From the NCBI RefSeq assembly GCF_023516715.1, contig NZ_JAMGSI010000001.1, positions 1,240,001 through 1,304,000 on the forward strand: 64,000 bases of DNA. The letters are read 5' to 3'. Below the pieces are notes generated by a model. That model was not told where the DNA came from. It did not search any database and was given only the letters and a program-made list of their open reading frames with translations. Positions 1 to 64,000 of the stretch are shown here, in pieces; the stretch's first letter is position 1; the number at the start of each line of letters is the position of its first letter. The translations under genes were made by a program, and so were the position numbers. This DNA comes from Akkermansia massiliensis (GTDB taxonomy: Bacteria; Verrucomicrobiota; Verrucomicrobiia; Verrucomicrobiales; Akkermansiaceae).

Positions 1-483
1 GCGTTCGGGGTCCACGTCGTCGCGTGTGGAGAGGTAGTCGACGGCTGCGGAGAAATCCTCCGTATTGATATCCGGGGAAGCGACATAACGGGGTTCCCCG
101 CCGCTTTCTCCCGTATACGAGGGATCAAACGCGATCGTTAGAAAACCGCGCTCGGCCATCGTCTGGGCATAGAGCCCGGAAGATTGTTCCTTCACGGCTC
201 CGAAGGGGCCGGAAACGGCGATAGCCGGCAACTTTCCGCCAGCCTTCCGGGGGATATACAAATCCGCGGCCAGCGTAATGCCGTAGCGGTTGCGGAAGCT
301 TACCTTGCGGTGGTCTACCTTGTCGCTCTTCGGAAACACCTTGTCCCATTCCTGCGTTAAATTCAGTTGTTCGTTCATGATCCTGTCCGTGTTGGCGTTA
401 TTATTTTCAGCGGATAAGCTCCCTGCACAGCAAATGCAGGCGGAGAAAGCCGCGCAAAACCTTTTAAATGAATACCCTGTCAT
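1..483 (-). CDS. Secreted alpha/beta hydrolase, 3' part missing
   Basis: This gene runs off the left edge, so only the first 161 residues are visible. An ATG at 376-378 is possible, but the frame stays open to an ATG at 481-483 that adds a clear signal peptide (a KRF start, a hydrophobic stretch rich in Ala and Cys, then LSA before AENNN), so I chose 483. The segment GAVKEQSSGLYAQTMAERGF followed by a DxSYTGESGGEPR-type loop matches the complete hydrolase at 36717-37781, which places it in the dienelactone-hydrolase/YcjY-like group. The nucleophile elbow lies outside the window. It starts 24 bp after the aldo/keto reductase stop, so the two are probably one transcript. Substrate unknown. Confidence 0.8.
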   Translation of the reverse strand, partial: MTGYSFKRFCAAFSACICCAGSLSAENNNANTDRIMNEQLNLTQEWDKVFPKSDKVDHRKVSFRNRYGITLAADLYIPRKAGGKLPAIAVSGPFGAVKEQSSGLYAQTMAERGFLTIAFDPSYTGESGGEPRYVASPDINTEDFSAAVDYLSTRDDVDPER

Positions 484-507
484 CTTTCTAATACTTAAGG
501 TGAATTA

Positions 508-1353
508 TTACTTTCCGTAATTGATCAGGTACAGGACTGACTCCGGGTCCTGATGGCACAGGAAAAGGCTCTCTCCGCGGTCCAGCCTGGCGATGGCCCC
601 CATGTCCTCCCGGGAAAGTTCAAAGTCAAAGACGTTGAAATTCTCCTCCATCCTTTCCCGGTGGGTCGTCTTCGGAATGACGATGACGCCGCGCTGGATC
701 AGGAAGCGCAGGGCCGTCTGCGCCGGAGCCTTGCCGTACTTCTCTCCGATGTCCTTCAGCACCGGATTCGTGAAAAATCCATTGCGGCCTTCCGCGAAGG
801 GCCCCCAGGATTCCATCCTGGTACCGTACTTCGCCATCAGCTCCCGGGCCTTCACCTGCTGGTTGAACACGTGCGTTTCCACCTGGTTGACGGCGGGCTT
901 GATCTCGCAGAACTCCGCCAGGTCCACAAAACGGTCCGGATAAAAATTGCTCACGCCGATGGCGCGGACCTTTCCGGCCCGGTTAGCCTCTTCCATGGCC
1001 CGGTAAGTGCCGTAATAATCGTTGAAGGGCTGGTGGATGAGCAGCAGGTCCACGTAATCCGTGCGCAGCTTGCGCAGGGACTCGTCAATGGAAGCCTTCG
1101 CCTTTTCATACCCGCCGTTGGTAATCCACACCTTCGTGGTGAGGAACAATTCCTCGCGCGGCACCCCGCTCTTCTCCGCCGCGCGGCCTACGGCCTCCTC
1201 ATTGCCGTAAATCTGGGCCGTATCAATGGAACGGTAGCCGGCGCCGATCGCGTCCAGCACGCAGCGCTCGCACTCTGCGGCGTCGGGAATCTGAAAAACT
1301 CCAAAGCCCAAGATGGGCATGACAACTCCGTTGTTTAATGTAACTTCTTCCAT
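508..1353 (-). CDS. Aldo/keto reductase (2,5-diketogluconate reductase-like)
   Basis: NADPH-dependent carbonyl reductase of the aldo/keto reductase superfamily, 281 residues, the usual length for the short bacterial AKR5-type enzymes. The catalytic tetrad is visible: Asp44, Tyr49 (DTAQIYGNE), Lys74 (TTKVW) and His107 (LLLIHQP). The C-terminal cofactor segment [13 protein letters not shown] is also present. It sits between the flavoprotein gene at 1535-2227 and the hydrolase at 1-483, all on the same strand. The start ATG follows an A-rich leader with no good Shine-Dalgarno. Family certain; substrate not inferable. Confidence 0.93.
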
Positions 1354-1534
1354 AACTGTTTTTGTTTTTTATTGTTATTTGCTTCAGGATAAAAACTTTT
1401 TTTGCATCTGTCTGAATGACTGTGTTTAATATTTTCCGTAACGGCTTGCGAAGCGGCATCTGTGAATTGATCCGCTGTAAGATGATGTGCCGTGATTATT
1501 CAACTTTTAAATTGTACATATCTTGTTATGAAAT

Positions 1535-2227
1535 TTATTTCAAACGGCCCAATAGCCACGCTATATTCTGACCGAGATTTTTCATATTCGCGACGGCTTC
1601 TTCATCTTTCATCGCCTCACCGGGCAGACGGCCATAAGCGATGTTCCAATAAGTAGAGCCTGCAACAAACATTTCCTTGTTCAGGAAGAAATGGTTGATC
1701 GTGTCGATCGCGTTCATGGCCCCGGCACGGCGGGCAACCGCAACCGCTCCACCTACTTTGTGGCGGAACATCCCCGGATTTGTGTCGCTCACCACGCTGG
1801 CCCTTTCGATAACCGCTTTCAGTGTGGACGAGACATCTGCCGAATAGGTGGAAGACCCCAGGATAATGGCATCCGCTTTCACCATCTTATCATACAATTC
1901 CTGGAAAATATCATTGCCGAATACGCAGTTCCCTCTCCCTGCACAGCCGAAACACGCCTTGCAGGCGTTGACCGTGGAACCAGCCAATTGGACATGTTCC
2001 GTCTCATATCCTTCTTTTCCCAATTCTGCCAAGACTACATTCAGCATATCTGCCGTATTTCCGTCTTTCCGTGAACTGCCGTTGATTGCCAGTGCTTTCA
2101 TTTTCCGCTCTTTGTGTGCACTATTGGATAATCCCGGCACATCGGCGGCATTTGCGGCGGCGATGACGAGCCCCATCCCTCCTGCGGTTGCCCCACCCAT
2201 CTTTCTGAGCGCTTCGCGCCGTGTCAT
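1535..2227 (-). CDS. Flavodoxin-like NAD(P)H-dependent FMN oxidoreductase with Tat-type signal
   Basis: A 230-residue protein that begins TRREALRK, a twin-arginine motif, followed by a Gly/Ala-rich hydrophobic segment ending near ANAADV, so export by the Tat system is likely. The mature part begins MKALAINGSSRKDGNT, the phosphate-binding loop of the flavodoxin/NADPH-dependent FMN reductase fold. It then has a cysteine cluster (CKACFGCAGRGNC) shared with iron-sulfur flavoproteins and the GSSTYSADVSS segment near the FMN. I chose the ATG at 2227 because an AGGGA lies eight bases upstream and it puts RR at the N-terminus. ATG 2245 and TTG 2251 are in frame upstream. A cytoplasmic homologue is at 9023-9559. 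Confidence 0.85.
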   Translation of the reverse strand: MTRREALRKMGGATAGGMGLVIAAANAADVPGLSNSAHKERKMKALAINGSSRKDGNTADMLNVVLAELGKEGYETEHVQLAGSTVNACKACFGCAGRGNCVFGNDIFQELYDKMVKADAIILGSSTYSADVSSTLKAVIERASVVSDTNPGMFRHKVGGAVAVARRAGAMNAIDTINHFFLNKEMFVAGSTYWNIAYGRLPGEAMKDEEAVANMKNLGQNIAWLLGRLK

Positions 2228-2321
2228 ATGCTTTTCCCTGCTCATTTCCAACTATGTCTAGGATTCCAAATTTACATCATATCCTCATCCGGCATCCGTA
2301 CCCGGTCTCCTGTGAACATCA

Positions 2322-3335
2322 TCACCAATGAACGCCCTGCTGCGGTTCCAGCTCCTTCAGCGCATACTTCCTGGTACCCAGGCCTATCTGTTCGGCATAA
2401 TCCACCGTGTGCCGCCCATGACGGCTTTCAATGCGCTCGATCAGGGGTTTGCTGTTGTCTCCGGCGGAAGGCTTGACGGCGTAAACGAGGTCCAGGCAGG
2501 CCTGGTCCAGCGCCACCGGGTCAAGGGAAGCCAGAATGCCGATGTCCTTCATCTCCGGGTCATGGGGGTGGGCATCGCAATCGCAGTCAATGGACAGCTT
2601 GTTCATCACGTTGATATACAGAATCCTGTCCCCGAAGTAATCGGCCACCGCCTGAGCGGAGGCGGCCATGGACTCCAGAAAGTCGTCCTGCGCGGCCAGA
2701 TTGTTCCACACGGCGGCAACGTCCCGCGTTTTTCCGGCGGAATGGATGTACGCCTTGCCGCTTGCGGAAGCCACGCCGATGGACTGGTTCTTGATCACGC
2801 CGCCGAAGCCGCCCATGGCGTGCCCCTTGAAGTGGGCCAGGTTGATCATGAAATCGTAGTTCTTCAGATGGCTCCCCACGATGTCGTATTCCAGGTGCTT
2901 CCTGTCCTTTACCGGGATGGTGAACTCTCCCTCCGCGTCCATGATGTCCACCCTGGCAATGTCGGAAAAACCGTGCTCCTTCGCGGCACGGAGGTGGTCC
3001 TCCGTCCGGGACCGCTTGCCGCCGTAAGCCGTATTGCACTCTACGATGGTGCCGTTCACGCGGTGCACCAGGCCCTTGATCAGGGCCGGACTCAGGAAAT
3101 TGCGGCCGCCCGGCTCCCCGGTGCTGATCTTGACGGCCGCCTTTCCCGTGGCCGGACGCCCCAGGGCCTCGTAAATCCTTACGAGAGCCTCCGGAGAAAT
3201 CTCCTTCGTCATCCATACCCTGGAAGCTCCGTTCTTCTCCGCGGCCGCGCCCAGCGCATATTCCGGCAAGGCCAGGCACGCCAGGGCCGCGGTGGAAGAC
3301 TGGAGCCACGCTCTTCTCGTCATATTGTTTCTCAT
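2322..3335 (-). CDS. DUF362 family secreted protein
   Basis: About 337 residues. The N-terminus (MTRRAWLQSSTAALACLALPEYALGAA) is a signal sequence with a twin arginine, so the protein is probably exported. The body carries the DUF362 pattern: AAVKISTGEPGG near the start, the central NLAHFKGHAMGGFGGVIKN segment, a cysteine-bearing IDCDCDAHPHDPEMKDIGIL stretch and LDPVALDQACLDLV near the end. DUF362 proteins are often linked to iron-sulfur or redox functions, but this one shows no classical ferredoxin CxxCxxC. The start could also be the ATG at 3323. It lies 76 bp downstream of the malY-like gene and may share its transcript. Exact role unknown. Confidence 0.82.
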   Translation of the reverse strand: MRNNMTRRAWLQSSTAALACLALPEYALGAAAEKNGASRVWMTKEISPEALVRIYEALGRPATGKAAVKISTGEPGGRNFLSPALIKGLVHRVNGTIVECNTAYGGKRSRTEDHLRAAKEHGFSDIARVDIMDAEGEFTIPVKDRKHLEYDIVGSHLKNYDFMINLAHFKGHAMGGFGGVIKNQSIGVASASGKAYIHSAGKTRDVAAVWNNLAAQDDFLESMAASAQAVADYFGDRILYINVMNKLSIDCDCDAHPHDPEMKDIGILASLDPVALDQACLDLVYAVKPSAGDNSKPLIERIESRHGRHTVDYAEQIGLGTRKYALKELEPQQGVHW

Positions 3336-3411
3336 GGCAACTTGATTGTTTGTTCTTGATGATCGTTCTTCGCGCTCTCTCCATTGAGACCTTTCAGGCC
3401 GCCGGACGCGT

Positions 3412-4587
3412 TCATGTTCCGGAAACGCGGCCGCCCAGCGTACGGCAGATTCTTTCCACCCCCTCAAGCAGCAGTTTCCGGGGACAGGCGATGTTCAGGC
3501 GGATGAAACAGCCCTCCGATTCCCCGTACATTTCCCCGCCGTTGACGAGCACCCGTCCCTCTTCCTCCAGCAAACGGACAATTTCCGCGGAGGAAAGCCC
3601 CAGCGCGGAGCAATCTATCCAGACCAGGTACGTTCCCTCCAGCGGCAGCACGCGGAGCTGCGGCAGGCGTTCGCCCAGCATGTCCCGGACCGTCTCGTAA
3701 TTCCCGTAAAGGTAAAGCTTCAGCTCCTCCAGCCAGTCCTCTCCGCCGTTGTAGGCCGCTTCCAGAGCATCCACGGCGAAGGAATTGACATCGCACACCT
3801 CGTTGATGTTGATGGCCTTGTCAATCTTCCTCCGGACCTCCTCATCCGCCGCGACGATATTGGCGATCTGAATGCCCGCCAGATTAAAGGCCTTGCTGGG
3901 GGAAATGCAGGTGACGGAATGGCGCAGGGCCTCCTCCGAAAGGGAGGCGAACGGCGTGTAGGGATGGCCGGGATACGTCAGTTCGCAATGAATCTCGTCA
4001 GCCACCACCAGCACGCCGTTTCTGCAGCAGATATCCGCGATCTTCTCCAGCTCCGGCCTCGTCCAGACGCGCCCGGCGGGATTGTGGGGATTGCACAGGA
4101 GCAGGAGCTTGACGGCGGGATCGGACGCCTTCCGCTCCAGGTCCTCCGCGTCAAGCGCGTACTTCCCGTTCTCGTACTTCAGCGGGCTGGTTTCCGCCAC
4201 GCACCCGTTATTGCGGATGGAGGAAAAAAAGCAATTGTACACGGGCGTCTGCACCAGCACCTTGTCCCCCGGAGCCGTCAGGGCCCGGATGATGGCGGAC
4301 AGCGCGGGCACCACCCCCGTGGTGTAAATAATCCACTCCGGACTGATCTTCCAGCCGTGGCGGCGTTCAAACCAGTTCGTGACCGCCTCATAATAGGAAT
4401 CCGGAACCCGCGTGTAGCCGAAAATGCCGTGTTCCGCCCTCTTCCGGATGGCCTCCGTCACCGCCGGAGCCGTGCGGAAATCCATGTCCGCCACCCACAT
4501 GGGCAGAATGTCCGCCCGGGGCATGGAATCCCACTTGTAGGAATTCGTTCCCCGGCGCGGCACAACGGTGTCAAAATCGTACTTCAT
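3412..4587 (-). CDS. MalY/PatB family PLP-dependent C-S lyase/aminotransferase
   Basis: 391 residues, full length for the MalY/PatB branch of fold-type I PLP enzymes, typically cystathionine beta-lyases. Visible markers are the MPRADILPMWVADMDF N-terminus, the NPHNPAGR motif at 166-173 (Asn for the cofactor), Asp197 in VVADEIHCEL, the Schiff-base Lys232 in SPSKAFNLAG, and a C-terminal Arg in CFIRLNIACP that would hold the substrate carboxylate. The start overlaps the stop of the DUF3737 gene by four bases (ATGA), so the two are translationally coupled. Probable cystathionine cleavage to homocysteine, pyruvate and ammonia; the specificity is inferred from family only. Confidence 0.9.
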   Translation of the reverse strand: MKYDFDTVVPRRGTNSYKWDSMPRADILPMWVADMDFRTAPAVTEAIRKRAEHGIFGYTRVPDSYYEAVTNWFERRHGWKISPEWIIYTTGVVPALSAIIRALTAPGDKVLVQTPVYNCFFSSIRNNGCVAETSPLKYENGKYALDAEDLERKASDPAVKLLLLCNPHNPAGRVWTRPELEKIADICCRNGVLVVADEIHCELTYPGHPYTPFASLSEEALRHSVTCISPSKAFNLAGIQIANIVAADEEVRRKIDKAININEVCDVNSFAVDALEAAYNGGEDWLEELKLYLYGNYETVRDMLGERLPQLRVLPLEGTYLVWIDCSALGLSSAEIVRLLEEEGRVLVNGGEMYGESEGCFIRLNIACPRKLLLEGVERICRTLGGRVSGT

Positions 4588-5495
4588 GCTGCTTCTCCCG
4601 ACTGCGTTTTTCCTGTTTCAATGGAGCAGTTGGCCGGAGCCTTGCAGTGCTCGTCCAGAATAACCTCCCCGTACTCTTCCGCCACGATGCGTCCGCTGCG
4701 CGGGTTCTTGACGCTGTGCACTCGCCCCTTGATTTCCGCCTGCACGGAGGAATATTCAAAACAAAGGTCCGCATCCTCCCCGAACGTGCAGTTTTCCAGC
4801 ACCAGGTTCTCCGCGTAGCACAACGCCTGCGTGCCGGAAATACGGCAATTCACCAGGCGGAGGTTTCTGGAATGCCAGCCCAGGTATTCCCCGTCCACCA
4901 CGGAATCGTACACCGTCACGTCCTCCGTATTCCAGAAGGCGTCCTTGGAATGAATCTCCGCATTCCGGATCACCACATTCCTGCAATACTGGAAGGAGTA
5001 GTTCCCGTTCAGCCGGAAACCGTCAATGTCCATATTCTCCCCGTGCATGAACAGGTAATCGCCCTTGTCCGCCTGCACGTTGCGCAGCTCCGCGTTCCGG
5101 CAGTGCCAGCAGCATTCCAGGGCGTCCGTCAGGACCACGTTCTCCAGAACCATCCCGTCCATGTCCCGGAACATCTTGGGGGCTTCCACCCGCGTATCCT
5201 TCATGCGCAGGTTCCGGGAATACCAGATGGCGGCTCGGGCGCCTTCCCTGAACAGGCAATTCTCAATCAGCAAGCCGTCGTTGTGCCAGAAAGGGTACTT
5301 TCCCCGGAACTCGCACCGTACGGCTTCAATGTCGGAGCATTCCTTCAGGGCGGACTCTCCCGGATAAATCGTGACGTCTTCCAGCCTCAGATGATGGGAG
5401 GCAAACAAGGGGCGCTCCCCCTCGTAGGAAGTATTCTTAATCATTTTTTTGGTCATGGTGATGGGTTGGTAAAATGTTCTTTTGGAATTCATCAT
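4584..5495 (-). CDS. DUF3737 family protein (beta-helix-like repeats)
   Basis: 303 residues with no signal peptide or membrane segment. It consists of repeating strand-turn units of the type 'xxLRLxNCxxSGT' (for example LRLEDVTIYPGES, LLIENCLFREGA, LVLENCTFGED), which predicts a right-handed parallel beta-helix. Aromatic and His-rich turns recur (PFWHNDG, LGWHSRN, CWHCRN). This is the DUF3737 family, usually found beside amino-acid metabolism genes and without a known activity. It is coupled by a 4-bp overlap to the downstream MalY-like lyase, which suggests a shared function. Starts at 5495, 5492 or 5456 are all possible. Confidence 0.85.
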   Translation of the reverse strand: MMNSKRTFYQPITMTKKMIKNTSYEGERPLFASHHLRLEDVTIYPGESALKECSDIEAVRCEFRGKYPFWHNDGLLIENCLFREGARAAIWYSRNLRMKDTRVEAPKMFRDMDGMVLENVVLTDALECCWHCRNAELRNVQADKGDYLFMHGENMDIDGFRLNGNYSFQYCRNVVIRNAEIHSKDAFWNTEDVTVYDSVVDGEYLGWHSRNLRLVNCRISGTQALCYAENLVLENCTFGEDADLCFEYSSVQAEIKGRVHSVKNPRSGRIVAEEYGEVILDEHCKAPANCSIETGKTQSGEAA

Positions 5496-5731
5496 ATGCG
5501 TTTAAGCGGCGGCAATCGGCATCCGGAAAAGGAAGACCGGGAAAAAGACGGGGAGCGGCATTCTCCGCATTCCTGGCCTTCTTCTTTCTTCCTTCAGGCT
5601 ATTCCTTATAGTAACTGTAATGCAAAGGATTTTTAGCATTTTCTCGTTCATCATTTGTAATGTATTCATAATTAATAAATATTAACTGTCATAAAAATCA
5701 TTTCATGAACCGTGAAATCATGAAAACAACT

Positions 5732-6742
5732 TCATTTTTCAGATTCCCGGCACGATATTCCCTTTCTGTACGCCATGGCGGCCGCAGGGGAAAGCGCGCG
5801 CCCTTTCCCGGCGGAATCTTCCGGAGGCGTTCTCCTCACCAGCGCGATGCTCCCCAGGATGACGAACAGCCCGGCCATCCGCGCCCACGTCATCCCTTCC
5901 CCTCCCGCCGCGCACCCCAGGACGACGGCCACCAGGGGGTTCACATAGGCGTGCGTCCCTACTTCCGCCGCCGGACGAACCTTCAGCAGCCAGATATAGC
6001 TGGTGTACGCCAGGACGGAGCCGAACAGCACCAGATAAAGGAGTGACAGCCACGCGGAAGCAGGAACTTCCTCCCAATCCATGTTCTCCGGCTCCTTCCG
6101 GACGAGGGCCCAGCACCAGAACATCACCCCCGCCGCGAGCATCTGCCACGCCGCCCCGCCCACATTGTTGACCGCCTCCTCCGCGCAGGAACGGTACTTG
6201 GCGTACAGCGTCCCCAAAGCCCAGGAAACGCAGCCGAAAACCAGCAGCAGGATACCGTGCGCGCCCTGGCCGCCCCCTTCCTCCCGTCCAAGCTGCTCCG
6301 CGAACAAAAGGCCCACTCCCAGGAATCCGGCCGCTATCCCCGCCAAAACGGAAATGCTCCGGAAATTCCTGCGCCACATGGGAACATCCAGCGCGATAAT
6401 CCAGATGGCCGTGGACGATGCGATGATCGCCACCAGGCTGCTGCTCAAATACTGCTGGGCCAGCATGACGACGGCCATATCCACGAAAAGGAGGATAATG
6501 CCGCTGACGGCGGACTTCCGGACCAGGGGACCCCGGAAAATATCCTCCCCCCTTGCCCGCCCGGCCAGCAGCAGAAGGAGCCCCGCCGTGCAGAAGCGCA
6601 TTCCGCCCAGCAGAAACGGAGGGAACCCCTGCAGCGCCGTCCCGATAAAATAATAGGTGGATCCCCACACCACGTAAATCATCAGATACGCGGTGATGAC
6701 TCCCAGCCGGCCCGGCGGCTCCGTGATTGGATAAACAGCCAT
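5732..6742 (-). CDS. EamA/DMT-superfamily permease
   Basis: 336 residues with about ten hydrophobic helices arranged as two EamA repeats, the drug/metabolite transporter topology (YdcZ/RhaT-like, ten TM). The first repeat holds the characteristic YVVWGSTYYFIGTAL and PPFLLGGMRF; the second has LLYLVLFGSVLAYTSYIWLL followed by AYVNPLVAVVLG, the conserved TYxNPLVAV signature. Likely an inner-membrane exporter of a small metabolite or amino acid. The hydrophilic C-terminal tail is about 30 residues. It lies 21 bp upstream of the DUF418 gene stop on the same strand, so co-transcription is plausible. Confidence 0.9.
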   Translation of the reverse strand: MAVYPITEPPGRLGVITAYLMIYVVWGSTYYFIGTALQGFPPFLLGGMRFCTAGLLLLLAGRARGEDIFRGPLVRKSAVSGIILLFVDMAVVMLAQQYLSSSLVAIIASSTAIWIIALDVPMWRRNFRSISVLAGIAAGFLGVGLLFAEQLGREEGGGQGAHGILLLVFGCVSWALGTLYAKYRSCAEEAVNNVGGAAWQMLAAGVMFWCWALVRKEPENMDWEEVPASAWLSLLYLVLFGSVLAYTSYIWLLKVRPAAEVGTHAYVNPLVAVVLGCAAGGEGMTWARMAGLFVILGSIALVRRTPPEDSAGKGRALSPAAAMAYRKGISCRESEK

Positions 6743-6763
6743 TGGAAAACCTCCATGAACTCT

Positions 6764-8083
6764 TTACTTGTTAAAAGGAGCCGCCTTCCTTCCGGGGAAA
6801 ACCGGAGTCTTCCGGAACAACCGGAGCCTTTTCCCGTACGTCAGCATGCGCCAGCCCCATTCCAGGGGGCCGAACAGGCAGAACTTCAGCCAGACGCGGC
6901 TGAACAGCGCCTGGAACAGGAAGACGGAGGCAGCTACCAGTTCCACCTGCGCCAGCCCCAGCCGGGCCCCCAGGCGGAAGCCTATTCCGTAAAACAGGAC
7001 GATGCCCAGCACGGACTGCCCGATGTAATTGGTCAGCGCCATCCGCCCGGGAGCCGCCAGCGCCCGGAACAAGGGAGCGTCCTTCCGGCGAAGGAACCAC
7101 AGGCAGAAAACGGACACATACGCCAGGCTGAGGGGAATAACGCTGACGGCATACAGGAAGGCCCCGGCCACGGGCCCGCCGCCCAGCAGGTGAAGCGCAT
7201 GGGCGGCGTACAGGAAGGAAAGGGGCAGCCCCGCCAGAAAACCGCAGCGGCATACCCTCTTCAACAGCGTCCGCCGCCTCTCCAGATTCGCATAAATTCC
7301 GTTCCTTCCCACATACAGCCCCAGCAGGAACAAGCCCAGCACCTTGAAGACGCGGTTGCTCTCCAGCAGCTCCTGGACGCGGATGAACGCCCCGGACAGG
7401 GTGAACTTCAGAACGTCGGAATAATGTTCCCCGTCCACCAGCCATCTGCCGAAATTCGCGTCCGTAATCCCGCTGAGACCGTTGAAATACCGTACTGCGC
7501 CCCCCACCGGGGCGGCGAGGTCAAACCGGTAGCCTGAAAAAACCTTCAGGGCATCCATGAGAACGGGGCAGAAAACAAGCGCGGCGGCAATCGCCAGCAG
7601 CTTTCTGTCCGGCACATTCCGGAACAGCGGCAGCAGCAGGCCGGCCAGCGCATACAGAAGCAGGATGTCCCCGCTCCACAGGAGCATCAGGTGCAGCAGC
7701 CCGATCAGGGCCAGAAGGCCCATCCTGCGGTAAAAAACGGCGATGCCGTCGCGCCCCTTCTCCATGGAATGGGACATCATGATGGAAAAGCCGATGCCGA
7801 ACAACAGGGAAAACAGGCTGTAAAACTTGCCGTCAATAAACACGTACTGGAGGAAGCGGACCACCCGGTCGATTCCGGCGGTGGGCATGGCGGAAACAAC
7901 CTCCGGACTCTGGAACGTGTACAGGGAAAACTCCGGAAAATTCGCCAGGCAGATGCCGAAAAGCGCCAGTCCCCTCAAGGCGTCTAGAATCACGGAACGC
8001 TCCCGCGTGCTGACGGGCCCCATCCTGTCAACGGGAGGCATCCGCCCCTCCTTTCCCATCACCGGGCACCGCAGCGCACGCAT
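6764..8083 (-). CDS. DUF418 family integral membrane protein (YeiB-like)
   Basis: 439 residues with about ten membrane segments. The N-terminal ERSVILDALRGLALFGICLANFP is the hallmark of YeiB-like proteins, and the C-terminal ALTNYIGQSVLGIVLFYGIGF followed by FSRVWLKFCLFGPLEWGWRMLTYGK is the DUF418 signature (PxExxxR-like, here GPLEWGWR). The biochemical function of DUF418 proteins is not established; they resemble acyltransferase-type membrane enzymes. An ATG at 8059 is an alternative start. It is upstream of the EamA permease on the same strand. Confidence 0.88.
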   Translation of the reverse strand: MRALRCPVMGKEGRMPPVDRMGPVSTRERSVILDALRGLALFGICLANFPEFSLYTFQSPEVVSAMPTAGIDRVVRFLQYVFIDGKFYSLFSLLFGIGFSIMMSHSMEKGRDGIAVFYRRMGLLALIGLLHLMLLWSGDILLLYALAGLLLPLFRNVPDRKLLAIAAALVFCPVLMDALKVFSGYRFDLAAPVGGAVRYFNGLSGITDANFGRWLVDGEHYSDVLKFTLSGAFIRVQELLESNRVFKVLGLFLLGLYVGRNGIYANLERRRTLLKRVCRCGFLAGLPLSFLYAAHALHLLGGGPVAGAFLYAVSVIPLSLAYVSVFCLWFLRRKDAPLFRALAAPGRMALTNYIGQSVLGIVLFYGIGFRLGARLGLAQVELVAASVFLFQALFSRVWLKFCLFGPLEWGWRMLTYGKRLRLFRKTPVFPGRKAAPFNK

Positions 8084-8240
8084 TCAATAAATGTTTTATT
8101 TTCATATCATTAAAAAAATCTCATGTATCTTTAATATCTTTTCTCCCAAAAAAATGAGGCAACAGGCCCCCGCCCGGGAAAAACAGCCTTCTCCCGATTC
8201 CTTAAAAAAGGAACGCTGCCCCATCCCGGAGAACCGGGAT

Positions 8241-8267
8241 AAAAACCTGCCGGACAAACCGGAAGGT
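8241..8267 (-). terminator. Intrinsic terminator after the cyclophilin-like gene
   Basis: Read on the minus strand, an imperfect stem (ACCT-CCGG pairing with CCGG-AGGT, one mismatch) is followed by TTTTTA. It begins at the stop codon of the gene at 8267-8716. Confidence 0.5.
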
Positions 8268-8716
8268 CAGCGTTTCACGTCAATGGTCACGCGGATCTTT
8301 CCGGAAACATCCAGCGCCTTCATCCCTTCCCCGTCCACGCTCCCCAGAATCACCAGGCCGCGGGACGGCTCGAAGGCCTTCCTGAAAATGCACAAATTGC
8401 CCCACGGGGCGTAATAGGCGATGGCCCCCCGGAAGGGTTTCCCCATGGCCGGAGACCCGGCGGTGGACAACTTGCCGGGCAGAGGGCTGATCTTCTCGGT
8501 ATCGCCGTAATCCTCCAGCGTCAGCGTCAGGGGAAGCCGGGCCACGAAATCCCTGGCGGCGGCATTGTCCTGAAGAGTGGCGGCAATTTCCTTTTCTCCT
8601 GCTTTAATCGTAATATTCATGGTGTTCGGGGATGGCTGGGGAGTCTCCGGCTCCGCGGCGCAACAGGGGGCAAGGAAAGCCCCTGCCGCGTACAAATATG
8701 GTAATAATTTTTTCAT
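8267..8716 (-). CDS. Secreted cyclophilin-like-fold protein
   Basis: 149 residues. The first 20 or so (KKLLPYLYAAGAFLAPCCAA) are a signal peptide; the Cys context has Pro at -1, so a lipobox is not convincing. The mature domain (INITIKAGEKEI... LPLTLTLEDYGDTEKISPLPGKL ... GAIAYYAPWGNLCIFRK) matches the small cyclophilin-like-fold family common in gut bacteria. Those proteins lack demonstrated prolyl isomerase activity and are often found near flavodoxin and aldo/keto reductase genes; here a flavoprotein and a dehydrogenase lie 300 bp upstream on the same strand. Function unknown. Confidence 0.75.
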   Translation of the reverse strand: MKKLLPYLYAAGAFLAPCCAAEPETPQPSPNTMNITIKAGEKEIAATLQDNAAARDFVARLPLTLTLEDYGDTEKISPLPGKLSTAGSPAMGKPFRGAIAYYAPWGNLCIFRKAFEPSRGLVILGSVDGEGMKALDVSGKIRVTIDVKR

Positions 8717-9022
8717 CGTCTATATTTTAATAGGAATGGCTGCCCGGCAGGATTGAACGGGACCGGGAATCCCCGCGAAGAAGGAAAAAACGGCTGCCGG
8801 CCTTCTCCGGCAACGGAAGGCGCACCACAGGCAGGAGAGAAGCCGGAAACATTGCCGGAGCTTTTCTTCCCGCGGCGCCCCCATCCCCACCCGGGAAATC
8901 GGACGCCGCGGGAAGCTGTCTCACCTATCCTCGCTGGGCGCAAAAAACATTCTATATGAAATCCGGTTGATATTATTCCATGGGCGGTTTTACGGCTGAT
9001 CTTCTTTAGTGGGGAAAAAGGC
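8717..9022. other. Intergenic region without a convincing gene
   Basis: About 300 bases of GC-rich sequence between two minus-strand genes. Short open frames exist on both strands but have low-complexity Pro/Arg/Gly translations and no homologous look. I see no tRNA, clear hairpin terminator or repeat. Confidence 0.5.
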
Positions 9023-9559
9023 TCAAACCCCTATCCCCATGATTCTGGCCTGCTTCATGGCCGGATTGCCCTTGATGCCGCCCATCTTCCAGGCCCCGGT
9101 GCCGTAAACCACGCCTTTCTCCACCGCCCCTTCCAGGCAGTCCAGAAAACCGCGGAAGCACTCCACGGTGCGCTCCATATTGGCCCGGTTATCCTCCGCC
9201 GCGGCCAGAATGAAGTAAAACTCCTTGTCACGGATGTCCAGATAACGGGGGACCGTGCGGTCGATAAACGTCTTCATCTGGCCGCACAGCGTATAAAAAT
9301 ACACGGGAGTGGCCAGCACGATGACATCCGCTTCCAGCAGCTTGTCCAGCAACTCTTCCATATCGTCCTTCTGGAGGCAGGCGTGGGTGTCATGGCACAC
9401 GCCGCAGCCGCGGCAATAGCCGATGCGCTTCTCCGCCAGGCGCACCTTCTCCACGTCATGCCCTGCGTCCCGCGCCCCCTTCATGAACTCATCGCACAGG
9501 AGGTCGGAATTGCCGCCCTTGCGCGGACTGGAGGAAATGATTAAAATCTTCTTGCTCAT
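9023..9559 (-). CDS. Flavodoxin-family NAD(P)H-dependent FMN reductase
   Basis: 178 residues, cytoplasmic (no signal peptide). KKILIISSSPRKGGNSD at the N-terminus is the FMN phosphate loop. CRGCGVCHDTHAC at about 50-62 is the cysteine-containing segment seen in iron-sulfur-flavoprotein-like reductases. VLATPVYFYTLCGQMKTFIDR near residue 80-100 is the conserved flavin-contacting PVYF motif of this family. The upstream frame remains open to 9742, but the ATG at 9559 starts the domain exactly. It follows the iron alcohol dehydrogenase by 17 bp, so the pair probably forms an operon reducing carbonyl or quinone compounds (inference). Confidence 0.9.
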   Translation of the reverse strand: MSKKILIISSSPRKGGNSDLLCDEFMKGARDAGHDVEKVRLAEKRIGYCRGCGVCHDTHACLQKDDMEELLDKLLEADVIVLATPVYFYTLCGQMKTFIDRTVPRYLDIRDKEFYFILAAAEDNRANMERTVECFRGFLDCLEGAVEKGVVYGTGAWKMGGIKGNPAMKQARIMGIGV

Positions 9560-9576
9560 GGTACAGGCTCCCCGGC

Positions 9577-10764
9577 TTACAGATAAGACTTCCGGTAAAT
9601 GGAAACGCAATCCTCCACGGACAGCTCCGCGCGGTCGCACTGGAACAGGAACCCCATGGTTTCCCGCGCATTGTGAGCCATTTTCCCGAACTCCTCCGGC
9701 GCAATGCCGTAATCGCTCATGCGCAGGCCGCTTACGCCGCAATCCCGTTGCAGCCTGTCCAGCATGGTGATGAAATCCATGGGGTCCGCCGCCTCCGGCA
9801 TTCCCATGGCCTGCGCCATGCGGACAAAGCGTTCATCCGCCACATGCCGTTCAATCAGGTGCGTAAAATACGCCTTGCTGATCATGATGAGGCCGGCCCC
9901 GTGGGGCAGCTCCTGATGGTAGGCGGACAAGGCATGCTCCAGGGAATGCTCGCTGGTGCAGCGGCCCACGCACATCACGTAGCCGGACAGGGTATTGCCG
10001 AAGGCCACATGGGTACGGGCCTTCAGGTCGGAGCCGTCGGCCACCGCCCTGGGCAGGTAGCGGCTGATATGCTTAATGGCCTCCAGGGCGTACATGTCGC
10101 TCATCAGGTTCGTGCCGTTGGAAACGTAACCCTCCACGCTGTGGAACAGGGCGTCAAAGCCCTGGAAGGCCGTAAACAGCGGAGGAACGGTAAGCATCAG
10201 CTCCGGGTCCACGATGGAAAGCGCCGGAAACAGGTCCGGATGGACAAAGCCCGTCTTTTCATGCGTTTTCTCGTTCGTGATGACAGTGCCCGCGTCCGCC
10301 TCCGATCCGGTGCCGGCGGTGGTGGTAATGGCAACGATCGGCAGGGGCCTGTTGGAAACCGACTTCCCCTTCCCCGTGCCGGAGGGAATGTAATCCCAGT
10401 AATCGCCGTCATTCACTGCGATCAGCGCGATGGACTTGGCGGCGTCCATGCAGCTCCCTCCGCCCAGGGCGATGATAAAATCGCAGCCGTGTTCCCGGGC
10501 GAACCGGCCTCCGGCATTGACGGTTGAATTCAGGGGATTGGGCTCCACCCGGTCAAAGATGGCGCAGGCGATTCCGGCCTTGTCCAGTTGCCCCGTGAGG
10601 CGGTCCAGATAACCGTTGGCCCGGGTGGATTTCCCGTTGGAAATGACGATCATGGCCTTGCGGCCCGGCAATGCTTCCGCATGCAGGTTCTCCAGTTGCC
10701 CGGCCCCGAAAAGAAGCCGGGTGGGCACATGCATGAGAAAGGCGGAATGGGTATGGTTTGACAT
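9577..10764 (-). CDS. Iron-containing alcohol dehydrogenase
   Basis: 395 residues, full length for type III (group III) alcohol dehydrogenases. NAD(P)-binding GGGSCMDAAKSIA is at 101-113 and ITTTAGTGSEADAGTVI at 147-162. The four metal ligands align: Asp204 and His208 in GFDALFHSVEGY, His277 in SLEHALS and His288 in LPHGAG. The enzyme should interconvert an alcohol and aldehyde, reducing aldehydes in fermentation or butanol dehydrogenase-like reactions. The frame continues upstream to 10845, but the ATG at 10764 fits the family start. Downstream it is followed at 17 bp by the FMN reductase. Confidence 0.93.
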   Translation of the reverse strand: MSNHTHSAFLMHVPTRLLFGAGQLENLHAEALPGRKAMIVISNGKSTRANGYLDRLTGQLDKAGIACAIFDRVEPNPLNSTVNAGGRFAREHGCDFIIALGGGSCMDAAKSIALIAVNDGDYWDYIPSGTGKGKSVSNRPLPIVAITTTAGTGSEADAGTVITNEKTHEKTGFVHPDLFPALSIVDPELMLTVPPLFTAFQGFDALFHSVEGYVSNGTNLMSDMYALEAIKHISRYLPRAVADGSDLKARTHVAFGNTLSGYVMCVGRCTSEHSLEHALSAYHQELPHGAGLIMISKAYFTHLIERHVADERFVRMAQAMGMPEAADPMDFITMLDRLQRDCGVSGLRMSDYGIAPEEFGKMAHNARETMGFLFQCDRAELSVEDCVSIYRKSYL

Positions 10765-11188
10765 GATGACAGGTTGGTTTAAAGGCCGCTTCCCGGACTC
10801 CCGGAACACCCGTCCGGAAACGGGAAGCAACACACTACCTATCATCTAAAAGGTTACACCTGCTCTAATGAAAGAAAAATCTTAAAAATAATTTTATCTT
10901 TATTTTAAATAACTTATTACCAAATATTTCCGACACAAAAAAATAATTATCCCCTGCCATTTCCTCCTCAAAAAAGAGACGATTTCTATTCATTCCCCCC
11001 ACCGCCACGGAGAAGCTCCGCAACAATGGAAGCTCATCCGGACTCCGGTTCCCCACTGGAACCTTTCATTCCTTCGCAAGCCGTTTCAACCGAGGGAAAA
11101 CGGACCCGGCTTCATCAAACGCAGTCCCTGTTTATTTCCGGGAGCGGCGCCACAAAAAAACGCTCAGGAACTCCGGCCAGGGTCCGGC
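10765..11188. other. AT-rich intergenic region, no gene seen
   Basis: The segment 10,860-10,990 is notably A/T-rich relative to its surroundings and probably carries promoter elements for the minus-strand alcohol dehydrogenase. A 63-residue minus-strand frame here (10865-11056) has a Lys/Phe-rich translation that looks like AT bias, so I do not call it. Confidence 0.45.
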
Positions 11189-11515
11189 TTACGGCCTTAT
11201 GGAACAGGATGGCTTGGAAGCCTGCAAATCGGAATTATCCATTTCCACGGCCAGCCAGAATACGCCGACGGCCAACAGGCCGAAAGCACAAGCCCCCGCA
11301 ACGGAAAGAACGGTCATCACCATTTTCTGCCGTTCCGCCTTTGCCCTGCATTGACGGACCAGCGTTTGCACTGCGCCGCAGACTGCCCCCAGGCGGCCGC
11401 GCCATCCTTCTTCCCCGGAGGGCTGTCTTTTGGGATGCAGGTCGGGCCTCATCATCACGGAATACGGGAACGGCTCCGGCTTCATCATGGAAATGTCCAA
11501 AGGCATGTACTTCAT
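11189..11515 (-). CDS. Small single-pass membrane protein, divergent from the S24 repressor
   Basis: 108 residues with no family I recognise. Residues 1-65 are polar and basic (RGRLGAVCGAVQTLVRQCRAKAERQK), and one hydrophobic segment, about 66-90 (MVMTVLSVAGACAFGLLAVGVFWLAV), is followed by a short polar tail. Basic residues before the helix suggest N-in, C-out. Its start faces the repressor gene across 103 bp that contain two matching palindromes, so it is likely controlled by that repressor. By analogy with SOS-controlled small membrane division inhibitors such as YneA or SidA it could be a stress effector, but nothing in the sequence proves this. Confidence 0.65.
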   Translation of the reverse strand: MKYMPLDISMMKPEPFPYSVMMRPDLHPKRQPSGEEGWRGRLGAVCGAVQTLVRQCRAKAERQKMVMTVLSVAGACAFGLLAVGVFWLAVEMDNSDLQASKPSCSIRP

Positions 11516-11525
11516 GACTTCTTTT

Positions 11526-11542
11526 TTAACGATATTCGTTAA
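11526..11542. promoter_or_regulatory. Palindromic operator 1 of the divergent repressor locus
   Basis: A perfect 17-bp dyad, TTAACGA-TAT-TCGTTAA, with the inner core ACGA-N3-TCGT. It lies 11 bp before the start of the small membrane protein gene (minus strand), where a bound repressor would block transcription or the ribosome site. Confidence 0.65.
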
Positions 11543-11593
11543 TCAGTCAACATATTTTTCACGGATTTAATTTACTTCTTTCTATCGACAATT

Positions 11594-11606
11594 CACGAAA
11601 ATCGTG
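11594..11606. promoter_or_regulatory. Palindromic operator 2 of the divergent repressor locus
   Basis: A perfect 13-bp dyad, CACGA-AAA-TCGTG, with the same ACGA-N3-TCGT core as the site at 11526-11542. It ends 12 bp before the repressor ATG at 11619, a good place for autoregulation. The centres of the two sites are 66 bp apart. Confidence 0.65.
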
Positions 11607-11618
11607 TATCATCAAACC

Positions 11619-12425
11619 ATGACACCGACAAAAGGGGACGTGAAAAACTGGCTGAAAGCCATCGGAAAGGACCGTGACTGGCTCGCCAGGGAATGCGGCA
11701 CGGAGAAAGGAACGGTCAACAACTGGCTTTCCCCCTCCGGCCCCTTCCCCTCCAACGCCATTTTGAAAATCCACTCCCTGATGTCCCAATACGGGCCGGC
11801 TCAGCCGGAAAATGAGGCTATCCAGACCAACCGCCTTGTGCTGGAAATCACGGAGGAACGCATGAGGAAATACGAAAGGGCCGCCTCTGAAAAGGGAGTT
11901 CCCCTGCGCCAGTGGCTGACGGAACTGGCGGACCAGGCGGCGGACGCGCGCCAGCTCCGGACGGGGCAAAGCTCCTTCATTCCCTTGGCGGAACAACTCC
12001 CGTCCCTTGCCGGACATGCCGGGCGCGAATACAGCACGCAGATTGTCGGCAACATCGCCGCGGGCTCCCTTGCGGAAAGCGATACCGTCCCGTCCACCAT
12101 TTACATGGAAAGGCCCTTGGGCAAAAATGAATACGTGGTCCGCGTAGAAGGAAAATCCATGGAACCCCTCATCCCGGACGGCGCGCTGGTAGTCATGCGG
12201 CGCCATACGGCTCCGCCCGTCCCCAAGCCGGGAACCATCGTGGAATACAACGACGGACGCGGCGTCACGCTGAAAAAACTGATCCGGAAGAAAAATGCGG
12301 AAACGGGAAAAATGGAACATGTCCTGCAACCCATCAATCCCCCGTTCAAGGATATTGCCCCCATGGAGGGAGGCAGCATCTCCGGAATATACGTGGAAAC
12401 GCTAGCGAACTCCCGCAAGGGGTAG
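11619..12425 (+). CDS. Self-cleaving repressor: HTH, ribbon-helix-helix-like and S24/LexA peptidase domains
   Basis: 268 residues. Residues 5-55 look like a phage-type helix-turn-helix (DWLARECGTEKGTVNNWL). Residues 70-108 (NRLVLEITEERMRKYERAASEKGVPLRQ and on) have the strand-helix-helix pattern of a ribbon-helix-helix domain. The C-terminal half is a LexA/S24 autopeptidase: cleavage site Ala148-Gly149 in NIAAGS, nucleophile Ser180 in VEGKSMEPLIPDGA and general-base Lys219 in VTLKKL. Such proteins repress until RecA filaments stimulate self-cleavage after DNA damage. A GTG at 11604 is in frame, but it lies inside operator 2, so the ATG at 11619 is preferred. It probably controls itself and the divergent membrane protein. 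A domesticated phage repressor or an SOS regulator; the sequence cannot tell which. Confidence 0.85.
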   Translation: MTPTKGDVKNWLKAIGKDRDWLARECGTEKGTVNNWLSPSGPFPSNAILKIHSLMSQYGPAQPENEAIQTNRLVLEITEERMRKYERAASEKGVPLRQWLTELADQAADARQLRTGQSSFIPLAEQLPSLAGHAGREYSTQIVGNIAAGSLAESDTVPSTIYMERPLGKNEYVVRVEGKSMEPLIPDGALVVMRRHTAPPVPKPGTIVEYNDGRGVTLKKLIRKKNAETGKMEHVLQPINPPFKDIAPMEGGSISGIYVETLANSRKG

Positions 12426-12733
12426 CCTTCTCCCCCATCATACAGAAAAAGGCCCTCCCTTTTCCCCACCCCCTCCCGCCTCTAAAGCCGTCTTCTCTCC
12501 CTGCCCGGCGGTGATTCCCCCTATTCCCCCTATTCCCCCCTATAAAGCCCTATGATAAAGGACAATGGATGAAAGAACTTGCAGGGTGGAATGGTATTTG
12601 ATTAGGTAACGCGAAAACTGCGCCTCCGGATGATTTCTCCCCTGTACGGGGCTATCCGTAGCGGGGAATGGGCTGATACGGCGGACACTCTCTCAAAGCA
12701 AAACAAAAACAACATTAAAAAACAGCTTCTCCT
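12426..12733. other. Intergenic region before the acyltransferase
   Basis: Contains three tandem C/T-rich runs (CTATTCCCC-like units around 12518-12545) and an A-rich leader (12705-12722) directly before the acyltransferase ATG. I see no gene and no convincing hairpin terminator. Confidence 0.45.
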
Positions 12734-13921
12734 ATGTCGAACTCACAGAACTCTCCCATCCCACCCGGAAGTGAAAAACATCACTACCACATTCTTGACG
12801 GATTGCGCGGGGTGGCCGCCATTGTCGTCGTGTGGTTCCATATCTTTGAAGCATACGCCACCAGCCATGTGGACCAAATCATCAACCACGGCTACCTGGC
12901 CGTTGACTTCTTCTTCATGCTGTCCGGGTTCGTCATCGGTTACGCCTACGACAACCGCTGGAAAACGATGACGACCGGGGAATTCATCAAGCGCCGCCTC
13001 ATACGCCTGCAGCCCATGGTGGCGATCGGGGCGGTCATCGGCGCACTCATCTTTTATTTCCAGGGCTGTTCCGTATGGGATGTGTCCCAGGTCACGGTCA
13101 TCTCCCTGCTGGTCGCCACCTTCGTCAATGTCCTGCTGATTCCGTCGCCTCCCGGTCTGGAAATCCGGGGACTGGGAGAGATGTACCCGCTCAACGGGCC
13201 AAGCTGGTCGCTATTCTTTGAATACATCGGCAACCTTCTCTATGCGCTGTTCATCCGGAAACTCTCCACGCGCTCCCTGGCGGCGCTGGTGATCCTGGCC
13301 GGATGCGGCCTGGCTTCCTTCAGCTTCTGGGGGCCCAATGGAGACATATGCTCCGGCTTCGCCATGACCGGCACGGAATGGACAGGCGGCTCCCTGCGCC
13401 TGCTGTACTCCTTCTCCGCCGGGCTGCTTCTGTTCCGCCTGTTCAAGCCCGTCAACATCAAGGGTTCCTTCTGGCTGTGCGGCATCTCCCTCGCCATCCT
13501 GCTGGCCATGCCCCGCCTGGGAGGAGAAGACGCTTTCTGGATGAACAGCCTCTATGAAACCGTGTGCTTCGCGGTCTTCTTCCCCCTTATCCTCCTCTTT
13601 GGCGCTTCCGGAAAAATCACTGATCCCTATACGGATAAAATATGCCGGTTCCTGGGCAGAATCTCCTACCCCCTGTACATGGTGCATTACCCGTTCATCT
13701 ATCTGTATTATGCGTGGGTGAAAAACGGAGACCTCTCCTTCTCTGAATCCCTCCCCGGTGCCCTGGCCGTCGTCATCGGGAGCATCCTGCTGGCCTGGCT
13801 GTGCCTGAAATTCTACGATGAACCGGTCCGGAGCTTCCTGGCGAAGCATTTCCTGAAACGGAAAAATAACCGCAGCCTTGAGCCTTCATCTTCCGTACTC
13901 CAAAAAAAGACGGACGGCTAA
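12734..13921 (+). CDS. Acyltransferase 3 family membrane protein
   Basis: 395 residues with about ten membrane helices. The N-terminal HILDGLRGVAAIVVVWFHIFEAY carries the R and H of the acyltransferase-3 active region, and GYLAVDFFFMLSGFVIGYAYDNRW is the conserved second motif (DFFFMLSGF). It should transfer an acyl group, usually acetyl, from a cytoplasmic donor to a sugar of an envelope polysaccharide, lipid or peptidoglycan. It ends with a basic cytoplasmic tail (KRKNNRS). The stop codon lies inside the hairpin at 13908-13934. A second, divergent member is at 42691-43845. Acceptor unknown. Confidence 0.9.
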   Translation: MSNSQNSPIPPGSEKHHYHILDGLRGVAAIVVVWFHIFEAYATSHVDQIINHGYLAVDFFFMLSGFVIGYAYDNRWKTMTTGEFIKRRLIRLQPMVAIGAVIGALIFYFQGCSVWDVSQVTVISLLVATFVNVLLIPSPPGLEIRGLGEMYPLNGPSWSLFFEYIGNLLYALFIRKLSTRSLAALVILAGCGLASFSFWGPNGDICSGFAMTGTEWTGGSLRLLYSFSAGLLLFRLFKPVNIKGSFWLCGISLAILLAMPRLGGEDAFWMNSLYETVCFAVFFPLILLFGASGKITDPYTDKICRFLGRISYPLYMVHYPFIYLYYAWVKNGDLSFSESLPGALAVVIGSILLAWLCLKFYDEPVRSFLAKHFLKRKNNRSLEPSSSVLQKKTDG

Positions 13922-13934
13922 AAGCCGCCCGTCT
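13902..13934 (-). terminator. Terminator between convergent genes
   Basis: An 11-bp stem with one mismatch (AGACGG-CGGC against GCCG-CCGTCT) overlaps the acyltransferase stop. On the minus strand it is followed by seven T, so it terminates the tail-like gene at 14037-15260, and it may also slow plus-strand transcription. Confidence 0.7.
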
Positions 13935-14036
13935 GAATGCGAACCAATGTTCCTGCTGTCGTTTGATTCGGACAGCCGCTTCAAGCGTTACTGTCCATCA
14001 GTCCAGAGCAGGCCATGACCGTTATTTACGCCTGCC

Positions 14037-15260
14037 TCACGCTTGGACAGTTTGCGTGATGACGACTTTTTCATAGGCTTTAACTCCGGCCGCCTCATGG
14101 TTGCCATCCGTCGCAAGGATGAGCGAGCCATTCCGCGTTTCTTCCGCAGCTCCGGCTGATACGGTCACGACAGCGCCGTTCTCCCAATGCTCCGCACCTG
14201 CGTCCAGCCAGTCGGGCTTTGAAACCAGCGTCCATGCAGAACCGGCGCCGGAATTCAGCGTCAACGAAGAGCTTCCCCCGGCAGAAGGCAGATCAATACC
14301 GGATAAAGGAGCATTCGAATTGCGCTCAACCCATTTGGAACGGGAATAGGGAAGCGGCTGCTTGCCGAGCCAGTCCCTCAGCTTGTTATCTTCCACGTGC
14401 GCTATGGCGGAATAAATTTCACTGTTACCATGAAACAGCAATTGAGCTTCAGTGATAGCGTAACCCTGTGAGGCCGGCGTAGCGGCGATAAGCTTCAGTT
14501 CTCCTGAGGGCGTCACGTAATACACGTCCAGATACTGGTGGCGGTAGGCATAAATGAGGCGTGCCATTTTAACATTGTAAAATTCCTCCGGCATATCCCA
14601 TTCATAAACGCTCAGCACCCCCGGAGCCACGGCGGAATTCGAGAGCCTGGAATGATATTTCACCCGGAATTTGCGCAGAGCACTGTCGATTTGAAGACTG
14701 ATATAAATGCCGGCGGCATTGCCTGTTTGCCGTATGGTATGGGCATAGGCATAATGATCTTCCGGAGGAGCGGTAAAATCCGCAAACGTGCATGAGCCCA
14801 CCTCAAAAACGGCCCGTTCATCCGGAACAAAATTGATTTGTACGACAACCTTGTCCTTGCTCCACCATCCCCACGGGTTTCCGGTGCCTCCCACTTTTAC
14901 CGGCCTTCCGTCGGCAGGCCTGGAGATATTGAACCCCATAGGCCCCTTCTGCTTAACCGTCGCGTTGAAGGCGCTTATCAGAGGTATGCAGGAACAAGCC
15001 GTCACCTTCGCGAGCATGCGCCCGGTTTCCAGTGCGTCCGATGTTACGGGGCCGTTCAGAACGACAGCCCCGTTGAATGTTTCCACGCCTGCGTGCGTGT
15101 TGTTGCCGGTGTAAGTGCCGGATGAGTCAGGAATAGCGGCGGCGGAATTCCAGGCCGTACGCTCTTCTTCCGTAAGATGCATCGTTGTATTCCCGGTATG
15201 TCCGGTTACTTCCTCCTGGGATGCCAGGGTGACTCCATTGAGAATATTAATAGTATTCAT
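14037..15260 (-). CDS. Phage-tail-like protein with C-terminal BACON-type domain
   Basis: 407 residues, no signal peptide. The N-terminus (INILNGVTLASQEEV, then HLTEEERTAWNSAAA) carries the H-x-T-x-x-E-R-x-x-W-N motif repeated in phage tail fibre and baseplate proteins. The same motif and layout occur in the protein at 53325-54467. The middle is beta-rich with no recognised family. The last 90 residues (LPSAGGSSSLTLNSGAGSAWTLVSKP ... VTVSAGAAEETRNGSLILATDG) look like a BACON carbohydrate-binding-type domain, common in Bacteroidetes and phage proteins. The gene lies on the 3' side of tRNA-Gly. Likely a remnant or domesticated receptor-binding protein. Confidence 0.7.
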   Translation of the reverse strand: MNTINILNGVTLASQEEVTGHTGNTTMHLTEEERTAWNSAAAIPDSSGTYTGNNTHAGVETFNGAVVLNGPVTSDALETGRMLAKVTACSCIPLISAFNATVKQKGPMGFNISRPADGRPVKVGGTGNPWGWWSKDKVVVQINFVPDERAVFEVGSCTFADFTAPPEDHYAYAHTIRQTGNAAGIYISLQIDSALRKFRVKYHSRLSNSAVAPGVLSVYEWDMPEEFYNVKMARLIYAYRHQYLDVYYVTPSGELKLIAATPASQGYAITEAQLLFHGNSEIYSAIAHVEDNKLRDWLGKQPLPYSRSKWVERNSNAPLSGIDLPSAGGSSSLTLNSGAGSAWTLVSKPDWLDAGAEHWENGAVVTVSAGAAEETRNGSLILATDGNHEAAGVKAYEKVVITQTVQA

Positions 15261-15468
15261 GGTTTTGTTTATTATTGTTACTTGTAATGAAGTGGCATGA
15301 CGACTCTGCTGCCTTCATATCCATGATGGTAACTCCGAAAACATTCTCACTCGCGAAAAGCCTGCGGTCTTCCCGGATTTTGACAGCTTCAACGGTTAGG
15401 CGGCTTCTATGGTGTTTCCACAGGAGCCCTTTTTTCCAGCCGGGACAACAGGAATCTGATCCAGCCAT
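15247..15468 (-). other. Remnant of an upstream phage gene (3' end), shared with the locus at 53.2 kb
   Basis: An open frame of 73 codons overlaps the start of the tail-like gene by 14 bp. Its end, IMDMKAAESSCHFITSNNNKQ, resembles the frame that ends at 53361 (IMDKEAPKLFNYLTTTNNKQ), and both have SRxxLTVEE/A further upstream. The two probably derive from the C-terminus of one phage gene that preceded the tail-like gene in the source element. It could still be a small expressed gene. Confidence 0.5.
15263..15276 (-). promoter_or_regulatory. A-rich 5' leader element shared with the tail-like gene at 53325
   Basis: On the minus strand AATAATAAACAAAA lies two bases before the start codon; the identical 14-mer lies at 53308-53321, three bases before the start of the paralogue. 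Probably a ribosome-binding or translation-enhancing leader rather than an operator. Confidence 0.5.
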
Positions 15469-15779
15469 CCCCTAGTTTAACGTGTCCTCCATTTTCCGAA
15501 TACACAGCAATCATTGCTGCCACTTCAAAAAAATCCTGTATCTGTTGCAGAAAAATAGCATCCTGCATGAAGCGTCAACTTCCTCCAGGATATTTCTCCA
15601 CCCTATCTTAAAACATTCATCGTCAATGATTTTCTAAATATACAACAGACAGCCTTGATTTTATTGACTGTAACATTCAGGTTTCAGCAGGCAGTAACGG
15701 TTTTGACGATAATTCCGGTTACTCGGGATAATAGGATACTATTAGAACGGCCCGCAATTGTTATTCTCTGAAAACAAAA
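15469..15779. other. Intergenic region before tRNA-Gly, no gene seen
   Basis: About 310 bases, relatively AT-rich, without a credible open frame. Probably further eroded sequence of the integrated element; I find no copy of the tRNA 3' end here. Confidence 0.4.
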
Positions 15780-15801
15780 AACTTCCTGAAATTAGGAAGT
15801 T
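15770..15801 (-). terminator. Terminator of tRNA-Gly
   Basis: A perfect 8-bp stem (AACTTCCT against AGGAAGTT, six-base loop) lies just 3' of the tRNA. On the minus strand it runs into a T-rich stretch. Confidence 0.75.
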
Positions 15802-15806
15802 AAAAA

Positions 15807-15881
15807 TGGAGCGGATGATGGGATTCGAACCCACGACATCAACCTTGGCAAGGTTGCGCTCTACCCCTGAGCTACATCCGC
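15807..15881 (-). tRNA. tRNA-Gly (GCC)
   Basis: Acceptor stem GCGGATG/CATCCGC, D arm GCTC-AGGGGTA-GAGC, anticodon stem CAACC/GGTTG with the loop TTGCCAA (anticodon GCC), T arm GTGGG-TTCGAAT-CCCAT, discriminator T and encoded CCA. Complete cloverleaf. Confidence 0.96.
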
Positions 15882-16069
15882 TTGGATGGGTCAGCGGACC
15901 GGAACCGACCGCTGGGGAGGTTTATACGCCCGTTGCGGGAAAAAGCAACCTTTATTTTGGCAATTTCCCCATACGCCATCCATCCTTTTTCTGCCGAACT
16001 GCATCAAAGTGTGGCTTATAAATGAAATTCTCTCGTCAGAATGAAAGACACATTCTATGCTGTGGCGGC

Positions 16070-16198
16070 ATGAAAGAATTGCTCATTACCCTGATCACGC
16101 TGGCGGGCCTGTTCATCGGCGTGTATTATCACGATTCCCTGGCGGGAGGCGGACAGGCAGACCAGCAGAAGGCGGAAGCTCCCGCCTCTGAACAGTAG
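16070..16198 (+). CDS. 42-residue membrane-anchored peptide
   Basis: A short open frame: a 2-residue charged start (KE), one hydrophobic helix (LLITLITLAGLFIGVYY), then a hydrophilic tail rich in Gln, Ala and Glu (GGGQADQQKAEAPASEQ). It stops 12 bp before the HtrA-type protease gene and on the same strand. It could be a small protein partner of that protease or a leader peptide. The helix-plus-tail layout is not random-looking, but there is no homology evidence. Confidence 0.45.
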   Translation: MKELLITLITLAGLFIGVYYHDSLAGGGQADQQKAEAPASEQ

Positions 16199-16210
16199 TC
16201 CCCGGCAATC

Positions 16211-16951
16211 ATGAACACGGCTTTCCGGAAACCCTGTTTTTCCGCCATTCTCTGCGGAGCGGCCCTGCTGGCTCCGCAGGCACGGGCGCAGTCCGCCGAC
16301 AGCGCCGGAATCCTTTCCACCACGCCGCAGTCCGTGGAGGACCTCCAGCGGATTGAACACCAGCTCCAGCAGGTGCTTCCCCGGGTGCTCCCCGCCCTGG
16401 TCTGCATTGAAGTGAACAACGGCAGCGGCACCGGCATTCTGGTTTCGGAAAAAGGCCTGATTTTTTCAGCGGCCCATGTCGTTGATAAACAAGGAACCGT
16501 GCTCAAGATCATCCTGCCGGACGGCACCCGCCTGCCGGGAAAAACCACGGCGCAGAACAGCGATTCGGACGCCGGAACGGCTGAAATCACGACCAAATTG
16601 AACAAGAACCTTCCCCGCGTGGAGAAGGCGGAGAAACTGCCCCGCGTGGGGGACTGGGTGTTCGCGCTGGGGCACGGAGGCGGCCTGGACCAGAAACGCG
16701 GCCCGATGGTGCGCCTGGGGAGGGTGGTTTCCCTCAAGCACGGCGTCATTCAGACGGATTGCAAGCTGATCCGCGGGGATTCCGGCGGCCCTCTTTTCAA
16801 CCTGAACGGGGAATTGATCGGCATTCACAGCCGGGTGGGTTCCGGGCTTGAAGACAATCTCCACGTTCCCATGAAGGATTTCGACGCACTGATGGAATCT
16901 CCCGCAGGCGGAAAGGCCCCCCTGCCTCCGTCACCGGAACGGGACGGCTAG
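16211..16951 (+). CDS. Secreted HtrA-like (S1C) serine protease without PDZ
   Basis: 246 residues. The signal peptide ends near APQARAQ (about residue 27), so the protein is periplasmic. The trypsin fold follows with a complete triad: His89 in IFSAAHVVD, Asp120 in NSDSDAGTAEI and Ser191 in RGDSGGPLFNLNGELIGIH. The conserved GSGTGILVSEKG strand is present. No PDZ domain follows, so regulation differs from DegP/DegS. The next gene, 12 bp downstream, is a related but protease-dead protein that does carry a PDZ, which suggests the two act together in envelope quality control (inference). Confidence 0.9.
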   Translation: MNTAFRKPCFSAILCGAALLAPQARAQSADSAGILSTTPQSVEDLQRIEHQLQQVLPRVLPALVCIEVNNGSGTGILVSEKGLIFSAAHVVDKQGTVLKIILPDGTRLPGKTTAQNSDSDAGTAEITTKLNKNLPRVEKAEKLPRVGDWVFALGHGGGLDQKRGPMVRLGRVVSLKHGVIQTDCKLIRGDSGGPLFNLNGELIGIHSRVGSGLEDNLHVPMKDFDALMESPAGGKAPLPPSPERDG

Positions 16952-16963
16952 CTTTTTCCCTCC

Positions 16964-18007
16964 ATGGTCATGAAACTCTCCTCCTGCGCCTGCCTGCTGC
17001 CCCTGGCCTGTTCCCTTCTTCCCTCCGCCCTGGCGGAAGGGTTTAACGGGAGCCTGGATTTTGAACAGCGCATCAACGGGAAAACCGTTCTGAAAACCAT
17101 TGAGCCCATCCGGGAACGGCTCCAGGATTTGAGCGCGGTTTTCTTTTCCGGCCATGACGTCGTGATTTACGGCATTGTACTGAGTCCGGACGGCTACATC
17201 GCCACCAAGGCCTCGGAACTCCATTACCACCAGAACCTGGTGGTCCGGATAGGTTCCTCCAAGTACGGCCATTTCAAGGAGATTGGCACGGACCCGGCCA
17301 CGGACATTGCCGTGGTGAAGGTGGACGCCGCCAGCCTGCCCGCCCCCGGCCCCGTCAGCAATGAGGCCGCCATGGGCATGATGGTGGTCAGCAACGGCTC
17401 CACCACCCGCACTTCCAGGCGCCCCCAGCTGGGCACCCTAAGCGCGGCGCGGCGGCCCATCCCGAACGGAGACACGGCCTACATGGGCGTGATTTTCGGC
17501 ACCCCCTGCTCCATTCAGGAGGTCGTCAAGGACGGTCCCGCCGCCAAGGCGGGAGCCATGGCCGGAGACGAGATTCTGGAGGTGGACGGCACGCCCATCA
17601 CCACGCTGGAAGCCGTTTCCCCCATCCTGTCCAAGAAGGAGATCGGGGAAAAAGTGACGCTGAAGGTCAGGCGCAAGGGCAAAAAGCTTTCCTACGCCAT
17701 CACGCTGGGCTCCCGGCGGCAGGCCCTGGGGGAAGACGCTCCCGAGGATTCCAACGACCTGATCAGCGGGGGCTTCAGCAAACGCAGGGATGATTTTCCG
17801 ATGGTCCTCCAGCATGACACCCCTTCCCGGCATACGCTGATGGGCGGCCCGCTGCTCAACCTGAAAGGGGAGCTCATCGGCATGAACATCGCCAGAGTGA
17901 ACCGGGCGGAAAATTACGCCCTGCCCATCAGCGTGGTGCAGGAGAGCGTGCAGCGCATCCTGAAAAACGCGCCGCAGCCGGAAAGGAAGCCGCAGGGGGA
18001 TTCCTGA
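16964..18007 (+). CDS. HtrA-like pseudoprotease with PDZ domain nested in the protease fold
   Basis: 347 residues with a signal peptide ending near SALAEG; the ATG at 16970 is an equally good start. The trypsin-like N-lobe is recognisable (VLSPDGYIATKASEL; GTDPATDIAVVKVD), but where TxxH is expected it has TKAS, so Ser84 replaces the catalytic His. Asp114 is kept. A PDZ domain spans about 172-248 (YMGVIFG ... VKDGPAAKAGAMAGDEILEVDGTPI). The protease C-lobe follows it (TLMGGPLLNLKGELIGMNIARVN), with Met293 where the nucleophilic Ser should be. So the PDZ is inserted inside a dead protease fold. Probably a binding or regulatory partner of the active protease upstream. Confidence 0.85.
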   Translation: MVMKLSSCACLLPLACSLLPSALAEGFNGSLDFEQRINGKTVLKTIEPIRERLQDLSAVFFSGHDVVIYGIVLSPDGYIATKASELHYHQNLVVRIGSSKYGHFKEIGTDPATDIAVVKVDAASLPAPGPVSNEAAMGMMVVSNGSTTRTSRRPQLGTLSAARRPIPNGDTAYMGVIFGTPCSIQEVVKDGPAAKAGAMAGDEILEVDGTPITTLEAVSPILSKKEIGEKVTLKVRRKGKKLSYAITLGSRRQALGEDAPEDSNDLISGGFSKRRDDFPMVLQHDTPSRHTLMGGPLLNLKGELIGMNIARVNRAENYALPISVVQESVQRILKNAPQPERKPQGDS

Positions 18008-18099
18008 ACCGTCTTCCACTCCTTTCCGGCGCAGGGAACGGCCCGGCGTCCATTTTTCTTGTTTTTCCTCCCGCGCAACAACCGGCAACACCGGGCGGA

Positions 18100-18945
18100 T
18101 TACATGCCCGGAACGTCCGCGGCGTCCGGCACCGTCTTGGGCTGCACGGTGGGGTCATAATGGACGGCTCCCGTCACGCGCACGCTGCCGTCCGGGAGAA
18201 AGACCATGGAGGGGGTGCCCATCACCTTTTTGTAGTATTGGAGCTTTTCCATGGTTCCGCGGTAGTTGATGCGGGAATACGCGCCCAGCATGGGCGTGGT
18301 GGGGAAGAAGACGTGCACGTTCGCCTTGCCGTCCACCATGCACTGCGGGCGGGTGGTGCCCAGCCAGTCCCCGATGCATACGGCATTGTAGGCCACGCCC
18401 GTATCCGGGTCCTTCGTCTGCACGTACAGTTTCTGGATTCCGCGCACGGCAATAGTGCAGATGGAGAAGGTGCACCGCTTGGCGCTGGAGGGAATGGCTA
18501 CGGTCTGGGACCACATGGGCGTGCCCGTCCGGACGGCGAACAGGGATTTCTGGGAGGCGAACATGTCCTTCTGGTTGGGCATTTTCACGACGGCCTGCAC
18601 ATGGTAGTTCCCCTCACGTGACAGGTCATAGAAGTGCCGCAGGTCAATTTTACGGGAGACGCTCATGCCGGCCGGCACCTTGAGCGGAGGGAACATGGCG
18701 AATTTGGACTGGGGGAGTTCCGCGCCCGCGGTGGAGTGCTCCACATGGATGTCCAGCCAGGAGGAATATTCCTGGCTTTTCAGTTCCACGGGCACGCCGG
18801 AGTTGTTGGTGATGGTCAGCCTCATGTACATGGCCTCCCCGCTGAGGAAGGTTTTCTTTTCCGGAACTACTTTCACATAGATCTGGGCCAGGGCCCCGGA
18901 CGCCCCCATCAGGGCCAGCAGCAGCATTGCAAGGATGTGTTTCAT
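18100..18945 (-). CDS. Secreted protein of unknown function
   Basis: 281 residues with a clear signal peptide (ILAMLLLALMGASGALA, cleavage before QIYVKV). Residues 22-140 look like an immunoglobulin-like beta sandwich of the kind found in bacterial surface proteins (FLSGEAMYMRLTITNNSGVPVELK ... GNYHVQAVVKMP). The rest is not recognisable: CTFSICTIAVRGIQKLYVQTKDPDTG, then PSMVFLPDGSVRVTGAVHYDP. It is the last gene, 35 bp after the pseudokinase-FGE fusion, of a minus-strand cluster, so it may act in the same envelope process. Confidence 0.7.
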   Translation of the reverse strand: MKHILAMLLLALMGASGALAQIYVKVVPEKKTFLSGEAMYMRLTITNNSGVPVELKSQEYSSWLDIHVEHSTAGAELPQSKFAMFPPLKVPAGMSVSRKIDLRHFYDLSREGNYHVQAVVKMPNQKDMFASQKSLFAVRTGTPMWSQTVAIPSSAKRCTFSICTIAVRGIQKLYVQTKDPDTGVAYNAVCIGDWLGTTRPQCMVDGKANVHVFFPTTPMLGAYSRINYRGTMEKLQYYKKVMGTPSMVFLPDGSVRVTGAVHYDPTVQPKTVPDAADVPGM

Positions 18946-18980
18946 GGTATTGGTTTGTCGAGTATGTGTTTTTAAACAGG

Positions 18981-20516
18981 TCAGCGGACGTCCCGCACGA
19001 TTCTGAAGCCCAGGTTGTCCCGGCTTTCACCGCGGGAGCGCAGGTATTCCACCCGGTTGGTGATGCCGGGCTGCCTCCAGTCCCCGCCGCAGGCCACCGG
19101 GCCCGGCGGCTCCTTCACGCGCGCGGGGTCCTTTTCCATGGAAGAGGTCCATTCCATCACGCCGGAAGCCATGCCGCAAATGCCCGTCTTTAAGTCGTAA
19201 TCATTGCTGTATCTGTCAATCACCAGGGTCTTGTCTCCCTTTTCACCCGTTTCCAGCATGTTCCCCAGGGCCATCCATTCCCCGCGCGCGGGCAGGCGGT
19301 AACGCGGCTCTCCGGGGGCCACGGGCTTCCAGCTCGCGTATGCCCAGGCATCCCAGAAGGTGACGTTGACGACGGGGGAGCGGGGCGTTATTTTCCTGCC
19401 CTTCCATTTGCCTCCTGAAGTGGAGGCCGCCTTCCACATGGCTTCCCAGTCCTCGGGGATATGGGTGGCGGTCTGCTTGTCCGGCTGGTCCGGATGGGAG
19501 TATTCCTCCCTCAGTTCCGGGGTAAGGCGCGCCCACTGGTCCAGAAACAGGCGGTAGGATTCCAGGGTAATTTCATGGGCCCCCACGATCAGTTCCCCGC
19601 CGCCGGGAAGGTTCACGCGGACTTCCGTATGGTCGCTGGCGCAGAAATCCGGATAGTGTTTCGGCGCCGGGGGCGGAGCAGGCGTGGAGGTTTCCTCCCG
19701 GGGGAATAAAAGAAAAACGGCAGCCGCGGCTATTCCTGCGCCCAGCAGGCCCGTTCCGGTCCAGAGCATCCATTTTCCGGAGTTTCTGCGGGGTTCCACG
19801 GGAACGGTATAGCGGTGCGTGGTGGCGCGAGGGGAAAGCCCCAGCTGTTCGCGGACCGCGGCAATCAGCTCCATGACCTGGTCCCACTGCATCGGCTTGC
19901 CGTTCTGGCCCTCCCGCATCCATTCCAGCAGGGTGCGCATGCGGGTGGTTCCGGGCACGTCCGGCGTCACCAGGGGCAGCAGGTCGGCCCCCAGGCGTTT
20001 CATCTGCGCACGGGATATTTCTTCATGAAAGTCGCCGGGCATGGCCGTATTCATCAGCCGCACGGCGGATTTGTCATCCAGGAAGATGTGGCGCGGCTCC
20101 ATGACGTTGAAGGCGGTTTGCAGGCGTTCATACCTGCCGCACATGCCGCCGACCGTTTCAATCACTTTCAGCAGGTCCTTCATGGACAGGGTCTGCCCGC
20201 GGTCCAGCATGGACTGGAGGGAGGCCCCCCCCAGTTGCTCGCTGGTGACGAACCAGTACCCCTGGGCCTGGGATGCCTCATAGACGGTTCCCAGCACCGG
20301 CGCGCTGACGGCGGCGCGCGTGCGGGCCTTCATCAGAAAATCCTCCACGCCCACGCCTTCCGGGTTGTCCGGCTCCAGCAGCTCCAGGAACACGGAGCGG
20401 TCCATGCCCTGCTGGATGGCCTGGTAGAGCATCCCCCCCCGCGTGCGGCCAATGAACGCCACCAGCGTATAGTCGCCGAAGTTGTGGGGGAGGTCGAACA
20501 TGGACGATTCAGGCAT
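18981..20516 (-). CDS. Pseudokinase-TM-formylglycine-generating-enzyme-fold fusion
   Basis: 511 residues. Residues 14-230 follow the protein-kinase fold but lack its catalytic elements: the G-loop is IGRTRGG, Glu45 sits where the VAIK Lys is expected (SVFLELL), the HRDxxxxN loop is NVMEPRHIFLD and the DFG position is NTA. A transmembrane helix spans about 250-271. The extracytoplasmic part (about 300-510) has the FGE/SUMF1 fold: VGAHEITLESYRLFL, SPVVNVTFWDAWAYASW, RYRLPARGEWMAL and GGDWRQPG ... RDNLGFRIVRD. The two FGE catalytic cysteines are not convincingly present. Start and stop overlap the upstream gene by one base (TGATG), so they are coupled. Likely a scaffold or sensor rather than an enzyme. 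Confidence 0.8.
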   Translation of the reverse strand: MPESSMFDLPHNFGDYTLVAFIGRTRGGMLYQAIQQGMDRSVFLELLEPDNPEGVGVEDFLMKARTRAAVSAPVLGTVYEASQAQGYWFVTSEQLGGASLQSMLDRGQTLSMKDLLKVIETVGGMCGRYERLQTAFNVMEPRHIFLDDKSAVRLMNTAMPGDFHEEISRAQMKRLGADLLPLVTPDVPGTTRMRTLLEWMREGQNGKPMQWDQVMELIAAVREQLGLSPRATTHRYTVPVEPRRNSGKWMLWTGTGLLGAGIAAAAVFLLFPREETSTPAPPPAPKHYPDFCASDHTEVRVNLPGGGELIVGAHEITLESYRLFLDQWARLTPELREEYSHPDQPDKQTATHIPEDWEAMWKAASTSGGKWKGRKITPRSPVVNVTFWDAWAYASWKPVAPGEPRYRLPARGEWMALGNMLETGEKGDKTLVIDRYSNDYDLKTGICGMASGVMEWTSSMEKDPARVKEPPGPVACGGDWRQPGITNRVEYLRSRGESRDNLGFRIVRDVR

Positions 20517-21730
20517 CAGGGAGGCAGCAGGGAGTCATAGGAGTCGGAAACCGGAGACGCCTCCACCGGGGGAAGCAGGCCGCCGTCATAAATTTCAGGC
20601 ATGCCGGAAGGGGAACTCTGGTTCATCTGTTCCAGCAAAAATAGCACAGGCGGGGAGGCATGGCAATCCATCGGTTCACCCTTGTAGTACAATTTGGCGG
20701 TGTAGCCGTAGTACTTGAGGCTTCCGTAAGCGATCGTCTCCTCCTCCGTCAGGGGGGGCATATAGTAGGTCACCTCCATGATTTCCTCTCCGTCCGCCCA
20801 GTCCGCAGGTTCCGTGACGCACCGCGAGGAGGGTTCCGGAGCGTGCGTTTTTTCCACCTTTTTGCCGTTGACCTTGTCAAAGAACTGGACGATGACGCGC
20901 AGGTCCTCCGGCCTGACGTTCAGGCCATCCTTCATCAGGATGGGTACGATCAGCTTGACGCGCTCCCCGGCGGGGCATTCCGGGTCCCGGTATTCCAGAA
21001 TGGTGCCGAAGGACATATCGCCCCGCAGGTCCGCAGGGCTGGAAAAACCGGCCTGGAGGTGCTGGGCCGCGCGCGCAAAGTATTTCCCCGCCTTTTCCCG
21101 CTGGGTGTATACTTTCAGAAAAAATTCCCGGGATTTATCCGCATTCCTCAGCCATTCATAGGTGAGGCCGTAGTAATAAAGCACCACCGGGTTGTCCGGC
21201 TCCAGCCTCATGGCCTGCTCCAGCTTCACCACCGCTACTTTAAGGTCTCCGTCAATCTGGGCATACCGCGCCGCCTTGACCAGCTCCGCCACCTCCTCCG
21301 TCATGGGCGGCATGGCTTCCGCCGGGTTCTCAGCCGGCAGGGGTGACTGGCCGGAGACGCCTTCCCCTCCCGGGACTGGGGCTGCCACTGCCGCAGGGAC
21401 CGGGTCGCCCGCCGGATCCGACAAATCGGCGGCCCGGAGCATTTCCTCCACGGAACGGGGTTTTTCAGAAGAACCCGCCGGAACGGCCGCAATGCCTGCC
21501 GTATCCGGTTCGTCCCCTTCTTCAACAGCCGCCGGCCCTTCCGGATTTTGCTGCACCGGAACGGGTACGGGCGTTTCCACCACTTTTTCCACCACCACGG
21601 TGCGGGCGGTCAGGCTGAAGGAGACGCCCACCATCAGCAGCAGGACGAACGCCAGCGCGCCCAGCGTCCAGCAGGCGATGCCGAACGCGCGGTCACGGGC
21701 GTTCTTTTCCGGTGGAAGGGATTCGCTCAT
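20516..21730 (-). CDS. Membrane-anchored TPR-like protein
   Basis: 404 residues. One N-terminal TM helix (about 17-40, FGIACWTLGALAFVLLLMVGVSFSLTA) is followed by a Pro/Glu/Ala-rich linker (about 45-140). TPR-like helices follow (AARYAQIDGDLKVAVVKLEQAMRLEPDNPVVLYYYGLTYEWLRNADKSREFFLKVY), then a beta-rich domain of about 150 residues that I do not recognise. Most of it should lie outside the cytoplasmic membrane. It overlaps the upstream gene by four bases (ATGA) and the downstream pseudokinase fusion by one, so all three are coupled and probably form one complex. Confidence 0.72.
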   Translation of the reverse strand: MSESLPPEKNARDRAFGIACWTLGALAFVLLLMVGVSFSLTARTVVVEKVVETPVPVPVQQNPEGPAAVEEGDEPDTAGIAAVPAGSSEKPRSVEEMLRAADLSDPAGDPVPAAVAAPVPGGEGVSGQSPLPAENPAEAMPPMTEEVAELVKAARYAQIDGDLKVAVVKLEQAMRLEPDNPVVLYYYGLTYEWLRNADKSREFFLKVYTQREKAGKYFARAAQHLQAGFSSPADLRGDMSFGTILEYRDPECPAGERVKLIVPILMKDGLNVRPEDLRVIVQFFDKVNGKKVEKTHAPEPSSRCVTEPADWADGEEIMEVTYYMPPLTEEETIAYGSLKYYGYTAKLYYKGEPMDCHASPPVLFLLEQMNQSSPSGMPEIYDGGLLPPVEASPVSDSYDSLLPP

Positions 21731-22560
21731 ACGGCATCCTCGTCATCCTTCCGGGCAGGCGTGCCGCCGGACTCCGGAGCTTCTTCATAGTCAACTACCT
21801 CACCCCGGTAAAGGGAAAGAAGGGCCTTCATGAAATCTTCCGCGTTATTGGGGGAATCCTCCTTCCGGAAGCCGCCGTAGGTCAGGCCGTCCAGCCTGAT
21901 CCGGTCCCCTCCGCATTCCGGGTTCAGCGTCGCAATAGCCAGCCCCTTCATCTTCCATCTGCGCAAGTCCAGCCGGGCGATGTCATCCACGTGGAAGACC
22001 CTGCCGGCAGCCGTTACCTGCCCTTCCTTCAGGGCCATTTTCCTGCCGCGCGTCCTCACCAGGAAAAACAGCGCCACCAGGGCCAGCACCATGCAGATGC
22101 TTCCGGCCACCCATTGTTCAAAAATCTTGGAGGCGTCATACGGGTGGTCCACCGGCTTGATGGGGTAGCGTTTTTCTCCGGAATAGGATTGCCACGCGGC
22201 GCTCCAGCCCTTGCCGGGGGCGGACATCAGCCTGTAATCCGCCAGAACGTCAGGCCACGGCGTCGCGTCCCGGTCCACGCCGGACGGGACCTGGTACTCT
22301 TCCGGGAATTCAACCGTGCGCTCCAGAACGGTGCGCTCCCAGTCCTGCGGGGAGGCCCCGTTCCCGCTCACCTCACGGTCAAAGAGGGCTCCCGCGTCCA
22401 CAAACGCCTTGTGCATGAAAAACTCCAGGTTCTTCTGGGGATACCCGGTGGAAGCATCGTAATAAAAATACACTCCGAACCCCAGGAACATGAGAGCCAT
22501 GATAACCGCCCTGCCGGTAAACCACATGGTCGGCTTACATTCTACCGTGTCAGACTGCAT
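21727..22560 (-). CDS. Membrane protein of unknown function with two TM helices
   Basis: 277 residues from the ATG at 22560. The frame is open further upstream but without a membrane-protein-like start. Helix 1 is near residues 16-33 (AVIMALMFLGFGVYFYY), the second near 150-172 (WVAGSICMVLALVALFFLVRTRG). Between them lies an extracytoplasmic domain of about 115 residues (KNLEFFMHKAFVDAGALFDREVSG ... WSAAWQSYSGEKRYPIKP). The C-terminal cytoplasmic region ends in an acidic tail. First gene of the coupled cluster 18100-22560. Not recognised. Confidence 0.7.
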   Translation of the reverse strand: MQSDTVECKPTMWFTGRAVIMALMFLGFGVYFYYDASTGYPQKNLEFFMHKAFVDAGALFDREVSGNGASPQDWERTVLERTVEFPEEYQVPSGVDRDATPWPDVLADYRLMSAPGKGWSAAWQSYSGEKRYPIKPVDHPYDASKIFEQWVAGSICMVLALVALFFLVRTRGRKMALKEGQVTAAGRVFHVDDIARLDLRRWKMKGLAIATLNPECGGDRIRLDGLTYGGFRKEDSPNNAEDFMKALLSLYRGEVVDYEEAPESGGTPARKDDEDAV

Positions 22561-22859
22561 GTTTCTTACATACCAGCAATTCCATGCCCTTGACCATAAA
22601 AAAAGTGCACGGCATCCACCTTTGCGGGAAAGCGGGGCGCCATGCCGCCCGGAGGACAGTCCGGACGCACGGCTCCGGAAGAAAAAAAGCCTCGGCATTC
22701 CCCGCCGGAAACATACTTGAAAAATCACTTTTTACCTTCTTCTTGGCTTGATTTATTTTGTGAAAGTTAAATAATAACACGCGCAGGGATTCCCCGGCAC
22801 GGCCATACCGGCCGGGAATGCTGCAATCCCGCACACCGGCCGCATCATTTTTACCGCGT

Positions 22860-23477
22860 ATGAAACCAAGCAATCCCCAATACCGCCGCATGGATGCCGA
22901 TCCCGGCTACCATCCCCAGGAAGACGACCAGGTGGATGCCGACATGGAACAGGCCCAGCTCCGACTGGAACAACTGCGGAAGGAAAAGGAGGAGGTGGAA
23001 AGCTCCCGCCGCCGCCTGGAGGAAACCCACCTGCGCAAGGCCCGCTTCATGGACCAGCAGAACGAACTGGGCGACCGCATGGTCAACGCCGCGGACCTCA
23101 TCGGCAGGGAGGTGGAAAGCCTTCGCCAGGAAAGCAATGAGCTGGAGCAGATTCACATGGCCCTGACGCGGAGCCTGAAAATGCTCAGCACCGTGCGCCC
23201 GGACGAATGGCCCATTGAAAACACGGACAACCTCATCAACCAGGGCCAGCAGGTCATCGACCGCTGCGAGGAGGAATTCGCGGACGCCGTCCAGCAGTGC
23301 GCCCGCATGCAGCACACCAAGGTGCTTACGGGCGTGCGCCGTTCCAGCAAGGTGCGCATCAGCTCCCGTGAATTCATGACCCAGTTCCTCCAGGGCCTTT
23401 CCTTCCACCTTCCCCTGCTCCTGATTGCCCTTATCATCCTCTTCTTCATCTGGATTTTCAGCCCCTCCGCATCATGA
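22860..23477 (+). CDS. Coiled-coil protein with C-terminal membrane anchor
   Basis: 205 residues. About residues 28-100 are a long, highly charged coiled coil (AQLRLEQLRKEKEEVESSRRRLEETHLRKARF). More helical sequence follows up to about 170, and a C-terminal hydrophobic helix (FHLPLLLIALIILFFIWIF) ends the protein, so it is tail-anchored with a cytoplasmic body. An in-frame ATG lies at 22890. The stop overlaps the next gene by four bases. It diverges from the pseudokinase cluster across 300 bp and may be functionally linked, which is only suggested by position. Confidence 0.7.
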   Translation: MKPSNPQYRRMDADPGYHPQEDDQVDADMEQAQLRLEQLRKEKEEVESSRRRLEETHLRKARFMDQQNELGDRMVNAADLIGREVESLRQESNELEQIHMALTRSLKMLSTVRPDEWPIENTDNLINQGQQVIDRCEEEFADAVQQCARMQHTKVLTGVRRSSKVRISSREFMTQFLQGLSFHLPLLLIALIILFFIWIFSPSAS

Positions 23478-23806
23478 TTAAAAGAAAGACCAAACGCCGT
23501 TCCTCCGAACTGGCAGAACTGGACCGCGCCTCACGGGAAATTGAGAACCGCATCCAGGAATTGGAAGCCTCTCTCAAACGTCCGGCCCAGCAAACGCGCA
23601 TGCGCCTGGACCGCAATACCATGCCCCCGCCGGACCGCGTGCGGGAAGGCACCCAGAACCGCGCCCTGCGCGCCGTGGTGGCCCGCGACGGCCGCGCCAC
23701 CAACATGAGGCGGGAGCTGCGTGAAAACTTCATGCTGCTGGGCCTGCTGGTCTGCGCCATCGCCGCCTCCTTCTGCTGGATCGTCCGCCTGCTGGAACAG
23801 CAATAG
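23474..23806 (+). CDS. Small coiled-coil, tail-anchored membrane protein
   Basis: 110 residues: a basic start (KRKTKRRSSE), a short coiled coil (ELDRASREIENRIQELEASL), a Pro/Arg-rich linker and a C-terminal hydrophobic helix (NFMLLGLLVCAIAASFCWIV). Same overall plan as the upstream gene, with which it overlaps by four bases. The two probably make a hetero-oligomeric membrane assembly. Not a family I recognise. Confidence 0.68.
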   Translation: MIKRKTKRRSSELAELDRASREIENRIQELEASLKRPAQQTRMRLDRNTMPPPDRVREGTQNRALRAVVARDGRATNMRRELRENFMLLGLLVCAIAASFCWIVRLLEQQ

Positions 23807-23849
23807 GCCTCACCCTCCCTTTCTCTTATATATTACGCACGTTCCCATC

Positions 23850-24143
23850 ATGAGCACGCCCCAAATCGACGTAGCCTACATTGCCAAACTGGCGCGCATC
23901 GACCTGACGGAGGAAGAAGCCGCCCTCTTTTCCAAGGACCTGGACAAAGTCCTGGCCTACATCACCAAGCTGGAATCCTACGACGTCACGGGCATCGCCC
24001 CCATGAACCATCCCCTGCCCACGATGGACGTAATGCGCAAGGACGTTCCGGAACCCGGCCTTTCCCAGGAGGAAGCCCTTTCCAACGCCCCCCAGCAGTC
24101 CCAGGGGCAGTTCCGCACGCCCAAGGTGGTGGAATCCGCCTGA
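23850..24143 (+). CDS. gatC: Asp/Glu-tRNA amidotransferase subunit C
   Basis: 97 residues, the normal GatC length. VAYIAKLARIDLTEEEAALFSKDLDKVLAYITKLESYDVTG is the typical N-terminal helix pair, and the C-terminal belt ends with APQQSQGQFRTPKVVES. GatC clamps GatA to GatB in the complex that converts Glu-tRNA(Gln) (and often Asp-tRNA(Asn)) to the amide form. It is followed at 55 bp by gatA; gatB is not in the window. Confidence 0.94.
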   Translation: MSTPQIDVAYIAKLARIDLTEEEAALFSKDLDKVLAYITKLESYDVTGIAPMNHPLPTMDVMRKDVPEPGLSQEEALSNAPQQSQGQFRTPKVVESA

Positions 24144-24198
24144 CATCCTCCCGGTCCCTCCCTTTTCACGTTTCAACCGTTCTTATCCCTTTCTTTCC

Positions 24199-25611
24199 AT
24201 GTCAAGCATTCAAGGCACCCTGGCCCAGTGGCGCGACCGCCTGCGCCGCAAGGAACTTTCCCCCGCCGAACTGGTCAACCTGACGGCGGACGCCATTGAG
24301 GCGGACCGGACCACCAACGCCTATATCTCCTTTGACCGCGAGGCCGCCCTCAAGGCCGCGGCCGCGGCCGATACGTCCAGCCCCCTGGCCGGCATCCCCA
24401 TCGCCGTGAAGGACAACATCAACGTCCTGGGCCAGCCGACACGCTGCGCCTCCCGCCTTCTGGCTCCCTATGCTTCTCCCTATGACGCCACCTCCATCCG
24501 CCTGCTGAAGGCGGCGGGCGGCATTCCCCTGGGCCGCACGAACATGGATGAATTCGCCATGGGCGCCAGCGGTGAAAACTCCGCCTACGGCGTCACGCGC
24601 AACCCGAACGCTCCGGACCACATCCCCGGCGGTTCTTCCAGCGGCTCCGCCGCCGCCGTCGCGTCCGCCACAGCCATCGCCGCGCTCGGTTCGGATACGG
24701 GCGGCTCCATCCGGCAGCCCGCCGGGCACTGTGGCATCGTGGGCCTCAAGCCCACCTACGGGCGCGTTTCCCGCTACGGGCTGGTGGCCTTCGCCTCTTC
24801 CCTGGACCAGATCGGCCCCATGACCCGGACGGTGGAAGACGCCGCCATCCTGCTCCAGGCCATCTCTGGTCACGACCCGAAGGATTCCACGTCCGCAGAC
24901 GAGCCCGTGCCGGACTTTGAGGACGCGCTGGGCCGTGACGTCAAGGGCCTGAAAGTGGGCATCCCCGCGGAATATTTCACCTCCGGCAACCATCCGGGCA
25001 TTTCCGAGGCCGTGCAGAACACCGTGAAGCAACTGGAAAGCCTGGGCGCGGAACTGGTGGAAATCAGCCTTCCCCACGCGGACGCCGTGGTGGCCGCCTA
25101 TTATATCATCGCCTGCGCGGAGGCCTCCTCCAACCTCTCCCGGTTTGACGGCGTGCGCTACGGCAAGCGGGCGGAAGACGCCGCCGGCCTGGTGGAACTT
25201 TTCTCACGCACCCGTGAAGAAGGCTTCGGACCTGAAGTCAAGCGCCGCATCATCCTGGGAACCTACGTCCTCAGCTCCGGCTACTATGACGCCTACTACT
25301 CCCGCGCGCAGAAGGTCCGCTCCCTGGTCGCCAGGGACTTCGCGGAAGCCTTTTCCAGGGCGGACATCATCGTAGGCCCCACCTCTCCCGCCCCCGCCCC
25401 CAAAATCGGGGACTCCGCGCTGGACCACCTCCAGACCTACCTGGCGGACATCTACACCATCCCCGCCAACCTGGCCGGGCTGCCCGCCATGTCCATCCCC
25501 TGCGGAACCGTGAAGGAAGGCGGCATGGAGCTCCCCGTGGGCTTCCAGATGACGGCCCCCCATTTCCGGGAAGACCTTCTCTTGAAAACCGGATTTGCCC
25601 TTGGGAAATAA
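24199..25611 (+). CDS. gatA: Asp/Glu-tRNA amidotransferase subunit A
   Basis: 470 residues, slightly short of the usual 480-490. The amidase-signature Ser-cisSer-Lys triad is complete: Lys71 (GIPIAVKDNIN), Ser146 (IPGGSSSGSAAAV) and Ser170 (GSDTGGSIRQPAGHCG), with spacings identical to Staphylococcus GatA. RFDGVRYG and DxxxxPTSPAPAPKIGD are further family landmarks. It releases ammonia from glutamine for GatB. Together with gatC it implies that glutaminyl-tRNA is made by the indirect route, as in most non-proteobacterial bacteria. Confidence 0.96.
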   Translation: MSSIQGTLAQWRDRLRRKELSPAELVNLTADAIEADRTTNAYISFDREAALKAAAAADTSSPLAGIPIAVKDNINVLGQPTRCASRLLAPYASPYDATSIRLLKAAGGIPLGRTNMDEFAMGASGENSAYGVTRNPNAPDHIPGGSSSGSAAAVASATAIAALGSDTGGSIRQPAGHCGIVGLKPTYGRVSRYGLVAFASSLDQIGPMTRTVEDAAILLQAISGHDPKDSTSADEPVPDFEDALGRDVKGLKVGIPAEYFTSGNHPGISEAVQNTVKQLESLGAELVEISLPHADAVVAAYYIIACAEASSNLSRFDGVRYGKRAEDAAGLVELFSRTREEGFGPEVKRRIILGTYVLSSGYYDAYYSRAQKVRSLVARDFAEAFSRADIIVGPTSPAPAPKIGDSALDHLQTYLADIYTIPANLAGLPAMSIPCGTVKEGGMELPVGFQMTAPHFREDLLLKTGFALGK

Positions 25612-25666
25612 TCGGAATTTTTCAACGCAAGCGCCCGGCAGACTGTCTCACCCGCTATTAAGAATC

Positions 25667-26650
25667 ATGGACACCCGAGAATTCAACGAAATTATCGCCG
25701 CGAACTCATCGTGGATTTCTGCTCTCAGAACGGAGGTAGGCAAGGTGGTCATCGGCCAGCAGGCGCTGGTGGACAGGTTGATCCTCAGCCTCCTCTGCAA
25801 GGGACACGTCCTGCTGGAAGGCGTGCCCGGCCTCGCCAAGACGCTCTCCGTAAAAGCCATGGCGGGCACGCTGCACGCGCAGTTCGCCCGCATCCAGTTC
25901 ACGCCGGACCTTCTGCCGGCGGACTTGCTGGGCACCATGATCTATAATCCGGAGGAAAGGCAGTTCACTGCCAAGAAAGGCCCGATCTTCGCCAATCTCA
26001 TCCTGGCGGACGAAATCAACCGCGCCCCGGCCAAGGTCCAGTCCGCCCTGCTGGAAGCCATGCAGGAACGTCAGGTAACCCTGGGGGAAACCACCTACCG
26101 CCTGCCGGACCCCTTCCTGGTGCTTGCCACGCAGAACCCCATTGACCAGGAAGGCACCTACCAGCTTCCGGAAGCCCAGCTTGACCGCTTCCTCTTCAAG
26201 GTTCTGGTCACCTACCCCACGCGCGAAGAAGAACTCCAGGTGCTGGACCTCATGGCCAGCTCCGCCAAGCCGCCGGAAACCTCCCCGGTCACCACGCCGG
26301 AACAGGTGGCGGCCTCCCGCGACCTGGTGAACCAGATTTACATTGACGACGCCGTGCGCGGCTACATCGTGGACCTGGTGCGCGCCACCCGCTTCCCGGA
26401 AACGGTGGACGTGAAACTGCGCGGCCTCATCCGCGCGGGCGCATCCCCGCGCGCCACCATCAACCTGGCCCTGGCGGCCCGCGCCAACGCCTTCATGCAC
26501 CACCGCTCCTTCGTCACCCCGCAGGACATCAAGGACCTGGCCCATGACATCCTGCGCCACCGCATCCTTCTCTCCTATGAGGCGGAAGCGGAAAACATCT
26601 CCACGGACGACGTCATCGACCACATCCTGACGAAGGTTCCCGTGCCGTGA
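25667..26650 (+). CDS. MoxR-family AAA+ ATPase
   Basis: 327 residues. Walker A is at 52-59 (GVPGLAKT), Walker B at 113-118 (LADEINR), sensor 1 at FLVLATQNPIDQEGTYQLPEAQLDRFLFK, and the C-terminal lid contains RGLIRAGASPRATINL, all standard for MoxR. MoxR ATPases act as chaperones for von Willebrand A (VWA) proteins encoded beside them. The start ATG is at 25667 although the frame is open to 25595. It begins the operon 25667-33889 (MoxR, DUF58, DUF4381-like, BatA, BatB-C, BatD-E). Confidence 0.95.
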   Translation: MDTREFNEIIAANSSWISALRTEVGKVVIGQQALVDRLILSLLCKGHVLLEGVPGLAKTLSVKAMAGTLHAQFARIQFTPDLLPADLLGTMIYNPEERQFTAKKGPIFANLILADEINRAPAKVQSALLEAMQERQVTLGETTYRLPDPFLVLATQNPIDQEGTYQLPEAQLDRFLFKVLVTYPTREEELQVLDLMASSAKPPETSPVTTPEQVAASRDLVNQIYIDDAVRGYIVDLVRATRFPETVDVKLRGLIRAGASPRATINLALAARANAFMHHRSFVTPQDIKDLAHDILRHRILLSYEAEAENISTDDVIDHILTKVPVP

Positions 26651-26745
26651 CGGCAGGAGGCGGCTCCCCCGTCCGCCCTTATCCTTCAGCCCCCGCGGGG
26701 CGCCTCACCGGAACCTGATTGAATTCAAACAGGGAGGATCACTTC

Positions 26746-27636
26746 ATGGATAAAGCCTCAGACATTCTCAAGCGCGTGCGCCGCATTGAACTGCGCGCCA
26801 GGCATCTGGCCACGGAAAACTTCGCCGGGCAATACCAGTCCGGCTTCCGCGGCCAGGGGCTGGACTTTGACGACTTCCGGGAATACACGCCGGGAGACGA
26901 TCCCCGCTTCATTGACTGGAAGGTGACGGCCAGGATGAACTCCCCCTTCGTGCGTCGCTTCCGGGAGGAACGGGAGCAGGCCGTCATTCTGGCGGTGGAC
27001 GTCAGCGGCTCCATGCACTACGCCTCCTCCGCGGCCCGGGCTTCCAAGCTGGACTATGCGGCGGAAGTGGCCGCGGTGCTCGCCTTCAGCGCGGCCCAGA
27101 GCGGGGACAAGTGCGGCCTTCTCATTTACGGGAACAGCCACTCCCATTACATTCCCCCGGCCAAGGGCATCAAGCAGACCCTGCGCATCGTCCGTGAAAT
27201 CGTAGCCAGTAAAAACGACGGGGCGGATCAAAGCATCGCGGAGGTAGCCCGGCAGCTCGTCCTTTCCCAGAAAAAGGCAGCCATGGTCATCATGCTCAGC
27301 GACTTCTGGAGCGAGCACAACAAGGCCGCCCTGGGACAGCTCAACTTCAAGCACGACTTCATCCCCATCCGCATCGCGGACCCGATGGAGCTGCACCTTC
27401 CGGACGCCGGGCGCGTCATCCTGAAAGACCCGGAAACCGGCAAAAGCATGTTCCTGAACCTCGCCCGCCAGGACGTCCGGGAAGCCCACGCCAACGTCGT
27501 GCACCTGCACCGTGAAAAATGGACGCAGGACTTCCGCCGCCTGGGCATCGATTTCCTGGACCTCCAGACCACGGACAACTTCATGCCGCCCCTCCAGGCC
27601 CTCTTCACCAGGAGGTCCCGCAAATTCTCACGCTAA
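26746..27636 (+). CDS. DUF58 domain protein (VWA-like)
   Basis: 296 residues. RARHLATENFAGQYQSGFRGQGLDFDDFREYTPGDDPRFIDWKVTARM is the DUF58 signature, followed by a VWA-type metal site DVSGSM. A strong ribosome site (AGGGAGGA, 8 bases before) fixes the ATG at 26746. DUF58 proteins regularly follow moxR and are thought to be the direct partner of the ATPase. Cytoplasmic, with no TM or signal. Confidence 0.93.
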   Translation: MDKASDILKRVRRIELRARHLATENFAGQYQSGFRGQGLDFDDFREYTPGDDPRFIDWKVTARMNSPFVRRFREEREQAVILAVDVSGSMHYASSAARASKLDYAAEVAAVLAFSAAQSGDKCGLLIYGNSHSHYIPPAKGIKQTLRIVREIVASKNDGADQSIAEVARQLVLSQKKAAMVIMLSDFWSEHNKAALGQLNFKHDFIPIRIADPMELHLPDAGRVILKDPETGKSMFLNLARQDVREAHANVVHLHREKWTQDFRRLGIDFLDLQTTDNFMPPLQALFTRRSRKFSR

Positions 27637-27653
27637 ACCCTTCTCCGCCAGCC

Positions 27654-28268
27654 ATGCCAGCACCCGCCACCTTCCAGACTCCCCCCACGGCCATTCCGGA
27701 ACCGCCGGCCTTCCCCACGCTGATGGAAACGCAGTCCCCGGACGCCTACCTTCAAGCGGGCTTCTGGGATACGTGGGGCATCTGGATCATGCTCGCCTCC
27801 ATCCTGCTGGCCGTCGCCATAGCCGTCATCGTGCTCATCCGCAGGAAAGGGCGCACCCCCGCCGCGCCGCTCAGCCCGGCGGAAACCGCTATCCGGGACA
27901 TCACGATGCTCCGGGAAACCCACCCCTCCCTCAGGCAGGCCGCCGTGGAATTCTCCCTGCTCCTCCGGAAATACCTGGTGGGGGAAACCAAAGACCCGGC
28001 GCTGTATGAAACCCAGCAGGAATTCAACCGCCGGGCGGACGCGCTCACCGCGCTCCCCTCGGAACTCCAGGGTCCCACGCGCGACCTGCTGGACCGCATG
28101 GCCTCCCTGAAATATGAGCCGGACACTCCGGAAAACGACTCCCTGGTCAACGAACTGGCGGACGACACGGTCCAACTCATCAACGACATAGAAGCGGACG
28201 CACACCGCACGAAGGAGGAAACGGACCTCGTCGTCAAAAAACCTTCCCCACGCCCCAACCAACGCTAG
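27654..28268 (+). CDS. DUF4381-like membrane protein of the Bat operon
   Basis: 204 residues. A Pro-rich, probably extracytoplasmic N-terminus is followed by one TM helix (about 42-63, IWIMLASILLAVAIAVIVLI), then an about 140-residue cytoplasmic helical domain (AIRDITMLRETHPSLRQAAVEFSLLLRKYLV ... ALPSELQGPTRDLLDRMASLKYEPD). Size, position and topology fit the DUF4381 proteins found between DUF58 and BatA in Bat operons. The start is 17 bp after the DUF58 stop; the upstream part of the frame is not used. Confidence 0.75.
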   Translation: MPAPATFQTPPTAIPEPPAFPTLMETQSPDAYLQAGFWDTWGIWIMLASILLAVAIAVIVLIRRKGRTPAAPLSPAETAIRDITMLRETHPSLRQAAVEFSLLLRKYLVGETKDPALYETQQEFNRRADALTALPSELQGPTRDLLDRMASLKYEPDTPENDSLVNELADDTVQLINDIEADAHRTKEETDLVVKKPSPRPNQR

Positions 28269-28274
28269 CACACC

Positions 28275-29261
28275 ATGACGGAACACTTCCAATTCGCACA
28301 ACCTGAATGGCTCTATGTCCTTCCCTTCATCTTGTGCCTCATTATCCTCCGCCGCAGGCGGGGGGCGGAAGGCTCCATCACCTACCCGACCGTTCGCTTC
28401 ATCTCCTCCCTGGCGCGCAATCCCCAATCCCTGGCCGGAAAAATAGGGGCCATTTGCTTCGTGCTGGCGGCGGCGGCCCTCGCCATCGCGCTGGCGCGCC
28501 CCCAAAAAGTGGAGGATAAAACCTTCCGCACCGTCAACGGCATTGACATCATGATCGCCTTTGACCTCTCCTACTCCATGGAGACGCCGGACATGGTCCT
28601 CAACCGCATGCCCATCAACCGCCTGGTGGCCGCCAAGCATGTCATCACCCAATTCGTCGACAGCCGTCCGGACGACCGCATCGGCATCGTGGGCTTTGCC
28701 GGGAAAACCAAATCCTTCTGTCCGCTCACGCTGGACCACGCCCTGGTCAACGGCATCATCCGGGACTTCCATCCTCGCATGATCCAGGCGGACGGCACGG
28801 CCATCGGCTCCGCCATTGCGGCGGCGGCCACCCGGCTGGATGACCGCAAGGACACCAAATCCAAAATCATCATCCTGGTGACGGACGGCGCCTCCAACTC
28901 CGGCCAGATATCCCCGCTGGTGGCGGCGGAAAACGCGGCCAAGCTGGGCATCAAGATTTATACCATCGCCGTGGGCACGGAAGAAGGCACCCTGGCGAAC
29001 GGAATGGTGGTGCAAAGCGAATTTGACGAACCCACCCTGCGGAAAATAGCCCAGCTCACGGGCGGGGAGCACTTCCGGGCCACGAACATGGCCTCCTTCA
29101 ACAAGGCGTTCGCCTCCATCGGCAAGCTGGAAAAAAGCGAGGCCAAGGTGCAGACCGTCCGCCACATTGAAGAATACTTCATGTACTTCCTCGTAACGGG
29201 CGCCGCGCTGACGCTTCTGGGCCTCTCCCTGCAAGTGCTCAAACCGGCCCCCGCCCCGTAA
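28275..29261 (+). CDS. batA: BatA-like VWA membrane protein
   Basis: 328 residues. N-terminal FAQPEWLYVLPFILCLIILRRRR is the BatA/BatB opening helix, a second helix is at about 56-76, and a third near the C-terminus (about 300-320). The VWA domain contains the metal site DLSYSM (DxSxS), and TDGASNSGQISPLVAAENA. In Bacteroides, BatA-E support oxygen or oxidative stress tolerance (hence Bacteroides aerotolerance), although the molecular role is not settled. 18 bp separate it from batB-C. Confidence 0.9.
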   Translation: MTEHFQFAQPEWLYVLPFILCLIILRRRRGAEGSITYPTVRFISSLARNPQSLAGKIGAICFVLAAAALAIALARPQKVEDKTFRTVNGIDIMIAFDLSYSMETPDMVLNRMPINRLVAAKHVITQFVDSRPDDRIGIVGFAGKTKSFCPLTLDHALVNGIIRDFHPRMIQADGTAIGSAIAAAATRLDDRKDTKSKIIILVTDGASNSGQISPLVAAENAAKLGIKIYTIAVGTEEGTLANGMVVQSEFDEPTLRKIAQLTGGEHFRATNMASFNKAFASIGKLEKSEAKVQTVRHIEEYFMYFLVTGAALTLLGLSLQVLKPAPAP

Positions 29262-29279
29262 CACCATCCCTTTCCCGCC

Positions 29280-31421
29280 ATGACCTTCCTTTATCCCAAC
29301 GTTCTGTACGCGCTCATCCTCCCGGCCCTGCTCGCGGCGGCGGCCTGGTGGCTGTGGCGCCGCCGTTCCAGAAAATGGGAAGTGCTCGTCTCCCCGGAAT
29401 ACCGGCAGGAGCTGGTTCACGCTCCGGCCACCTGGCACCGGGTGCTCCCCGTCATCTTTGCCGTGCTGGCTTCCATCTTCGCCATCCTCTCCATCGCGCG
29501 TCCGGTGGACGGCTACACGGAGGTAAAGGAGATTCCCAAATCGCGCAATATCCTCATCGCCATTGACTGCTCCCGCTCCATGCTCAGCAAGGACGCCTCC
29601 CCCACCCGCCTGGGAAGGGCTAAAACCGCCGCCTACGACCTGCTGGACGCCCTGCCGGGGGACAACTTCGGCATCATCATCTTCTCCGGGGACGCCGTCC
29701 TGCTCATGCCCCTTACCCATGACCACAACGCGCTGAAGGAAACCATCGAACAGCTTCAATTCGGCTGGGTCTCCCAGGGAGGCACCAATCTGGAAAACGT
29801 CGTCCGGCTGGCCCTCCAGACCTTCAAGCGGGACAAGGAGGCGGACGCCAAAAACGCCCTGGTCATCCTCAGCGACGGGGAAGACACCGTCAACATCACT
29901 TACAAGACGGCGGAAGCCGCCAGGCAGCACCAGCTCATCATCGTAACGGCGGGCATCGGCACCACCATCGGCACCACCATTCCGGATGAGCAATCCCCCT
30001 CCGGCCTGTACCGGGACCGCCGCGGCCAGCATGTCGTCTCCAAGCTCAATCCGGAAAGCCTGCAATACCTGGCCCGGCAGACGGACGGCCAGTATGTGCA
30101 GCTCTCCGACGGAGCGGCGCTGAACCGCTTCGTCAGGGACATCGCGGACCGCCTGGACATCACGGAAGGCCGGGAGGAAGTGCGCCGCGTGCCGAACGAC
30201 CGCTACGTCATCTTTGCCGTTCCGGCCCTCATCTGCCTGCTCCTCACTCTTCTGGCGGGTACCCGCTGGCGCTCCTTCCGCCGTTCCGGACGCCGCGGCA
30301 TGACCGCCCTGGCCGCCGCAACCCTGCTCTGCGCCGGACTGCTGGGCACGGAAGCGCGCGCGGACACGAGCGCCCTGGACAACGTCACGGACCTGATCCG
30401 GACGGGAAAGACAGAGGAAGCCGTCAAGGCCATTGATGAAATGCTCGCCGTTCCGGACCTGGCGGAAGAAACGCGCCAGGCCCTGGAATTCGCCAAAGGC
30501 TGCCTGGAACAAAAAGCGGACAACCCCAAGGAAGCCGCGGAAGCATTCTCCCAGGCGCTCCTTTCTCCCAAAGCCTCCCTCCAGGCGGATTCCCACTTCA
30601 ACCTTGGCAACCTGGAAGCCGCCCAGGCCCGTAAAACCATGATCTTCTCCCGGCCGGAAGGGGAACAACCGCAGGCGCAGCCCTCTTCCATTGATGACCA
30701 GATCAAGGAAATTGACGCCCGCCTGGCAAAAATACCCGTGGCGAAAGAACACGTCAAGGAAGCCGTCAAGCGCTTTGACGACGCTCTCTCCGCCTACGGC
30801 TCCCATGAAGGAGCGGCCGCCAACAAGGAGGAAATGCTCCGTTACGACAAATCTCTGGACGAATACCGCAAGCAGTTGGAGGAATTAAAGAAGAAATTGG
30901 AAGAGGAAAAGAAAAAACAACAAGAGCAGCAGAACAAGGACCAGAACAAGGACCAGAACAAGGACCAGAACAAGGACCAGAACAAGGACCAGAACAAGGA
31001 CCAGAACAAGGACCAGAACAAGGACCAGAACAAGGACCAGAACAAGGACCAGAACAAGGACCAGAACAAGGACCAGAACAAGGACCAGAACAAGGACCAG
31101 AACAAGGACCAGAACAAGGACCAAGACAAGGATAACGCCGCGGGCAAGGAAAACAAGAGGGACGAAAATGAAATGAAAAACGCCCAGCTCCCCTCCTCCC
31201 CGGAAAAAGACAAGCTGCCTGAAACGCCCGGCATGGAAAAACCGCAGCCCAAGCCGCAGCCGGAAGAGGACAAGCCCGTACCGGTAGCCACGCAAAAGGA
31301 AAGCAAGGAGGAAAAGGAACGCCGGGAGGCAAGAGCCATCCTGATGGAACGCAGGGACATTGAACCCGGCTGCCCCGTTCCCCAGCGTTCGCCGGAAATT
31401 CCTCCGGACAAGGATTATTAA
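29280..31421 (+). CDS. Fused BatB-BatC: VWA domain, TPR region and NKDQ repeat tail
   Basis: 713 residues. The BatB part has opening helices (about 8-26 and 56-75), a VWA domain with the metal site Asp96-Ser98-Ser100 (DCSRSM), and a TM helix at about 313-329. A second hydrophobic segment (MTALAAATLLCAGLLGTEARA) then looks like an internal signal/anchor that brings a BatC-like TPR region (about 360-510) to the periplasmic side. A charged coiled coil (EELKKKLEEEKKKQQEQQ) leads into sixteen exact NKDQ repeats (552-615) and a Lys/Glu/Pro-rich tail. In Bacteroides BatB and BatC are separate; here they are one gene. Confidence 0.9.
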   Translation: MTFLYPNVLYALILPALLAAAAWWLWRRRSRKWEVLVSPEYRQELVHAPATWHRVLPVIFAVLASIFAILSIARPVDGYTEVKEIPKSRNILIAIDCSRSMLSKDASPTRLGRAKTAAYDLLDALPGDNFGIIIFSGDAVLLMPLTHDHNALKETIEQLQFGWVSQGGTNLENVVRLALQTFKRDKEADAKNALVILSDGEDTVNITYKTAEAARQHQLIIVTAGIGTTIGTTIPDEQSPSGLYRDRRGQHVVSKLNPESLQYLARQTDGQYVQLSDGAALNRFVRDIADRLDITEGREEVRRVPNDRYVIFAVPALICLLLTLLAGTRWRSFRRSGRRGMTALAAATLLCAGLLGTEARADTSALDNVTDLIRTGKTEEAVKAIDEMLAVPDLAEETRQALEFAKGCLEQKADNPKEAAEAFSQALLSPKASLQADSHFNLGNLEAAQARKTMIFSRPEGEQPQAQPSSIDDQIKEIDARLAKIPVAKEHVKEAVKRFDDALSAYGSHEGAAANKEEMLRYDKSLDEYRKQLEELKKKLEEEKKKQQEQQNKDQNKDQNKDQNKDQNKDQNKDQNKDQNKDQNKDQNKDQNKDQNKDQNKDQNKDQNKDQNKDQDKDNAAGKENKRDENEMKNAQLPSSPEKDKLPETPGMEKPQPKPQPEEDKPVPVATQKESKEEKERREARAILMERRDIEPGCPVPQRSPEIPPDKDY
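30933..31124 (+). repeat. Tandem repeat, 16 units of 12 bp (NKDQ)
   Basis: Sixteen consecutive copies of AACAAGGACCAG. Fifteen are identical and the last ends in A instead of G. The 12-bp unit keeps the frame whatever the copy number, and it is read as NKDQ. Such an exact array inside a coding region should change length by slippage or recombination. Confidence 0.97.
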
Positions 31422-31471
31422 CCCGTTCCGCCCGCATCCACGATGCCAACCCTTCAAACATATCCCGCAAC

Positions 31472-33889
31472 ATGATGAAAAAACTGCTCGCCATTCTTTC
31501 GCTCTTCTTCTGCATGACTGTCACGCTCATGGCTCAGCAGGTGGTCACCACCTGGCTGTCCGACGCCGTTGTGCCGGGAGAACAAACCCGCCTGTTCATC
31601 ATCCTGACGGACGGCAGCATCGCCCGCCAGGACCCGCTTCCCAGGGTGAAGGGCGCCAGCCTGCGCTGGGTCAGCCAGGGCAACTATATCCGCTGGCCGG
31701 GGTCCCCCAACCAGTCCGCCTTCCTGATGGCCATTGAAGTAACTCCGGACGAAGTGGGCACCGTGGAAATCCCGTCCCTGACCCTGCAAGCCAACAACGG
31801 CCGCTCCTATACCACGCTTCCCCAGACGCTGACCGTCTACCCGTACAGCGCCATCAAGTGGAACACGCTGAACCTGAACGGCACTACGGTTCCGTACGGC
31901 ATGCTGTGGCATGTGGACAACCAGAAGCCCTATGTCCACCAGCCGGACCGTTGCGAACTGAAAATTTATGCTCCGGAATACATTCTGGAATACACGGCGC
32001 CCACCATCACCACCTCCAACCTGGCTACATGGCGCTTTGAACCCACGCTGGTGGAATTGCTCCGCGGCCAGCCCCGCGGCTCCGTGCTCTATAAAGGCGT
32101 CAACTGGAACGTCATGACCTTCCAGAGCACTCTGTTCCCGCTGCGCGCCGGGGAAGTCACGGCGGCGGGCACTGTCACGGCACGAGCCGCCCTGCCGGAA
32201 GCGGACCCCCTCATCGCCAACTTCATCCGCTCGGAGGTGCTGGTGGAAATGTCCATTCCGGAAGTGAAAATCACGGCCCAGGAACTCCCGGAGGGAGCGC
32301 CCGCCTCTTTCACCAACGCTGTGGGGGACTTCCGCATCTCCGCCAGCACGGATGCCCGGGACCTCAGCGCCAATGAACCCATCACCGTTAAAATCAAGGT
32401 GACGGGCACGGGCAACATCCACAGCATTGCCTGCCCGGCCCTCACGGACGCTTCCAACTGGAAGCTTTACCCGCCCAACAAGCTGGACCCGGGCCAGAAC
32501 ACGCGCTCCATCCAGGGAACCGTGGAATTCCAGCAAATGATGCGCCCGATTGCCCAGACGGACGCCATCCCGCCCTTTGAACTCACCTTCTTTGACCCCA
32601 GCACGCAACAGTACAAAACCGTAACCACCTCCCCCATTCCCCTGGAATGGAAGGCCTCCGCCATCACCGGAACGGCGGCCGGCGGAGCCGCTCCCGCCAC
32701 GCCGCCTCCGGCAGGCACCATTCCGGTAGCGGAAATGACGGACATTTACGGGATCATGCCCGCCGCCGTCATGAACGCCCTCACCGCTCCGGCCCACTGG
32801 GGATGGTACTTCCTGGCCTACATCCCCGCCGTCGTCCTGCTGGGCATGGCCCTGATCCGCTACATCCGGAGAGTCCAGAAGGAAAGCTTCACGGCCCGGG
32901 AACGCATGCGTTCCTTCCGGAGGCTCTCCTCCACGCCGCGCCAGGCCAGCTCCACGGAATTCCTGCGAGCCGCCGGCAACTTCATTGAATCCTACATTCC
33001 TCCTTCCAAGCAGAATGAAGAAATGAAAACCATCCTTCAGCTCCGGGATGACAGGGCGTTCAAGCCCTCCGGCTCTTCAGACGAACTGCCGCACGCGGAA
33101 CGCCAGCACATGCTCCAGGCCATTAAAAAAGCCATCGCCAAGCTTCCCGTGCTCATCATGGCCGCCGTCCTGACCCTGTCCGTGGCCGGAGCAGCCGGAA
33201 ACGCCGCGGAAACGGACAACCTGGGCGTGCAGGCCTATGAACAGGGAGAATACGCCAAGGCCATTGACTACTTCAGCAGGGAAAGCAACGATACGGACCT
33301 CTCCAAGTCGGAACGCGCCTATGCCAGCTTCGGCATCGGCAACTCCTACTACCGCATGAACAAGCCCGGTCTGGCCGCCCTCAACTACCGCCGCGCGCTG
33401 GAACTCTCCCCGTACTTCACGGAAGCCAGATACAACCTGCAATTCGTCGAACGCAAGGAGGGGGCCATCCTCCCCGCCAACACCACGGAAAACCAGTGGC
33501 TCACTTACATTAGCCATGATGCGCTCGGCCCCATCTCCATCCTGTCCGGCGCCGTCATGCTCACCTTCCTGGTGCTCCTGACCGTCACCCGCAGGCACGG
33601 GGCGCTGCTGACCATCCTGGCCACCCTCAGCGGACTGGTCACCGTGGCGGCCATCATGAACTACATCATGTACCCGGAAACCCCGGAATCCATCCCGGCG
33701 GACCGGCTGCTGGTCGTCACCCAGAAAACGCCCGGCAGGCACGCGGCGGACATGAACAGCCCGGCGGTCATCACCCTGCCGGAATCCACCCCGCTCATCC
33801 TGCGCGCGGAACGCGGCTCCTGGTACTACGCCAGCACCTTCCAGAACACGCCTGTCTGGATACCCAGGACGGACGCGCAGCCGCTGTAA
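31472..33889 (+). CDS. Fused BatD-BatE: beta domains, TM helices, TPR and SH3-like tail
   Basis: 805 residues. A signal peptide (ILSLFFCMTVTLMA) precedes BatD-type beta-sandwich domains (about 22-415), a TM helix at about 443-463 and a cytoplasmic segment. Another hydrophobic helix (about 557-575, LPVLIMAAVLTLSVAG) acts as an internal signal for a BatE-like part: TPR (about 580-650, LGVQAYEQGEYAKAIDYFSRE), two further TM helices (about 690-740) and an SH3-like domain at the end (DRLLVVTQKTPGRHAADMNS ... WYYAS). BatD and BatE are usually separate genes. It ends the operon and is followed by a strong terminator. Confidence 0.88.
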   Translation: MMKKLLAILSLFFCMTVTLMAQQVVTTWLSDAVVPGEQTRLFIILTDGSIARQDPLPRVKGASLRWVSQGNYIRWPGSPNQSAFLMAIEVTPDEVGTVEIPSLTLQANNGRSYTTLPQTLTVYPYSAIKWNTLNLNGTTVPYGMLWHVDNQKPYVHQPDRCELKIYAPEYILEYTAPTITTSNLATWRFEPTLVELLRGQPRGSVLYKGVNWNVMTFQSTLFPLRAGEVTAAGTVTARAALPEADPLIANFIRSEVLVEMSIPEVKITAQELPEGAPASFTNAVGDFRISASTDARDLSANEPITVKIKVTGTGNIHSIACPALTDASNWKLYPPNKLDPGQNTRSIQGTVEFQQMMRPIAQTDAIPPFELTFFDPSTQQYKTVTTSPIPLEWKASAITGTAAGGAAPATPPPAGTIPVAEMTDIYGIMPAAVMNALTAPAHWGWYFLAYIPAVVLLGMALIRYIRRVQKESFTARERMRSFRRLSSTPRQASSTEFLRAAGNFIESYIPPSKQNEEMKTILQLRDDRAFKPSGSSDELPHAERQHMLQAIKKAIAKLPVLIMAAVLTLSVAGAAGNAAETDNLGVQAYEQGEYAKAIDYFSRESNDTDLSKSERAYASFGIGNSYYRMNKPGLAALNYRRALELSPYFTEARYNLQFVERKEGAILPANTTENQWLTYISHDALGPISILSGAVMLTFLVLLTVTRRHGALLTILATLSGLVTVAAIMNYIMYPETPESIPADRLLVVTQKTPGRHAADMNSPAVITLPESTPLILRAERGSWYYASTFQNTPVWIPRTDAQPL

Positions 33890-33914
33890 CGCTTTTTATC
33901 CCGCCCTCACCATG

Positions 33915-33961
33915 GGCCGCCCTTCCCGGAACACCGTATTTCCGGAAGGGCGGCCTTTTTT
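33915..33961 (+). terminator. Terminator of the MoxR/Bat operon
   Basis: GGCCGCCCTTCC-GGAA pairs with TTCCGGAAGGGCGGCC (one bulge), followed by TTTTTT. The stem starts 26 bp after the batD-E stop codon. Confidence 0.9.
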
Positions 33962-33965
33962 ACGG

Positions 33966-34339
33966 CTGCGTTAAAACCCTCTTCGCAACCGGAAGAGGCT
34001 GGAACCAGAAAATGGCAGCACCTCTGATGCACCGTTCATGAGCGTTTTCCTCCCTTTTCCACTATGTGGCACGGAGATTTGCCGCCTTTCCCTGCTTCCT
34101 TTTCCATTTCAAGTAGAAAAAATCTCCGGAAGGTCCCCTTCCGGAGACGCACAGGCGATTCCCCGGTCTCCATGAACAAAAAAAGCCAATGCCCCATCAT
34201 ATCCACAGGGCACGCGTGTGTTAAAAACCGTTCGCTGGCGCCCTTCCGCCCCAGTTGACGCAAGGGCTTGCGGCGCTCCTGATGATGCGGAAAAAATCCG
34301 TGCGCCCCGTTTCGCCCGCGGGCCGGCCCGCACCATGGC
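33966..34339. other. Intergenic region between convergent genes
   Basis: About 370 bases between the Bat operon terminator and the stop of the aldo/keto reductase. Apart from the hairpin at 34115-34147 I see no feature. The sequence between that hairpin and the reductase stop (about 190 bases) would be an untranslated 3' tail. Confidence 0.45.
34115..34147 (-). terminator. Terminator for the minus-strand aldo/keto reductase
   Basis: A perfect 11-bp stem (TCTCCGGAAGG against CCTTCCGGAGA, three-base loop) that on the minus strand is followed by TTTTTT. It lies about 190 bp beyond the reductase stop. Confidence 0.8.
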
Positions 34340-35170
34340 TCACCAGGAATCCAGATGCACCTTCCTGCCCGGAGGCGGAAAAGCCTCGTCCAGCAAATCC
34401 ACATCCTCCGCAGTCAGCTTAATGGACAAGCTCCGGTAATTCTGCTGAACATGCATGACGGAACCGGCCTTGGGGATAGCAATCATTCCGGGGCGGCGCA
34501 GAATCCAGGCCAGCGCGATCTGCACCGGGGTGGCCTCATGCTTCTGCGCAATCTCCATCAGAACCGGATTGCGGGACAGCCGCCCTTCATCCGCAGGCGA
34601 ATAGGCCATCACGGGAATGTGGCGCTCCCGGCACCACGGCAGCAGGTCGTACTCCACGCCGCGATGGGCCAGATTATAAAGAATCTGGTTGGCGGCGCAG
34701 GAGACTCCCCCCGGGACGGCATAAAAACGCTCCATTTCCGGAACATCCATATTGCTGACGCCCCAGGCCTTTATCTTACCCTCCTGCTGCAGCTCAATCA
34801 TGGAGGCAACCGTATCTTCAATGGGATGGGGACCGCTCCAGTGAAGCAGGAACAAATCCACGTAATCCGTCCGCAGCTTGTTCAGGCTCCGTTCGCAGGC
34901 GGCCTTGGTTCCGGTCCTGCTGGCGTTGCCGGGCAGAACCTTGGTAACCAGGAAAACACGGTCGCGCAATCCGCGGATTGCCGTTCCCACCAACTCCTCG
35001 TTGCCATACATCTCCGCCGTGTCAACCACGCTCATGCCAAGCTCAATGCCCGCACGCAGCGCCTCTACTTCTTCGGCTTCCCTCAAGGCGGATTTTCCCA
35101 TCTTCCAAGTTCCCTGCCCCAGGGCGCAAACCTTCCGATGGTCCGGAAAAATTACTGAGTGTTCCATCAT
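34340..35170 (-). CDS. Aldo/keto reductase (YeaE-like)
   Basis: 276 residues from the ATG at 35170; ATG 35167 and a TTG at 35173 are alternatives. Catalytic tetrad: Asp50 and Tyr55 (VVDTAEMYGNEE), Lys77 (LVTKVLP) and His110 (FLLHWSG). The cofactor segment IPKAGSVMHVQQNYRS near the end matches the YeaE/YtbE-type bacterial enzymes that reduce methylglyoxal and related aldehydes. It is only distantly similar to the reductase at 508-1353. It stands alone, with a 700-bp empty region upstream. Confidence 0.92.
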   Translation of the reverse strand: MMEHSVIFPDHRKVCALGQGTWKMGKSALREAEEVEALRAGIELGMSVVDTAEMYGNEELVGTAIRGLRDRVFLVTKVLPGNASRTGTKAACERSLNKLRTDYVDLFLLHWSGPHPIEDTVASMIELQQEGKIKAWGVSNMDVPEMERFYAVPGGVSCAANQILYNLAHRGVEYDLLPWCRERHIPVMAYSPADEGRLSRNPVLMEIAQKHEATPVQIALAWILRRPGMIAIPKAGSVMHVQQNYRSLSIKLTAEDVDLLDEAFPPPGRKVHLDSW

Positions 35171-35877
35171 CAACTATTCTTTCTACCTGATCGTACAATT
35201 CCATGCTGTATAAACCTTTGACAGCATGCGAGAAAAAAAGCTCAAGAATCAGGACGTTTCCCATGGCCGCCTCATCCAACTTCTTCTCCCCTTCTCCCGG
35301 CGCGGCGCAAAACACCCCTCATTAAAACATTACTCAACATGCTACTGGTGAACGCATTTTAAAACAACCTCCCATCCGGGCATGCCGGCATCAAAAAACC
35401 CGCGCAACCGTCCTGTCATACGTGCTGCGGGGGCACCCCGCCTCCTGCCTGAAAAAATCTTCTCCGTCCCTCTTCGGCAGGAGGCCGCCCCTCCGGCACT
35501 TCCCCTCTTTCCCGTGAACTTTATCCCTCCGCTCCTTCCGGAAAAGAATTTCTCCCGGCTCTTCACAGGAACGGCAGCCGCACGGCGGGAGAGGTACTCC
35601 GAACCATTCAGGCTGAAAATTGCCGGTGCCGATAGCCCAGGCCATAACCGTCCTCCTTCCGTGTGGCGACAGTACCTTCCGGGAAAATCCGCCTCTGCGG
35701 ACAACCGCAGCCGCCCCCTCTCCGTTCAGCCCTGCAAAGGTAAAATCAATCAACCGGAGTCCACGCCATTTCTTATCGCGGCGCCGGCATCCGTCAACGC
35801 CTTAATCCCTCCACGGGCATTTCAACGCCGTTATTTCCCGGGATCTGCGGCTCCTTTCCGTTGCTCGCCCTGAATCG
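35171..35877. other. 700-bp region without a recognisable gene
   Basis: Frames of 110-160 codons are open on both strands, but all translations are Arg/Pro/Ser/Ala-rich without domain-like patterns, so I do not call them. A pair of related C/T-rich segments (for example GAAAAAATCTTCTCC at 35450 and GAAAAGAATTTCTCCC at 35541) is the only repeated feature I noticed. The AKR and acetyltransferase promoters should lie at the two ends. A decayed gene is possible. Confidence 0.4.
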
Positions 35878-36438
35878 TCATTGCCTGATATTCCTGATAA
35901 CCCGGGCCGGAACGCCGCCTACAATCGCGTTGGCCGGAACATCCCCGGTGACGACGGCCCCGGCGGCCACGATGGCATTTTCCCCCACCGTCACGCCGGG
36001 CAAAACGGTAGCCCCGGCCCCTATCCACGCCTTCCGTCCTATCACGATGGGGCGCCCATAAACATGACGGCGCAATTCCGGTTCCTCCGCGTGATTCTCC
36101 GTAATCAGCTTCACTCCCGGACCGATCAGCACGCCGTCACCAATCGTGATTCCGCCACGGTCCATGAACGTGCAGCCGCAATTCACGAACGCGTTCCTGC
36201 CGAATCGTGTAAAACGGCCGAAATCGGTATAAAAAGGCGGCACGATCCAAGTCGTTTCATCGATCAACTCCCCCGTCAATTCGCTCATGACAGCCCGCGT
36301 CTCTGCGGCATCATGGTAGCCCGCATTCAACTCTCCGGTGATGCGGAAGGCCCTCGTGATCAACTCTTCTATGACCGGGTACTCGGGATCGTCCAGCCGT
36401 ATCAACTCTCCCCGGCGCATTCTTTCCAATATATCCAT
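35878..36438 (-). CDS. Sugar O-acetyltransferase (maltose/galactoside/NodL type)
   Basis: 186 residues. The Maa-type N-terminal helix ([20 protein letters not shown]) is followed by a left-handed beta-helix of hexapeptide repeats ([68 protein letters not shown]). His116 in ITENHAEEP is the catalytic base. It acetylates a sugar hydroxyl from acetyl-CoA, a detoxifying or tailoring reaction, in the cytoplasm. The leader before the ATG is A-rich. No operon partner is obvious. Confidence 0.93.
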
Positions 36439-36716
36439 CTGTTTTTCTTTTCAATTCTTCAAGTGACAATATCCATGGACCATTCCGCGCCCATGGAACT
36501 ACCGGGCGCCCCGGCAACGGGAAAGCGGAGAACCCTGAATAAAATCCATCCACTTACTCTTCTTGTACGCCATGGCCTTCTGCCAATGATGCAATAAAAG
36601 AGGCTCTCCCGTTCACACGGTCCCAATAAAACCTTTCCTTCCGTTCTCTAATCGTGTGCTCCGGGAACATTACCGGGAAAAAGCTTCCATGGGATACTCC
36701 CGGGCAGCACCAGGCC

Positions 36717-37781
36717 TCACTTCAGGTTTTTACTGAAAAAATCCGTCAATTTGTCAAAAGGGATCATATTCACCCGGTCGTACAGGTCCACATGCCCGGC
36801 CCTGGGCACCCGGTAAAGCTCCTTCGGCTCGGCGGCGCGCTTGTAGGCGTCTTCGCTGAACTCCCTGGAATGAGCTTCCTCCCCGGTGATGAAAAGCAGG
36901 GCGCGGGGAGAAATCGTCTCAATATCGGAAAACGGATAGAAATTCATGAACTTCACGTTGCTGGCAAGCGTCGGATGCGTGGTAAGCTCCGGCGACTGTC
37001 CCTCCGGAGTAAACTCGCCGCGGGGAGTGCGGTAGAACTCAAAAAACTCCCGCTCAATGGGACTGGAATCTTCGCGAAGTTCATGCACAGTCCCGCCGGT
37101 ATACTTGACGGGTCCGCCGGAAAACTCCACATACCGCTGCTCCGCCGCTTCCGCCAGAATCTTCTTTCTCTGACCGGGTGTCTGCGAATTCCGGAGACCG
37201 TTCCGGCTGGCAGCTCCCATGTCGTACATGCTGACGGTCGCAATGGCCTTCAGGCGGGGATCAATCTTGGCGGCGCTGATGGCAAAACTGCCGCTACCGC
37301 ATATCCCGATCACGCCGATGCGGTCCCGGTCCACAAAAGGCCGCGTGCCCAAATAATCCGCGGCCGCGCTGAACGCCTCCGCATACATATCCGGAGAAAC
37401 GGAATTCCTGGGTTCTCCGTCGCTCCCGCCCCAGAACGGTAAATCCAGGGCCAGTGTCACAAATCCCCGTTCCGCCATCTTCGCGGCGTACAGGTTCGCG
37501 CTCTGCTCCTTCACCGCTCCCATGGGATGGCCCACGATAATGGCGGGGCACCTGGCCTCCTTATCCATGTCCTTGGGCAGGAACAGGTTCCCGGCCACCT
37601 TCATGCGATACTGGTTATTGAACTTAACCTCCTGCTGGGAGACCCGGCCGCTCTTGTAAAAATTGTCCGCGTCCGAGGGCTTGTCCGCCGGAGAAGCCAT
37701 GCTGCCGGACACGGCAAAAGCGCCCAGCGCGGTTGCCGCCAGAATTCCGGCGTTACGGGTGATGATAAATTTCGTATTCAT
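36717..37781 (-). CDS. Secreted alpha/beta hydrolase (YcjY/dienelactone-hydrolase-like)
   Basis: 354 residues with a signal peptide (ILAATALGAFAVSGSMASPA, cleavage about residue 29). The fold is visible in the oxyanion loop VGHPMGAVKEQSANLYA, in LALDLPFWGGSDGEPRNS, in the nucleophile elbow GICGSGSF (Cys161 or Ser163), and in His near the end (RAGHVDLYDR). A paralogue is cut by the left window edge (1-483). The gene diverges from an AraC regulator, which probably controls it. Family certain, substrate unknown. Confidence 0.88.
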   Translation of the reverse strand: MNTKFIITRNAGILAATALGAFAVSGSMASPADKPSDADNFYKSGRVSQQEVKFNNQYRMKVAGNLFLPKDMDKEARCPAIIVGHPMGAVKEQSANLYAAKMAERGFVTLALDLPFWGGSDGEPRNSVSPDMYAEAFSAAADYLGTRPFVDRDRIGVIGICGSGSFAISAAKIDPRLKAIATVSMYDMGAASRNGLRNSQTPGQRKKILAEAAEQRYVEFSGGPVKYTGGTVHELREDSSPIEREFFEFYRTPRGEFTPEGQSPELTTHPTLASNVKFMNFYPFSDIETISPRALLFITGEEAHSREFSEDAYKRAAEPKELYRVPRAGHVDLYDRVNMIPFDKLTDFFSKNLK

Positions 37782-37823
37782 TGGTTGTTCTTTCCTGTTT
37801 TATTGTTCCGGCGTTCCCACCGG

Positions 37824-37940
37824 ACCCTGCCAATATTAACAGGCAGAGGAAAAAACAGGTAGCCCGGTCCTCCTGCATTATTGCCTGATCCTGCAAAATG
37901 AAACAAAATGAAGTTGCTCCCGCACCCTGCCTTGAATAAC
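37824..37940. promoter_or_regulatory. Direct repeats between hydrolase and AraC regulator
   Basis: ACCCTGCC-N5-TTAAC-like motifs occur at 37824-37840 and again at 37924-37940 (ACCCTGCC and the final TAAC/ATAAC shared), exactly 100 bp apart in the same orientation. AraC-family proteins bind direct repeats, so these are candidate sites for the divergent regulator. A 12-bp palindrome CCTTCATGAAGG (37947-37958) overlaps the regulator start. Confidence 0.4.
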
Positions 37941-37951
37941 ATGAAGCCTTC

Positions 37952-38902
37952 ATGAAGGAAAAAGAAAAGGAACAGGGGGAAACGTCCGCCTCCCTGCCAA
38001 CTCCTGCTTGCCGTCAACGGAAACCGCTGCGCCTTGCCGGAATGATTGCAGGCTGGACGTATGGGAAACACCAGGTGAGCACGGCCATTCCCGGGCTGGA
38101 GCTCCACCGCTGGGAATCCCCCACGGAACCGCACAGCTATATGTTTTCCCCCCATCTTTGCCTGATCGCACAAGGAACCAAGCAGATCCTGCTGGGGGAC
38201 GAAGCCTACCTATATGATGCGCAAAGTTTTGTTGTTTCCTCCGTGGAGCTTCCCCTCGTCTCTAAAATCATGGAGGCCAGCCCGGAAAAACCTTACCTGG
38301 GATTGACGCTGGAACTGGATTTACAGGAAATCTCCCAACTGATGCTTCACGACAGCGTGGCCACGCGTCCGGAACGCCCCACAGACCGGGGCATCGGCAT
38401 CAGCAAAATGACTCCCGCCCTGCTCAATGCAGTGGAACGCCTGATGGAACTGCTGGAAACTCCCGCGGACATCCCCGTCTTCCTTCCCCTGGTGCGGCAG
38501 GAAATCTATTACCGTCTCCTGATGGACGAACAGGGAGGGCGCCTGAGACAGATCGTCGTGGCTGAAAGCCATAGCAGCCAGATAGCAAAAGCCATTGACT
38601 GGATAAAAAAGCACTTCGACCAGCCGTTGAGCATCGGGGAACTGGCAAGCCGCGCCGGCATGAGCCCGTCCAGCTTCCACCAGCACTTCCGTACCCTCAC
38701 GGCCATCAGCCCGCTTCAATTCCAGAAACGCATCCGCCTCAATGAGGCCCGCCGCCTGATGCTTGTGGAAAACATGGACGCAGGAAACGCCTCCTTCCGC
38801 GTTGGGTACGAAAGCCCTACCCAATTCAACCGGGAATACAAGCGCATGTTCGGCAACCCGCCGCGGACGGACATTAAAAGGCTGCAAACCATGCCAATCT
38901 GA
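37952..38902 (+). CDS. AraC-family transcriptional regulator (YqhC-like)
   Basis: 316 residues. The N-terminal effector part (about 30-185, with VSTAIPGLELHRWESPTEPHSYMFSPHLCLIAQGTKQILLGDEAYLYD and PVFLPLVRQEIYYRLL) matches the cupin-like AraC N-terminal domain found in YqhC. The C-terminal 100 residues carry two helix-turn-helix units (PLSIGELASRAGMSPSSFHQHFR; NASFRVGYESPTQFNREYKRMFGNPPRTDIKR). YqhC-type regulators control aldehyde reductases and hydrolases; here the likely targets are the divergent hydrolase and perhaps nearby redox genes. Confidence 0.92.
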   Translation: MKEKEKEQGETSASLPTPACRQRKPLRLAGMIAGWTYGKHQVSTAIPGLELHRWESPTEPHSYMFSPHLCLIAQGTKQILLGDEAYLYDAQSFVVSSVELPLVSKIMEASPEKPYLGLTLELDLQEISQLMLHDSVATRPERPTDRGIGISKMTPALLNAVERLMELLETPADIPVFLPLVRQEIYYRLLMDEQGGRLRQIVVAESHSSQIAKAIDWIKKHFDQPLSIGELASRAGMSPSSFHQHFRTLTAISPLQFQKRIRLNEARRLMLVENMDAGNASFRVGYESPTQFNREYKRMFGNPPRTDIKRLQTMPI

Positions 38903-39080
38903 GAGGTAAACGGAAGAGAGCCGTCATCCCGTTCCACTACGGATTCTTACCGTCCTTTCTTAAAATAACAGGGGAACAGACCAAACACCAAACGATACGG
39001 TTGCGGAAAATAAAGCTTTGATCTGCTCCTCTTTCAAGAAGCAGTGCATGAGCGGCTTGCGCCCCGCGCAGACATGTGGA

Positions 39081-42000
39081 CTTTCAATTAACGCACTCGT
39101 GAGAGTGCGACTAAAGATGCTTTCACGGATAGGGCCGCCGGAACCGTTTCAATCCACGCACTCGTGAGAGTGCGACATCACCAATTCCGGCGACGCGGAA
39201 GTGATGAAAAGTTTCAATCCACGCACTCGTGAGAGTGCGACCAGGCCATATAAGCCAGGGGACTTTCATTTTCGGTTTCAATCCACGCACTCGTGAGAGT
39301 GCGACCAGGCTATCACCCTGGCGGAATACAAGCTTATCGTTTCAATCCACGCACTCGTGAGAGTGCGACCAACGCCGGGGGCCTGCACTTCACAATTTAT
39401 CAGGTTTCAATCCACGCACTCGTGAGAGTGCGACTTCCGCAAGATGTAAAATCCTGCATTGATAACCTCGTTTCAATCCACGCACTCGTGAGAGTGCGAC
39501 ATATATGTTTCGTCGATAATGTTGCAGGTCTTGAGTTTCAATCCACGCACTCGTGAGAGTGCGACCAAAAATACCGTTAAAGAAGAAAGGCGTTCGGGGG
39601 TTTCAATCCACGCACTCGTGAGAGTGCGACATGAGGGTGCTTTACCGGGCTATCAGTGCAGAGGTTTCAATCCACGCACTCGTGAGAGTGCGACGTCCCC
39701 GGTATGATTCCCAGCGAAATTGAAGCGGTTTCAATCCACGCACTCGTGAGAGTGCGACTTAATAAAAAAAGCATAATAACAGGGGTTACAAAGTTTCAAT
39801 CCACGCACTCGTGAGAGTGCGACAGGGTTGCAAGTGCGCCTTGATGCTGATTGGACGGTTTCAATCCACGCACTCGTGAGAGTGCGACATTCAGGCAATG
39901 GAAGAAGCCAGAATCAGAAAGGTTTCAATCCACGCACTCGTGAGAGTGCGACCAATAGAAGAAATTGCAAGTTGTTCAAACATATATTGTTTCAATCCAC
40001 GCACTCGTGAGAGTGCGACTGGGGAGGACTATTTCGAGAGTGACGTAGAAGAGGTTTCAATCCACGCACTCGTGAGAGTGCGACCCTGTGGCATGACAAC
40101 CGACTCCCTGACCCTGATGTTTCAATCCACGCACTCGTGAGAGTGCGACCATGCGTCAGTCCTGGCAGGCTCAACAGCAGGCGGTTTCAATCCACGCACT
40201 CGTGAGAGTGCGACGACAAGTTTCTGAGTACCATCAACCCCTTCACGGGTTTCAATCCACGCACTCGTGAGAGTGCGACCCGCTCCAGAATCATCATCCC
40301 TCAAATGTAATACAGTTTCAATCCACGCACTCGTGAGAGTGCGACATCAAGGGCTACGGGAGCCTTGTCCTCTGCTCCGTTTCAATCCACGCACTCGTGA
40401 GAGTGCGACGCTGAAATGGAACGGCTATGTAGTCGCCTTGCACGTTTCAATCCACGCACTCGTGAGAGTGCGACGTAAATGTCAGACATCTCCTGCACGT
40501 ATCCACGGTTTCAATCCACGCACTCGTGAGAGTGCGACCGTTCAGCAAGTCGTTGCTCAGCCCCACGCTGTCGTTTCAATCCACGCACTCGTGAGAGTGC
40601 GACAGGGGATTTACCATCCTGCCGGGACCATCTACCAGTTTCAATCCACGCACTCGTGAGAGTGCGACCCCATTGGCCGGGGAAATTCCCGGGAGGTGGA
40701 AGGTTTCAATCCACGCACTCGTGAGAGTGCGACCTGATAAAAGAAGATGGCTTACAGATACATAAACGTTTCAATCCACGCACTCGTGAGAGTGCGACCT
40801 ACTTGTCCTCTAGAGTAGACCTGCAGGAAAAAGTTTCAATCCACGCACTCGTGAGAGTGCGACGGGATTGATGTTACTCCGGTCAAGGTTCCTGATTTGT
40901 TTCAATCCACGCACTCGTGAGAGTGCGACTAATTTACAGGGGCTCATAGTGGTCCCTAAAATAGTTTCAATCCACGCACTCGTGAGAGTGCGACCATAAG
41001 ACTTTGAATCACGGAGGAAGGGGAACAGTTTCAATCCACGCACTCGTGAGAGTGCGACTAAAGATTTTTGTCATACACGTTTACAAGTCATCGTTTCAAT
41101 CCACGCACTCGTGAGAGTGCGACTAGAACTTGTTAGAACCTCAACATAAATCATCATGTTTCAATCCACGCACTCGTGAGAGTGCGACCATGCTTTACCA
41201 TTCAAATAAACTGACAGAACAGGTTTCAATCCACGCACTCGTGAGAGTGCGACGAATGAGCGATGAAGAGATCGCGGCTGTTGACAAGTTTCAATCCACG
41301 CACTCGTGAGAGTGCGACTCGGGTACTTTTGCAATGCGTTGTGCACCATAAAGTTTCAATCCACGCACTCGTGAGAGTGCGACAAGACTGGTCCTTCTAC
41401 GTCAGCCGACCCATTATTGTTTCAATCCACGCACTCGTGAGAGTGCGACCATTGAGCTTGTTGATGTTTGGAGGACCAACCTGTTTCAATCCACGCACTC
41501 GTGAGAGTGCGACGCGCGGCCCTTTTTACAGCTTGGGTAGGATTTGGTTTCAATCCACGCACTCGTGAGAGTGCGACGCGTCCCAGGAAATATTCCCTCA
41601 CAAAAGATGGAGTTTCAATCCACGCACTCGTGAGAGTGCGACGATTCCCAAGCTCCATTTGGAATCTATTCTTGGTGTTTCAATCCACGCACTCGTGAGA
41701 GTGCGACACTATGAAGGATAACGATGAGGACTGAAGAATGCGTTTCAATCCACGCACTCGTGAGAGTGCGACTGCAAAATCGGAAGCACGATTCAGGCAT
41801 AACAAGTTTCAATCCACGCACTCGTGAGAGTGCGACCCCGGAGCCACATTGACATTCGTGATCCCTATGAGTTTCAATCCACGCACTCGTGAGAGTGCGA
41901 CCACGGCTAGTACCTCCTATGACTTCGTGCTGACCGTTTCAATCCACGCACTCGTGAGAGTGCGACCGCGGCTTTCCGACGTAGGTATTCCGAAGCATTT

Positions 42001-42292
42001 GTTTCAATCCACGCACTCGTGAGAGTGCGACTCAGGAGATTTATCGGGTCAATATCAATTCCGGGGTTTCAATCCACGCACTCGTGAGAGTGCGACGCGT
42101 AAGTTCTAACGTGTGTTTATCGTAAGGCATGTTTCAATCCACGCACTCGTGAGAGTGCGACCACGAAGAACGCATCCCCTTTGAAGAGGACTACATGTTT
42201 CAATCCACGCACTCGTGAGAGTGCGACACTCCTGGCGTATCCGGTTCCGGTACTCCTGCTGGTTTCAATCCACGCACTCGTGAGAGTGCGAC
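39081..42292 (-). CRISPR. CRISPR array, type I-C-like repeat, 50 repeats and 49 spacers
   Basis: The repeat is 31 bp, starting GTTTCAATCCACGC and ending GTGAGAGTGCGAC on the plus strand. Its complement starts GTCGCACTC and ends TGGATTGAAAC, the form in which type I-C crRNAs are transcribed, so the array reads on the minus strand. I count 49 identical repeats (39146 to 42292) and one degenerate copy at 39081-39111 (three changes, CTTTCAATTA at its 5' end). Spacers are 33-36 bp and none are duplicated. The degenerate copy marks the old, trailer end on the left; the leader is on the right. No cas gene occurs within the window (39 kb to the left, 21 kb to the right). Confidence 0.97.
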
Positions 42293-42470
42293 GGCCTGGA
42301 CGCCTATGGCTTGAGTATCAACAGCGCAACGGGTGTTTTGCGCCAACCTCCCATGGAGGCACACATATTCCAGGCCGTAAAAAAGAGATGATAGTTGTCA
42401 AGATTAGAACCCCAACGGATTACGTAAATCGCCGGTGTCCCGGGAATTTTCTGTGAGCTTGGGGTTGGCG
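42293..42470 (-). promoter_or_regulatory. CRISPR leader, apparently interrupted
   Basis: Read on the minus strand this region holds CGCCAACCCCAAGCTCAC, AAAATTCCCGGG and, further on, GGGAGGTTGGCGC. Type I-C leaders (from memory) carry a GCGAACC ... CCCGGG-AGGTTCGC element with these parts adjacent. Here CGCCAACC (42463-42470 complement) and GGTTGGCG (42341-42348 complement) are 114 bp apart because about 88 bp (42351-42438) separate them. An 8-bp inverted repeat GGCCTGGA/TCCAGGCC sits at 42293 and 42369. Leader assignment rests on repeat orientation. Confidence 0.55.
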
Positions 42471-42628
42471 GAAGGGAGACCGGGAGACGCGCTTTTCATG
42501 CGTTAAAAAGCCCACATCTCCGGCAACCAGGGCCTGTGCACGATGCAGGAATATCCTAGCCTGTTCCCTCTTTCCCGTCCAGAATTTTGCAGGCCCCTCC
42601 CCGGAAACCGCCTTATTCTCTTTTCCAC

Positions 42629-42670
42629 AAAAGAAAAGGCGCCCCGGGACTGCCGTGGTCCCGAAGCGCC
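42629..42670 (-). terminator. Terminator of the acyltransferase gene
   Basis: On the minus strand GGCGCTTCGGGAC pairs with GTCCCGGGGCGCC (seven-base loop), followed by TTTTCTTTT. It lies 21 bp after the stop of the gene at 42691-43845. Confidence 0.85.
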
Positions 42671-42690
42671 CTGCGGAAAATATCCGCGGT

Positions 42691-43845
42691 TTACATAATG
42701 CTTTTGCGCGTCCACCTGTTCAGGCTCAACAGCCATACCAGCGCCAGGGAGACGGCGGAGGCCAGGCAGGCCAGCAACGGTATTTTCACGGCGGCGGGGA
42801 GCCCCCCCATTCCAATGAAGTTCACGAAGTCATAGGAACACTGGACAAAGAAGAAGTGGCACAGGTACACGCCGAAGGTGAGCGCCGCCACCTTGCCCAG
42901 CACCGGGCTGGGCTTGATCCTGAGCCTGCTGACGATGGCAAAGATGGCAAAGGTCATCAGGAAGACGTTGATGCCGGAGAAGTACCAGAGTACCTCAAGC
43001 TTGGAATATTGGCCGGGGAAGTGCTTCTGCGTTTCCAGGAAGCCGAAGAACGTGACGGCAAAGCCGACCAGGAAGAGGGGAACAGTGATGGCGAGCATCT
43101 TTTTCCAGCTCCAGGCCAGCGGGTATTTGGCCAGGTAATGGGCCAGCACCATGTACCCCAGGAAGCCGGCAAAGTTATAGAACATGCCGTACGGGTTCCA
43201 GTCGCAAACGCCCAGAATGCCCATGTTGCCGTAATTGCCTTCATAGCCCAGCGCCGGGGCAAGCATCTGGAGGTAGGGGAGAGTCATGCTGAATACCCAG
43301 ATGCCCAGGAAGATTTTCACATCCTTCCTTTTGGCCTGCGTCAGCCACGCGCTCATGATGGGCATGAAGAGGTAGAGACCCACCAGCATGTATACGTACC
43401 ACAGGGGCGTGGTGTCATAGTTGAAGTTGAAGAGAAAGGTGTAAAGCTTGCCGACGGTGGCGCTCCAGGTGTAGTTGTCCATCACGATGTTGGGGCTGGC
43501 CGTATGCACGCCCGCGGCAAAGTAGCCGAAGTAGAGCAAGGGAAGCACCAGGGACCAGACGACGAGCGGAATCAGCACCCTTTTGAGGCGCTTGGAGTAA
43601 AAAGCGCCCATTTCCATGGTGACGGGAAAGAGCAGCACGCCGGAGATCATGGCGAACAGCGGCACGCACGGCCGCACCAGACTGCCCCAGAAGACGGCGG
43701 ATTTAAAGTTGAAGGTGCCGTCAAAACTGCCTACGAACGGATCGCAGCAATGGGCCACTACAACGAGAAAACAGGCCAGGATGCGCAGGAAGTCAACCCA
43801 GGCGATGTGGGTGCCGTGGGAGGTCAGTGGTTGGTTGGTGCTCAT
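42691..43845 (-). CDS. Acyltransferase 3 family membrane protein
   Basis: 384 residues, about ten TM helices. It belongs to the WecH/OatA-like acyltransferase 3 family: HIAWVDFLRILACFLVVVAHCCDPF carries the R and H motif, VFWGSLVRPCVPLFAMISGVLLFPV is the second conserved segment, and TPLWYVYMLVGLYLFMPIMSAW the third. It probably acetylates an envelope glycan. Low similarity to the acyltransferase at 12734-13921. It lies upstream of the CRISPR leader in the minus-strand sense, where cas2 would usually be found, with a terminator between. Confidence 0.9.
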   Translation of the reverse strand: MSTNQPLTSHGTHIAWVDFLRILACFLVVVAHCCDPFVGSFDGTFNFKSAVFWGSLVRPCVPLFAMISGVLLFPVTMEMGAFYSKRLKRVLIPLVVWSLVLPLLYFGYFAAGVHTASPNIVMDNYTWSATVGKLYTFLFNFNYDTTPLWYVYMLVGLYLFMPIMSAWLTQAKRKDVKIFLGIWVFSMTLPYLQMLAPALGYEGNYGNMGILGVCDWNPYGMFYNFAGFLGYMVLAHYLAKYPLAWSWKKMLAITVPLFLVGFAVTFFGFLETQKHFPGQYSKLEVLWYFSGINVFLMTFAIFAIVSRLRIKPSPVLGKVAALTFGVYLCHFFFVQCSYDFVNFIGMGGLPAAVKIPLLACLASAVSLALVWLLSLNRWTRKSIM

Positions 43846-44356
43846 GGATGTGTGGTAGGGAAAATTGCCGCATCGTCGCGGACGTTCCAGGAAATATACC
43901 CGTTTCCCGGAAACGTTCTATCACAAAATGGGGAAAAGAAACAAAAGCGCCCAGGAACAGGCCTACGAGAGCGGAAGAAAGCCCGGGAAGAAGCTAAAAA
44001 CAGCGGCAAGCCAGTCAGAAGAGGCCGTGTTTCCTGTGGATTTCAACTTTTTTGCCGCCCGAAGGGCGCAATAAACGCCGCAGGCCCTCTTCCGTGCTAC
44101 TTTAACTTTTCACCGTTTGCCGGAGGGAATTTCTTGTATCCGGCAGAGTTTATCTTTTACCCAACCGGGTAAGCCCGGTTTTCCCGCCCTTGCAAGAAAA
44201 ATCCCTCCGCAGGGCTTCGGCGGCAGTTCATCCAATGAAGGCCGCCCGGCCTTCATTCCCAGGAGGGCGTTTTCCGTTTGGACTGCGGGGGCATTTTCCT
44301 GCGCTGTCTTTATACTCATAATCACGCCGCCTGGGAGCCAGGGTTCAAGGCTCCCC
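43846..44356. other. Intergenic region with a perfect hairpin
   Basis: 510 bases downstream of putA. A perfect 10-bp stem, AATGAAGGCC against GGCCTTCATT (44234-44257, four-base loop), has no T-run on either strand, so it may be an mRNA 3'-end or processing structure. A 69-codon minus-strand frame from ATG 44319 to 44110 overlaps it; its translation has no recognisable domain and I leave it uncalled. Confidence 0.4.
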
Positions 44357-47300
44357 TCACGCCCCGGCCGTCTTGAAACTGCCCGGAGGCGGGATGATGT
44401 TGCCGTAGCGGTGAACGGTTTCGGAAACGGCTTGTTCCCGGAAATAGCCCAGCAGTTCCAGGCGTCCGTTGGCAAGCACGGGCCGGTCCAGCACTTCCAC
44501 ATCCCGGGCGCGTGCGGCATTCGCCAGAGCCTCGGAGATGCCCGTTCCACGCAGGAATTTCACGCCCTGGGCTGCCTCCGGCATCCGGTCGATGAGTTCG
44601 GCTTCCGTCTCCACCGTCAGGGACGCATAGTAACCGTTCATTTTCTGAATCCAGGGATGGCCTTCCTCCACGCTCAGGTGCAGGGCTGCTCCGCACAGTT
44701 TCGCGCCCAGCAGCAGGATGGCGGCGTCAGCGTCAGACATGTTTTCCACACGGGCCAGTATCCCCTTCACGGGTACGTAACGGAATGTGTTGTTTTCCCC
44801 GTAGATATGGGAAGGGTCATGCTCCACGCCGAATTCCTCCATCCACCACTTGGCCTGGGAACCGGCCGCGGAACGGATGCGCTTGGCGCAGTCCGGCAGT
44901 TCGGAGCACAGCTTTTCCACCAGCCCGGTGATGCGTTCCCCCGGCGTGCGCAGTTTCTGCGGGAGCGCCTTTTCCTCCCAGCTTCCCAGCATGGTGAGGT
45001 AGTTGGGGCCGCCGGCCTTGGAGCCGGGCCCCATGGAGGAGTGGTTCCACCCGCCGAACGGCTGGCGGCGCACGATGGCGCCGGTGATGACGCGGTTGAT
45101 GTACGCATTGCCCACCTGCACCTTGCTTTTCCACAGGGCGATTTCCCGTTCATCCAGGGACTGAAGTCCCCCGGTGAGGCCGAATTCGGAGTCGTTCTGG
45201 ATGTCAATGGCTTCCTCCAGGTTTTCCGCACGGATGATGCCCAGCACCGGGCCGAAGCATTCCGTCTGATGGAACCAGCTTCCAGGCTTCACGCCCAACC
45301 GGATGCCGGGCGACCAGAGGCACGGGTTGTCTTCCGAGGGTTCCGGCTTGAGCAGCCATTCCTCCCCGGGTTCCAGTTGCGTGAGCGCCCGGAGCAGGTC
45401 GCCTTCCGGTTCCTTGATGAGCGGCGTCACCACGGAGCTGACCTCCCAGGAGCCCCCCACCTTCAGGCTGGCTGCGGCATCCTTCAACTGGCGCAAGAAG
45501 GCCGGGTTGTCATAGACGGAGGCCTCCACAATAGCCACGCTGGCGGCGGAGCATTTCTGCCCGGAATGGCCGAAGGCGCTTTTTACCAAATCTTTCACGG
45601 CCTGGTCCGGGTCCGCCGTGGCGGTGATGACCATGGCGTCCTTCCCGCTGGTTTCAGCCAGCACATGCAGGTCCGGCCGCAGTTCACGCAGCATTTTCCC
45701 GGTGCGGTAGGAGCCCGTCATGATGATGCCGTTCAGGCGCGGATCCATCAGGAATTTGTGGGAAATTTCATTGCGCGGCATCGGCACGAATTGAAGCACG
45801 CTCTTAGGTACCCCGGCGCGCCAGAACGCCTGGACGATCTGCCAGGCCGTATAAACGGCCAGCTCGGACGGCTTGAACACCACCGTGTTCCCCGCCATCA
45901 GCGCGGCGGCCACCCCGCCCGTGGGAATGGCGAAGGGAAAGTTCCAGGGAGACATCACGCAAACGGTACCCAGCGGTGTCATTTCCACGCCGTCGTTCAT
46001 GCCATCGCGGTCCAGCCCTTCCGCATAATAGCGGCAGAAGTCTATGGCCTCACTCACTTCCACGTCCGCCTCCGTGGGCACCTTTCCGGCGTCCCTCACC
46101 ATGGCTGCAATGGCCTCCCCCCGGATTCTGGACAGCTCCTGCGCCGCCTGGTGCAGGATTTCAGCGCGTTCGCCAACGCTCTTGGACGCCCAGGAGGCGC
46201 GGGCCTTGTCCGCCGTGTCCAGCGCGTGTTCAATCTGGTCAAAGTCCGCATACGCGAATTTGTAGGAGACTTCATTGTGGCGGGACGGGTCGCGCCCCAC
46301 GCCCCACAGGTTGGTCGTGATTTCCTCACCGTTGATGACCAGGGGAATTTCCTCGCCGGATTTTTCCTTTTCCGCGGCAATCAGGCCGTTGATCCATTCC
46401 GCATTCTGCCGCAGGGACCAGTCCGTATCACGCTCATTGGCAAAGGCGTCCCGGTAATGCGTGGGCTGCACGGGGTCCGTAGCGCGGTTCTGCGTACGGT
46501 TGGGGCCGTATTTCACGTCGTCCTTCTCCTGGCAGGCTTTTAAGAACCGCTTTTTTTGCGCCTCCCAGCTCCGGGAGCCCGGCGTCATGCCGAAGAGGTC
46601 ATGCAGGAAGTTTTCCTCACTGGTGTTTTCATCCAGCCGCCGCACCAGGTAGGCAATCGCGCTGTGGAAGTCTTCCTTCAGCACCACAGGGGCATACAGC
46701 AGCAGGCCGTCCGCCGCCTGGCGGATGACGCGCGCCTGATGGTTCGCCATCCCCTCCAGCATTTCAAATTCCACATGGTCCCGGACGCCTTCCCGCTCAC
46801 GCAGCAGCATGGCATAACACAAGTCAAACAGGTTGTGGGAGGCAACGCCGAACTGCACATATCTAGCGTTCTCCGGCATGCAGCCGTAATGGAGCATTCT
46901 CTTGTAGTTGGCGTCCACCTGGGCCTTCGTGCCGTATGGGGCCTGCGCCCAGTCATGCATGGAGGCCTCCACTTTCTCCATCGCCAGGTTGGCGCCTTTC
47001 ACCAGGCGTATCTTGATGCGCGCGCCGCCCTTCTCCACCCGCTCCTTCGCCCAGGCGCACAGCTTCATTTGTTCCTCCCAGGAGTCCGGCAAATAAGCCT
47101 GGAGCACAATCCCGGCTTCCATCTGCATGAATTCATCCTCCATCAGCGTGCGCTTGAACGCTTCCGCCGTCAGGTGGAGGTCACGGTATTCCTCCATGTC
47201 CAGATTCACGAATTTGGGTCTTTTGGAGCCGTCCGGCAGTGTCACCGCATTCGTGATGGCCGCCCGGTACAGGATGCGCAGGCGCTCCTGAATCAGCTGC

Positions 47301-47938
47301 ACGGTTTCTTCAAAGGCCACCAGATGAATCTGGCTGAAAATGGCTGAAATCTTGACGGAAATATAGTCGCAGTCCTTGTCCGCCAGGCGGTCCACGACCT
47401 GCTGGAGGCGGTGGTGGGCCTCGCTTTCACCCAGAATGGCCTCTCCCAGCTGGTTGATGTTCATCCGGATGCCGGCCTTGCGCCTGCGGCGCAGGTGGGA
47501 GCGCAGTTTTCCATCCTCCGCCGGAAGAATCACGTTGGAGCTCTCCTTCCGCAACTGGCTGGTAATCATGGGCATCACTACGCCGGGAAATTGTACGGAG
47601 AATTTGTCCCCCAGCTTCATGGCGAACCGGTCCGCGGCGGACAAATAACGGGGAATACCGTAGCCGTCCAGCAGGTAGCGGAACAGCTCCGCGCCCCGCG
47701 CCGGCGAGGAAGGGCGGAACACGCGGTCCGCCAACGCCAGCGTAAAGGCCTTGCCCGCAGGGTCGTTCATCATGCGCTCCATCTGCTCCGCCTGCTTTTT
47801 CTCCTTCCTGCGCATCCCGGCATTCGACTGTTTCAGAATGGATTCCGCCAGTTCCACAGCCTTGGCGGCCAGTTGCTGGTCAGTCCATTTGTCACGGCGC
47901 GCCGCCGCCATCATGTCCGGGATGGATGAGTCTGTCAT
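44357..47938 (-). CDS. putA: Bifunctional proline dehydrogenase / P5C dehydrogenase
   Basis: 1193 residues. The N-terminal half is the FAD-dependent proline dehydrogenase barrel (IRLVKGANLAMEKVE; AIAYLVRRLDENTSEENFL, the R-R pair that binds proline carboxylate). The C-terminal half is the NAD-dependent delta-1-pyrroline-5-carboxylate dehydrogenase: MSPWNFPFAIPTGGVAAALMAGN, catalytic Glu762 (LAETSGKD) and Cys796 (SGQKCSAAS). Together they oxidise proline to glutamate. No N-terminal ribbon-helix-helix repressor domain is seen, so it is not the trifunctional type. About 190 additional C-terminal residues follow the dehydrogenase. The ATG at 47938 is preferred over the open extension to 48052. 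Confidence 0.95.
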   Translation of the reverse strand: MTDSSIPDMMAAARRDKWTDQQLAAKAVELAESILKQSNAGMRRKEKKQAEQMERMMNDPAGKAFTLALADRVFRPSSPARGAELFRYLLDGYGIPRYLSAADRFAMKLGDKFSVQFPGVVMPMITSQLRKESSNVILPAEDGKLRSHLRRRRKAGIRMNINQLGEAILGESEAHHRLQQVVDRLADKDCDYISVKISAIFSQIHLVAFEETVQLIQERLRILYRAAITNAVTLPDGSKRPKFVNLDMEEYRDLHLTAEAFKRTLMEDEFMQMEAGIVLQAYLPDSWEEQMKLCAWAKERVEKGGARIKIRLVKGANLAMEKVEASMHDWAQAPYGTKAQVDANYKRMLHYGCMPENARYVQFGVASHNLFDLCYAMLLREREGVRDHVEFEMLEGMANHQARVIRQAADGLLLYAPVVLKEDFHSAIAYLVRRLDENTSEENFLHDLFGMTPGSRSWEAQKKRFLKACQEKDDVKYGPNRTQNRATDPVQPTHYRDAFANERDTDWSLRQNAEWINGLIAAEKEKSGEEIPLVINGEEITTNLWGVGRDPSRHNEVSYKFAYADFDQIEHALDTADKARASWASKSVGERAEILHQAAQELSRIRGEAIAAMVRDAGKVPTEADVEVSEAIDFCRYYAEGLDRDGMNDGVEMTPLGTVCVMSPWNFPFAIPTGGVAAALMAGNTVVFKPSELAVYTAWQIVQAFWRAGVPKSVLQFVPMPRNEISHKFLMDPRLNGIIMTGSYRTGKMLRELRPDLHVLAETSGKDAMVITATADPDQAVKDLVKSAFGHSGQKCSAASVAIVEASVYDNPAFLRQLKDAAASLKVGGSWEVSSVVTPLIKEPEGDLLRALTQLEPGEEWLLKPEPSEDNPCLWSPGIRLGVKPGSWFHQTECFGPVLGIIRAENLEEAIDIQNDSEFGLTGGLQSLDEREIALWKSKVQVGNAYINRVITGAIVRRQPFGGWNHSSMGPGSKAGGPNYLTMLGSWEEKALPQKLRTPGERITGLVEKLCSELPDCAKRIRSAAGSQAKWWMEEFGVEHDPSHIYGENNTFRYVPVKGILARVENMSDADAAILLLGAKLCGAALHLSVEEGHPWIQKMNGYYASLTVETEAELIDRMPEAAQGVKFLRGTGISEALANAARARDVEVLDRPVLANGRLELLGYFREQAVSETVHRYGNIIPPPGSFKTAGA

Positions 47939-48097
47939 AACGGTCCGAAGACTAGCCCCGGACAGGGGCAAAATCAAGCCAATTTGCCGGGCCCTTCCTG
48001 TGGAGAAGGGAATCACGAAGAAAAAACGCGTCCCTTGATTCCGTGACGGCAACCGGGAACCCTTCCTGTCCGTTTCCGGAAGCTCCGGAAAACCGCA

Positions 48098-49087
48098 TCA
48101 ATCATACCGCGCGGCAGCCAGGCGAGCCCTCCTCAGCTCTTCCCGGAGCTGGTGCGCGCGCCTGCCGCAAACGCTGGCGCGGTCCATGTCCCGCACTTCC
48201 TCCAGAACGGCAACCGCCCGGTTGAAAGCCTCCTCACTCTCCGCCGTGTGGGCGTCCCGGTACAGCGCTTCTTCCAGCCGGACCCAGAGGGGATGCACCA
48301 TGGAGAGCAGGATCAACTGGCGTTCTTCCAGGGGAAGGGAGGGATCATCCGCCCTTTTCCGCCACGCTTCCAGGCATTTCCGGATGGAAGGGGCATCACA
48401 GGCCTGGAAGGATTCGCAGAGGAGCGCCGCCGTTTCCCGGTTTTTCTCCAGGCGGCGGGCTGCCGCGCGGGCGTTCAGAAAGGCCGGAACCGTGCAATTC
48501 AGTTTTTCCAGGCGTTTCATCGTTCCCGGATAATCCCGGAACCAGGCTTCCGCCGGCACCGGTTCCAACGCCCGGCAAATGGCGGCGGCCTCCTCCGCAG
48601 GGTCTCCACCCTTCGGAACGTCATTCACCAAAGTCACCGGGCGCACGCGCCGGGCCTTGTCCGCCAGCAGGGCCGCCTTTTCCCGCAGGGATGCGGCATG
48701 CGCTCCCCCTTCCACCAAGTCAAATACACGCCCCCTGGAATCAAGCAAAACCACCGCAGGCAGCACGCGCACGCCATGCTCCGCCGCACGGGACAGGCTG
48801 CCGCCTTCTTCCCAATCCTTCACGGAGGGACGTTTGGGCACTGTGACAAACTGCACGTCACGGACATGTTCATCCAGCGCACGGCGTTCTTCCGTTCCTG
48901 GACGGAGCGCCTTCAGCCAGCGGGCTTCCGCCGCGCCGGGCTCCGCAGAACCGTACACCACCAGCACGGGAGGCGGCGGAGAAGGAGGCGGGGCGCAGGA
49001 AGCGGGGGAATCCTCCGCTTCCGCACGGCCCGGAACCGCCGTCACCAGCGCCAGGCAAACAGACGCAATAACCGCTGCAACCTTCAT
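48098..49087 (-). CDS. Secreted thioredoxin-fold protein of unknown function
   Basis: 329 residues with a signal peptide (VAAVIASVCLALVTAVPGRAEA). Residues 35-130 read as a thioredoxin-like fold (PVLVVYGSAEPGAAEARWLKAL ... FVTVPKRPS ... AEHGVRVLPAVVLLDSRGRVFDLVEG) with the cis-proline region VLPAVVLLD but no CxxC, so it is not a simple oxidoreductase. The remainder is helical, with Arg/Glu/Ala-rich stretches. The start ATG at 49087 is 14 bp after the KH-R3H gene stop. Periplasmic role not known. Confidence 0.7.
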   Translation of the reverse strand: MKVAAVIASVCLALVTAVPGRAEAEDSPASCAPPPSPPPPVLVVYGSAEPGAAEARWLKALRPGTEERRALDEHVRDVQFVTVPKRPSVKDWEEGGSLSRAAEHGVRVLPAVVLLDSRGRVFDLVEGGAHAASLREKAALLADKARRVRPVTLVNDVPKGGDPAEEAAAICRALEPVPAEAWFRDYPGTMKRLEKLNCTVPAFLNARAAARRLEKNRETAALLCESFQACDAPSIRKCLEAWRKRADDPSLPLEERQLILLSMVHPLWVRLEEALYRDAHTAESEEAFNRAVAVLEEVRDMDRASVCGRRAHQLREELRRARLAAARYD

Positions 49088-49101
49088 GAAAACTGCCGGC
49101 T

Positions 49102-49551
49102 TCAGGCGCGCCGGATGGTAATGCGCTTGTAACGGCCGTCGCCTTCCTCGGATTCCGTCGCAATGCCTTCCATGGATTGAAGGGCATTGTGCACCAGGCG
49201 GCGGTGGTAGGCGTTCAGCGGCTGCATCTTCATCGGCTTGCCGCTCTCCTGCACGCGTTCGGCCAGGGAACGGGCCTTTTCCAGCAGGCGGGCCTCGTTG
49301 CGTTCCCGGTAGTGATCGCAATCCACCTTCACGCGGGGTGCATCCTCCATCTTGCGCTGGATCATGCGGTTGACCAGGTACTGGAGGTCGTCCAGTCTGT
49401 CCCCGTCTCCCCCGATGATGTACTGGGAATCCGGGGAGGAAATATTCAGGCACACGATGCCGTCCGCCTCCGTTACTTCAATATCCGCGGAAAAACCCAG
49501 GGAGGCCAGAAGGCTCTTCAAACTCTGTTCAGCTATTTCTTGCACCGTCAT
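49102..49551 (-). CDS. KH-R3H RNA-binding protein (Jag/KhpB-like)
   Basis: 149 residues from the ATG at 49551 (a GTG at 49554 is one codon upstream). A KH domain (about 30-75, SPDSQYIIGGDGDRLDDLQYLVNRM) with the GxxG loop replaced by GGDG is followed by an R3H domain (about 85-145, ending LNAYHRRLVHNALQSMEGI ... YKRITIRR). This is the KhpB/EloR architecture without the N-terminal Jag domain. KhpB binds RNA with KhpA and influences cell wall synthesis in Gram-positive bacteria. No yidC or khpA is adjacent here. Confidence 0.88.
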   Translation of the reverse strand: MTVQEIAEQSLKSLLASLGFSADIEVTEADGIVCLNISSPDSQYIIGGDGDRLDDLQYLVNRMIQRKMEDAPRVKVDCDHYRERNEARLLEKARSLAERVQESGKPMKMQPLNAYHRRLVHNALQSMEGIATESEEGDGRYKRITIRRA

Positions 49552-49791
49552 CACTTTAATTCAATAGGAAAATGGTTCCATACCGGAAAAGCCGCCCCGC
49601 GCCATAACGGCATGAGCCTTTTTTCCAATACCCGATTGACATAAAAATCATAACCTATTTATTCCCCGCGTCTATGAAAATTTGTGGAAGTTCCGTCCCA
49701 TTTCATGTACGCAGCGTACCCCCGTCCCGCTGCGCCGGAAACGCCGCTGCGCTGCTCCCTCCTATTCCGGCTTCCCCTGCTCCGCTCCTGT

Positions 49792-50460
49792 TTATTCCAC
49801 CTCCTTCATTCCGTCCGCCCCCTGTTCCAGACGGTATTTTTTCACGGATGCCGGAATTTTTCCTCCTTCCGGATAAGTCTTTACCACCACCGTTCCGTCA
49901 TCCTCCAGCCTGACGGTTCCCATTCCCGTGCGGCAGCAGCCCACCTGCTTCAGCATGGCAGAGGCGGAGATGCAGCTCTTATCGTCGGAGACATTCGGTT
50001 CTTGGGAAATGCGGAAAATGCGCATATATGAAGCTCCTGCTCCCGCTTCATGAACCAGAACCAGTTCAGGAATGCCGTCCCTGTCCAGGTCCACCAGCCT
50101 CATGCACGGTTCCCCTGCGGGAGAACCGGCAAAGATTCCCACAATATGGGGCTGGTCCCCGTCTTCCCCGCAGAAATTCATTTCCGCCACCAGATAAATT
50201 GAATCTTCACCCGAGCCATGGGAGCGGTCGGCATAGAGATGCACGCGGCTAATCATGCCGTAGGGAATATCCGGATTTTTCGGCACTGAGAGGCTCTCCA
50301 CCGGTTCCAGATGCAGGGAACGCGGAGGCTTCCCGAACGCCGTCCGCGTGTCCACGGCTACATCCCCGCGGTCTTCCGCCTGCTGCCCTGCTGCGAATGA
50401 AGCATGGACCACAGGCAGAAAAGCCATGCCAATCAAACAAGCCTTTTCCATAGATGCCAT
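49792..50460 (-). CDS. Secreted protein with a calcium-binding-type FG-GAP segment
   Basis: 222 residues. The signal peptide is KACLIGMAFLPVVHASFA. The mature part is beta-rich; MRLVDLDRDGIPELVLVHEAG is the DxDxDGxxE repeat used for calcium binding in FG-GAP/VCBS proteins. Only one clear copy is seen. The rest (DRSHGSGEDSIYLVAEMNF, MGTVRLEDDGTVVVKTYPEGG) is not recognised. Start is the ATG at 50460; 50451 is an alternative. Alone on its strand. Confidence 0.65.
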   Translation of the reverse strand: MASMEKACLIGMAFLPVVHASFAAGQQAEDRGDVAVDTRTAFGKPPRSLHLEPVESLSVPKNPDIPYGMISRVHLYADRSHGSGEDSIYLVAEMNFCGEDGDQPHIVGIFAGSPAGEPCMRLVDLDRDGIPELVLVHEAGAGASYMRIFRISQEPNVSDDKSCISASAMLKQVGCCRTGMGTVRLEDDGTVVVKTYPEGGKIPASVKKYRLEQGADGMKEVE

Positions 50461-50606
50461 TCTCTATCATATAAACGTTTCAAGTCGAGTTCTTTTCAAC
50501 GAATCTCCATCATCCCTGAACGGAGGCTGCTGACAAAACATGACAGAACATCACCGGAAAAAGAGAAGTCGAACCCTTACCCGTATAGAAGAAATTCGGT
50601 CCCATC

Positions 50607-52874
50607 ATGAACAAGCAAATGAAAAAAAAGACGCCGCCCATGGAAGACAGCCTCGCTCCTTTCACCGACGGAAAGGAAGCGGAACCCCATTACACGGATA
50701 CGATTGATCCGGAGCTGATCAAGCCCACTCCGAAGCCTACGCCGCCCAATGCGGAACCCTCCGCTCCCGGCTCCATGAAAATGCCGGACAATACCACGGA
50801 AAAAATCAAGGATCTGGACACCATGCGCTCCAACGGCATGGACCAGCCGCTCACAAGCAACCTGGGAGTTAAAATAGCCAATGACCAAAATACACTTAAA
50901 GCCGGAAGCAGAGGCCCCTCTCTGCTTGAAGACTTCCACTTTCTGGAAAAAATGGCTCATTTTGACCAGGAGCGGATACCGGAACGCGTGGTTCACGCAA
51001 GAGGTTCCGGGGCACATGGCTATTTTCAGGTATACAAGTCCCTTTCCAAGTACACCAAGGCGGGCTTTCTGCAGGATCCGGGAGAAAAGACCCCGGTCTT
51101 TGTGCGTTTTTCCAACGTGCAGGGCTTCCGAGGATCTCCGGATACGGTGAGGGACATCCGCGGCTTCGCCACCAAGTTCTATACCAAGGAAGGCAACTAT
51201 GACCTGGTGGGCAACGACACGCCCGTCTTTTTCATTCAGGACGCCATCAAATTCCCGGATTTCGTCCATGCCGTCAAGCCGGAGCCCCACAATGAAATGC
51301 CTCAGGGGCAGACGGCCCACGACTCCTTCTGGGATTATGTTTCCCTTCAGCCTGAAACCCTGCACAACGTCATGTGGCTCATGTCCGACCGCGGCATTCC
51401 CCGGAGTTACCGGACCATTGAAGGCTTCGGCATTCACACGTACAAGCTGGTCAATGAAGAAGGGAAAAGCACCTTCGTCCGCTTCCACTGGAAACCGGCG
51501 TATGGTAAAAAATCCCTGATCTGGGATGAGTCCCAGGCGTTGACAGGACGCGATCCGGACTTCCACCGCAAGGATCTCTGGCAATCTATTGAAGCCGGGG
51601 ATTATCCGGAATTCGAACTCGGTTTGCAGCTCATTCCGGAAGAGGACGCAGACAAATTCGACTTCGATATTCTGGACGCCACCAAGCTCATTCCGGAAGC
51701 GCTGGTTCCCGTGGAAATCGTCGGCAAGATGGTGCTGGACCGCAACCCGGACAACTTCTTTACGGAAACGGAACAGGTCGCCTTCTGCCCCGCCAACATC
51801 GTGCCGGGCATCGATTTTTCCGACGACCCGCTACTTCAGGGCCGCATCTTCTCCTACAGCGACACCCAGCGGCACCGCCTGGGCGGAGCCAACTTTACGG
51901 AAATCCCCATCAACCGGCCCGTCTGCCCCTTCCACAATAACCAGAGGGACGGCTTCCACCGCATGCAGATAGACACCGCTCCGGCCAACTACGATCCCAA
52001 CTCCATCGGGGACAACTGGCCGCGTGAAACGCCCCCGGAAGAAGGCGGTTTCTCCACCGCCCCCCAGCCGGTGAGCGGCGTCAAGGAACGTCTCAGGAGC
52101 CCCTCCTTCGCGGAATACTATGCCCAGCCCCGCCTGTTCTGGATGAGCCAGACTCCCGTGGAGCAAAGGCACATCATTGACGCCTTCAGCTTTGAAGTAG
52201 GTAAGGTGACGCGCCCGTACATCCGGGAACGGGTAGTGGACCTGCTGACGCGCATTGACCCAAACCTGGCAGCCGGAGTAGCTAAAAACCTGGGCATTGA
52301 ACTCACGGAGGAACAGCTTAACCGGGAACTGCCCAAACCGGTCTGCGGCCTGGAAAAAGACCCGGCGCTGAGCCTGTACGCCAACCCGGACGGCAACCTC
52401 AAGGGCATGCGCGTCTCCCTGCTGGCGGCGGACGGCGTCAGCCTGAAATCCGTGGAGGAAATCTGCAGCGCCCTGCACAAGGAAGGCGTGCACCCCCAGA
52501 TTCTTGCCCCGCACATGGGAAGCGTGAATACGGAGGAAGGGAAAGACCTGCTTGTGGACGGCACCCTGTCCGGCAACCCCTCCGTCGTGTTTGACGCCGT
52601 CATCGTGCCGGAAGGAGAGCAGAGCATTAAAACGCTCCTGATGAACGGAGACGCCAAGTACCACCTGCGCCAGGCATACCGGCACCTGAAAGCCATCGGC
52701 CTGCCCGGCGACGCCAGTGAAATGCTGGAAGCAACGGACCTGCCCCGGGATATGGACGACGCCGGGCTGCTCACGCCGAAAGACACCAAGGCCCTGATGA
52801 AACCTTTCATCACGGCCATGAAACAACACCGCGTCTGGGCCCGCGAACCCAAGGCGCTGGATTTCGGCGCCTGA
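50607..52874 (+). CDS. katE: Large-subunit catalase (HPII type)
   Basis: 755 residues. The clade-2 catalase core has distal His130 ([13 protein letters not shown]), Asn203 ([10 protein letters not shown]) and the proximal haem ligand Tyr417 ([14 protein letters not shown]), each shifted by two relative to E. coli HPII His128, Asn201 and Tyr415. Residues beyond about 600 form the flavodoxin/GATase1-like C-terminal domain specific to the large type ([20 protein letters not shown] ... [11 protein letters not shown]). It decomposes hydrogen peroxide in the cytoplasm, together with the rubrerythrin at 58314 forming the visible peroxide defence. Monocistronic with a strong terminator. Confidence 0.96.
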
Positions 52875-52918
52875 TTCATTCCCATTCAGAAACCGATTCA
52901 ATACATCATTAAACAGGG

Positions 52919-52950
52919 GCTGCCGCACCGAAAGGTGCGGCAGCTTTTTT
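52919..52950 (+). terminator. Terminator of katE
   Basis: A perfect 11-bp stem, GCTGCCGCACC against GGTGCGGCAGC with a GAAA tetraloop, followed by TTTTTT. It lies 44 bp after the stop codon. Confidence 0.95.
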
Positions 52951-53175
52951 ATCCATAACGGCAGACGTCCAAATGATGCTCCAGGCAAAAGCAGCATTCA
53001 TGCAGTCTTAACGTTCCATGCGGGATGACCTTTCTCCGGGACAGCCGTAGATTTTTTCCGAAGTGGGTTTCAACCGTTTCCATTTTATCCGGGGAATGTA
53101 AGGCACTTCAAGCCAGGGCGCCGCTGGATCAAATTTCAGCCCATCCGCAACCGAAGGAAGGGTAGATTCTCATGA
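52951..53175. other. Intergenic region between katE and the tail-like module
   Basis: No gene, repeat or copy of the tRNA-Val 3' end seen. With the remnant that follows, this is about 370 bases without an intact gene. Confidence 0.4.
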
Positions 53176-53361
53176 ATCCCGTCCAGAGTTGCCCTGACCG
53201 TTGAAGAAGCCAGCCCGCATGGAATGTGCAGGCCTTCCATGCCGGATGAGCCGGAGTTCATCATGGATAAGGAGGCGCCAAAGTTGTTCAACTACCTCAC
53301 TACAACCAATAATAAACAAAAATCATGGATAAAATTACCTCCATCAACGGAATTTTACTGA
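53176..53361 (+). other. Remnant of an upstream phage gene (3' end), paralogous to the one at 15247-15468
   Basis: A 61-codon open stretch overlapping the start of the tail-like gene. It reads SRVALTVEEA ... IMDKEAPKLFNYLTTTNNKQ, resembling SRLTVEA ... IMDMKAAESSCHFITSNNNKQ at the other locus; the DNA is also similar (ATCATGGATA and AATAATAAACAAAA shared at the same spacing). It probably is the C-terminus of the gene that preceded the tail-like gene in the source phage. Confidence 0.5.
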
Positions 53362-54467
53362 CGGCCCATAATGATTTTTATGAGCATGAAAAAAATAATT
53401 CCGTTCACATCACAGAGGATGAACGAACGGCCTGGAACTCCAAGGCTGAAGCATCTGAAGTTAATTCCAAAGTAAGCACGGAAACATTCGATGCCCACAA
53501 AGCGGACGCGTCAGTCCATATCACGGAAGAGGAGCGCAACCGATGGAATACCGCTCCCCACTTGGATGAGAGTGGCAATATGACGCTTGCAGGAAGCCTG
53601 ACGACGGCAGGGACCTACAACGCCAACGGCGGCATCAATATTCCGGTTGATCCTGTCACGGAAACGGACGCGGCGCGAAAACATGAGGTCAGGGTACTTA
53701 ACGAGATTTCCAATGGAGCCGCTCGGAATTATTTCAATTTTTCCACGCCTCCGTTTGGTAAATTGCTCTCGCCGTTTTCCTGGCTGGCTACCTATTGGCC
53801 TAAACCGGCAACGGAAAATGGCTGGGTGGATTTTAATTTCCGATGCGCGCCTTTTGGGCAGGAAAGCGATCGTGGGGGGTCTTATACCGCTGTGACCGGA
53901 GTTTTTTTACCACTGACTACCGGTTTGGGATATCAGCGCATGTTCCAGGTTGTCGCTGGCGGATTGTTGAATGTCACGCTTAATGAGGAGTGGTCCGGAC
54001 CTGACGATTATCCGTTTTCCAGCCCTACGGAAGGTGTATCCATGTGGTGGGATGTTTATTTTGGAGACCAGCTCGCGGACCAGGACAACAAAATTCCCGC
54101 GCGCGGGAGGCTTTGCAGATTTAATCACAACACCAAACAGGTAGAGCTGTTGAGCAAGACGGCGCTGCTGCCTGACAATTTCAGGCTGCGGGGGATTGCG
54201 ATAGGATGGGGAAATGACGGTAATGGGGGTATATGGGTTGTGGGAACCAACGAAAAGACGGCAGGCCGGCTGGAGGCCTACCGCATTTGTGAAAACACAT
54301 GGCTCACCTCATCCTATCACAATTGTGTCAACATGCAAAATATAAGGCTATTATGTGATAGAGAAGCGCTGGAGGTCGGAGTGGAGCCGTTAAAAACTTA
54401 CACAGGCCTTTACGGGGAAAAATCCGTAGTGGCGGAATGGTGTGAAATGATGGAAGTTAAATCATGA
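53325..54467 (+). CDS. Phage-tail-like protein, paralogue of 14037-15260
   Basis: 380 residues. It opens with KITSINGILLTAHNDFYEHEKNN and two copies of the tail-fibre motif: SVHITEDERTAWNSK (about 26-40) and SVHITEEERNRWNT (about 64-77). A turn-rich beta region follows (DESGNMTLAGSLTTAGTYNANGGINIP), then a long region without recognisable domain. The N-terminal layout and the leader AATAATAAACAAAA match the gene at 14037-15260, but the C-terminal BACON-like domain is absent. Probably a receptor-binding or baseplate protein from a phage-like element. The stop overlaps the next gene by four bases. Confidence 0.72.
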   Translation: MDKITSINGILLTAHNDFYEHEKNNSVHITEDERTAWNSKAEASEVNSKVSTETFDAHKADASVHITEEERNRWNTAPHLDESGNMTLAGSLTTAGTYNANGGINIPVDPVTETDAARKHEVRVLNEISNGAARNYFNFSTPPFGKLLSPFSWLATYWPKPATENGWVDFNFRCAPFGQESDRGGSYTAVTGVFLPLTTGLGYQRMFQVVAGGLLNVTLNEEWSGPDDYPFSSPTEGVSMWWDVYFGDQLADQDNKIPARGRLCRFNHNTKQVELLSKTALLPDNFRLRGIAIGWGNDGNGGIWVVGTNEKTAGRLEAYRICENTWLTSSYHNCVNMQNIRLLCDREALEVGVEPLKTYTGLYGEKSVVAEWCEMMEVKS

Positions 54468-54871
54468 TGAAAGCACAAATACAAATACAATTCCCATTGT
54501 TGGGAGAATGGGACAAATTGAACATGACTGCCGTTTTTCCCTCTTCCGGAGGTTTTATAGAGTCCCGCATTTACACGGAGAACGACATTCCTCCTTCTCA
54601 TGCTCCGGCCCTGGAAGCTGTGGTGGAAGCCCTTGTCTCCATGGGCGCGCCCTGGCAGGTCCAACAGGTGTGGGCGAGAGTGGAGCAGTTCATTTCCAAG
54701 GTTCCGGAAGGAGAGCAGGAAAGTCCTATTGAGATGACGGAGGGTGTGGTCCTGACGGTTGACGCCGTCAATGAAAGCGGAGGACACCGGAGATTCACCT
54801 CCGTCCATTATCCGGATTTTGTGCTCATGAACTCCGCCGCTGTAGATTTTTTCAAGCATTTTACTAAATAA
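54464..54871 (+). CDS. Unknown protein of the phage-like module
   Basis: 135 residues, starting ATGATG in overlap with the tail-like gene, so coupled to it. No signal or TM. It contains a beta-rich N-terminus (AQIQIQFPLLGEWDKLNMTAVFPSSGGFIESRIY) and helix-rich middle (ALEAVVEALVSMGAPWQVQQVWARVEQFISKV). Not recognised; its place behind a tail fibre would fit a fibre-assembly chaperone, but that is a guess. Confidence 0.6.
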   Translation: MMKAQIQIQFPLLGEWDKLNMTAVFPSSGGFIESRIYTENDIPPSHAPALEAVVEALVSMGAPWQVQQVWARVEQFISKVPEGEQESPIEMTEGVVLTVDAVNESGGHRRFTSVHYPDFVLMNSAAVDFFKHFTK

Positions 54872-54875
54872 TAGA

Positions 54876-55139
54876 TTGAACATCAACAAACAAGATACTA
54901 AAAAAGATAAACAGGCGGAGTCTGGCCGCTGGGGGAGGCGGGTCAAATACCTGATGGCGGCAACCATGGCAGCATCGGGCGCCAGTGGATACGTTAGACA
55001 TTCCGGGGATGCGGGGGCGGAATACACGGCAAGCTGCCATGCCGCCGCCCTGCTCCGGGAATCAAGGCATATTCCCTATTCCCGGGCACAGCCGGGAACG
55101 GACATGCCGTCCGTTATGCAGCAACATGCAAGCAAGTAA
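54876..55139 (+). CDS. Small membrane protein of the phage-like module, TTG start
   Basis: 87 residues if the TTG at 54876 is used, five bases after the previous stop. A charged N-terminus (NKQDTKKDKQAESGRWGRRVK) precedes a short hydrophobic stretch (YLMAATMAASGASGYV) and a polar tail. The size and position between a tail protein and another small membrane protein would suit lysis-type genes, without direct evidence. Moderate coding likelihood. Confidence 0.45.
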   Translation: MNINKQDTKKDKQAESGRWGRRVKYLMAATMAASGASGYVRHSGDAGAEYTASCHAAALLRESRHIPYSRAQPGTDMPSVMQQHASK

Positions 55140-55141
55140 TC

Positions 55142-55330
55142 ATGTGCACCAGAACCCGCGCTTACCTGACGCTCCTGAGAGAGTACAAGGCCGAGATTGT
55201 CATGATTGTAGGCTTTGCTGCCGCTGCAATCATGTATGCCGACATGCGGACGTTCATCAATGAACAAACCCGCACCCTTACCGAAATTAATTTACGCCTT
55301 TCCAATCTCGAACACCAAACTCAAAAATAA
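55142..55330 (+). CDS. Small membrane protein of the phage-like module (holin-like layout)
   Basis: 62 residues: a basic N-terminus (CTRTRAYLTLLREYKAE), one hydrophobic helix (IVMIVGFAAAAIMYADM) and an amphipathic coiled-coil tail (INEQTRTLTEINLRLSNLEHQTQK). Class III or haemolysin-XhlA-like holin helpers have this single-TM-plus-coil form; not provable here. It follows the previous gene by 2 bp and ends 94 bp before tRNA-Val. Confidence 0.55.
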   Translation: MCTRTRAYLTLLREYKAEIVMIVGFAAAAIMYADMRTFINEQTRTLTEINLRLSNLEHQTQK

Positions 55331-55380
55331 ATATCGCACCCGACCAAGGCCAGAGTGTATCCGCCTGGTAAACCACCTAT

Positions 55381-55418
55381 AAAAGAAAACCCCGCAAGCC
55401 ATTAAGCTTGCGGGGGTT
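55381..55418 (-). terminator. Terminator of tRNA-Val
   Basis: AACCCCGCAAG pairs with CTTGCGGGGGTT (one extra G), and on the minus strand it is followed by TTTTCTTTT. It may also stop plus-strand transcription from the phage-like module. Confidence 0.85.
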
Positions 55419-55423
55419 ATTAA

Positions 55424-55498
55424 TGGTACACGGAGAGGGATTCGAACCCCCGACCAACTGTGTGTAAGACAGCCGCTCTACCACTGAGCTATCCGTGC
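55424..55498 (-). tRNA. tRNA-Val (TAC)
   Basis: Acceptor GCACGGA/TCCGTGT, D arm GCTC-AGTGGTA-GAGC, anticodon arm GCTGT-CTTACAC-ACAGT (anticodon TAC), T arm CGGGG-TTCGAAT-CCCT(C), discriminator A and encoded CCA. Complete cloverleaf. Confidence 0.96.
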
Positions 55499-55572
55499 AT
55501 GAGGTGGCGGGAATATATACCGGAGAACCCGGACCGGCAAGGAGAAAATGAGAAAAATGCGTCCTTCTCCCC

Positions 55573-58224
55573 CTACCTGATGTCCACGCGCCGGAGCGCG
55601 CGGTAATGCAGAATGACGAAGAGGACGCACAGGACGGCTTCAGACCAGTAGAAAATGTCCAGGGCGTCACGGCCGGAGGTGAAGCCGTAAGAGTGCAGGC
55701 CCACGCCCAGCATGTTGACGCCCCACCAGGCAAAGGCGATGATGACGCCGCCCACCACGTTGCTGAAGTGGAGCAGCCAGGGGGACAGCCACCCGGCTTT
55801 CCGCGCGTGCAGCACGGTCAATTGCCACAGCACAATCATCAGGGCCCCGTTTTCCTTGGGATCCCAGCCCCAGAAGCGCCCCCAGGATTCATTGCCCCAG
55901 ATGCCGCCGAAGACCGTTCCCACCAGCGTGAATACCAGGGAGAAGCACAGGATGCCGTAAGCCATGCGGTCCAGGGATTGTTCCGTTTTCCTGCCGATCA
56001 GGCGCAGGGGGGAGGCCAGCAGGTACACATGGGAGAGCACCGCCGCCAGCAACCCGGCCGCGTACCCCAGCACAATGGTGATGACATGGGTGGAGAGCAG
56101 GAAGTTGGAGCGCAGGATGGCTACCAGGGGGTCCATGTGGTCCACGGCCTGGGAGGATTCGTACAGAATGCCCATCTGGCAGGAGAAGGCCCCCAGCAGA
56201 AGCCCCGCCGCCAGCACGATGCCCTTTTTGCTGAACAGCTCCGCCACCAGCGCGCAGAGCACGCCCATGCACGCGATGAAGGCGATGGTTTCATACGTGT
56301 TGCCCACCGGGGACCTCATGGTGATGAGCACGCGGATGACCAGGGCCGCCGCCAGCACGCCGGTCCCCGCCGCACCCAGCAGCCACGCAGGGCTGAACCC
56401 GCCGGGCCGCAGAAAACGGCGCCAGAGGGGAGCGTTGGCGGCAGGACGGAAGAGGGCGCAGAGCAGCAGGCACACGAACGCCGCCACAAAGACGGCCAGG
56501 GAGGCATAGAGCGGGTCCAGGCGGTAGTAGAAGATTTCCCTTTCCAGGCTGTGCCGTTCCCCGGCGGAGGCGGCTTCATTGGGCTGCGCCAGTTTTTCCA
56601 GCAGCAGTCCTTCCGCCTTCATCCGCAGTCCGGAGGCTTCCGCGCCTTCCATGCCGATGGCCTTGCGTTCCAGCAGGGAGGCCATTGCCAGAAAGGCTCC
56701 GGTGGCTTTGTCCGGGGCAGCCGTCCAGAGACGCTCCCCATTCTGGCCCGCAGAGGGGAACCAGCGGGGGAATTCCATCCGTTCCATGGCGGAGGGGTCT
56801 TCCAGCATGATACGGGAGCCGAGCATCCAGCCGCGCACCACGTCAAAGTTGCGGGAAAGGGCCAGGATTTCCTTCTGGGCTTCCGTCAAATCCGTTTCTC
56901 CCAGCAGCCGGATTTCCCGGACGGCGCGGGTCATTTCCTCCCAGTGTTCCGCAATCTGCGCGTAGGAGTATTTTTTCCGCTTGTCCGCCTGGTCCGGCAG
57001 GTGCAGACGCCTGACCACTTCCTCCCGGTTAACCAGGAAAACGGGGTATTGTTCCGCGAATTCCGGGCGGAACATGCAGTCCAGCATCCATTCCACCGGA
57101 GAGAGTTTCCTTTTCCCCTCCGGCGTCTCCATGGCAAAGCTTCTTTTGCCCAGGGTCCGGAGCAGATGGAAGCCCGCGTACGTGGAGACGGGCTTCAGGC
57201 GGCCGCCGTCCTGGACGGCCATTGCCCCGGCCCGTTCCACCAGGAAGGAGGACCAGGGCACGTAATGCTCCACCCGGACCGGATGAGAGGCAGGCCGGGC
57301 CGCCAGCATGCCGACGCCGAAGATTGCCGCCACCAGCACGCAAATGCCTATCAGTCGCAGGCGGCGCTTGCCGCCGGGAGCGGGCGGCTCCAGATGGTCG
57401 TCCGCCGCCTCCGCTCCGGCGGGAGCCTGGCCGGGTTTGCGGCGCAGGTACCTTCCGAAGACGCAGGCAAAGTGCCACAGCAGTCCCGCGGCAATGATGT
57501 AGGAAGACCATTTGGGCATTTGCTCCAGGGGATTGTGGGAAGCGCGGAGGACGGAGATGAGCCTGCCCGGATGCAGGGAGTCCTGCCCCCAGCTCATCTG
57601 GTACAGCGTCCAGCCGGAAAGGCGGAGAGGCTCGTTCATGCGGATGACGGCATCATACTGGCCGCCGGATTCCGGAAAGACGGTTACCTGGGATTCATAG
57701 GATTTGGGCTTGGAGGTGCCGGGATAAAATTCCGGCACGAAACGGTTCAGGCGGAGGTCAAACGGCAGGGACTGCTCGTGCACCCGGTCGCCCTGGGGCA
57801 GTTCCACCTGGTCCACGGCCACCGTCATTTTATTGCCCAGCATGATGCCGGCCAGCAGCAGCAGAATGCCGCCGTGGGCCACCAGCACGCCCGCGTGCCT
57901 CCAGGTCCACCGGACGCGGAACATCCCGCCTATGAGCAGGTTGGCAAACAGCAGGGCGCAGGTAATGCCCATGCCGGGCAGCGGCAGGGAAACCAGGGAG
58001 TTTTCCCCGCCCAGCGGCATCAGCACATACGGCGCGCCGAAGAAGGATTCTATGGCCGCCTCCGGCCCCATGGAGGAAGACAGCCGCACCTGATGCAGCG
58101 TTCCGGCAAACGTCAGCACCAGCAGGATCAGCATCAGAGCGATGCCCAGCCCGTAGCTTCCGGCGAATTTCCAGAGGCTGCGCCCATATTTCATCCACAC
58201 CGCATCCGTGCGTTTCCAGTCCAT
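55573..58224 (-). CDS. Fused cytochrome c synthase CcsB-CcsA (ResB-ResC)
   Basis: 883 residues. The N-terminal part has ResB/CcsB features: TM helices (about 20-40, 80-100, 110-127), a periplasmic stretch, LPLPGMGIT and RLSGWTLYQMSWGQDS. After a large extracytoplasmic region (about 300-560) comes CcsA with six to eight helices, the tryptophan-rich haem-handling WWD motif (WGRFWGWDPKENGALMIVLW) and flanking His (LHSYGFTSGRDALDIFYWSEA). System II machinery that exports haem and attaches it to c-type cytochromes. I start at ATG 58224: the earlier ATG at 58290 lies inside the rubrerythrin terminator. Confidence 0.92.
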   Translation of the reverse strand: MDWKRTDAVWMKYGRSLWKFAGSYGLGIALMLILLVLTFAGTLHQVRLSSSMGPEAAIESFFGAPYVLMPLGGENSLVSLPLPGMGITCALLFANLLIGGMFRVRWTWRHAGVLVAHGGILLLLAGIMLGNKMTVAVDQVELPQGDRVHEQSLPFDLRLNRFVPEFYPGTSKPKSYESQVTVFPESGGQYDAVIRMNEPLRLSGWTLYQMSWGQDSLHPGRLISVLRASHNPLEQMPKWSSYIIAAGLLWHFACVFGRYLRRKPGQAPAGAEAADDHLEPPAPGGKRRLRLIGICVLVAAIFGVGMLAARPASHPVRVEHYVPWSSFLVERAGAMAVQDGGRLKPVSTYAGFHLLRTLGKRSFAMETPEGKRKLSPVEWMLDCMFRPEFAEQYPVFLVNREEVVRRLHLPDQADKRKKYSYAQIAEHWEEMTRAVREIRLLGETDLTEAQKEILALSRNFDVVRGWMLGSRIMLEDPSAMERMEFPRWFPSAGQNGERLWTAAPDKATGAFLAMASLLERKAIGMEGAEASGLRMKAEGLLLEKLAQPNEAASAGERHSLEREIFYYRLDPLYASLAVFVAAFVCLLLCALFRPAANAPLWRRFLRPGGFSPAWLLGAAGTGVLAAALVIRVLITMRSPVGNTYETIAFIACMGVLCALVAELFSKKGIVLAAGLLLGAFSCQMGILYESSQAVDHMDPLVAILRSNFLLSTHVITIVLGYAAGLLAAVLSHVYLLASPLRLIGRKTEQSLDRMAYGILCFSLVFTLVGTVFGGIWGNESWGRFWGWDPKENGALMIVLWQLTVLHARKAGWLSPWLLHFSNVVGGVIIAFAWWGVNMLGVGLHSYGFTSGRDALDIFYWSEAVLCVLFVILHYRALRRVDIR

Positions 58225-58243
58225 CAGCGTAAGGCGTCCGTAA

Positions 58244-58287
58244 GTAAAAAGAGGGCCGATCACACGATCAGCTCGTGAAACCGGCCC
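58244..58287 (-). terminator. Terminator of rubrerythrin
   Basis: On the minus strand GGGCCG pairs with CGGCCC around an inner stem (TCACGA/TCGTG-like), followed by CTCTTTTT. It separates rubrerythrin from ccsBA and supports the downstream ccsBA start at 58224. Confidence 0.7.
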
Positions 58288-58313
58288 CAATCATGTTTCT
58301 GGAGAAAGGACGA

Positions 58314-58889
58314 TTAGAAGTTGTCCGCCAGTTCTTCAAAGAACGCCTGGGGATGCACGCAGGCCGGGCACACCTTGGGGGCGGTGGAGCCGGTGTGCAC
58401 GTAACCGCAGTTGCGGCACTTCCACTGGATTTCCTTTTCCTTGGCAAATACCTTGCCTTCGCGCACGTTTTCAGCCAGCTTGAGGTAGCGCGCCTCATGG
58501 TGCTGTTCCACAGTGGCAATCTGGCGGAAGGTTTCCGCAATGGCGGGGAAGCCTTCACGGTCAGCCACCTCGGCAAACGTGGGGTACATTTCGGACCATT
58601 CGTCGCGCTCGCCGGCAGCGGCGGCCAGCAGGCATTCCTCCGTAGATTCCAGGGGGGCCGTGCAAACGGTGTGCGTTACTTCAACGCAGGCGTCCTTCAA
58701 CAGCTTGAAGAACACCTTGGCATGTTCCTTTTCATTGTCGGCGGTTTCCAGGAAGATGGCGGCAATCTGCTCATAACCGGCTTTCTTGGCCACGCCGGCA
58801 AAGTAGGTGTAGCGGTTGCGCGCTTCGGATTCTCCGGCAAAAGCCTTGAGAAGGTTCTTTTCTGTTTCTGTTCCTTTGATGGATTTCAT
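58314..58889 (-). CDS. Rubrerythrin
   Basis: 191 residues, the classical length. The diiron four-helix bundle has Glu20 (FAGESEARNRY), Glu53 and His56 (DNEKEHA), Glu94 and Glu97 (GERDEW), and Glu128 and His131 (TVEQHHEARY). The C-terminal rubredoxin domain binds one iron with Cys158-x2-Cys161 and Cys174-x2-Cys177. It reduces hydrogen peroxide to water with NADH-derived electrons in anaerobes; catalase is the second defence in this window. Single gene with its own terminator. Confidence 0.97.
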   Translation of the reverse strand: MKSIKGTETEKNLLKAFAGESEARNRYTYFAGVAKKAGYEQIAAIFLETADNEKEHAKVFFKLLKDACVEVTHTVCTAPLESTEECLLAAAAGERDEWSEMYPTFAEVADREGFPAIAETFRQIATVEQHHEARYLKLAENVREGKVFAKEKEIQWKCRNCGYVHTGSTAPKVCPACVHPQAFFEELADNF

Positions 58890-58973
58890 AAATTAGTCAT
58901 CTGGTTGCGTAAGCGGGATTATCCTAATCCGGGCTTGCCGAAAAACAAGCTTTTATTGAATGAATCTAAAAAA

Positions 58974-59627
58974 TCATTTTCCTGCCGATTTTCCGGAAAA
59001 AGCCTCGCGCCACGGGTCATCCAGCTTGCCCGGAACGCTTTCCAGCTCCCGGAGGATTTTCTCCCGCTCACGGGAAATGCGCTCCTGGTCCGCGGGGTCC
59101 GGCGCGGGGGCCTCCCCGGGCACCGGCAGCAGCCCGTCCGGCGTTTTGCCGCCGTCCGGGGAAATCGGCGGGGTGACCTCCTTGCCGTCTTCATCCGTCC
59201 CCGGTTCCGGATTGTCCGGGTCCGGGTTATCCTTTTTTCCGGAGCTTTCCGGAGCGGCCAGGTTCCGGTACAGGAACACCAGGTCCCCTGCCTCCACGGC
59301 TCCGCTGCGTATGTCCGCCGGAATGCGCGCCCGGCCCATACGTTCCTCCGTCACGATCAGGTTCGCGACCCTGCGGTTTTCCTCCCTGCCCGGAGACTGG
59401 GAAATGAGCACGGTTCCCGGCTCGTAAACGTTCCCGGCCAGCGCAATGAGCACATAGTTGTGGCTGGGGTACACCTGCTCCACCTTCCCCACGTACACGG
59501 GAGGCCGGGCGGTCTTTTTGACGGGCCGCACCTGCTGGGAGCAGGAGGCGCCCAGCAGCGCGAACGCCGCCAGAGCAGGCAGGGAAAGGATTCGTTTCAT
59601 GGGGAGGGGCTTTTCTCGTCGTTTCAT
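58974..59627 (-). CDS. Lipoprotein of unknown function, coupled to ftsK
   Basis: 217 residues with a lipobox (ALLGASC, Cys about 29), so membrane-anchored on the outer side. A compact beta domain (VGKVEQVYPSHNYVLIALAGNVYEPGTVLISQSPGREENRRVANL, DIRSGAVEAGDLVFLYR) is followed by a long Pro/Asp/Gly-rich linker (about 130-185) and a charged C-terminal helix. The ATG at 59627 overlaps the ftsK stop (ATGA); ATG 59600 is the alternative with a shorter signal. Role unknown; linkage suggests envelope or division function. Confidence 0.7.
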   Translation of the reverse strand: MKRREKPLPMKRILSLPALAAFALLGASCSQQVRPVKKTARPPVYVGKVEQVYPSHNYVLIALAGNVYEPGTVLISQSPGREENRRVANLIVTEERMGRARIPADIRSGAVEAGDLVFLYRNLAAPESSGKKDNPDPDNPEPGTDEDGKEVTPPISPDGGKTPDGLLPVPGEAPAPDPADQERISREREKILRELESVPGKLDDPWREAFSGKSAGK

Positions 59628-62149
59628 TCCACCAGCACCTTGCGCGGACGGTTGGTATTGTCCGCCGGGGCAATGATGCCGCGGGATTCCAGCAAATCCA
59701 TCATGCGCGCCGCGCGTCCGTACCCGATGCTCAAACGCCGCTGCAGCAGGGACGTGCTCACCTTGCGCTCAATGACAGCCACTTCCAGGCATTTGGCGTA
59801 GCATTCCTCCTCCGCGTCGTCCAGCGGGCTGTCCGCCCCTCCGCGGGAGGGTTCGTCCAGGGATTTCTGAACCTCTTCATGGAATTTCTGCCTGGCCTGG
59901 GAGGCGCAGTGGGCTACCAGGGCTTCCACTTCGTCATCGGAAATAAAGGCGCCCTGCGCCCGCTCCACCTGGGCGGAACCCGGCGGCAGGTACAGCAGAT
60001 CGCCCTTGCCCACCAGTTTTTCCGCGCCCTGCCTGTCCAGAATCACGCGGCTGTCCGTGCCGCTGGCCACCTGGAAGGCGATGCGCGTGGGAATATTGGC
60101 CTTGATCGTCCCCGTCACCACCTGCCTTCTGGGCGTCTGCGTCGCCACAATGAGGTGGATGCCCGCGGCGCGGGCTTTCTGGGTCAGGCGGCCGATGTTC
60201 GTTTCAATGTCCGCGCCCACCGTCTGCATCAGGTCCGCAAGTTCGTCAATGATGATGACGATGTAGGGGAAGCGTTCAGGGATGACGCCGTCGTCCTCCA
60301 GGTCCAGTTCATCATCCTCTTCCGCGGGCCATTCCCCCTGGGATTCCAGGTCACGGGCAATGGATTCCGCCAGGGCTTCATCCACCTCCCCGTCTTCCGG
60401 TTCCTCCGCCTCTTCCGCAGGCGCGTCCGGCGGCCGCTTGTTGAAGGCTTCAAAGTTGCGCACGCCCACCTTGGCAAAGCAGTGGTAGCGGTGCTCCATT
60501 TCATTCACGCACCAGCGCAGGGCATTGGGCACTTTCTTGGGGTCCGTCACCACCGGCACAATCAGGTGCGGCAGCTTGGAATAAGGCTGCATTTCCACCA
60601 CCTTCGGGTCCACCAGGATGAGCCTGAGCTCATCCGGCCGGAATTTCAGGAGCATGGAGGAGATAATGCTGTTGATGCACACGGATTTGCCGGACCCGGT
60701 GGCCCCGGCCACCAGCAGGTGCGGCATGGATGCCAGGTCCCCGATCACGGTGCGGCCATACACGTCCTTCCCCAGGGCCAGCGGTATTTTCTTCTTGGGG
60801 GAGCAGAAGCCGGGGTCCTGCAAGAGTTCCCGCAATGGCACGGCCACCTTGTTGCGGTTGACGATTTCAATGCCCACCGTGTCCTTGCCCGGAATGGGCG
60901 CCACGATGTTCACGCTCTCCGCCTTCGTCGCCAGCGCGATGTCCTTCGCATACTGGTCAAAGGTGTTCACGCGCACGCCGCGCGCGGGGTAAACTTCATA
61001 GCGGGTGATGGTCGGGCCGCGGGTAATGTCCCCCGGCGTCACGTCCACGCGGAACGTCGTCAGGGTATCAATGATCTTCTGCTGGATTTCCAGCATTTCA
61101 TCCTTGTCCTCTTCCGTAGGGCCTTCCGGCTTTTCTTCATAATGCAGCAGCTCAAACGGAGGAAGCTCGTAATCCCGGAATTCCTCCGTAGGCGGCGTGG
61201 ACAGTTTGGAGAAAGGCTGCTCCCTGGGAGCGGGCTTGATTTCCGCCGGCTTCGCCACGGTAATCCTGGGGCGCGGCGTCAGCGGAAGATGCCCCTGCGT
61301 ACGCGGTGCGCGGGGGGCGGGAGCGGGGTCTGCGGACCTGGCAGGGGAAGCCGCGGCCACTTCATTATATAAGCCTTCCAGGTCGTCCCCGGTGCGCTGC
61401 AGGCGGGGAGAGGATGCCCTGCCCTTTCCGGCCGGCCTGGGGGCGGACAGGGCCGCATCTTCCATGCTGGCCCTCACGCGCGCCGCCTCCCTGGCAAGCT
61501 GCGCGGACTGGCGCGCCATTCTTTTCTCCTTCCTGTTCATGCGCCAGGCGCGCCACTCCCGCAGCATGGCGCGGAACAGCGGGCGGGGATGCATTCCCGC
61601 GGCATAAACCAGGGCCAGCAGATAGCCCAGCCCGGAAAGAACCAGCACGGCGGACGTGCCGGTCAACGGAAGAAGCAGCCCCGTTCCCAGCAGATGTCCC
61701 GCCAGGCCGCCGGCGCCCTGAATCTGGTGGCGCGCCACCCATGCGTCACCCGGCACATGCCCGGCCGTCAGGAACAGGCAGCCGAACAACAGCAGGAAAA
61801 GGCCGCCGTACACCACGCTGCGGGGCAGACTTCCACGGTGCAGCAGACGGTAAAGCCCCCACCATTCCAACAGAATGACCAGCATCCAGGCCATGCCGCC
61901 CAGCGCCCAATAAAGAATCCCCGCGCCGTACAATCCCGCCACGCCCAGCACATTGGAGGTGCCCGGAATCACCTGACCGGAATCATTTAAATAACTCCAG
62001 CCTATTTCCCGCACGTCAAACGTCAGCATGGCCGCAAGCAGCGCAGCCCCGCCCAGCAGGGACACGACGCCCCACGCCATTCCTATCCAAACAGGGGGAC
62101 GCCCCTCTTCACGCTCAAATGCATGATGCTCCTGCACATCCAATGCCAT
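59624..62149 (-). CDS. ftsK: DNA translocase FtsK/SpoIIIE
   Basis: 841 residues. Four to five N-terminal TM helices (about 15-190, beginning VSLLGGAALLAAMLTFDVREIGW), a Pro/Ala-rich linker (about 190-310), then the motor: the alpha domain with TITRYEVYPARGVRVNTFDQYAKDIALA, Walker A ending at Lys488 (GATGSGKS), and the conserved TGTIKANIPTRIAFQVASGTDSRVILDRQGAEKLVG. The C-terminal winged-helix gamma domain (ECYAKCLEVAVIERKVSTSLLQRRLSIGYGRAARMMDLLESRGII) recognises chromosomal KOPS-type sequences. It pumps the terminus region during division and aids XerCD dimer resolution. Confidence 0.97.
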   Translation of the reverse strand: MALDVQEHHAFEREEGRPPVWIGMAWGVVSLLGGAALLAAMLTFDVREIGWSYLNDSGQVIPGTSNVLGVAGLYGAGILYWALGGMAWMLVILLEWWGLYRLLHRGSLPRSVVYGGLFLLLFGCLFLTAGHVPGDAWVARHQIQGAGGLAGHLLGTGLLLPLTGTSAVLVLSGLGYLLALVYAAGMHPRPLFRAMLREWRAWRMNRKEKRMARQSAQLAREAARVRASMEDAALSAPRPAGKGRASSPRLQRTGDDLEGLYNEVAAASPARSADPAPAPRAPRTQGHLPLTPRPRITVAKPAEIKPAPREQPFSKLSTPPTEEFRDYELPPFELLHYEEKPEGPTEEDKDEMLEIQQKIIDTLTTFRVDVTPGDITRGPTITRYEVYPARGVRVNTFDQYAKDIALATKAESVNIVAPIPGKDTVGIEIVNRNKVAVPLRELLQDPGFCSPKKKIPLALGKDVYGRTVIGDLASMPHLLVAGATGSGKSVCINSIISSMLLKFRPDELRLILVDPKVVEMQPYSKLPHLIVPVVTDPKKVPNALRWCVNEMEHRYHCFAKVGVRNFEAFNKRPPDAPAEEAEEPEDGEVDEALAESIARDLESQGEWPAEEDDELDLEDDGVIPERFPYIVIIIDELADLMQTVGADIETNIGRLTQKARAAGIHLIVATQTPRRQVVTGTIKANIPTRIAFQVASGTDSRVILDRQGAEKLVGKGDLLYLPPGSAQVERAQGAFISDDEVEALVAHCASQARQKFHEEVQKSLDEPSRGGADSPLDDAEEECYAKCLEVAVIERKVSTSLLQRRLSIGYGRAARMMDLLESRGIIAPADNTNRPRKVLVE

Positions 62150-62483
62150 ACCTGCCTTCTATCCTAACAACTCCGCGCCCCCAACTCAAGGCTAAACAAA
62201 AGGAGGGGGTCCGGAAGGCCGCAGGTTTCTCCCGATTACGGTGGAAATGACAGATTTCAGGAAGGAAAAACCCGGAAGAGCCTCCTTTCCGGACTCCACC
62301 GAACAGCGTCATGCATAGTCCTTCCCTTACCTGCGCAAACGGCTTCATTCCCCTTCAAACCAACACAAATACAGCAATAACCAATTCAACCTTCCTATCT
62401 TATTGATTACACTAATTCAACCATATTTCTATTATAAAAAGACATGTTATTCAATACTTGGGCACCTGTAATAAAATATCCAG

Positions 62484-62666
62484 CGGATTGCAAATCCTAT
62501 CAAAATAATAGGGTACGATAAATTCCATCATAACACACTTAATTACATATATTTATATACAGAAAACAATAGTTTGAGTTAAATTTTTTTAGTTTTTTAA
62601 GGCGCGGGAATGATAAATAAGTATTTTTTCTTTAATGATTACTATTGACATCGGATTTGCAATCCG
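62484..62666. repeat. 14-bp inverted repeat, candidate invertible segment
   Basis: CGGATTGCAAATCC (62484-62497) and GGATTTGCAATCCG (62653-62666) are exact reverse complements, 155 bp apart. Each is itself a near-palindrome around a three-base centre. The segment between them is AT-rich. The arrangement matches phase-variable promoters that precede surface polysaccharide operons in gut bacteria, but paired operators for one dimeric regulator would look the same. Confidence 0.6.
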
Positions 62667-62673
62667 GTAACTC
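62645..62673 (+). promoter_or_regulatory. Sigma-70-like promoter across the right repeat
   Basis: TTGACA at 62645-62650, a spacer of exactly 17 bp and then TAACTC at 62668-62673 (a weak -10). The spacer contains the right copy of the inverted repeat, so the -35 lies inside the putative invertible segment and the -10 outside it, close to the sugar transferase start at 62687. Confidence 0.45.
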
Positions 62674-62686
62674 TGCCGCGCCGCTT

Positions 62687-63379
62687 ATGTACATACATAT
62701 CTGCAAACCGTTTCTTGGAAGCCTCCTTGCCGGAATAGCTCTCATCATCCTCATTCCGCTGCTGCTGACCGTTTCGGTACTTCTTGTACTTTCTACAGGG
62801 AAATCCCCGTTTTTTCTTCAAACGCGCGTAGGGTACAGGGGAAGACTGTTCAAGATCATCAAATTCAAAACGATGAACGACCGGAAGGATGAAAACGGGC
62901 AGCTCCTGCCCGATGAGCAGAGGCTGTTCCCGCTGGGGCGCTTCCTCCGCAGCTCCTCCCTGGACGAACTTCCCCAGCTCATCAACATCCTGAAGGGTGA
63001 CATGGCTTTTGTGGGCCCCCGTCCCTGGATTCCGTCCCAAATGGCCGCGTTCCCGCCCAACTACTGCCGGAAGCGCTGCTCCGTGCGTCCCGGCATCACC
63101 GGCATGGCCCAGATCCACGGCCGCAATGGCATCCCCTTCTGCCGCCGCCTTTGCTATGACCTGATCTACGTCCAGAACGTCAATCTGAGAATGGATCTCT
63201 CCCTCCTTTTCCAGACGGCCCGCACGGTCGTCATCCGTGAAGGAATCCAGCAGTGCAACGAGGCGTTCCAGAGCAAGCTGGGGCAGACCCTCGTTCATAA
63301 CGACCTTTCCCTGCCCTCCTCCCCCCCTTCCCAGAAGATCATTCTGAATACCTCCATCCAACCTCTCTCCAACCAATGA
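62687..63379 (+). CDS. Sugar-1-phosphate transferase initiating exopolysaccharide synthesis
   Basis: 230 residues: one N-terminal hydrophobic segment (about 10-36), then the bacterial sugar transferase domain. Motifs are KFKTMNDRKDENG (58-70), the catalytic Asp93-Glu94 in SLDELPQLINILKGDMAFVGPRP and RPGITGMAQIHGR. It is the short, monotopic type (PglC/PssA-like), which transfers a sugar phosphate from a nucleotide sugar to undecaprenyl phosphate, the first step of a capsule or exopolysaccharide repeat unit. The TTG frame extension to 62645 is not used. The stop overlaps the next gene by four bases. Confidence 0.92.
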   Translation: MYIHICKPFLGSLLAGIALIILIPLLLTVSVLLVLSTGKSPFFLQTRVGYRGRLFKIIKFKTMNDRKDENGQLLPDEQRLFPLGRFLRSSSLDELPQLINILKGDMAFVGPRPWIPSQMAAFPPNYCRKRCSVRPGITGMAQIHGRNGIPFCRRLCYDLIYVQNVNLRMDLSLLFQTARTVVIREGIQQCNEAFQSKLGQTLVHNDLSLPSSPPSQKIILNTSIQPLSNQ

Positions 63380-64000
63380 ACATCAACAACCTAATCAGCA
63401 AAGCCGCCCTCTGCTCCGCAGCGCTGGCCGCTTCCTCCCTCCTGCCCTCCTGCGTCAGCCCCAAGGAAGTCCTGTATATCCAGGACGTCTCCGGACAGAC
63501 CAATGAAAAGATCAAGGGGAATTACCAGACCGTCATCCAGAAGGACGACCAGTTATCCATCACCGTCAGCAGCAAGCAGCCTGAACTGGCCGCCCCCTTT
63601 GCCGTCTCCGAAATAGGGTCCAGCAGCCAGGGCACCAGCTCACGAAAGGGTTACCTGGTGGACGCCAACGGCTACATCGTCCTGCCGGTCATCGGAAAGA
63701 TCAAGGCGGCCGGCAAGACCTGCTCCCGGCTGGGGGATGAAATTGCCGCCACCCTGCGGAACAGGGACTACATCAGCGACGCCTCCGTCAACGTCCAGAT
63801 CACCAACTTCAAGTTCTCCGTCCTGGGTGAAGTGGCCTCCCCGGGCACCTACAACGTGGACGGCCAGCGCCTGACGATTCTGGAAGCCCTCAGCCGCGCC
63901 GGAGACCTGAACATCGACGGCAACCGGGACATCACCCTGATCCGTGAAACCAACGGACGCCGCCAGATCGCCACCGTGGACCTCCGCAGCAAGGACCTCT
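63376..64000 (+). CDS. Polysaccharide export lipoprotein (Wza-like), 3' end missing
   Basis: The first 208 residues are in the window. A lipoprotein-type signal ends at SLLPSC (Cys about 26). The poly_export domain follows (LYIQDVSGQ, YQTVIQKDDQLSITVSSKQPELAAPF, YLVDANGYIVLPVIGKIKAAGKTCSRLGDEIAATLR, SVNVQITNFKFSVLGEVASPGTYNV), then the start of an SLBB domain (LTILEALSRAGDLNIDGNRD). It should form the outer-membrane secretin-like channel for the polysaccharide. It is coupled by ATGA to the sugar transferase, so these two open an export operon continuing to the right. Confidence 0.92.
   Translation, partial: MNINNLISKAALCSAALAASSLLPSCVSPKEVLYIQDVSGQTNEKIKGNYQTVIQKDDQLSITVSSKQPELAAPFAVSEIGSSSQGTSSRKGYLVDANGYIVLPVIGKIKAAGKTCSRLGDEIAATLRNRDYISDASVNVQITNFKFSVLGEVASPGTYNVDGQRLTILEALSRAGDLNIDGNRDITLIRETNGRRQIATVDLRSKDL

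What the first reader, a model, noticed from the sequence alone, without database searches (positions are those of the whole stretch)
62484..62673. Possible phase-variable (invertible) promoter in front of an exopolysaccharide operon
Seen: two exact reverse-complement 14-mers flank 155 bp of AT-rich DNA. A TTGACA -35 sits just inside the right copy, with a spacer of exactly 17 bp and a TAACTC just outside it. Inversion would replace this -35 with TTGATA at a 15-bp spacing, a poorer promoter. Known: Bacteroides capsule operons are switched by promoter inversion between inverted repeats by serine or tyrosine recombinases. Inference: this exopolysaccharide operon may be phase-variable in the same way. 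No recombinase lies in the window.
Basis: partly seen in the sequence, partly recalled or inferred. Interest (0 to 1): 0.75.

Follow-up and report, generated by a model that had tools for sequence, protein, structure and literature searches.

The report
Invertible promoter switch for Akkermansia capsule
This is a flip-able stretch of DNA that most likely turns an Akkermansia gut bacterium's capsule genes on and off; the switch itself was published in 2026, but its promoter being cut in two by the flipping site, and the enzyme family that probably flips it, do not seem to have been described.

Summary
The window comes from an Akkermansia-type genome, and the element lies between ftsK and a Wzx/Wzy-type capsule operon (WbaP, Wza, Wzc). 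That is the place of the published, experimentally flipping cps1 inverton of Akkermansia (PMC13343947), with the same repeat motif, CGGATT..AATCCG. The genome holds 84 GGATTNNNAATCC sites against 0 for the reversed pattern. On contig C1 all 18 exact neighbouring pairs carry the same central trinucleotide in inverted order. So this is one of about 40 switches, not a lone palindrome.

New here: (1) In 50 of 62 invertons TTGAC begins exactly 7 bases before one site, and TA is enriched at the -10 position just outside, so the recombination site is the 17-bp promoter spacer and inversion swaps the -35. The window copy is read in the ON order, as in four relatives. (2) The genome has no serine recombinase. 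A tyrosine recombinase family (2-24 copies in each of 36 congeners) has a matched site pair upstream of its own gene in 31 of 43 cases (6 of 1720 shuffles). Best candidate for this switch: C1:576962-578101; rival: the Xer-like C1:366583. Two of seven orthologous invertons have inverted interiors between species. Flipping of this copy was not observed.

The parts
62484..62498 (-). Left recombination site (CGGATTGCAAATCCT; 14 of 15 bases matched to the right site, core TTTGCAA/TTGCAAA)
   Evidence: same sites in G004, L253 and L254
62652..62666 (+). Right recombination site (CGGATTTGCAATCCG); also the promoter spacer
62499..62651 (.). Invertible segment, A+T rich; its two inner ends are the best conserved parts between species
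62645..62650 (+). -35 element TTGACA, inside the segment and 7 bases before the site
   Evidence: fixed position in 50 of 62 invertons
62668..62673 (+). -10 element TAACTC, outside the segment; TA starts 2 bases after the site
   Evidence: TA enriched at this offset in 46 of 124 arms; TAATTC, TAATCC and TACTCA in relatives
62687..63379 (+). WbaP-like bacterial sugar transferase (PF02397, E 2e-53), first gene of the capsule operon
63376..63999 (+). Wza-like polysaccharide export protein (PF02563, SLBB), runs off the window; Wzc-like protein and GT4 glycosyltransferases follow in the genome
59624..62149 (-). FtsK, divergent upstream neighbour, same synteny as published cps1
   Evidence: PMC13343947

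Best explanation
This is the cps1 inverton of an Akkermansia species: a 183-bp element (62484-62666) whose 153-bp interior is inverted by a tyrosine recombinase acting on two 15-bp sites of the form CGGATT-NNN-AATCCG. The interior carries a -35 box (TTGACA) pointing outward at one end only. The -10 box (TAACTC) is fixed outside, and the recombination site itself is the 17-bp spacer. In the assembled (ON-like) order TTGACA stands before the capsule operon that starts at 62687. After inversion the -35 is replaced by a poor one (TTGATA at 15 bp, or TTTTGA at 17) and the operon is off. The matched core trinucleotide restricts exchange to sites with the same core. Shown: sites, genome-wide pairing, -35/-10 geometry, locus identity, inverted order of other invertons between species. 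Published: flipping and capsule ON/OFF at this locus in relatives. Inferred: flipping of this copy, promoter activity, and the recombinase (most likely the tyrosine recombinase at G000:C1:576962-578101).
For: 84 GGATTNNNAATCC sites against 0 reversed control; on C1 all 18 exact neighbouring pairs share the core in inverted order. 41 invertons read in this genome and 21 in G004; TTGAC starts exactly 7 bases before one site in 50 of 62, with 2 instances at any other offset; TA at the second base outside in 46 of 124 arms, about 8 at other offsets. TTGACNNCGGATTNNNAATCCG: 42 in this genome against 0 control, with up to 1 mismatch. Same element, sites and promoter parts in G004, L253 and L254 while the interior diverges (81-93% in L253 and L254, less in G004). 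Interiors inverted between orthologous loci for L072/L235 and L221/L234, and the TTGAC arm swapped for L217/L239. WbaP-Wza-Wzc operon beside ftsK. Published flipping and capsule correlation at this locus with the same motif. No serine recombinase.
Against: All five assemblies that hold this locus (own, G004, L253, L254, and G036 in part) are in the same order, so no inverted copy of this element was seen. No reads were available. TAACTC is a weak -10 and the inferred leader is only about 7 nt without a clear Shine-Dalgarno sequence. 8 of 41 invertons in this genome lack the TTGAC box at the fixed place.
Confidence: 0.92

Rival explanations
1. The two palindromic 14-mers are operator sites of one dimeric regulator that loops the DNA; nothing inverts.
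For: Each arm is itself a near-perfect palindrome (GGATT-TGC-AATCC) and the right arm sits inside a promoter spacer, a usual place for an operator.
Against: The core trinucleotide is free between loci but identical within each pair and in inverted order, which fits strand exchange and not a regulator with one sequence preference; interiors are inverted between species at other loci; flipping is published for this locus.
Confidence: 0.04
2. The element inverts, but the enzyme is the third Xer-like recombinase (G000:C1:366583-367623, P0007), not a member of the P0002/P0003 family.
For: It is an extra Xer-like protein with an intact H at the HxxR place and, like P0003, it has close relatives (87-88%) only in two sister genomes that are also site-rich, G004 and G036.
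Against: It has no site near its gene, its 51-53% homologues sit in site-poor genomes G014 and G033 (4-5 sites), and site-rich G013 and G027 lack it; the P0002 family has sites of this very form at its own genes.
Confidence: 0.15
3. Fossil or locked element: sites kept by descent but no active recombinase in this strain, so capsule is constitutively ON.
For: Same order in every assembly that holds the locus.
Against: The sites are kept while the interior has diverged; relatives flip it in culture, mice and humans; several full-length tyrosine recombinases with R, R, H and Y are present.
Confidence: 0.05

Closest known systems
cps1 inverton of Akkermansia muciniphila, A. massiliensis and A. biwaensis (Gracia et al. 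2026, PMC13343947)
   Same: Locus between ftsK and cps1, repeat motif CGGATT..AATCCG, capsule operon with WbaP, Wza and Wzc
   Different: Here WbaP is the first gene after the switch (Wza is first in the MucT locus). The paper as held does not describe the split promoter or name a recombinase.
Akkermansia inverton group 138 (PMC11892184) and the motif of Jiang et al. 2019 (not held; cited through PMC13343947)
   Same: Same repeat motif, many copies in one genome, a promoter-like motif, surface genes downstream
   Different: That work reports no invertase for this group in the text read; the fixed -35/site/-10 geometry and core-matching were measured here.
Bacteroides fragilis capsule promoters switched by Mpi (general knowledge; Krinos 2001 cited in PMC13343947)
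   Same: Many capsule promoters in one genome switched by inversion between short inverted repeats
   Different: Serine recombinase and whole promoter inside the segment there; here no serine recombinase in the genome, and the promoter is cut by the site.
fimS/FimB-FimE and RecV-type switches (general knowledge)
   Same: Tyrosine recombinase, inverted repeats with identical core
   Different: Single or few loci; the promoter or terminator lies inside the segment.

Membership tests
Akkermansia cps1 inverton | Lies between ftsK and the capsule operon | tested here: met
   FtsK at 59624-62149 (-), WbaP/Wza/Wzc downstream; synteny stated in PMC13343947
Akkermansia cps1 inverton | Inverted repeats CGGATT..AATCCG | tested here: met
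   62484-62498 and 62652-62666
Akkermansia cps1 inverton | Reads in both orientations | not testable with these tools
   No reads; five assemblies all in the same order
Akkermansia cps1 inverton | Orientation tracks capsule production | not testable with these tools
   Needs cells; shown for relatives in PMC13343947
Bacteroides Mpi-type capsule switch | Serine recombinase | tested here: not met
   PF00239: 0 matches in the genome
Bacteroides Mpi-type capsule switch | Whole promoter inside the invertible segment | tested here: not met
   -35 inside, -10 outside, site is the spacer
Tyrosine recombinase (PF00589) for the proposed invertase P0003 | Catalytic residues R, H-x-x-R, H/W, Y | tested here: inconclusive
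   R, R, H and Y invariant in 45 members, but the H of HxxR is D in all 45; Pfam match 46 bits over cut-off 27

The most novel reading that the evidence does not exclude
Akkermansia carries an expanding family of tyrosine recombinases (HxxR changed to DxxR in all 45 read), most members of which have an invertible element with their own version of the site (xGxxTT-NNN-AAxxCx) upstream of their own gene. One member, P0003 at C1:576962-578101, has become the general invertase for about 40 promoters, the capsule switch included. These promoters are switched by moving only a -35 box across the recombination site, which doubles as the 17-bp promoter spacer.
Probability: 0.55. Interest if true: 0.68.

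Novelty: new member of a known kind. Interest (0 to 1): 0.5.

Why it matters
The capsule switch of Akkermansia is tied to mucus association and biofilm formation (PMC13343947), yet the text of that paper and of the inverton survey names no invertase for it. This analysis gives two ranked, testable candidate genes, a site rule (matched core, which predicts which loci could recombine with each other) and an orientation rule that reads ON or OFF from any assembly. In this genome the second capsule-type locus (C1:648797) reads OFF while cps1 reads ON, as expected if capsules are switched separately.

Tried and rejected
Serine invertase: none in the genome. Recombinase next to a site at C1:177014 (P0001): its 'site' is the anticodon arm of a tRNA gene (read by eye from the sequence), and it is missing from the site-rich genomes G004, G027 and G013; rejected as an island integrase. 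Inverted copies of this locus in other genomes or viral contigs: none found; the viral scan gave two distant sugar transferases (46% and 37%). The first alignment of L032 used the wrong strand and was replaced. Papers on a known Akkermansia invertase: none found in the held library. Structure prediction was not run; it would not separate the two candidates.

Full report
What is there. Within the 64-kb window alone a 14-mer inverted pair at this distance would turn up in about 6% of shuffles (12 of 200), so the single locus is only suggestive. The genome decides it: GGATTNNNAATCC occurs 84 times in 3.28 Mb against 0 for the reversed pattern. On contig C1, where the list is complete, 36 of 45 sites form 18 exact inverted pairs 148-510 bp apart, and in every pair the central trinucleotide is the same when read in inverted order, while it differs freely between loci. 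One further 'site' on C1 is a tRNA anticodon arm. Random neighbours would share a core about once in 64.

Which organism and locus. The closest named relatives are a MAG titled Akkermansia muciniphila isolate Lapin-015 (WbaP 99% identical, L253) and an Akkermansia sp. MAG (87%, L254). Upstream is divergent FtsK; downstream are WbaP (PF02397), Wza (PF02563), a Wzc-like protein and GT4 glycosyltransferases. This is the cps1 synteny described for Akkermansia. PMC13343947 reports an inverton next to cps1 with CGGATT..AATCCG repeats, reads in both orientations, and orientation that tracks capsule in Percoll fractions; both orientations were also found in mice and in human stool. PMC11892184 found the same motif in 32 invertons of A. 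muciniphila. So the switch itself is known; the window holds another copy of it.

How the promoter works. Reading 41 invertons of this genome and 21 of G004, TTGAC begins exactly 7 bases before the site in 50 arms, never in both arms of one element, with 2 occurrences at any other offset within 40 bases; just outside, TA starts at the second base in 46 of 124 arms against about 8 at other offsets. The pattern TTGACNNCGGATTNNNAATCCG, with up to one mismatch, occurs 42, 36, 23, 46 and 34 times in G000, G004, G013, G027 and G036, 0 times in every reversed control, and outside the genus once in 22 genomes. Hence a -35 box rides on the flipping segment, a -10 box stays fixed outside, and the recombination site is the 17-bp spacer. 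That the boxes work as a promoter is inference from position and consensus. By this rule the window copy is ON: TTGACA-17-TAACTC, and TAATTC, TAATCC and TACTCA in relatives. A second WbaP locus at C1:648797-648987 has its own inverton with TTGAC at the far arm, that is, OFF.

Do they invert? Between this genome and G004, seven inverton pairs have matching flanks. Two have interiors that match better in inverted orientation (L072/L235 scores 18.5 same, 33.5 inverted; L221/L234 9.5 and 37.0), and a third has the TTGAC arm swapped although its interiors no longer align (L217/L239); the other four, cps1 among them, are in the same order. All five assemblies that hold the cps1 element are in the same order, one of them only in part. 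Flipping of this copy therefore rests on its published homologue and on the behaviour of the site family.

Which enzyme. There is no serine recombinase and there are 13 tyrosine recombinases: three Xer-like, five phage/ICE-type, one tRNA-island integrase, and a family of four, L089, L090, L092 and L093 (the grouping is by mutual similarity and general knowledge). That family is present in all 36 congeners, 2-24 copies each, and weak or absent outside the genus. Of 43 members with enough upstream DNA, 31 have an inverted pair of the form xGxxTT-NNN-AAxxCx upstream of their own start, typically near -190 and -50, against 6 of 1720 shuffled regions; of 510 control windows 10 had one, and most of these lie at inverton or recombinase loci. 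The outer bases differ between clades (AGGATT, CGGATT, CGCTTT, CGTATT, AGCATT). In G028, which has only three CGGATT sites, two of them are a pair upstream of its family member. I infer that the family recognises this class of site. Within this genome the member P0003 at C1:576962-578101, which has no site of its own, has 91% relatives only in G004 and G036, two of the three other genomes with more than 50 sites. The Xer-like P0007 shows nearly the same narrow distribution and remains a rival. These three genomes are close relatives, so the co-occurrence is weak evidence. The fourth site-rich genome, G027, lacks P0003 but has a family member with three CGGATT sites upstream. All 45 family members read carry R, R, H and Y but D in place of the H of HxxR.

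Limits. Inverton tables cover only the stretches fetched. E-values and shuffles do not correct for shared descent of upstream DNA among close members. Jiang et al. 2019 is not held and may already describe part of the promoter motif. Absence of a named invertase refers to the main texts read and to the held library only.

Noticed in passing
G027 (e.g. L204:1328-1522): This genome has 88 CGGATTNNNAATCCG sites and, unlike the others, most of those listed carry the same core (CAA), with TTGACAG before them, in a ~180-bp element where read; several lie at contig ends. Shared cores would allow exchange between loci.
   Followed up: partly
G000:C1:648797-648987 (L064): A second WbaP-type capsule locus has its own inverton, read in the OFF order while cps1 is ON.
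   Followed up: partly
G000:C2:184737-186048 (L090) and L093 at C1:1668188: Recombinase genes with their own invertible-type upstream element, which differs from the statement in PMC11892184 that invertases near invertons are generally not regulatable by them. L093 relatives are 95-97% identical in two other species, far more than the 76-77% of the cps1 region.
   Followed up: partly
G000:C1:1082960-1083151 and window 62484-62666: Two invertons share the core GCA, so a ~219-kb inversion between loci is conceivable.
   Followed up: no
G042 (16 sites, another family of the order): Has many CGGATTNNNAATCCG sites but none with the TTGAC box and no close P0002-family member: perhaps a different use of a similar site.
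   Followed up: no
window 62668-62689: The inferred transcript start lies about 7 bases before the WbaP ATG and no Shine-Dalgarno is visible, so the ON transcript may be nearly leaderless.
   Followed up: no
G000:C1:1306521-1306533: A lone GGATTTCAAATCC site inside the capsule operon, 4 kb downstream, with no exact partner.
   Followed up: no
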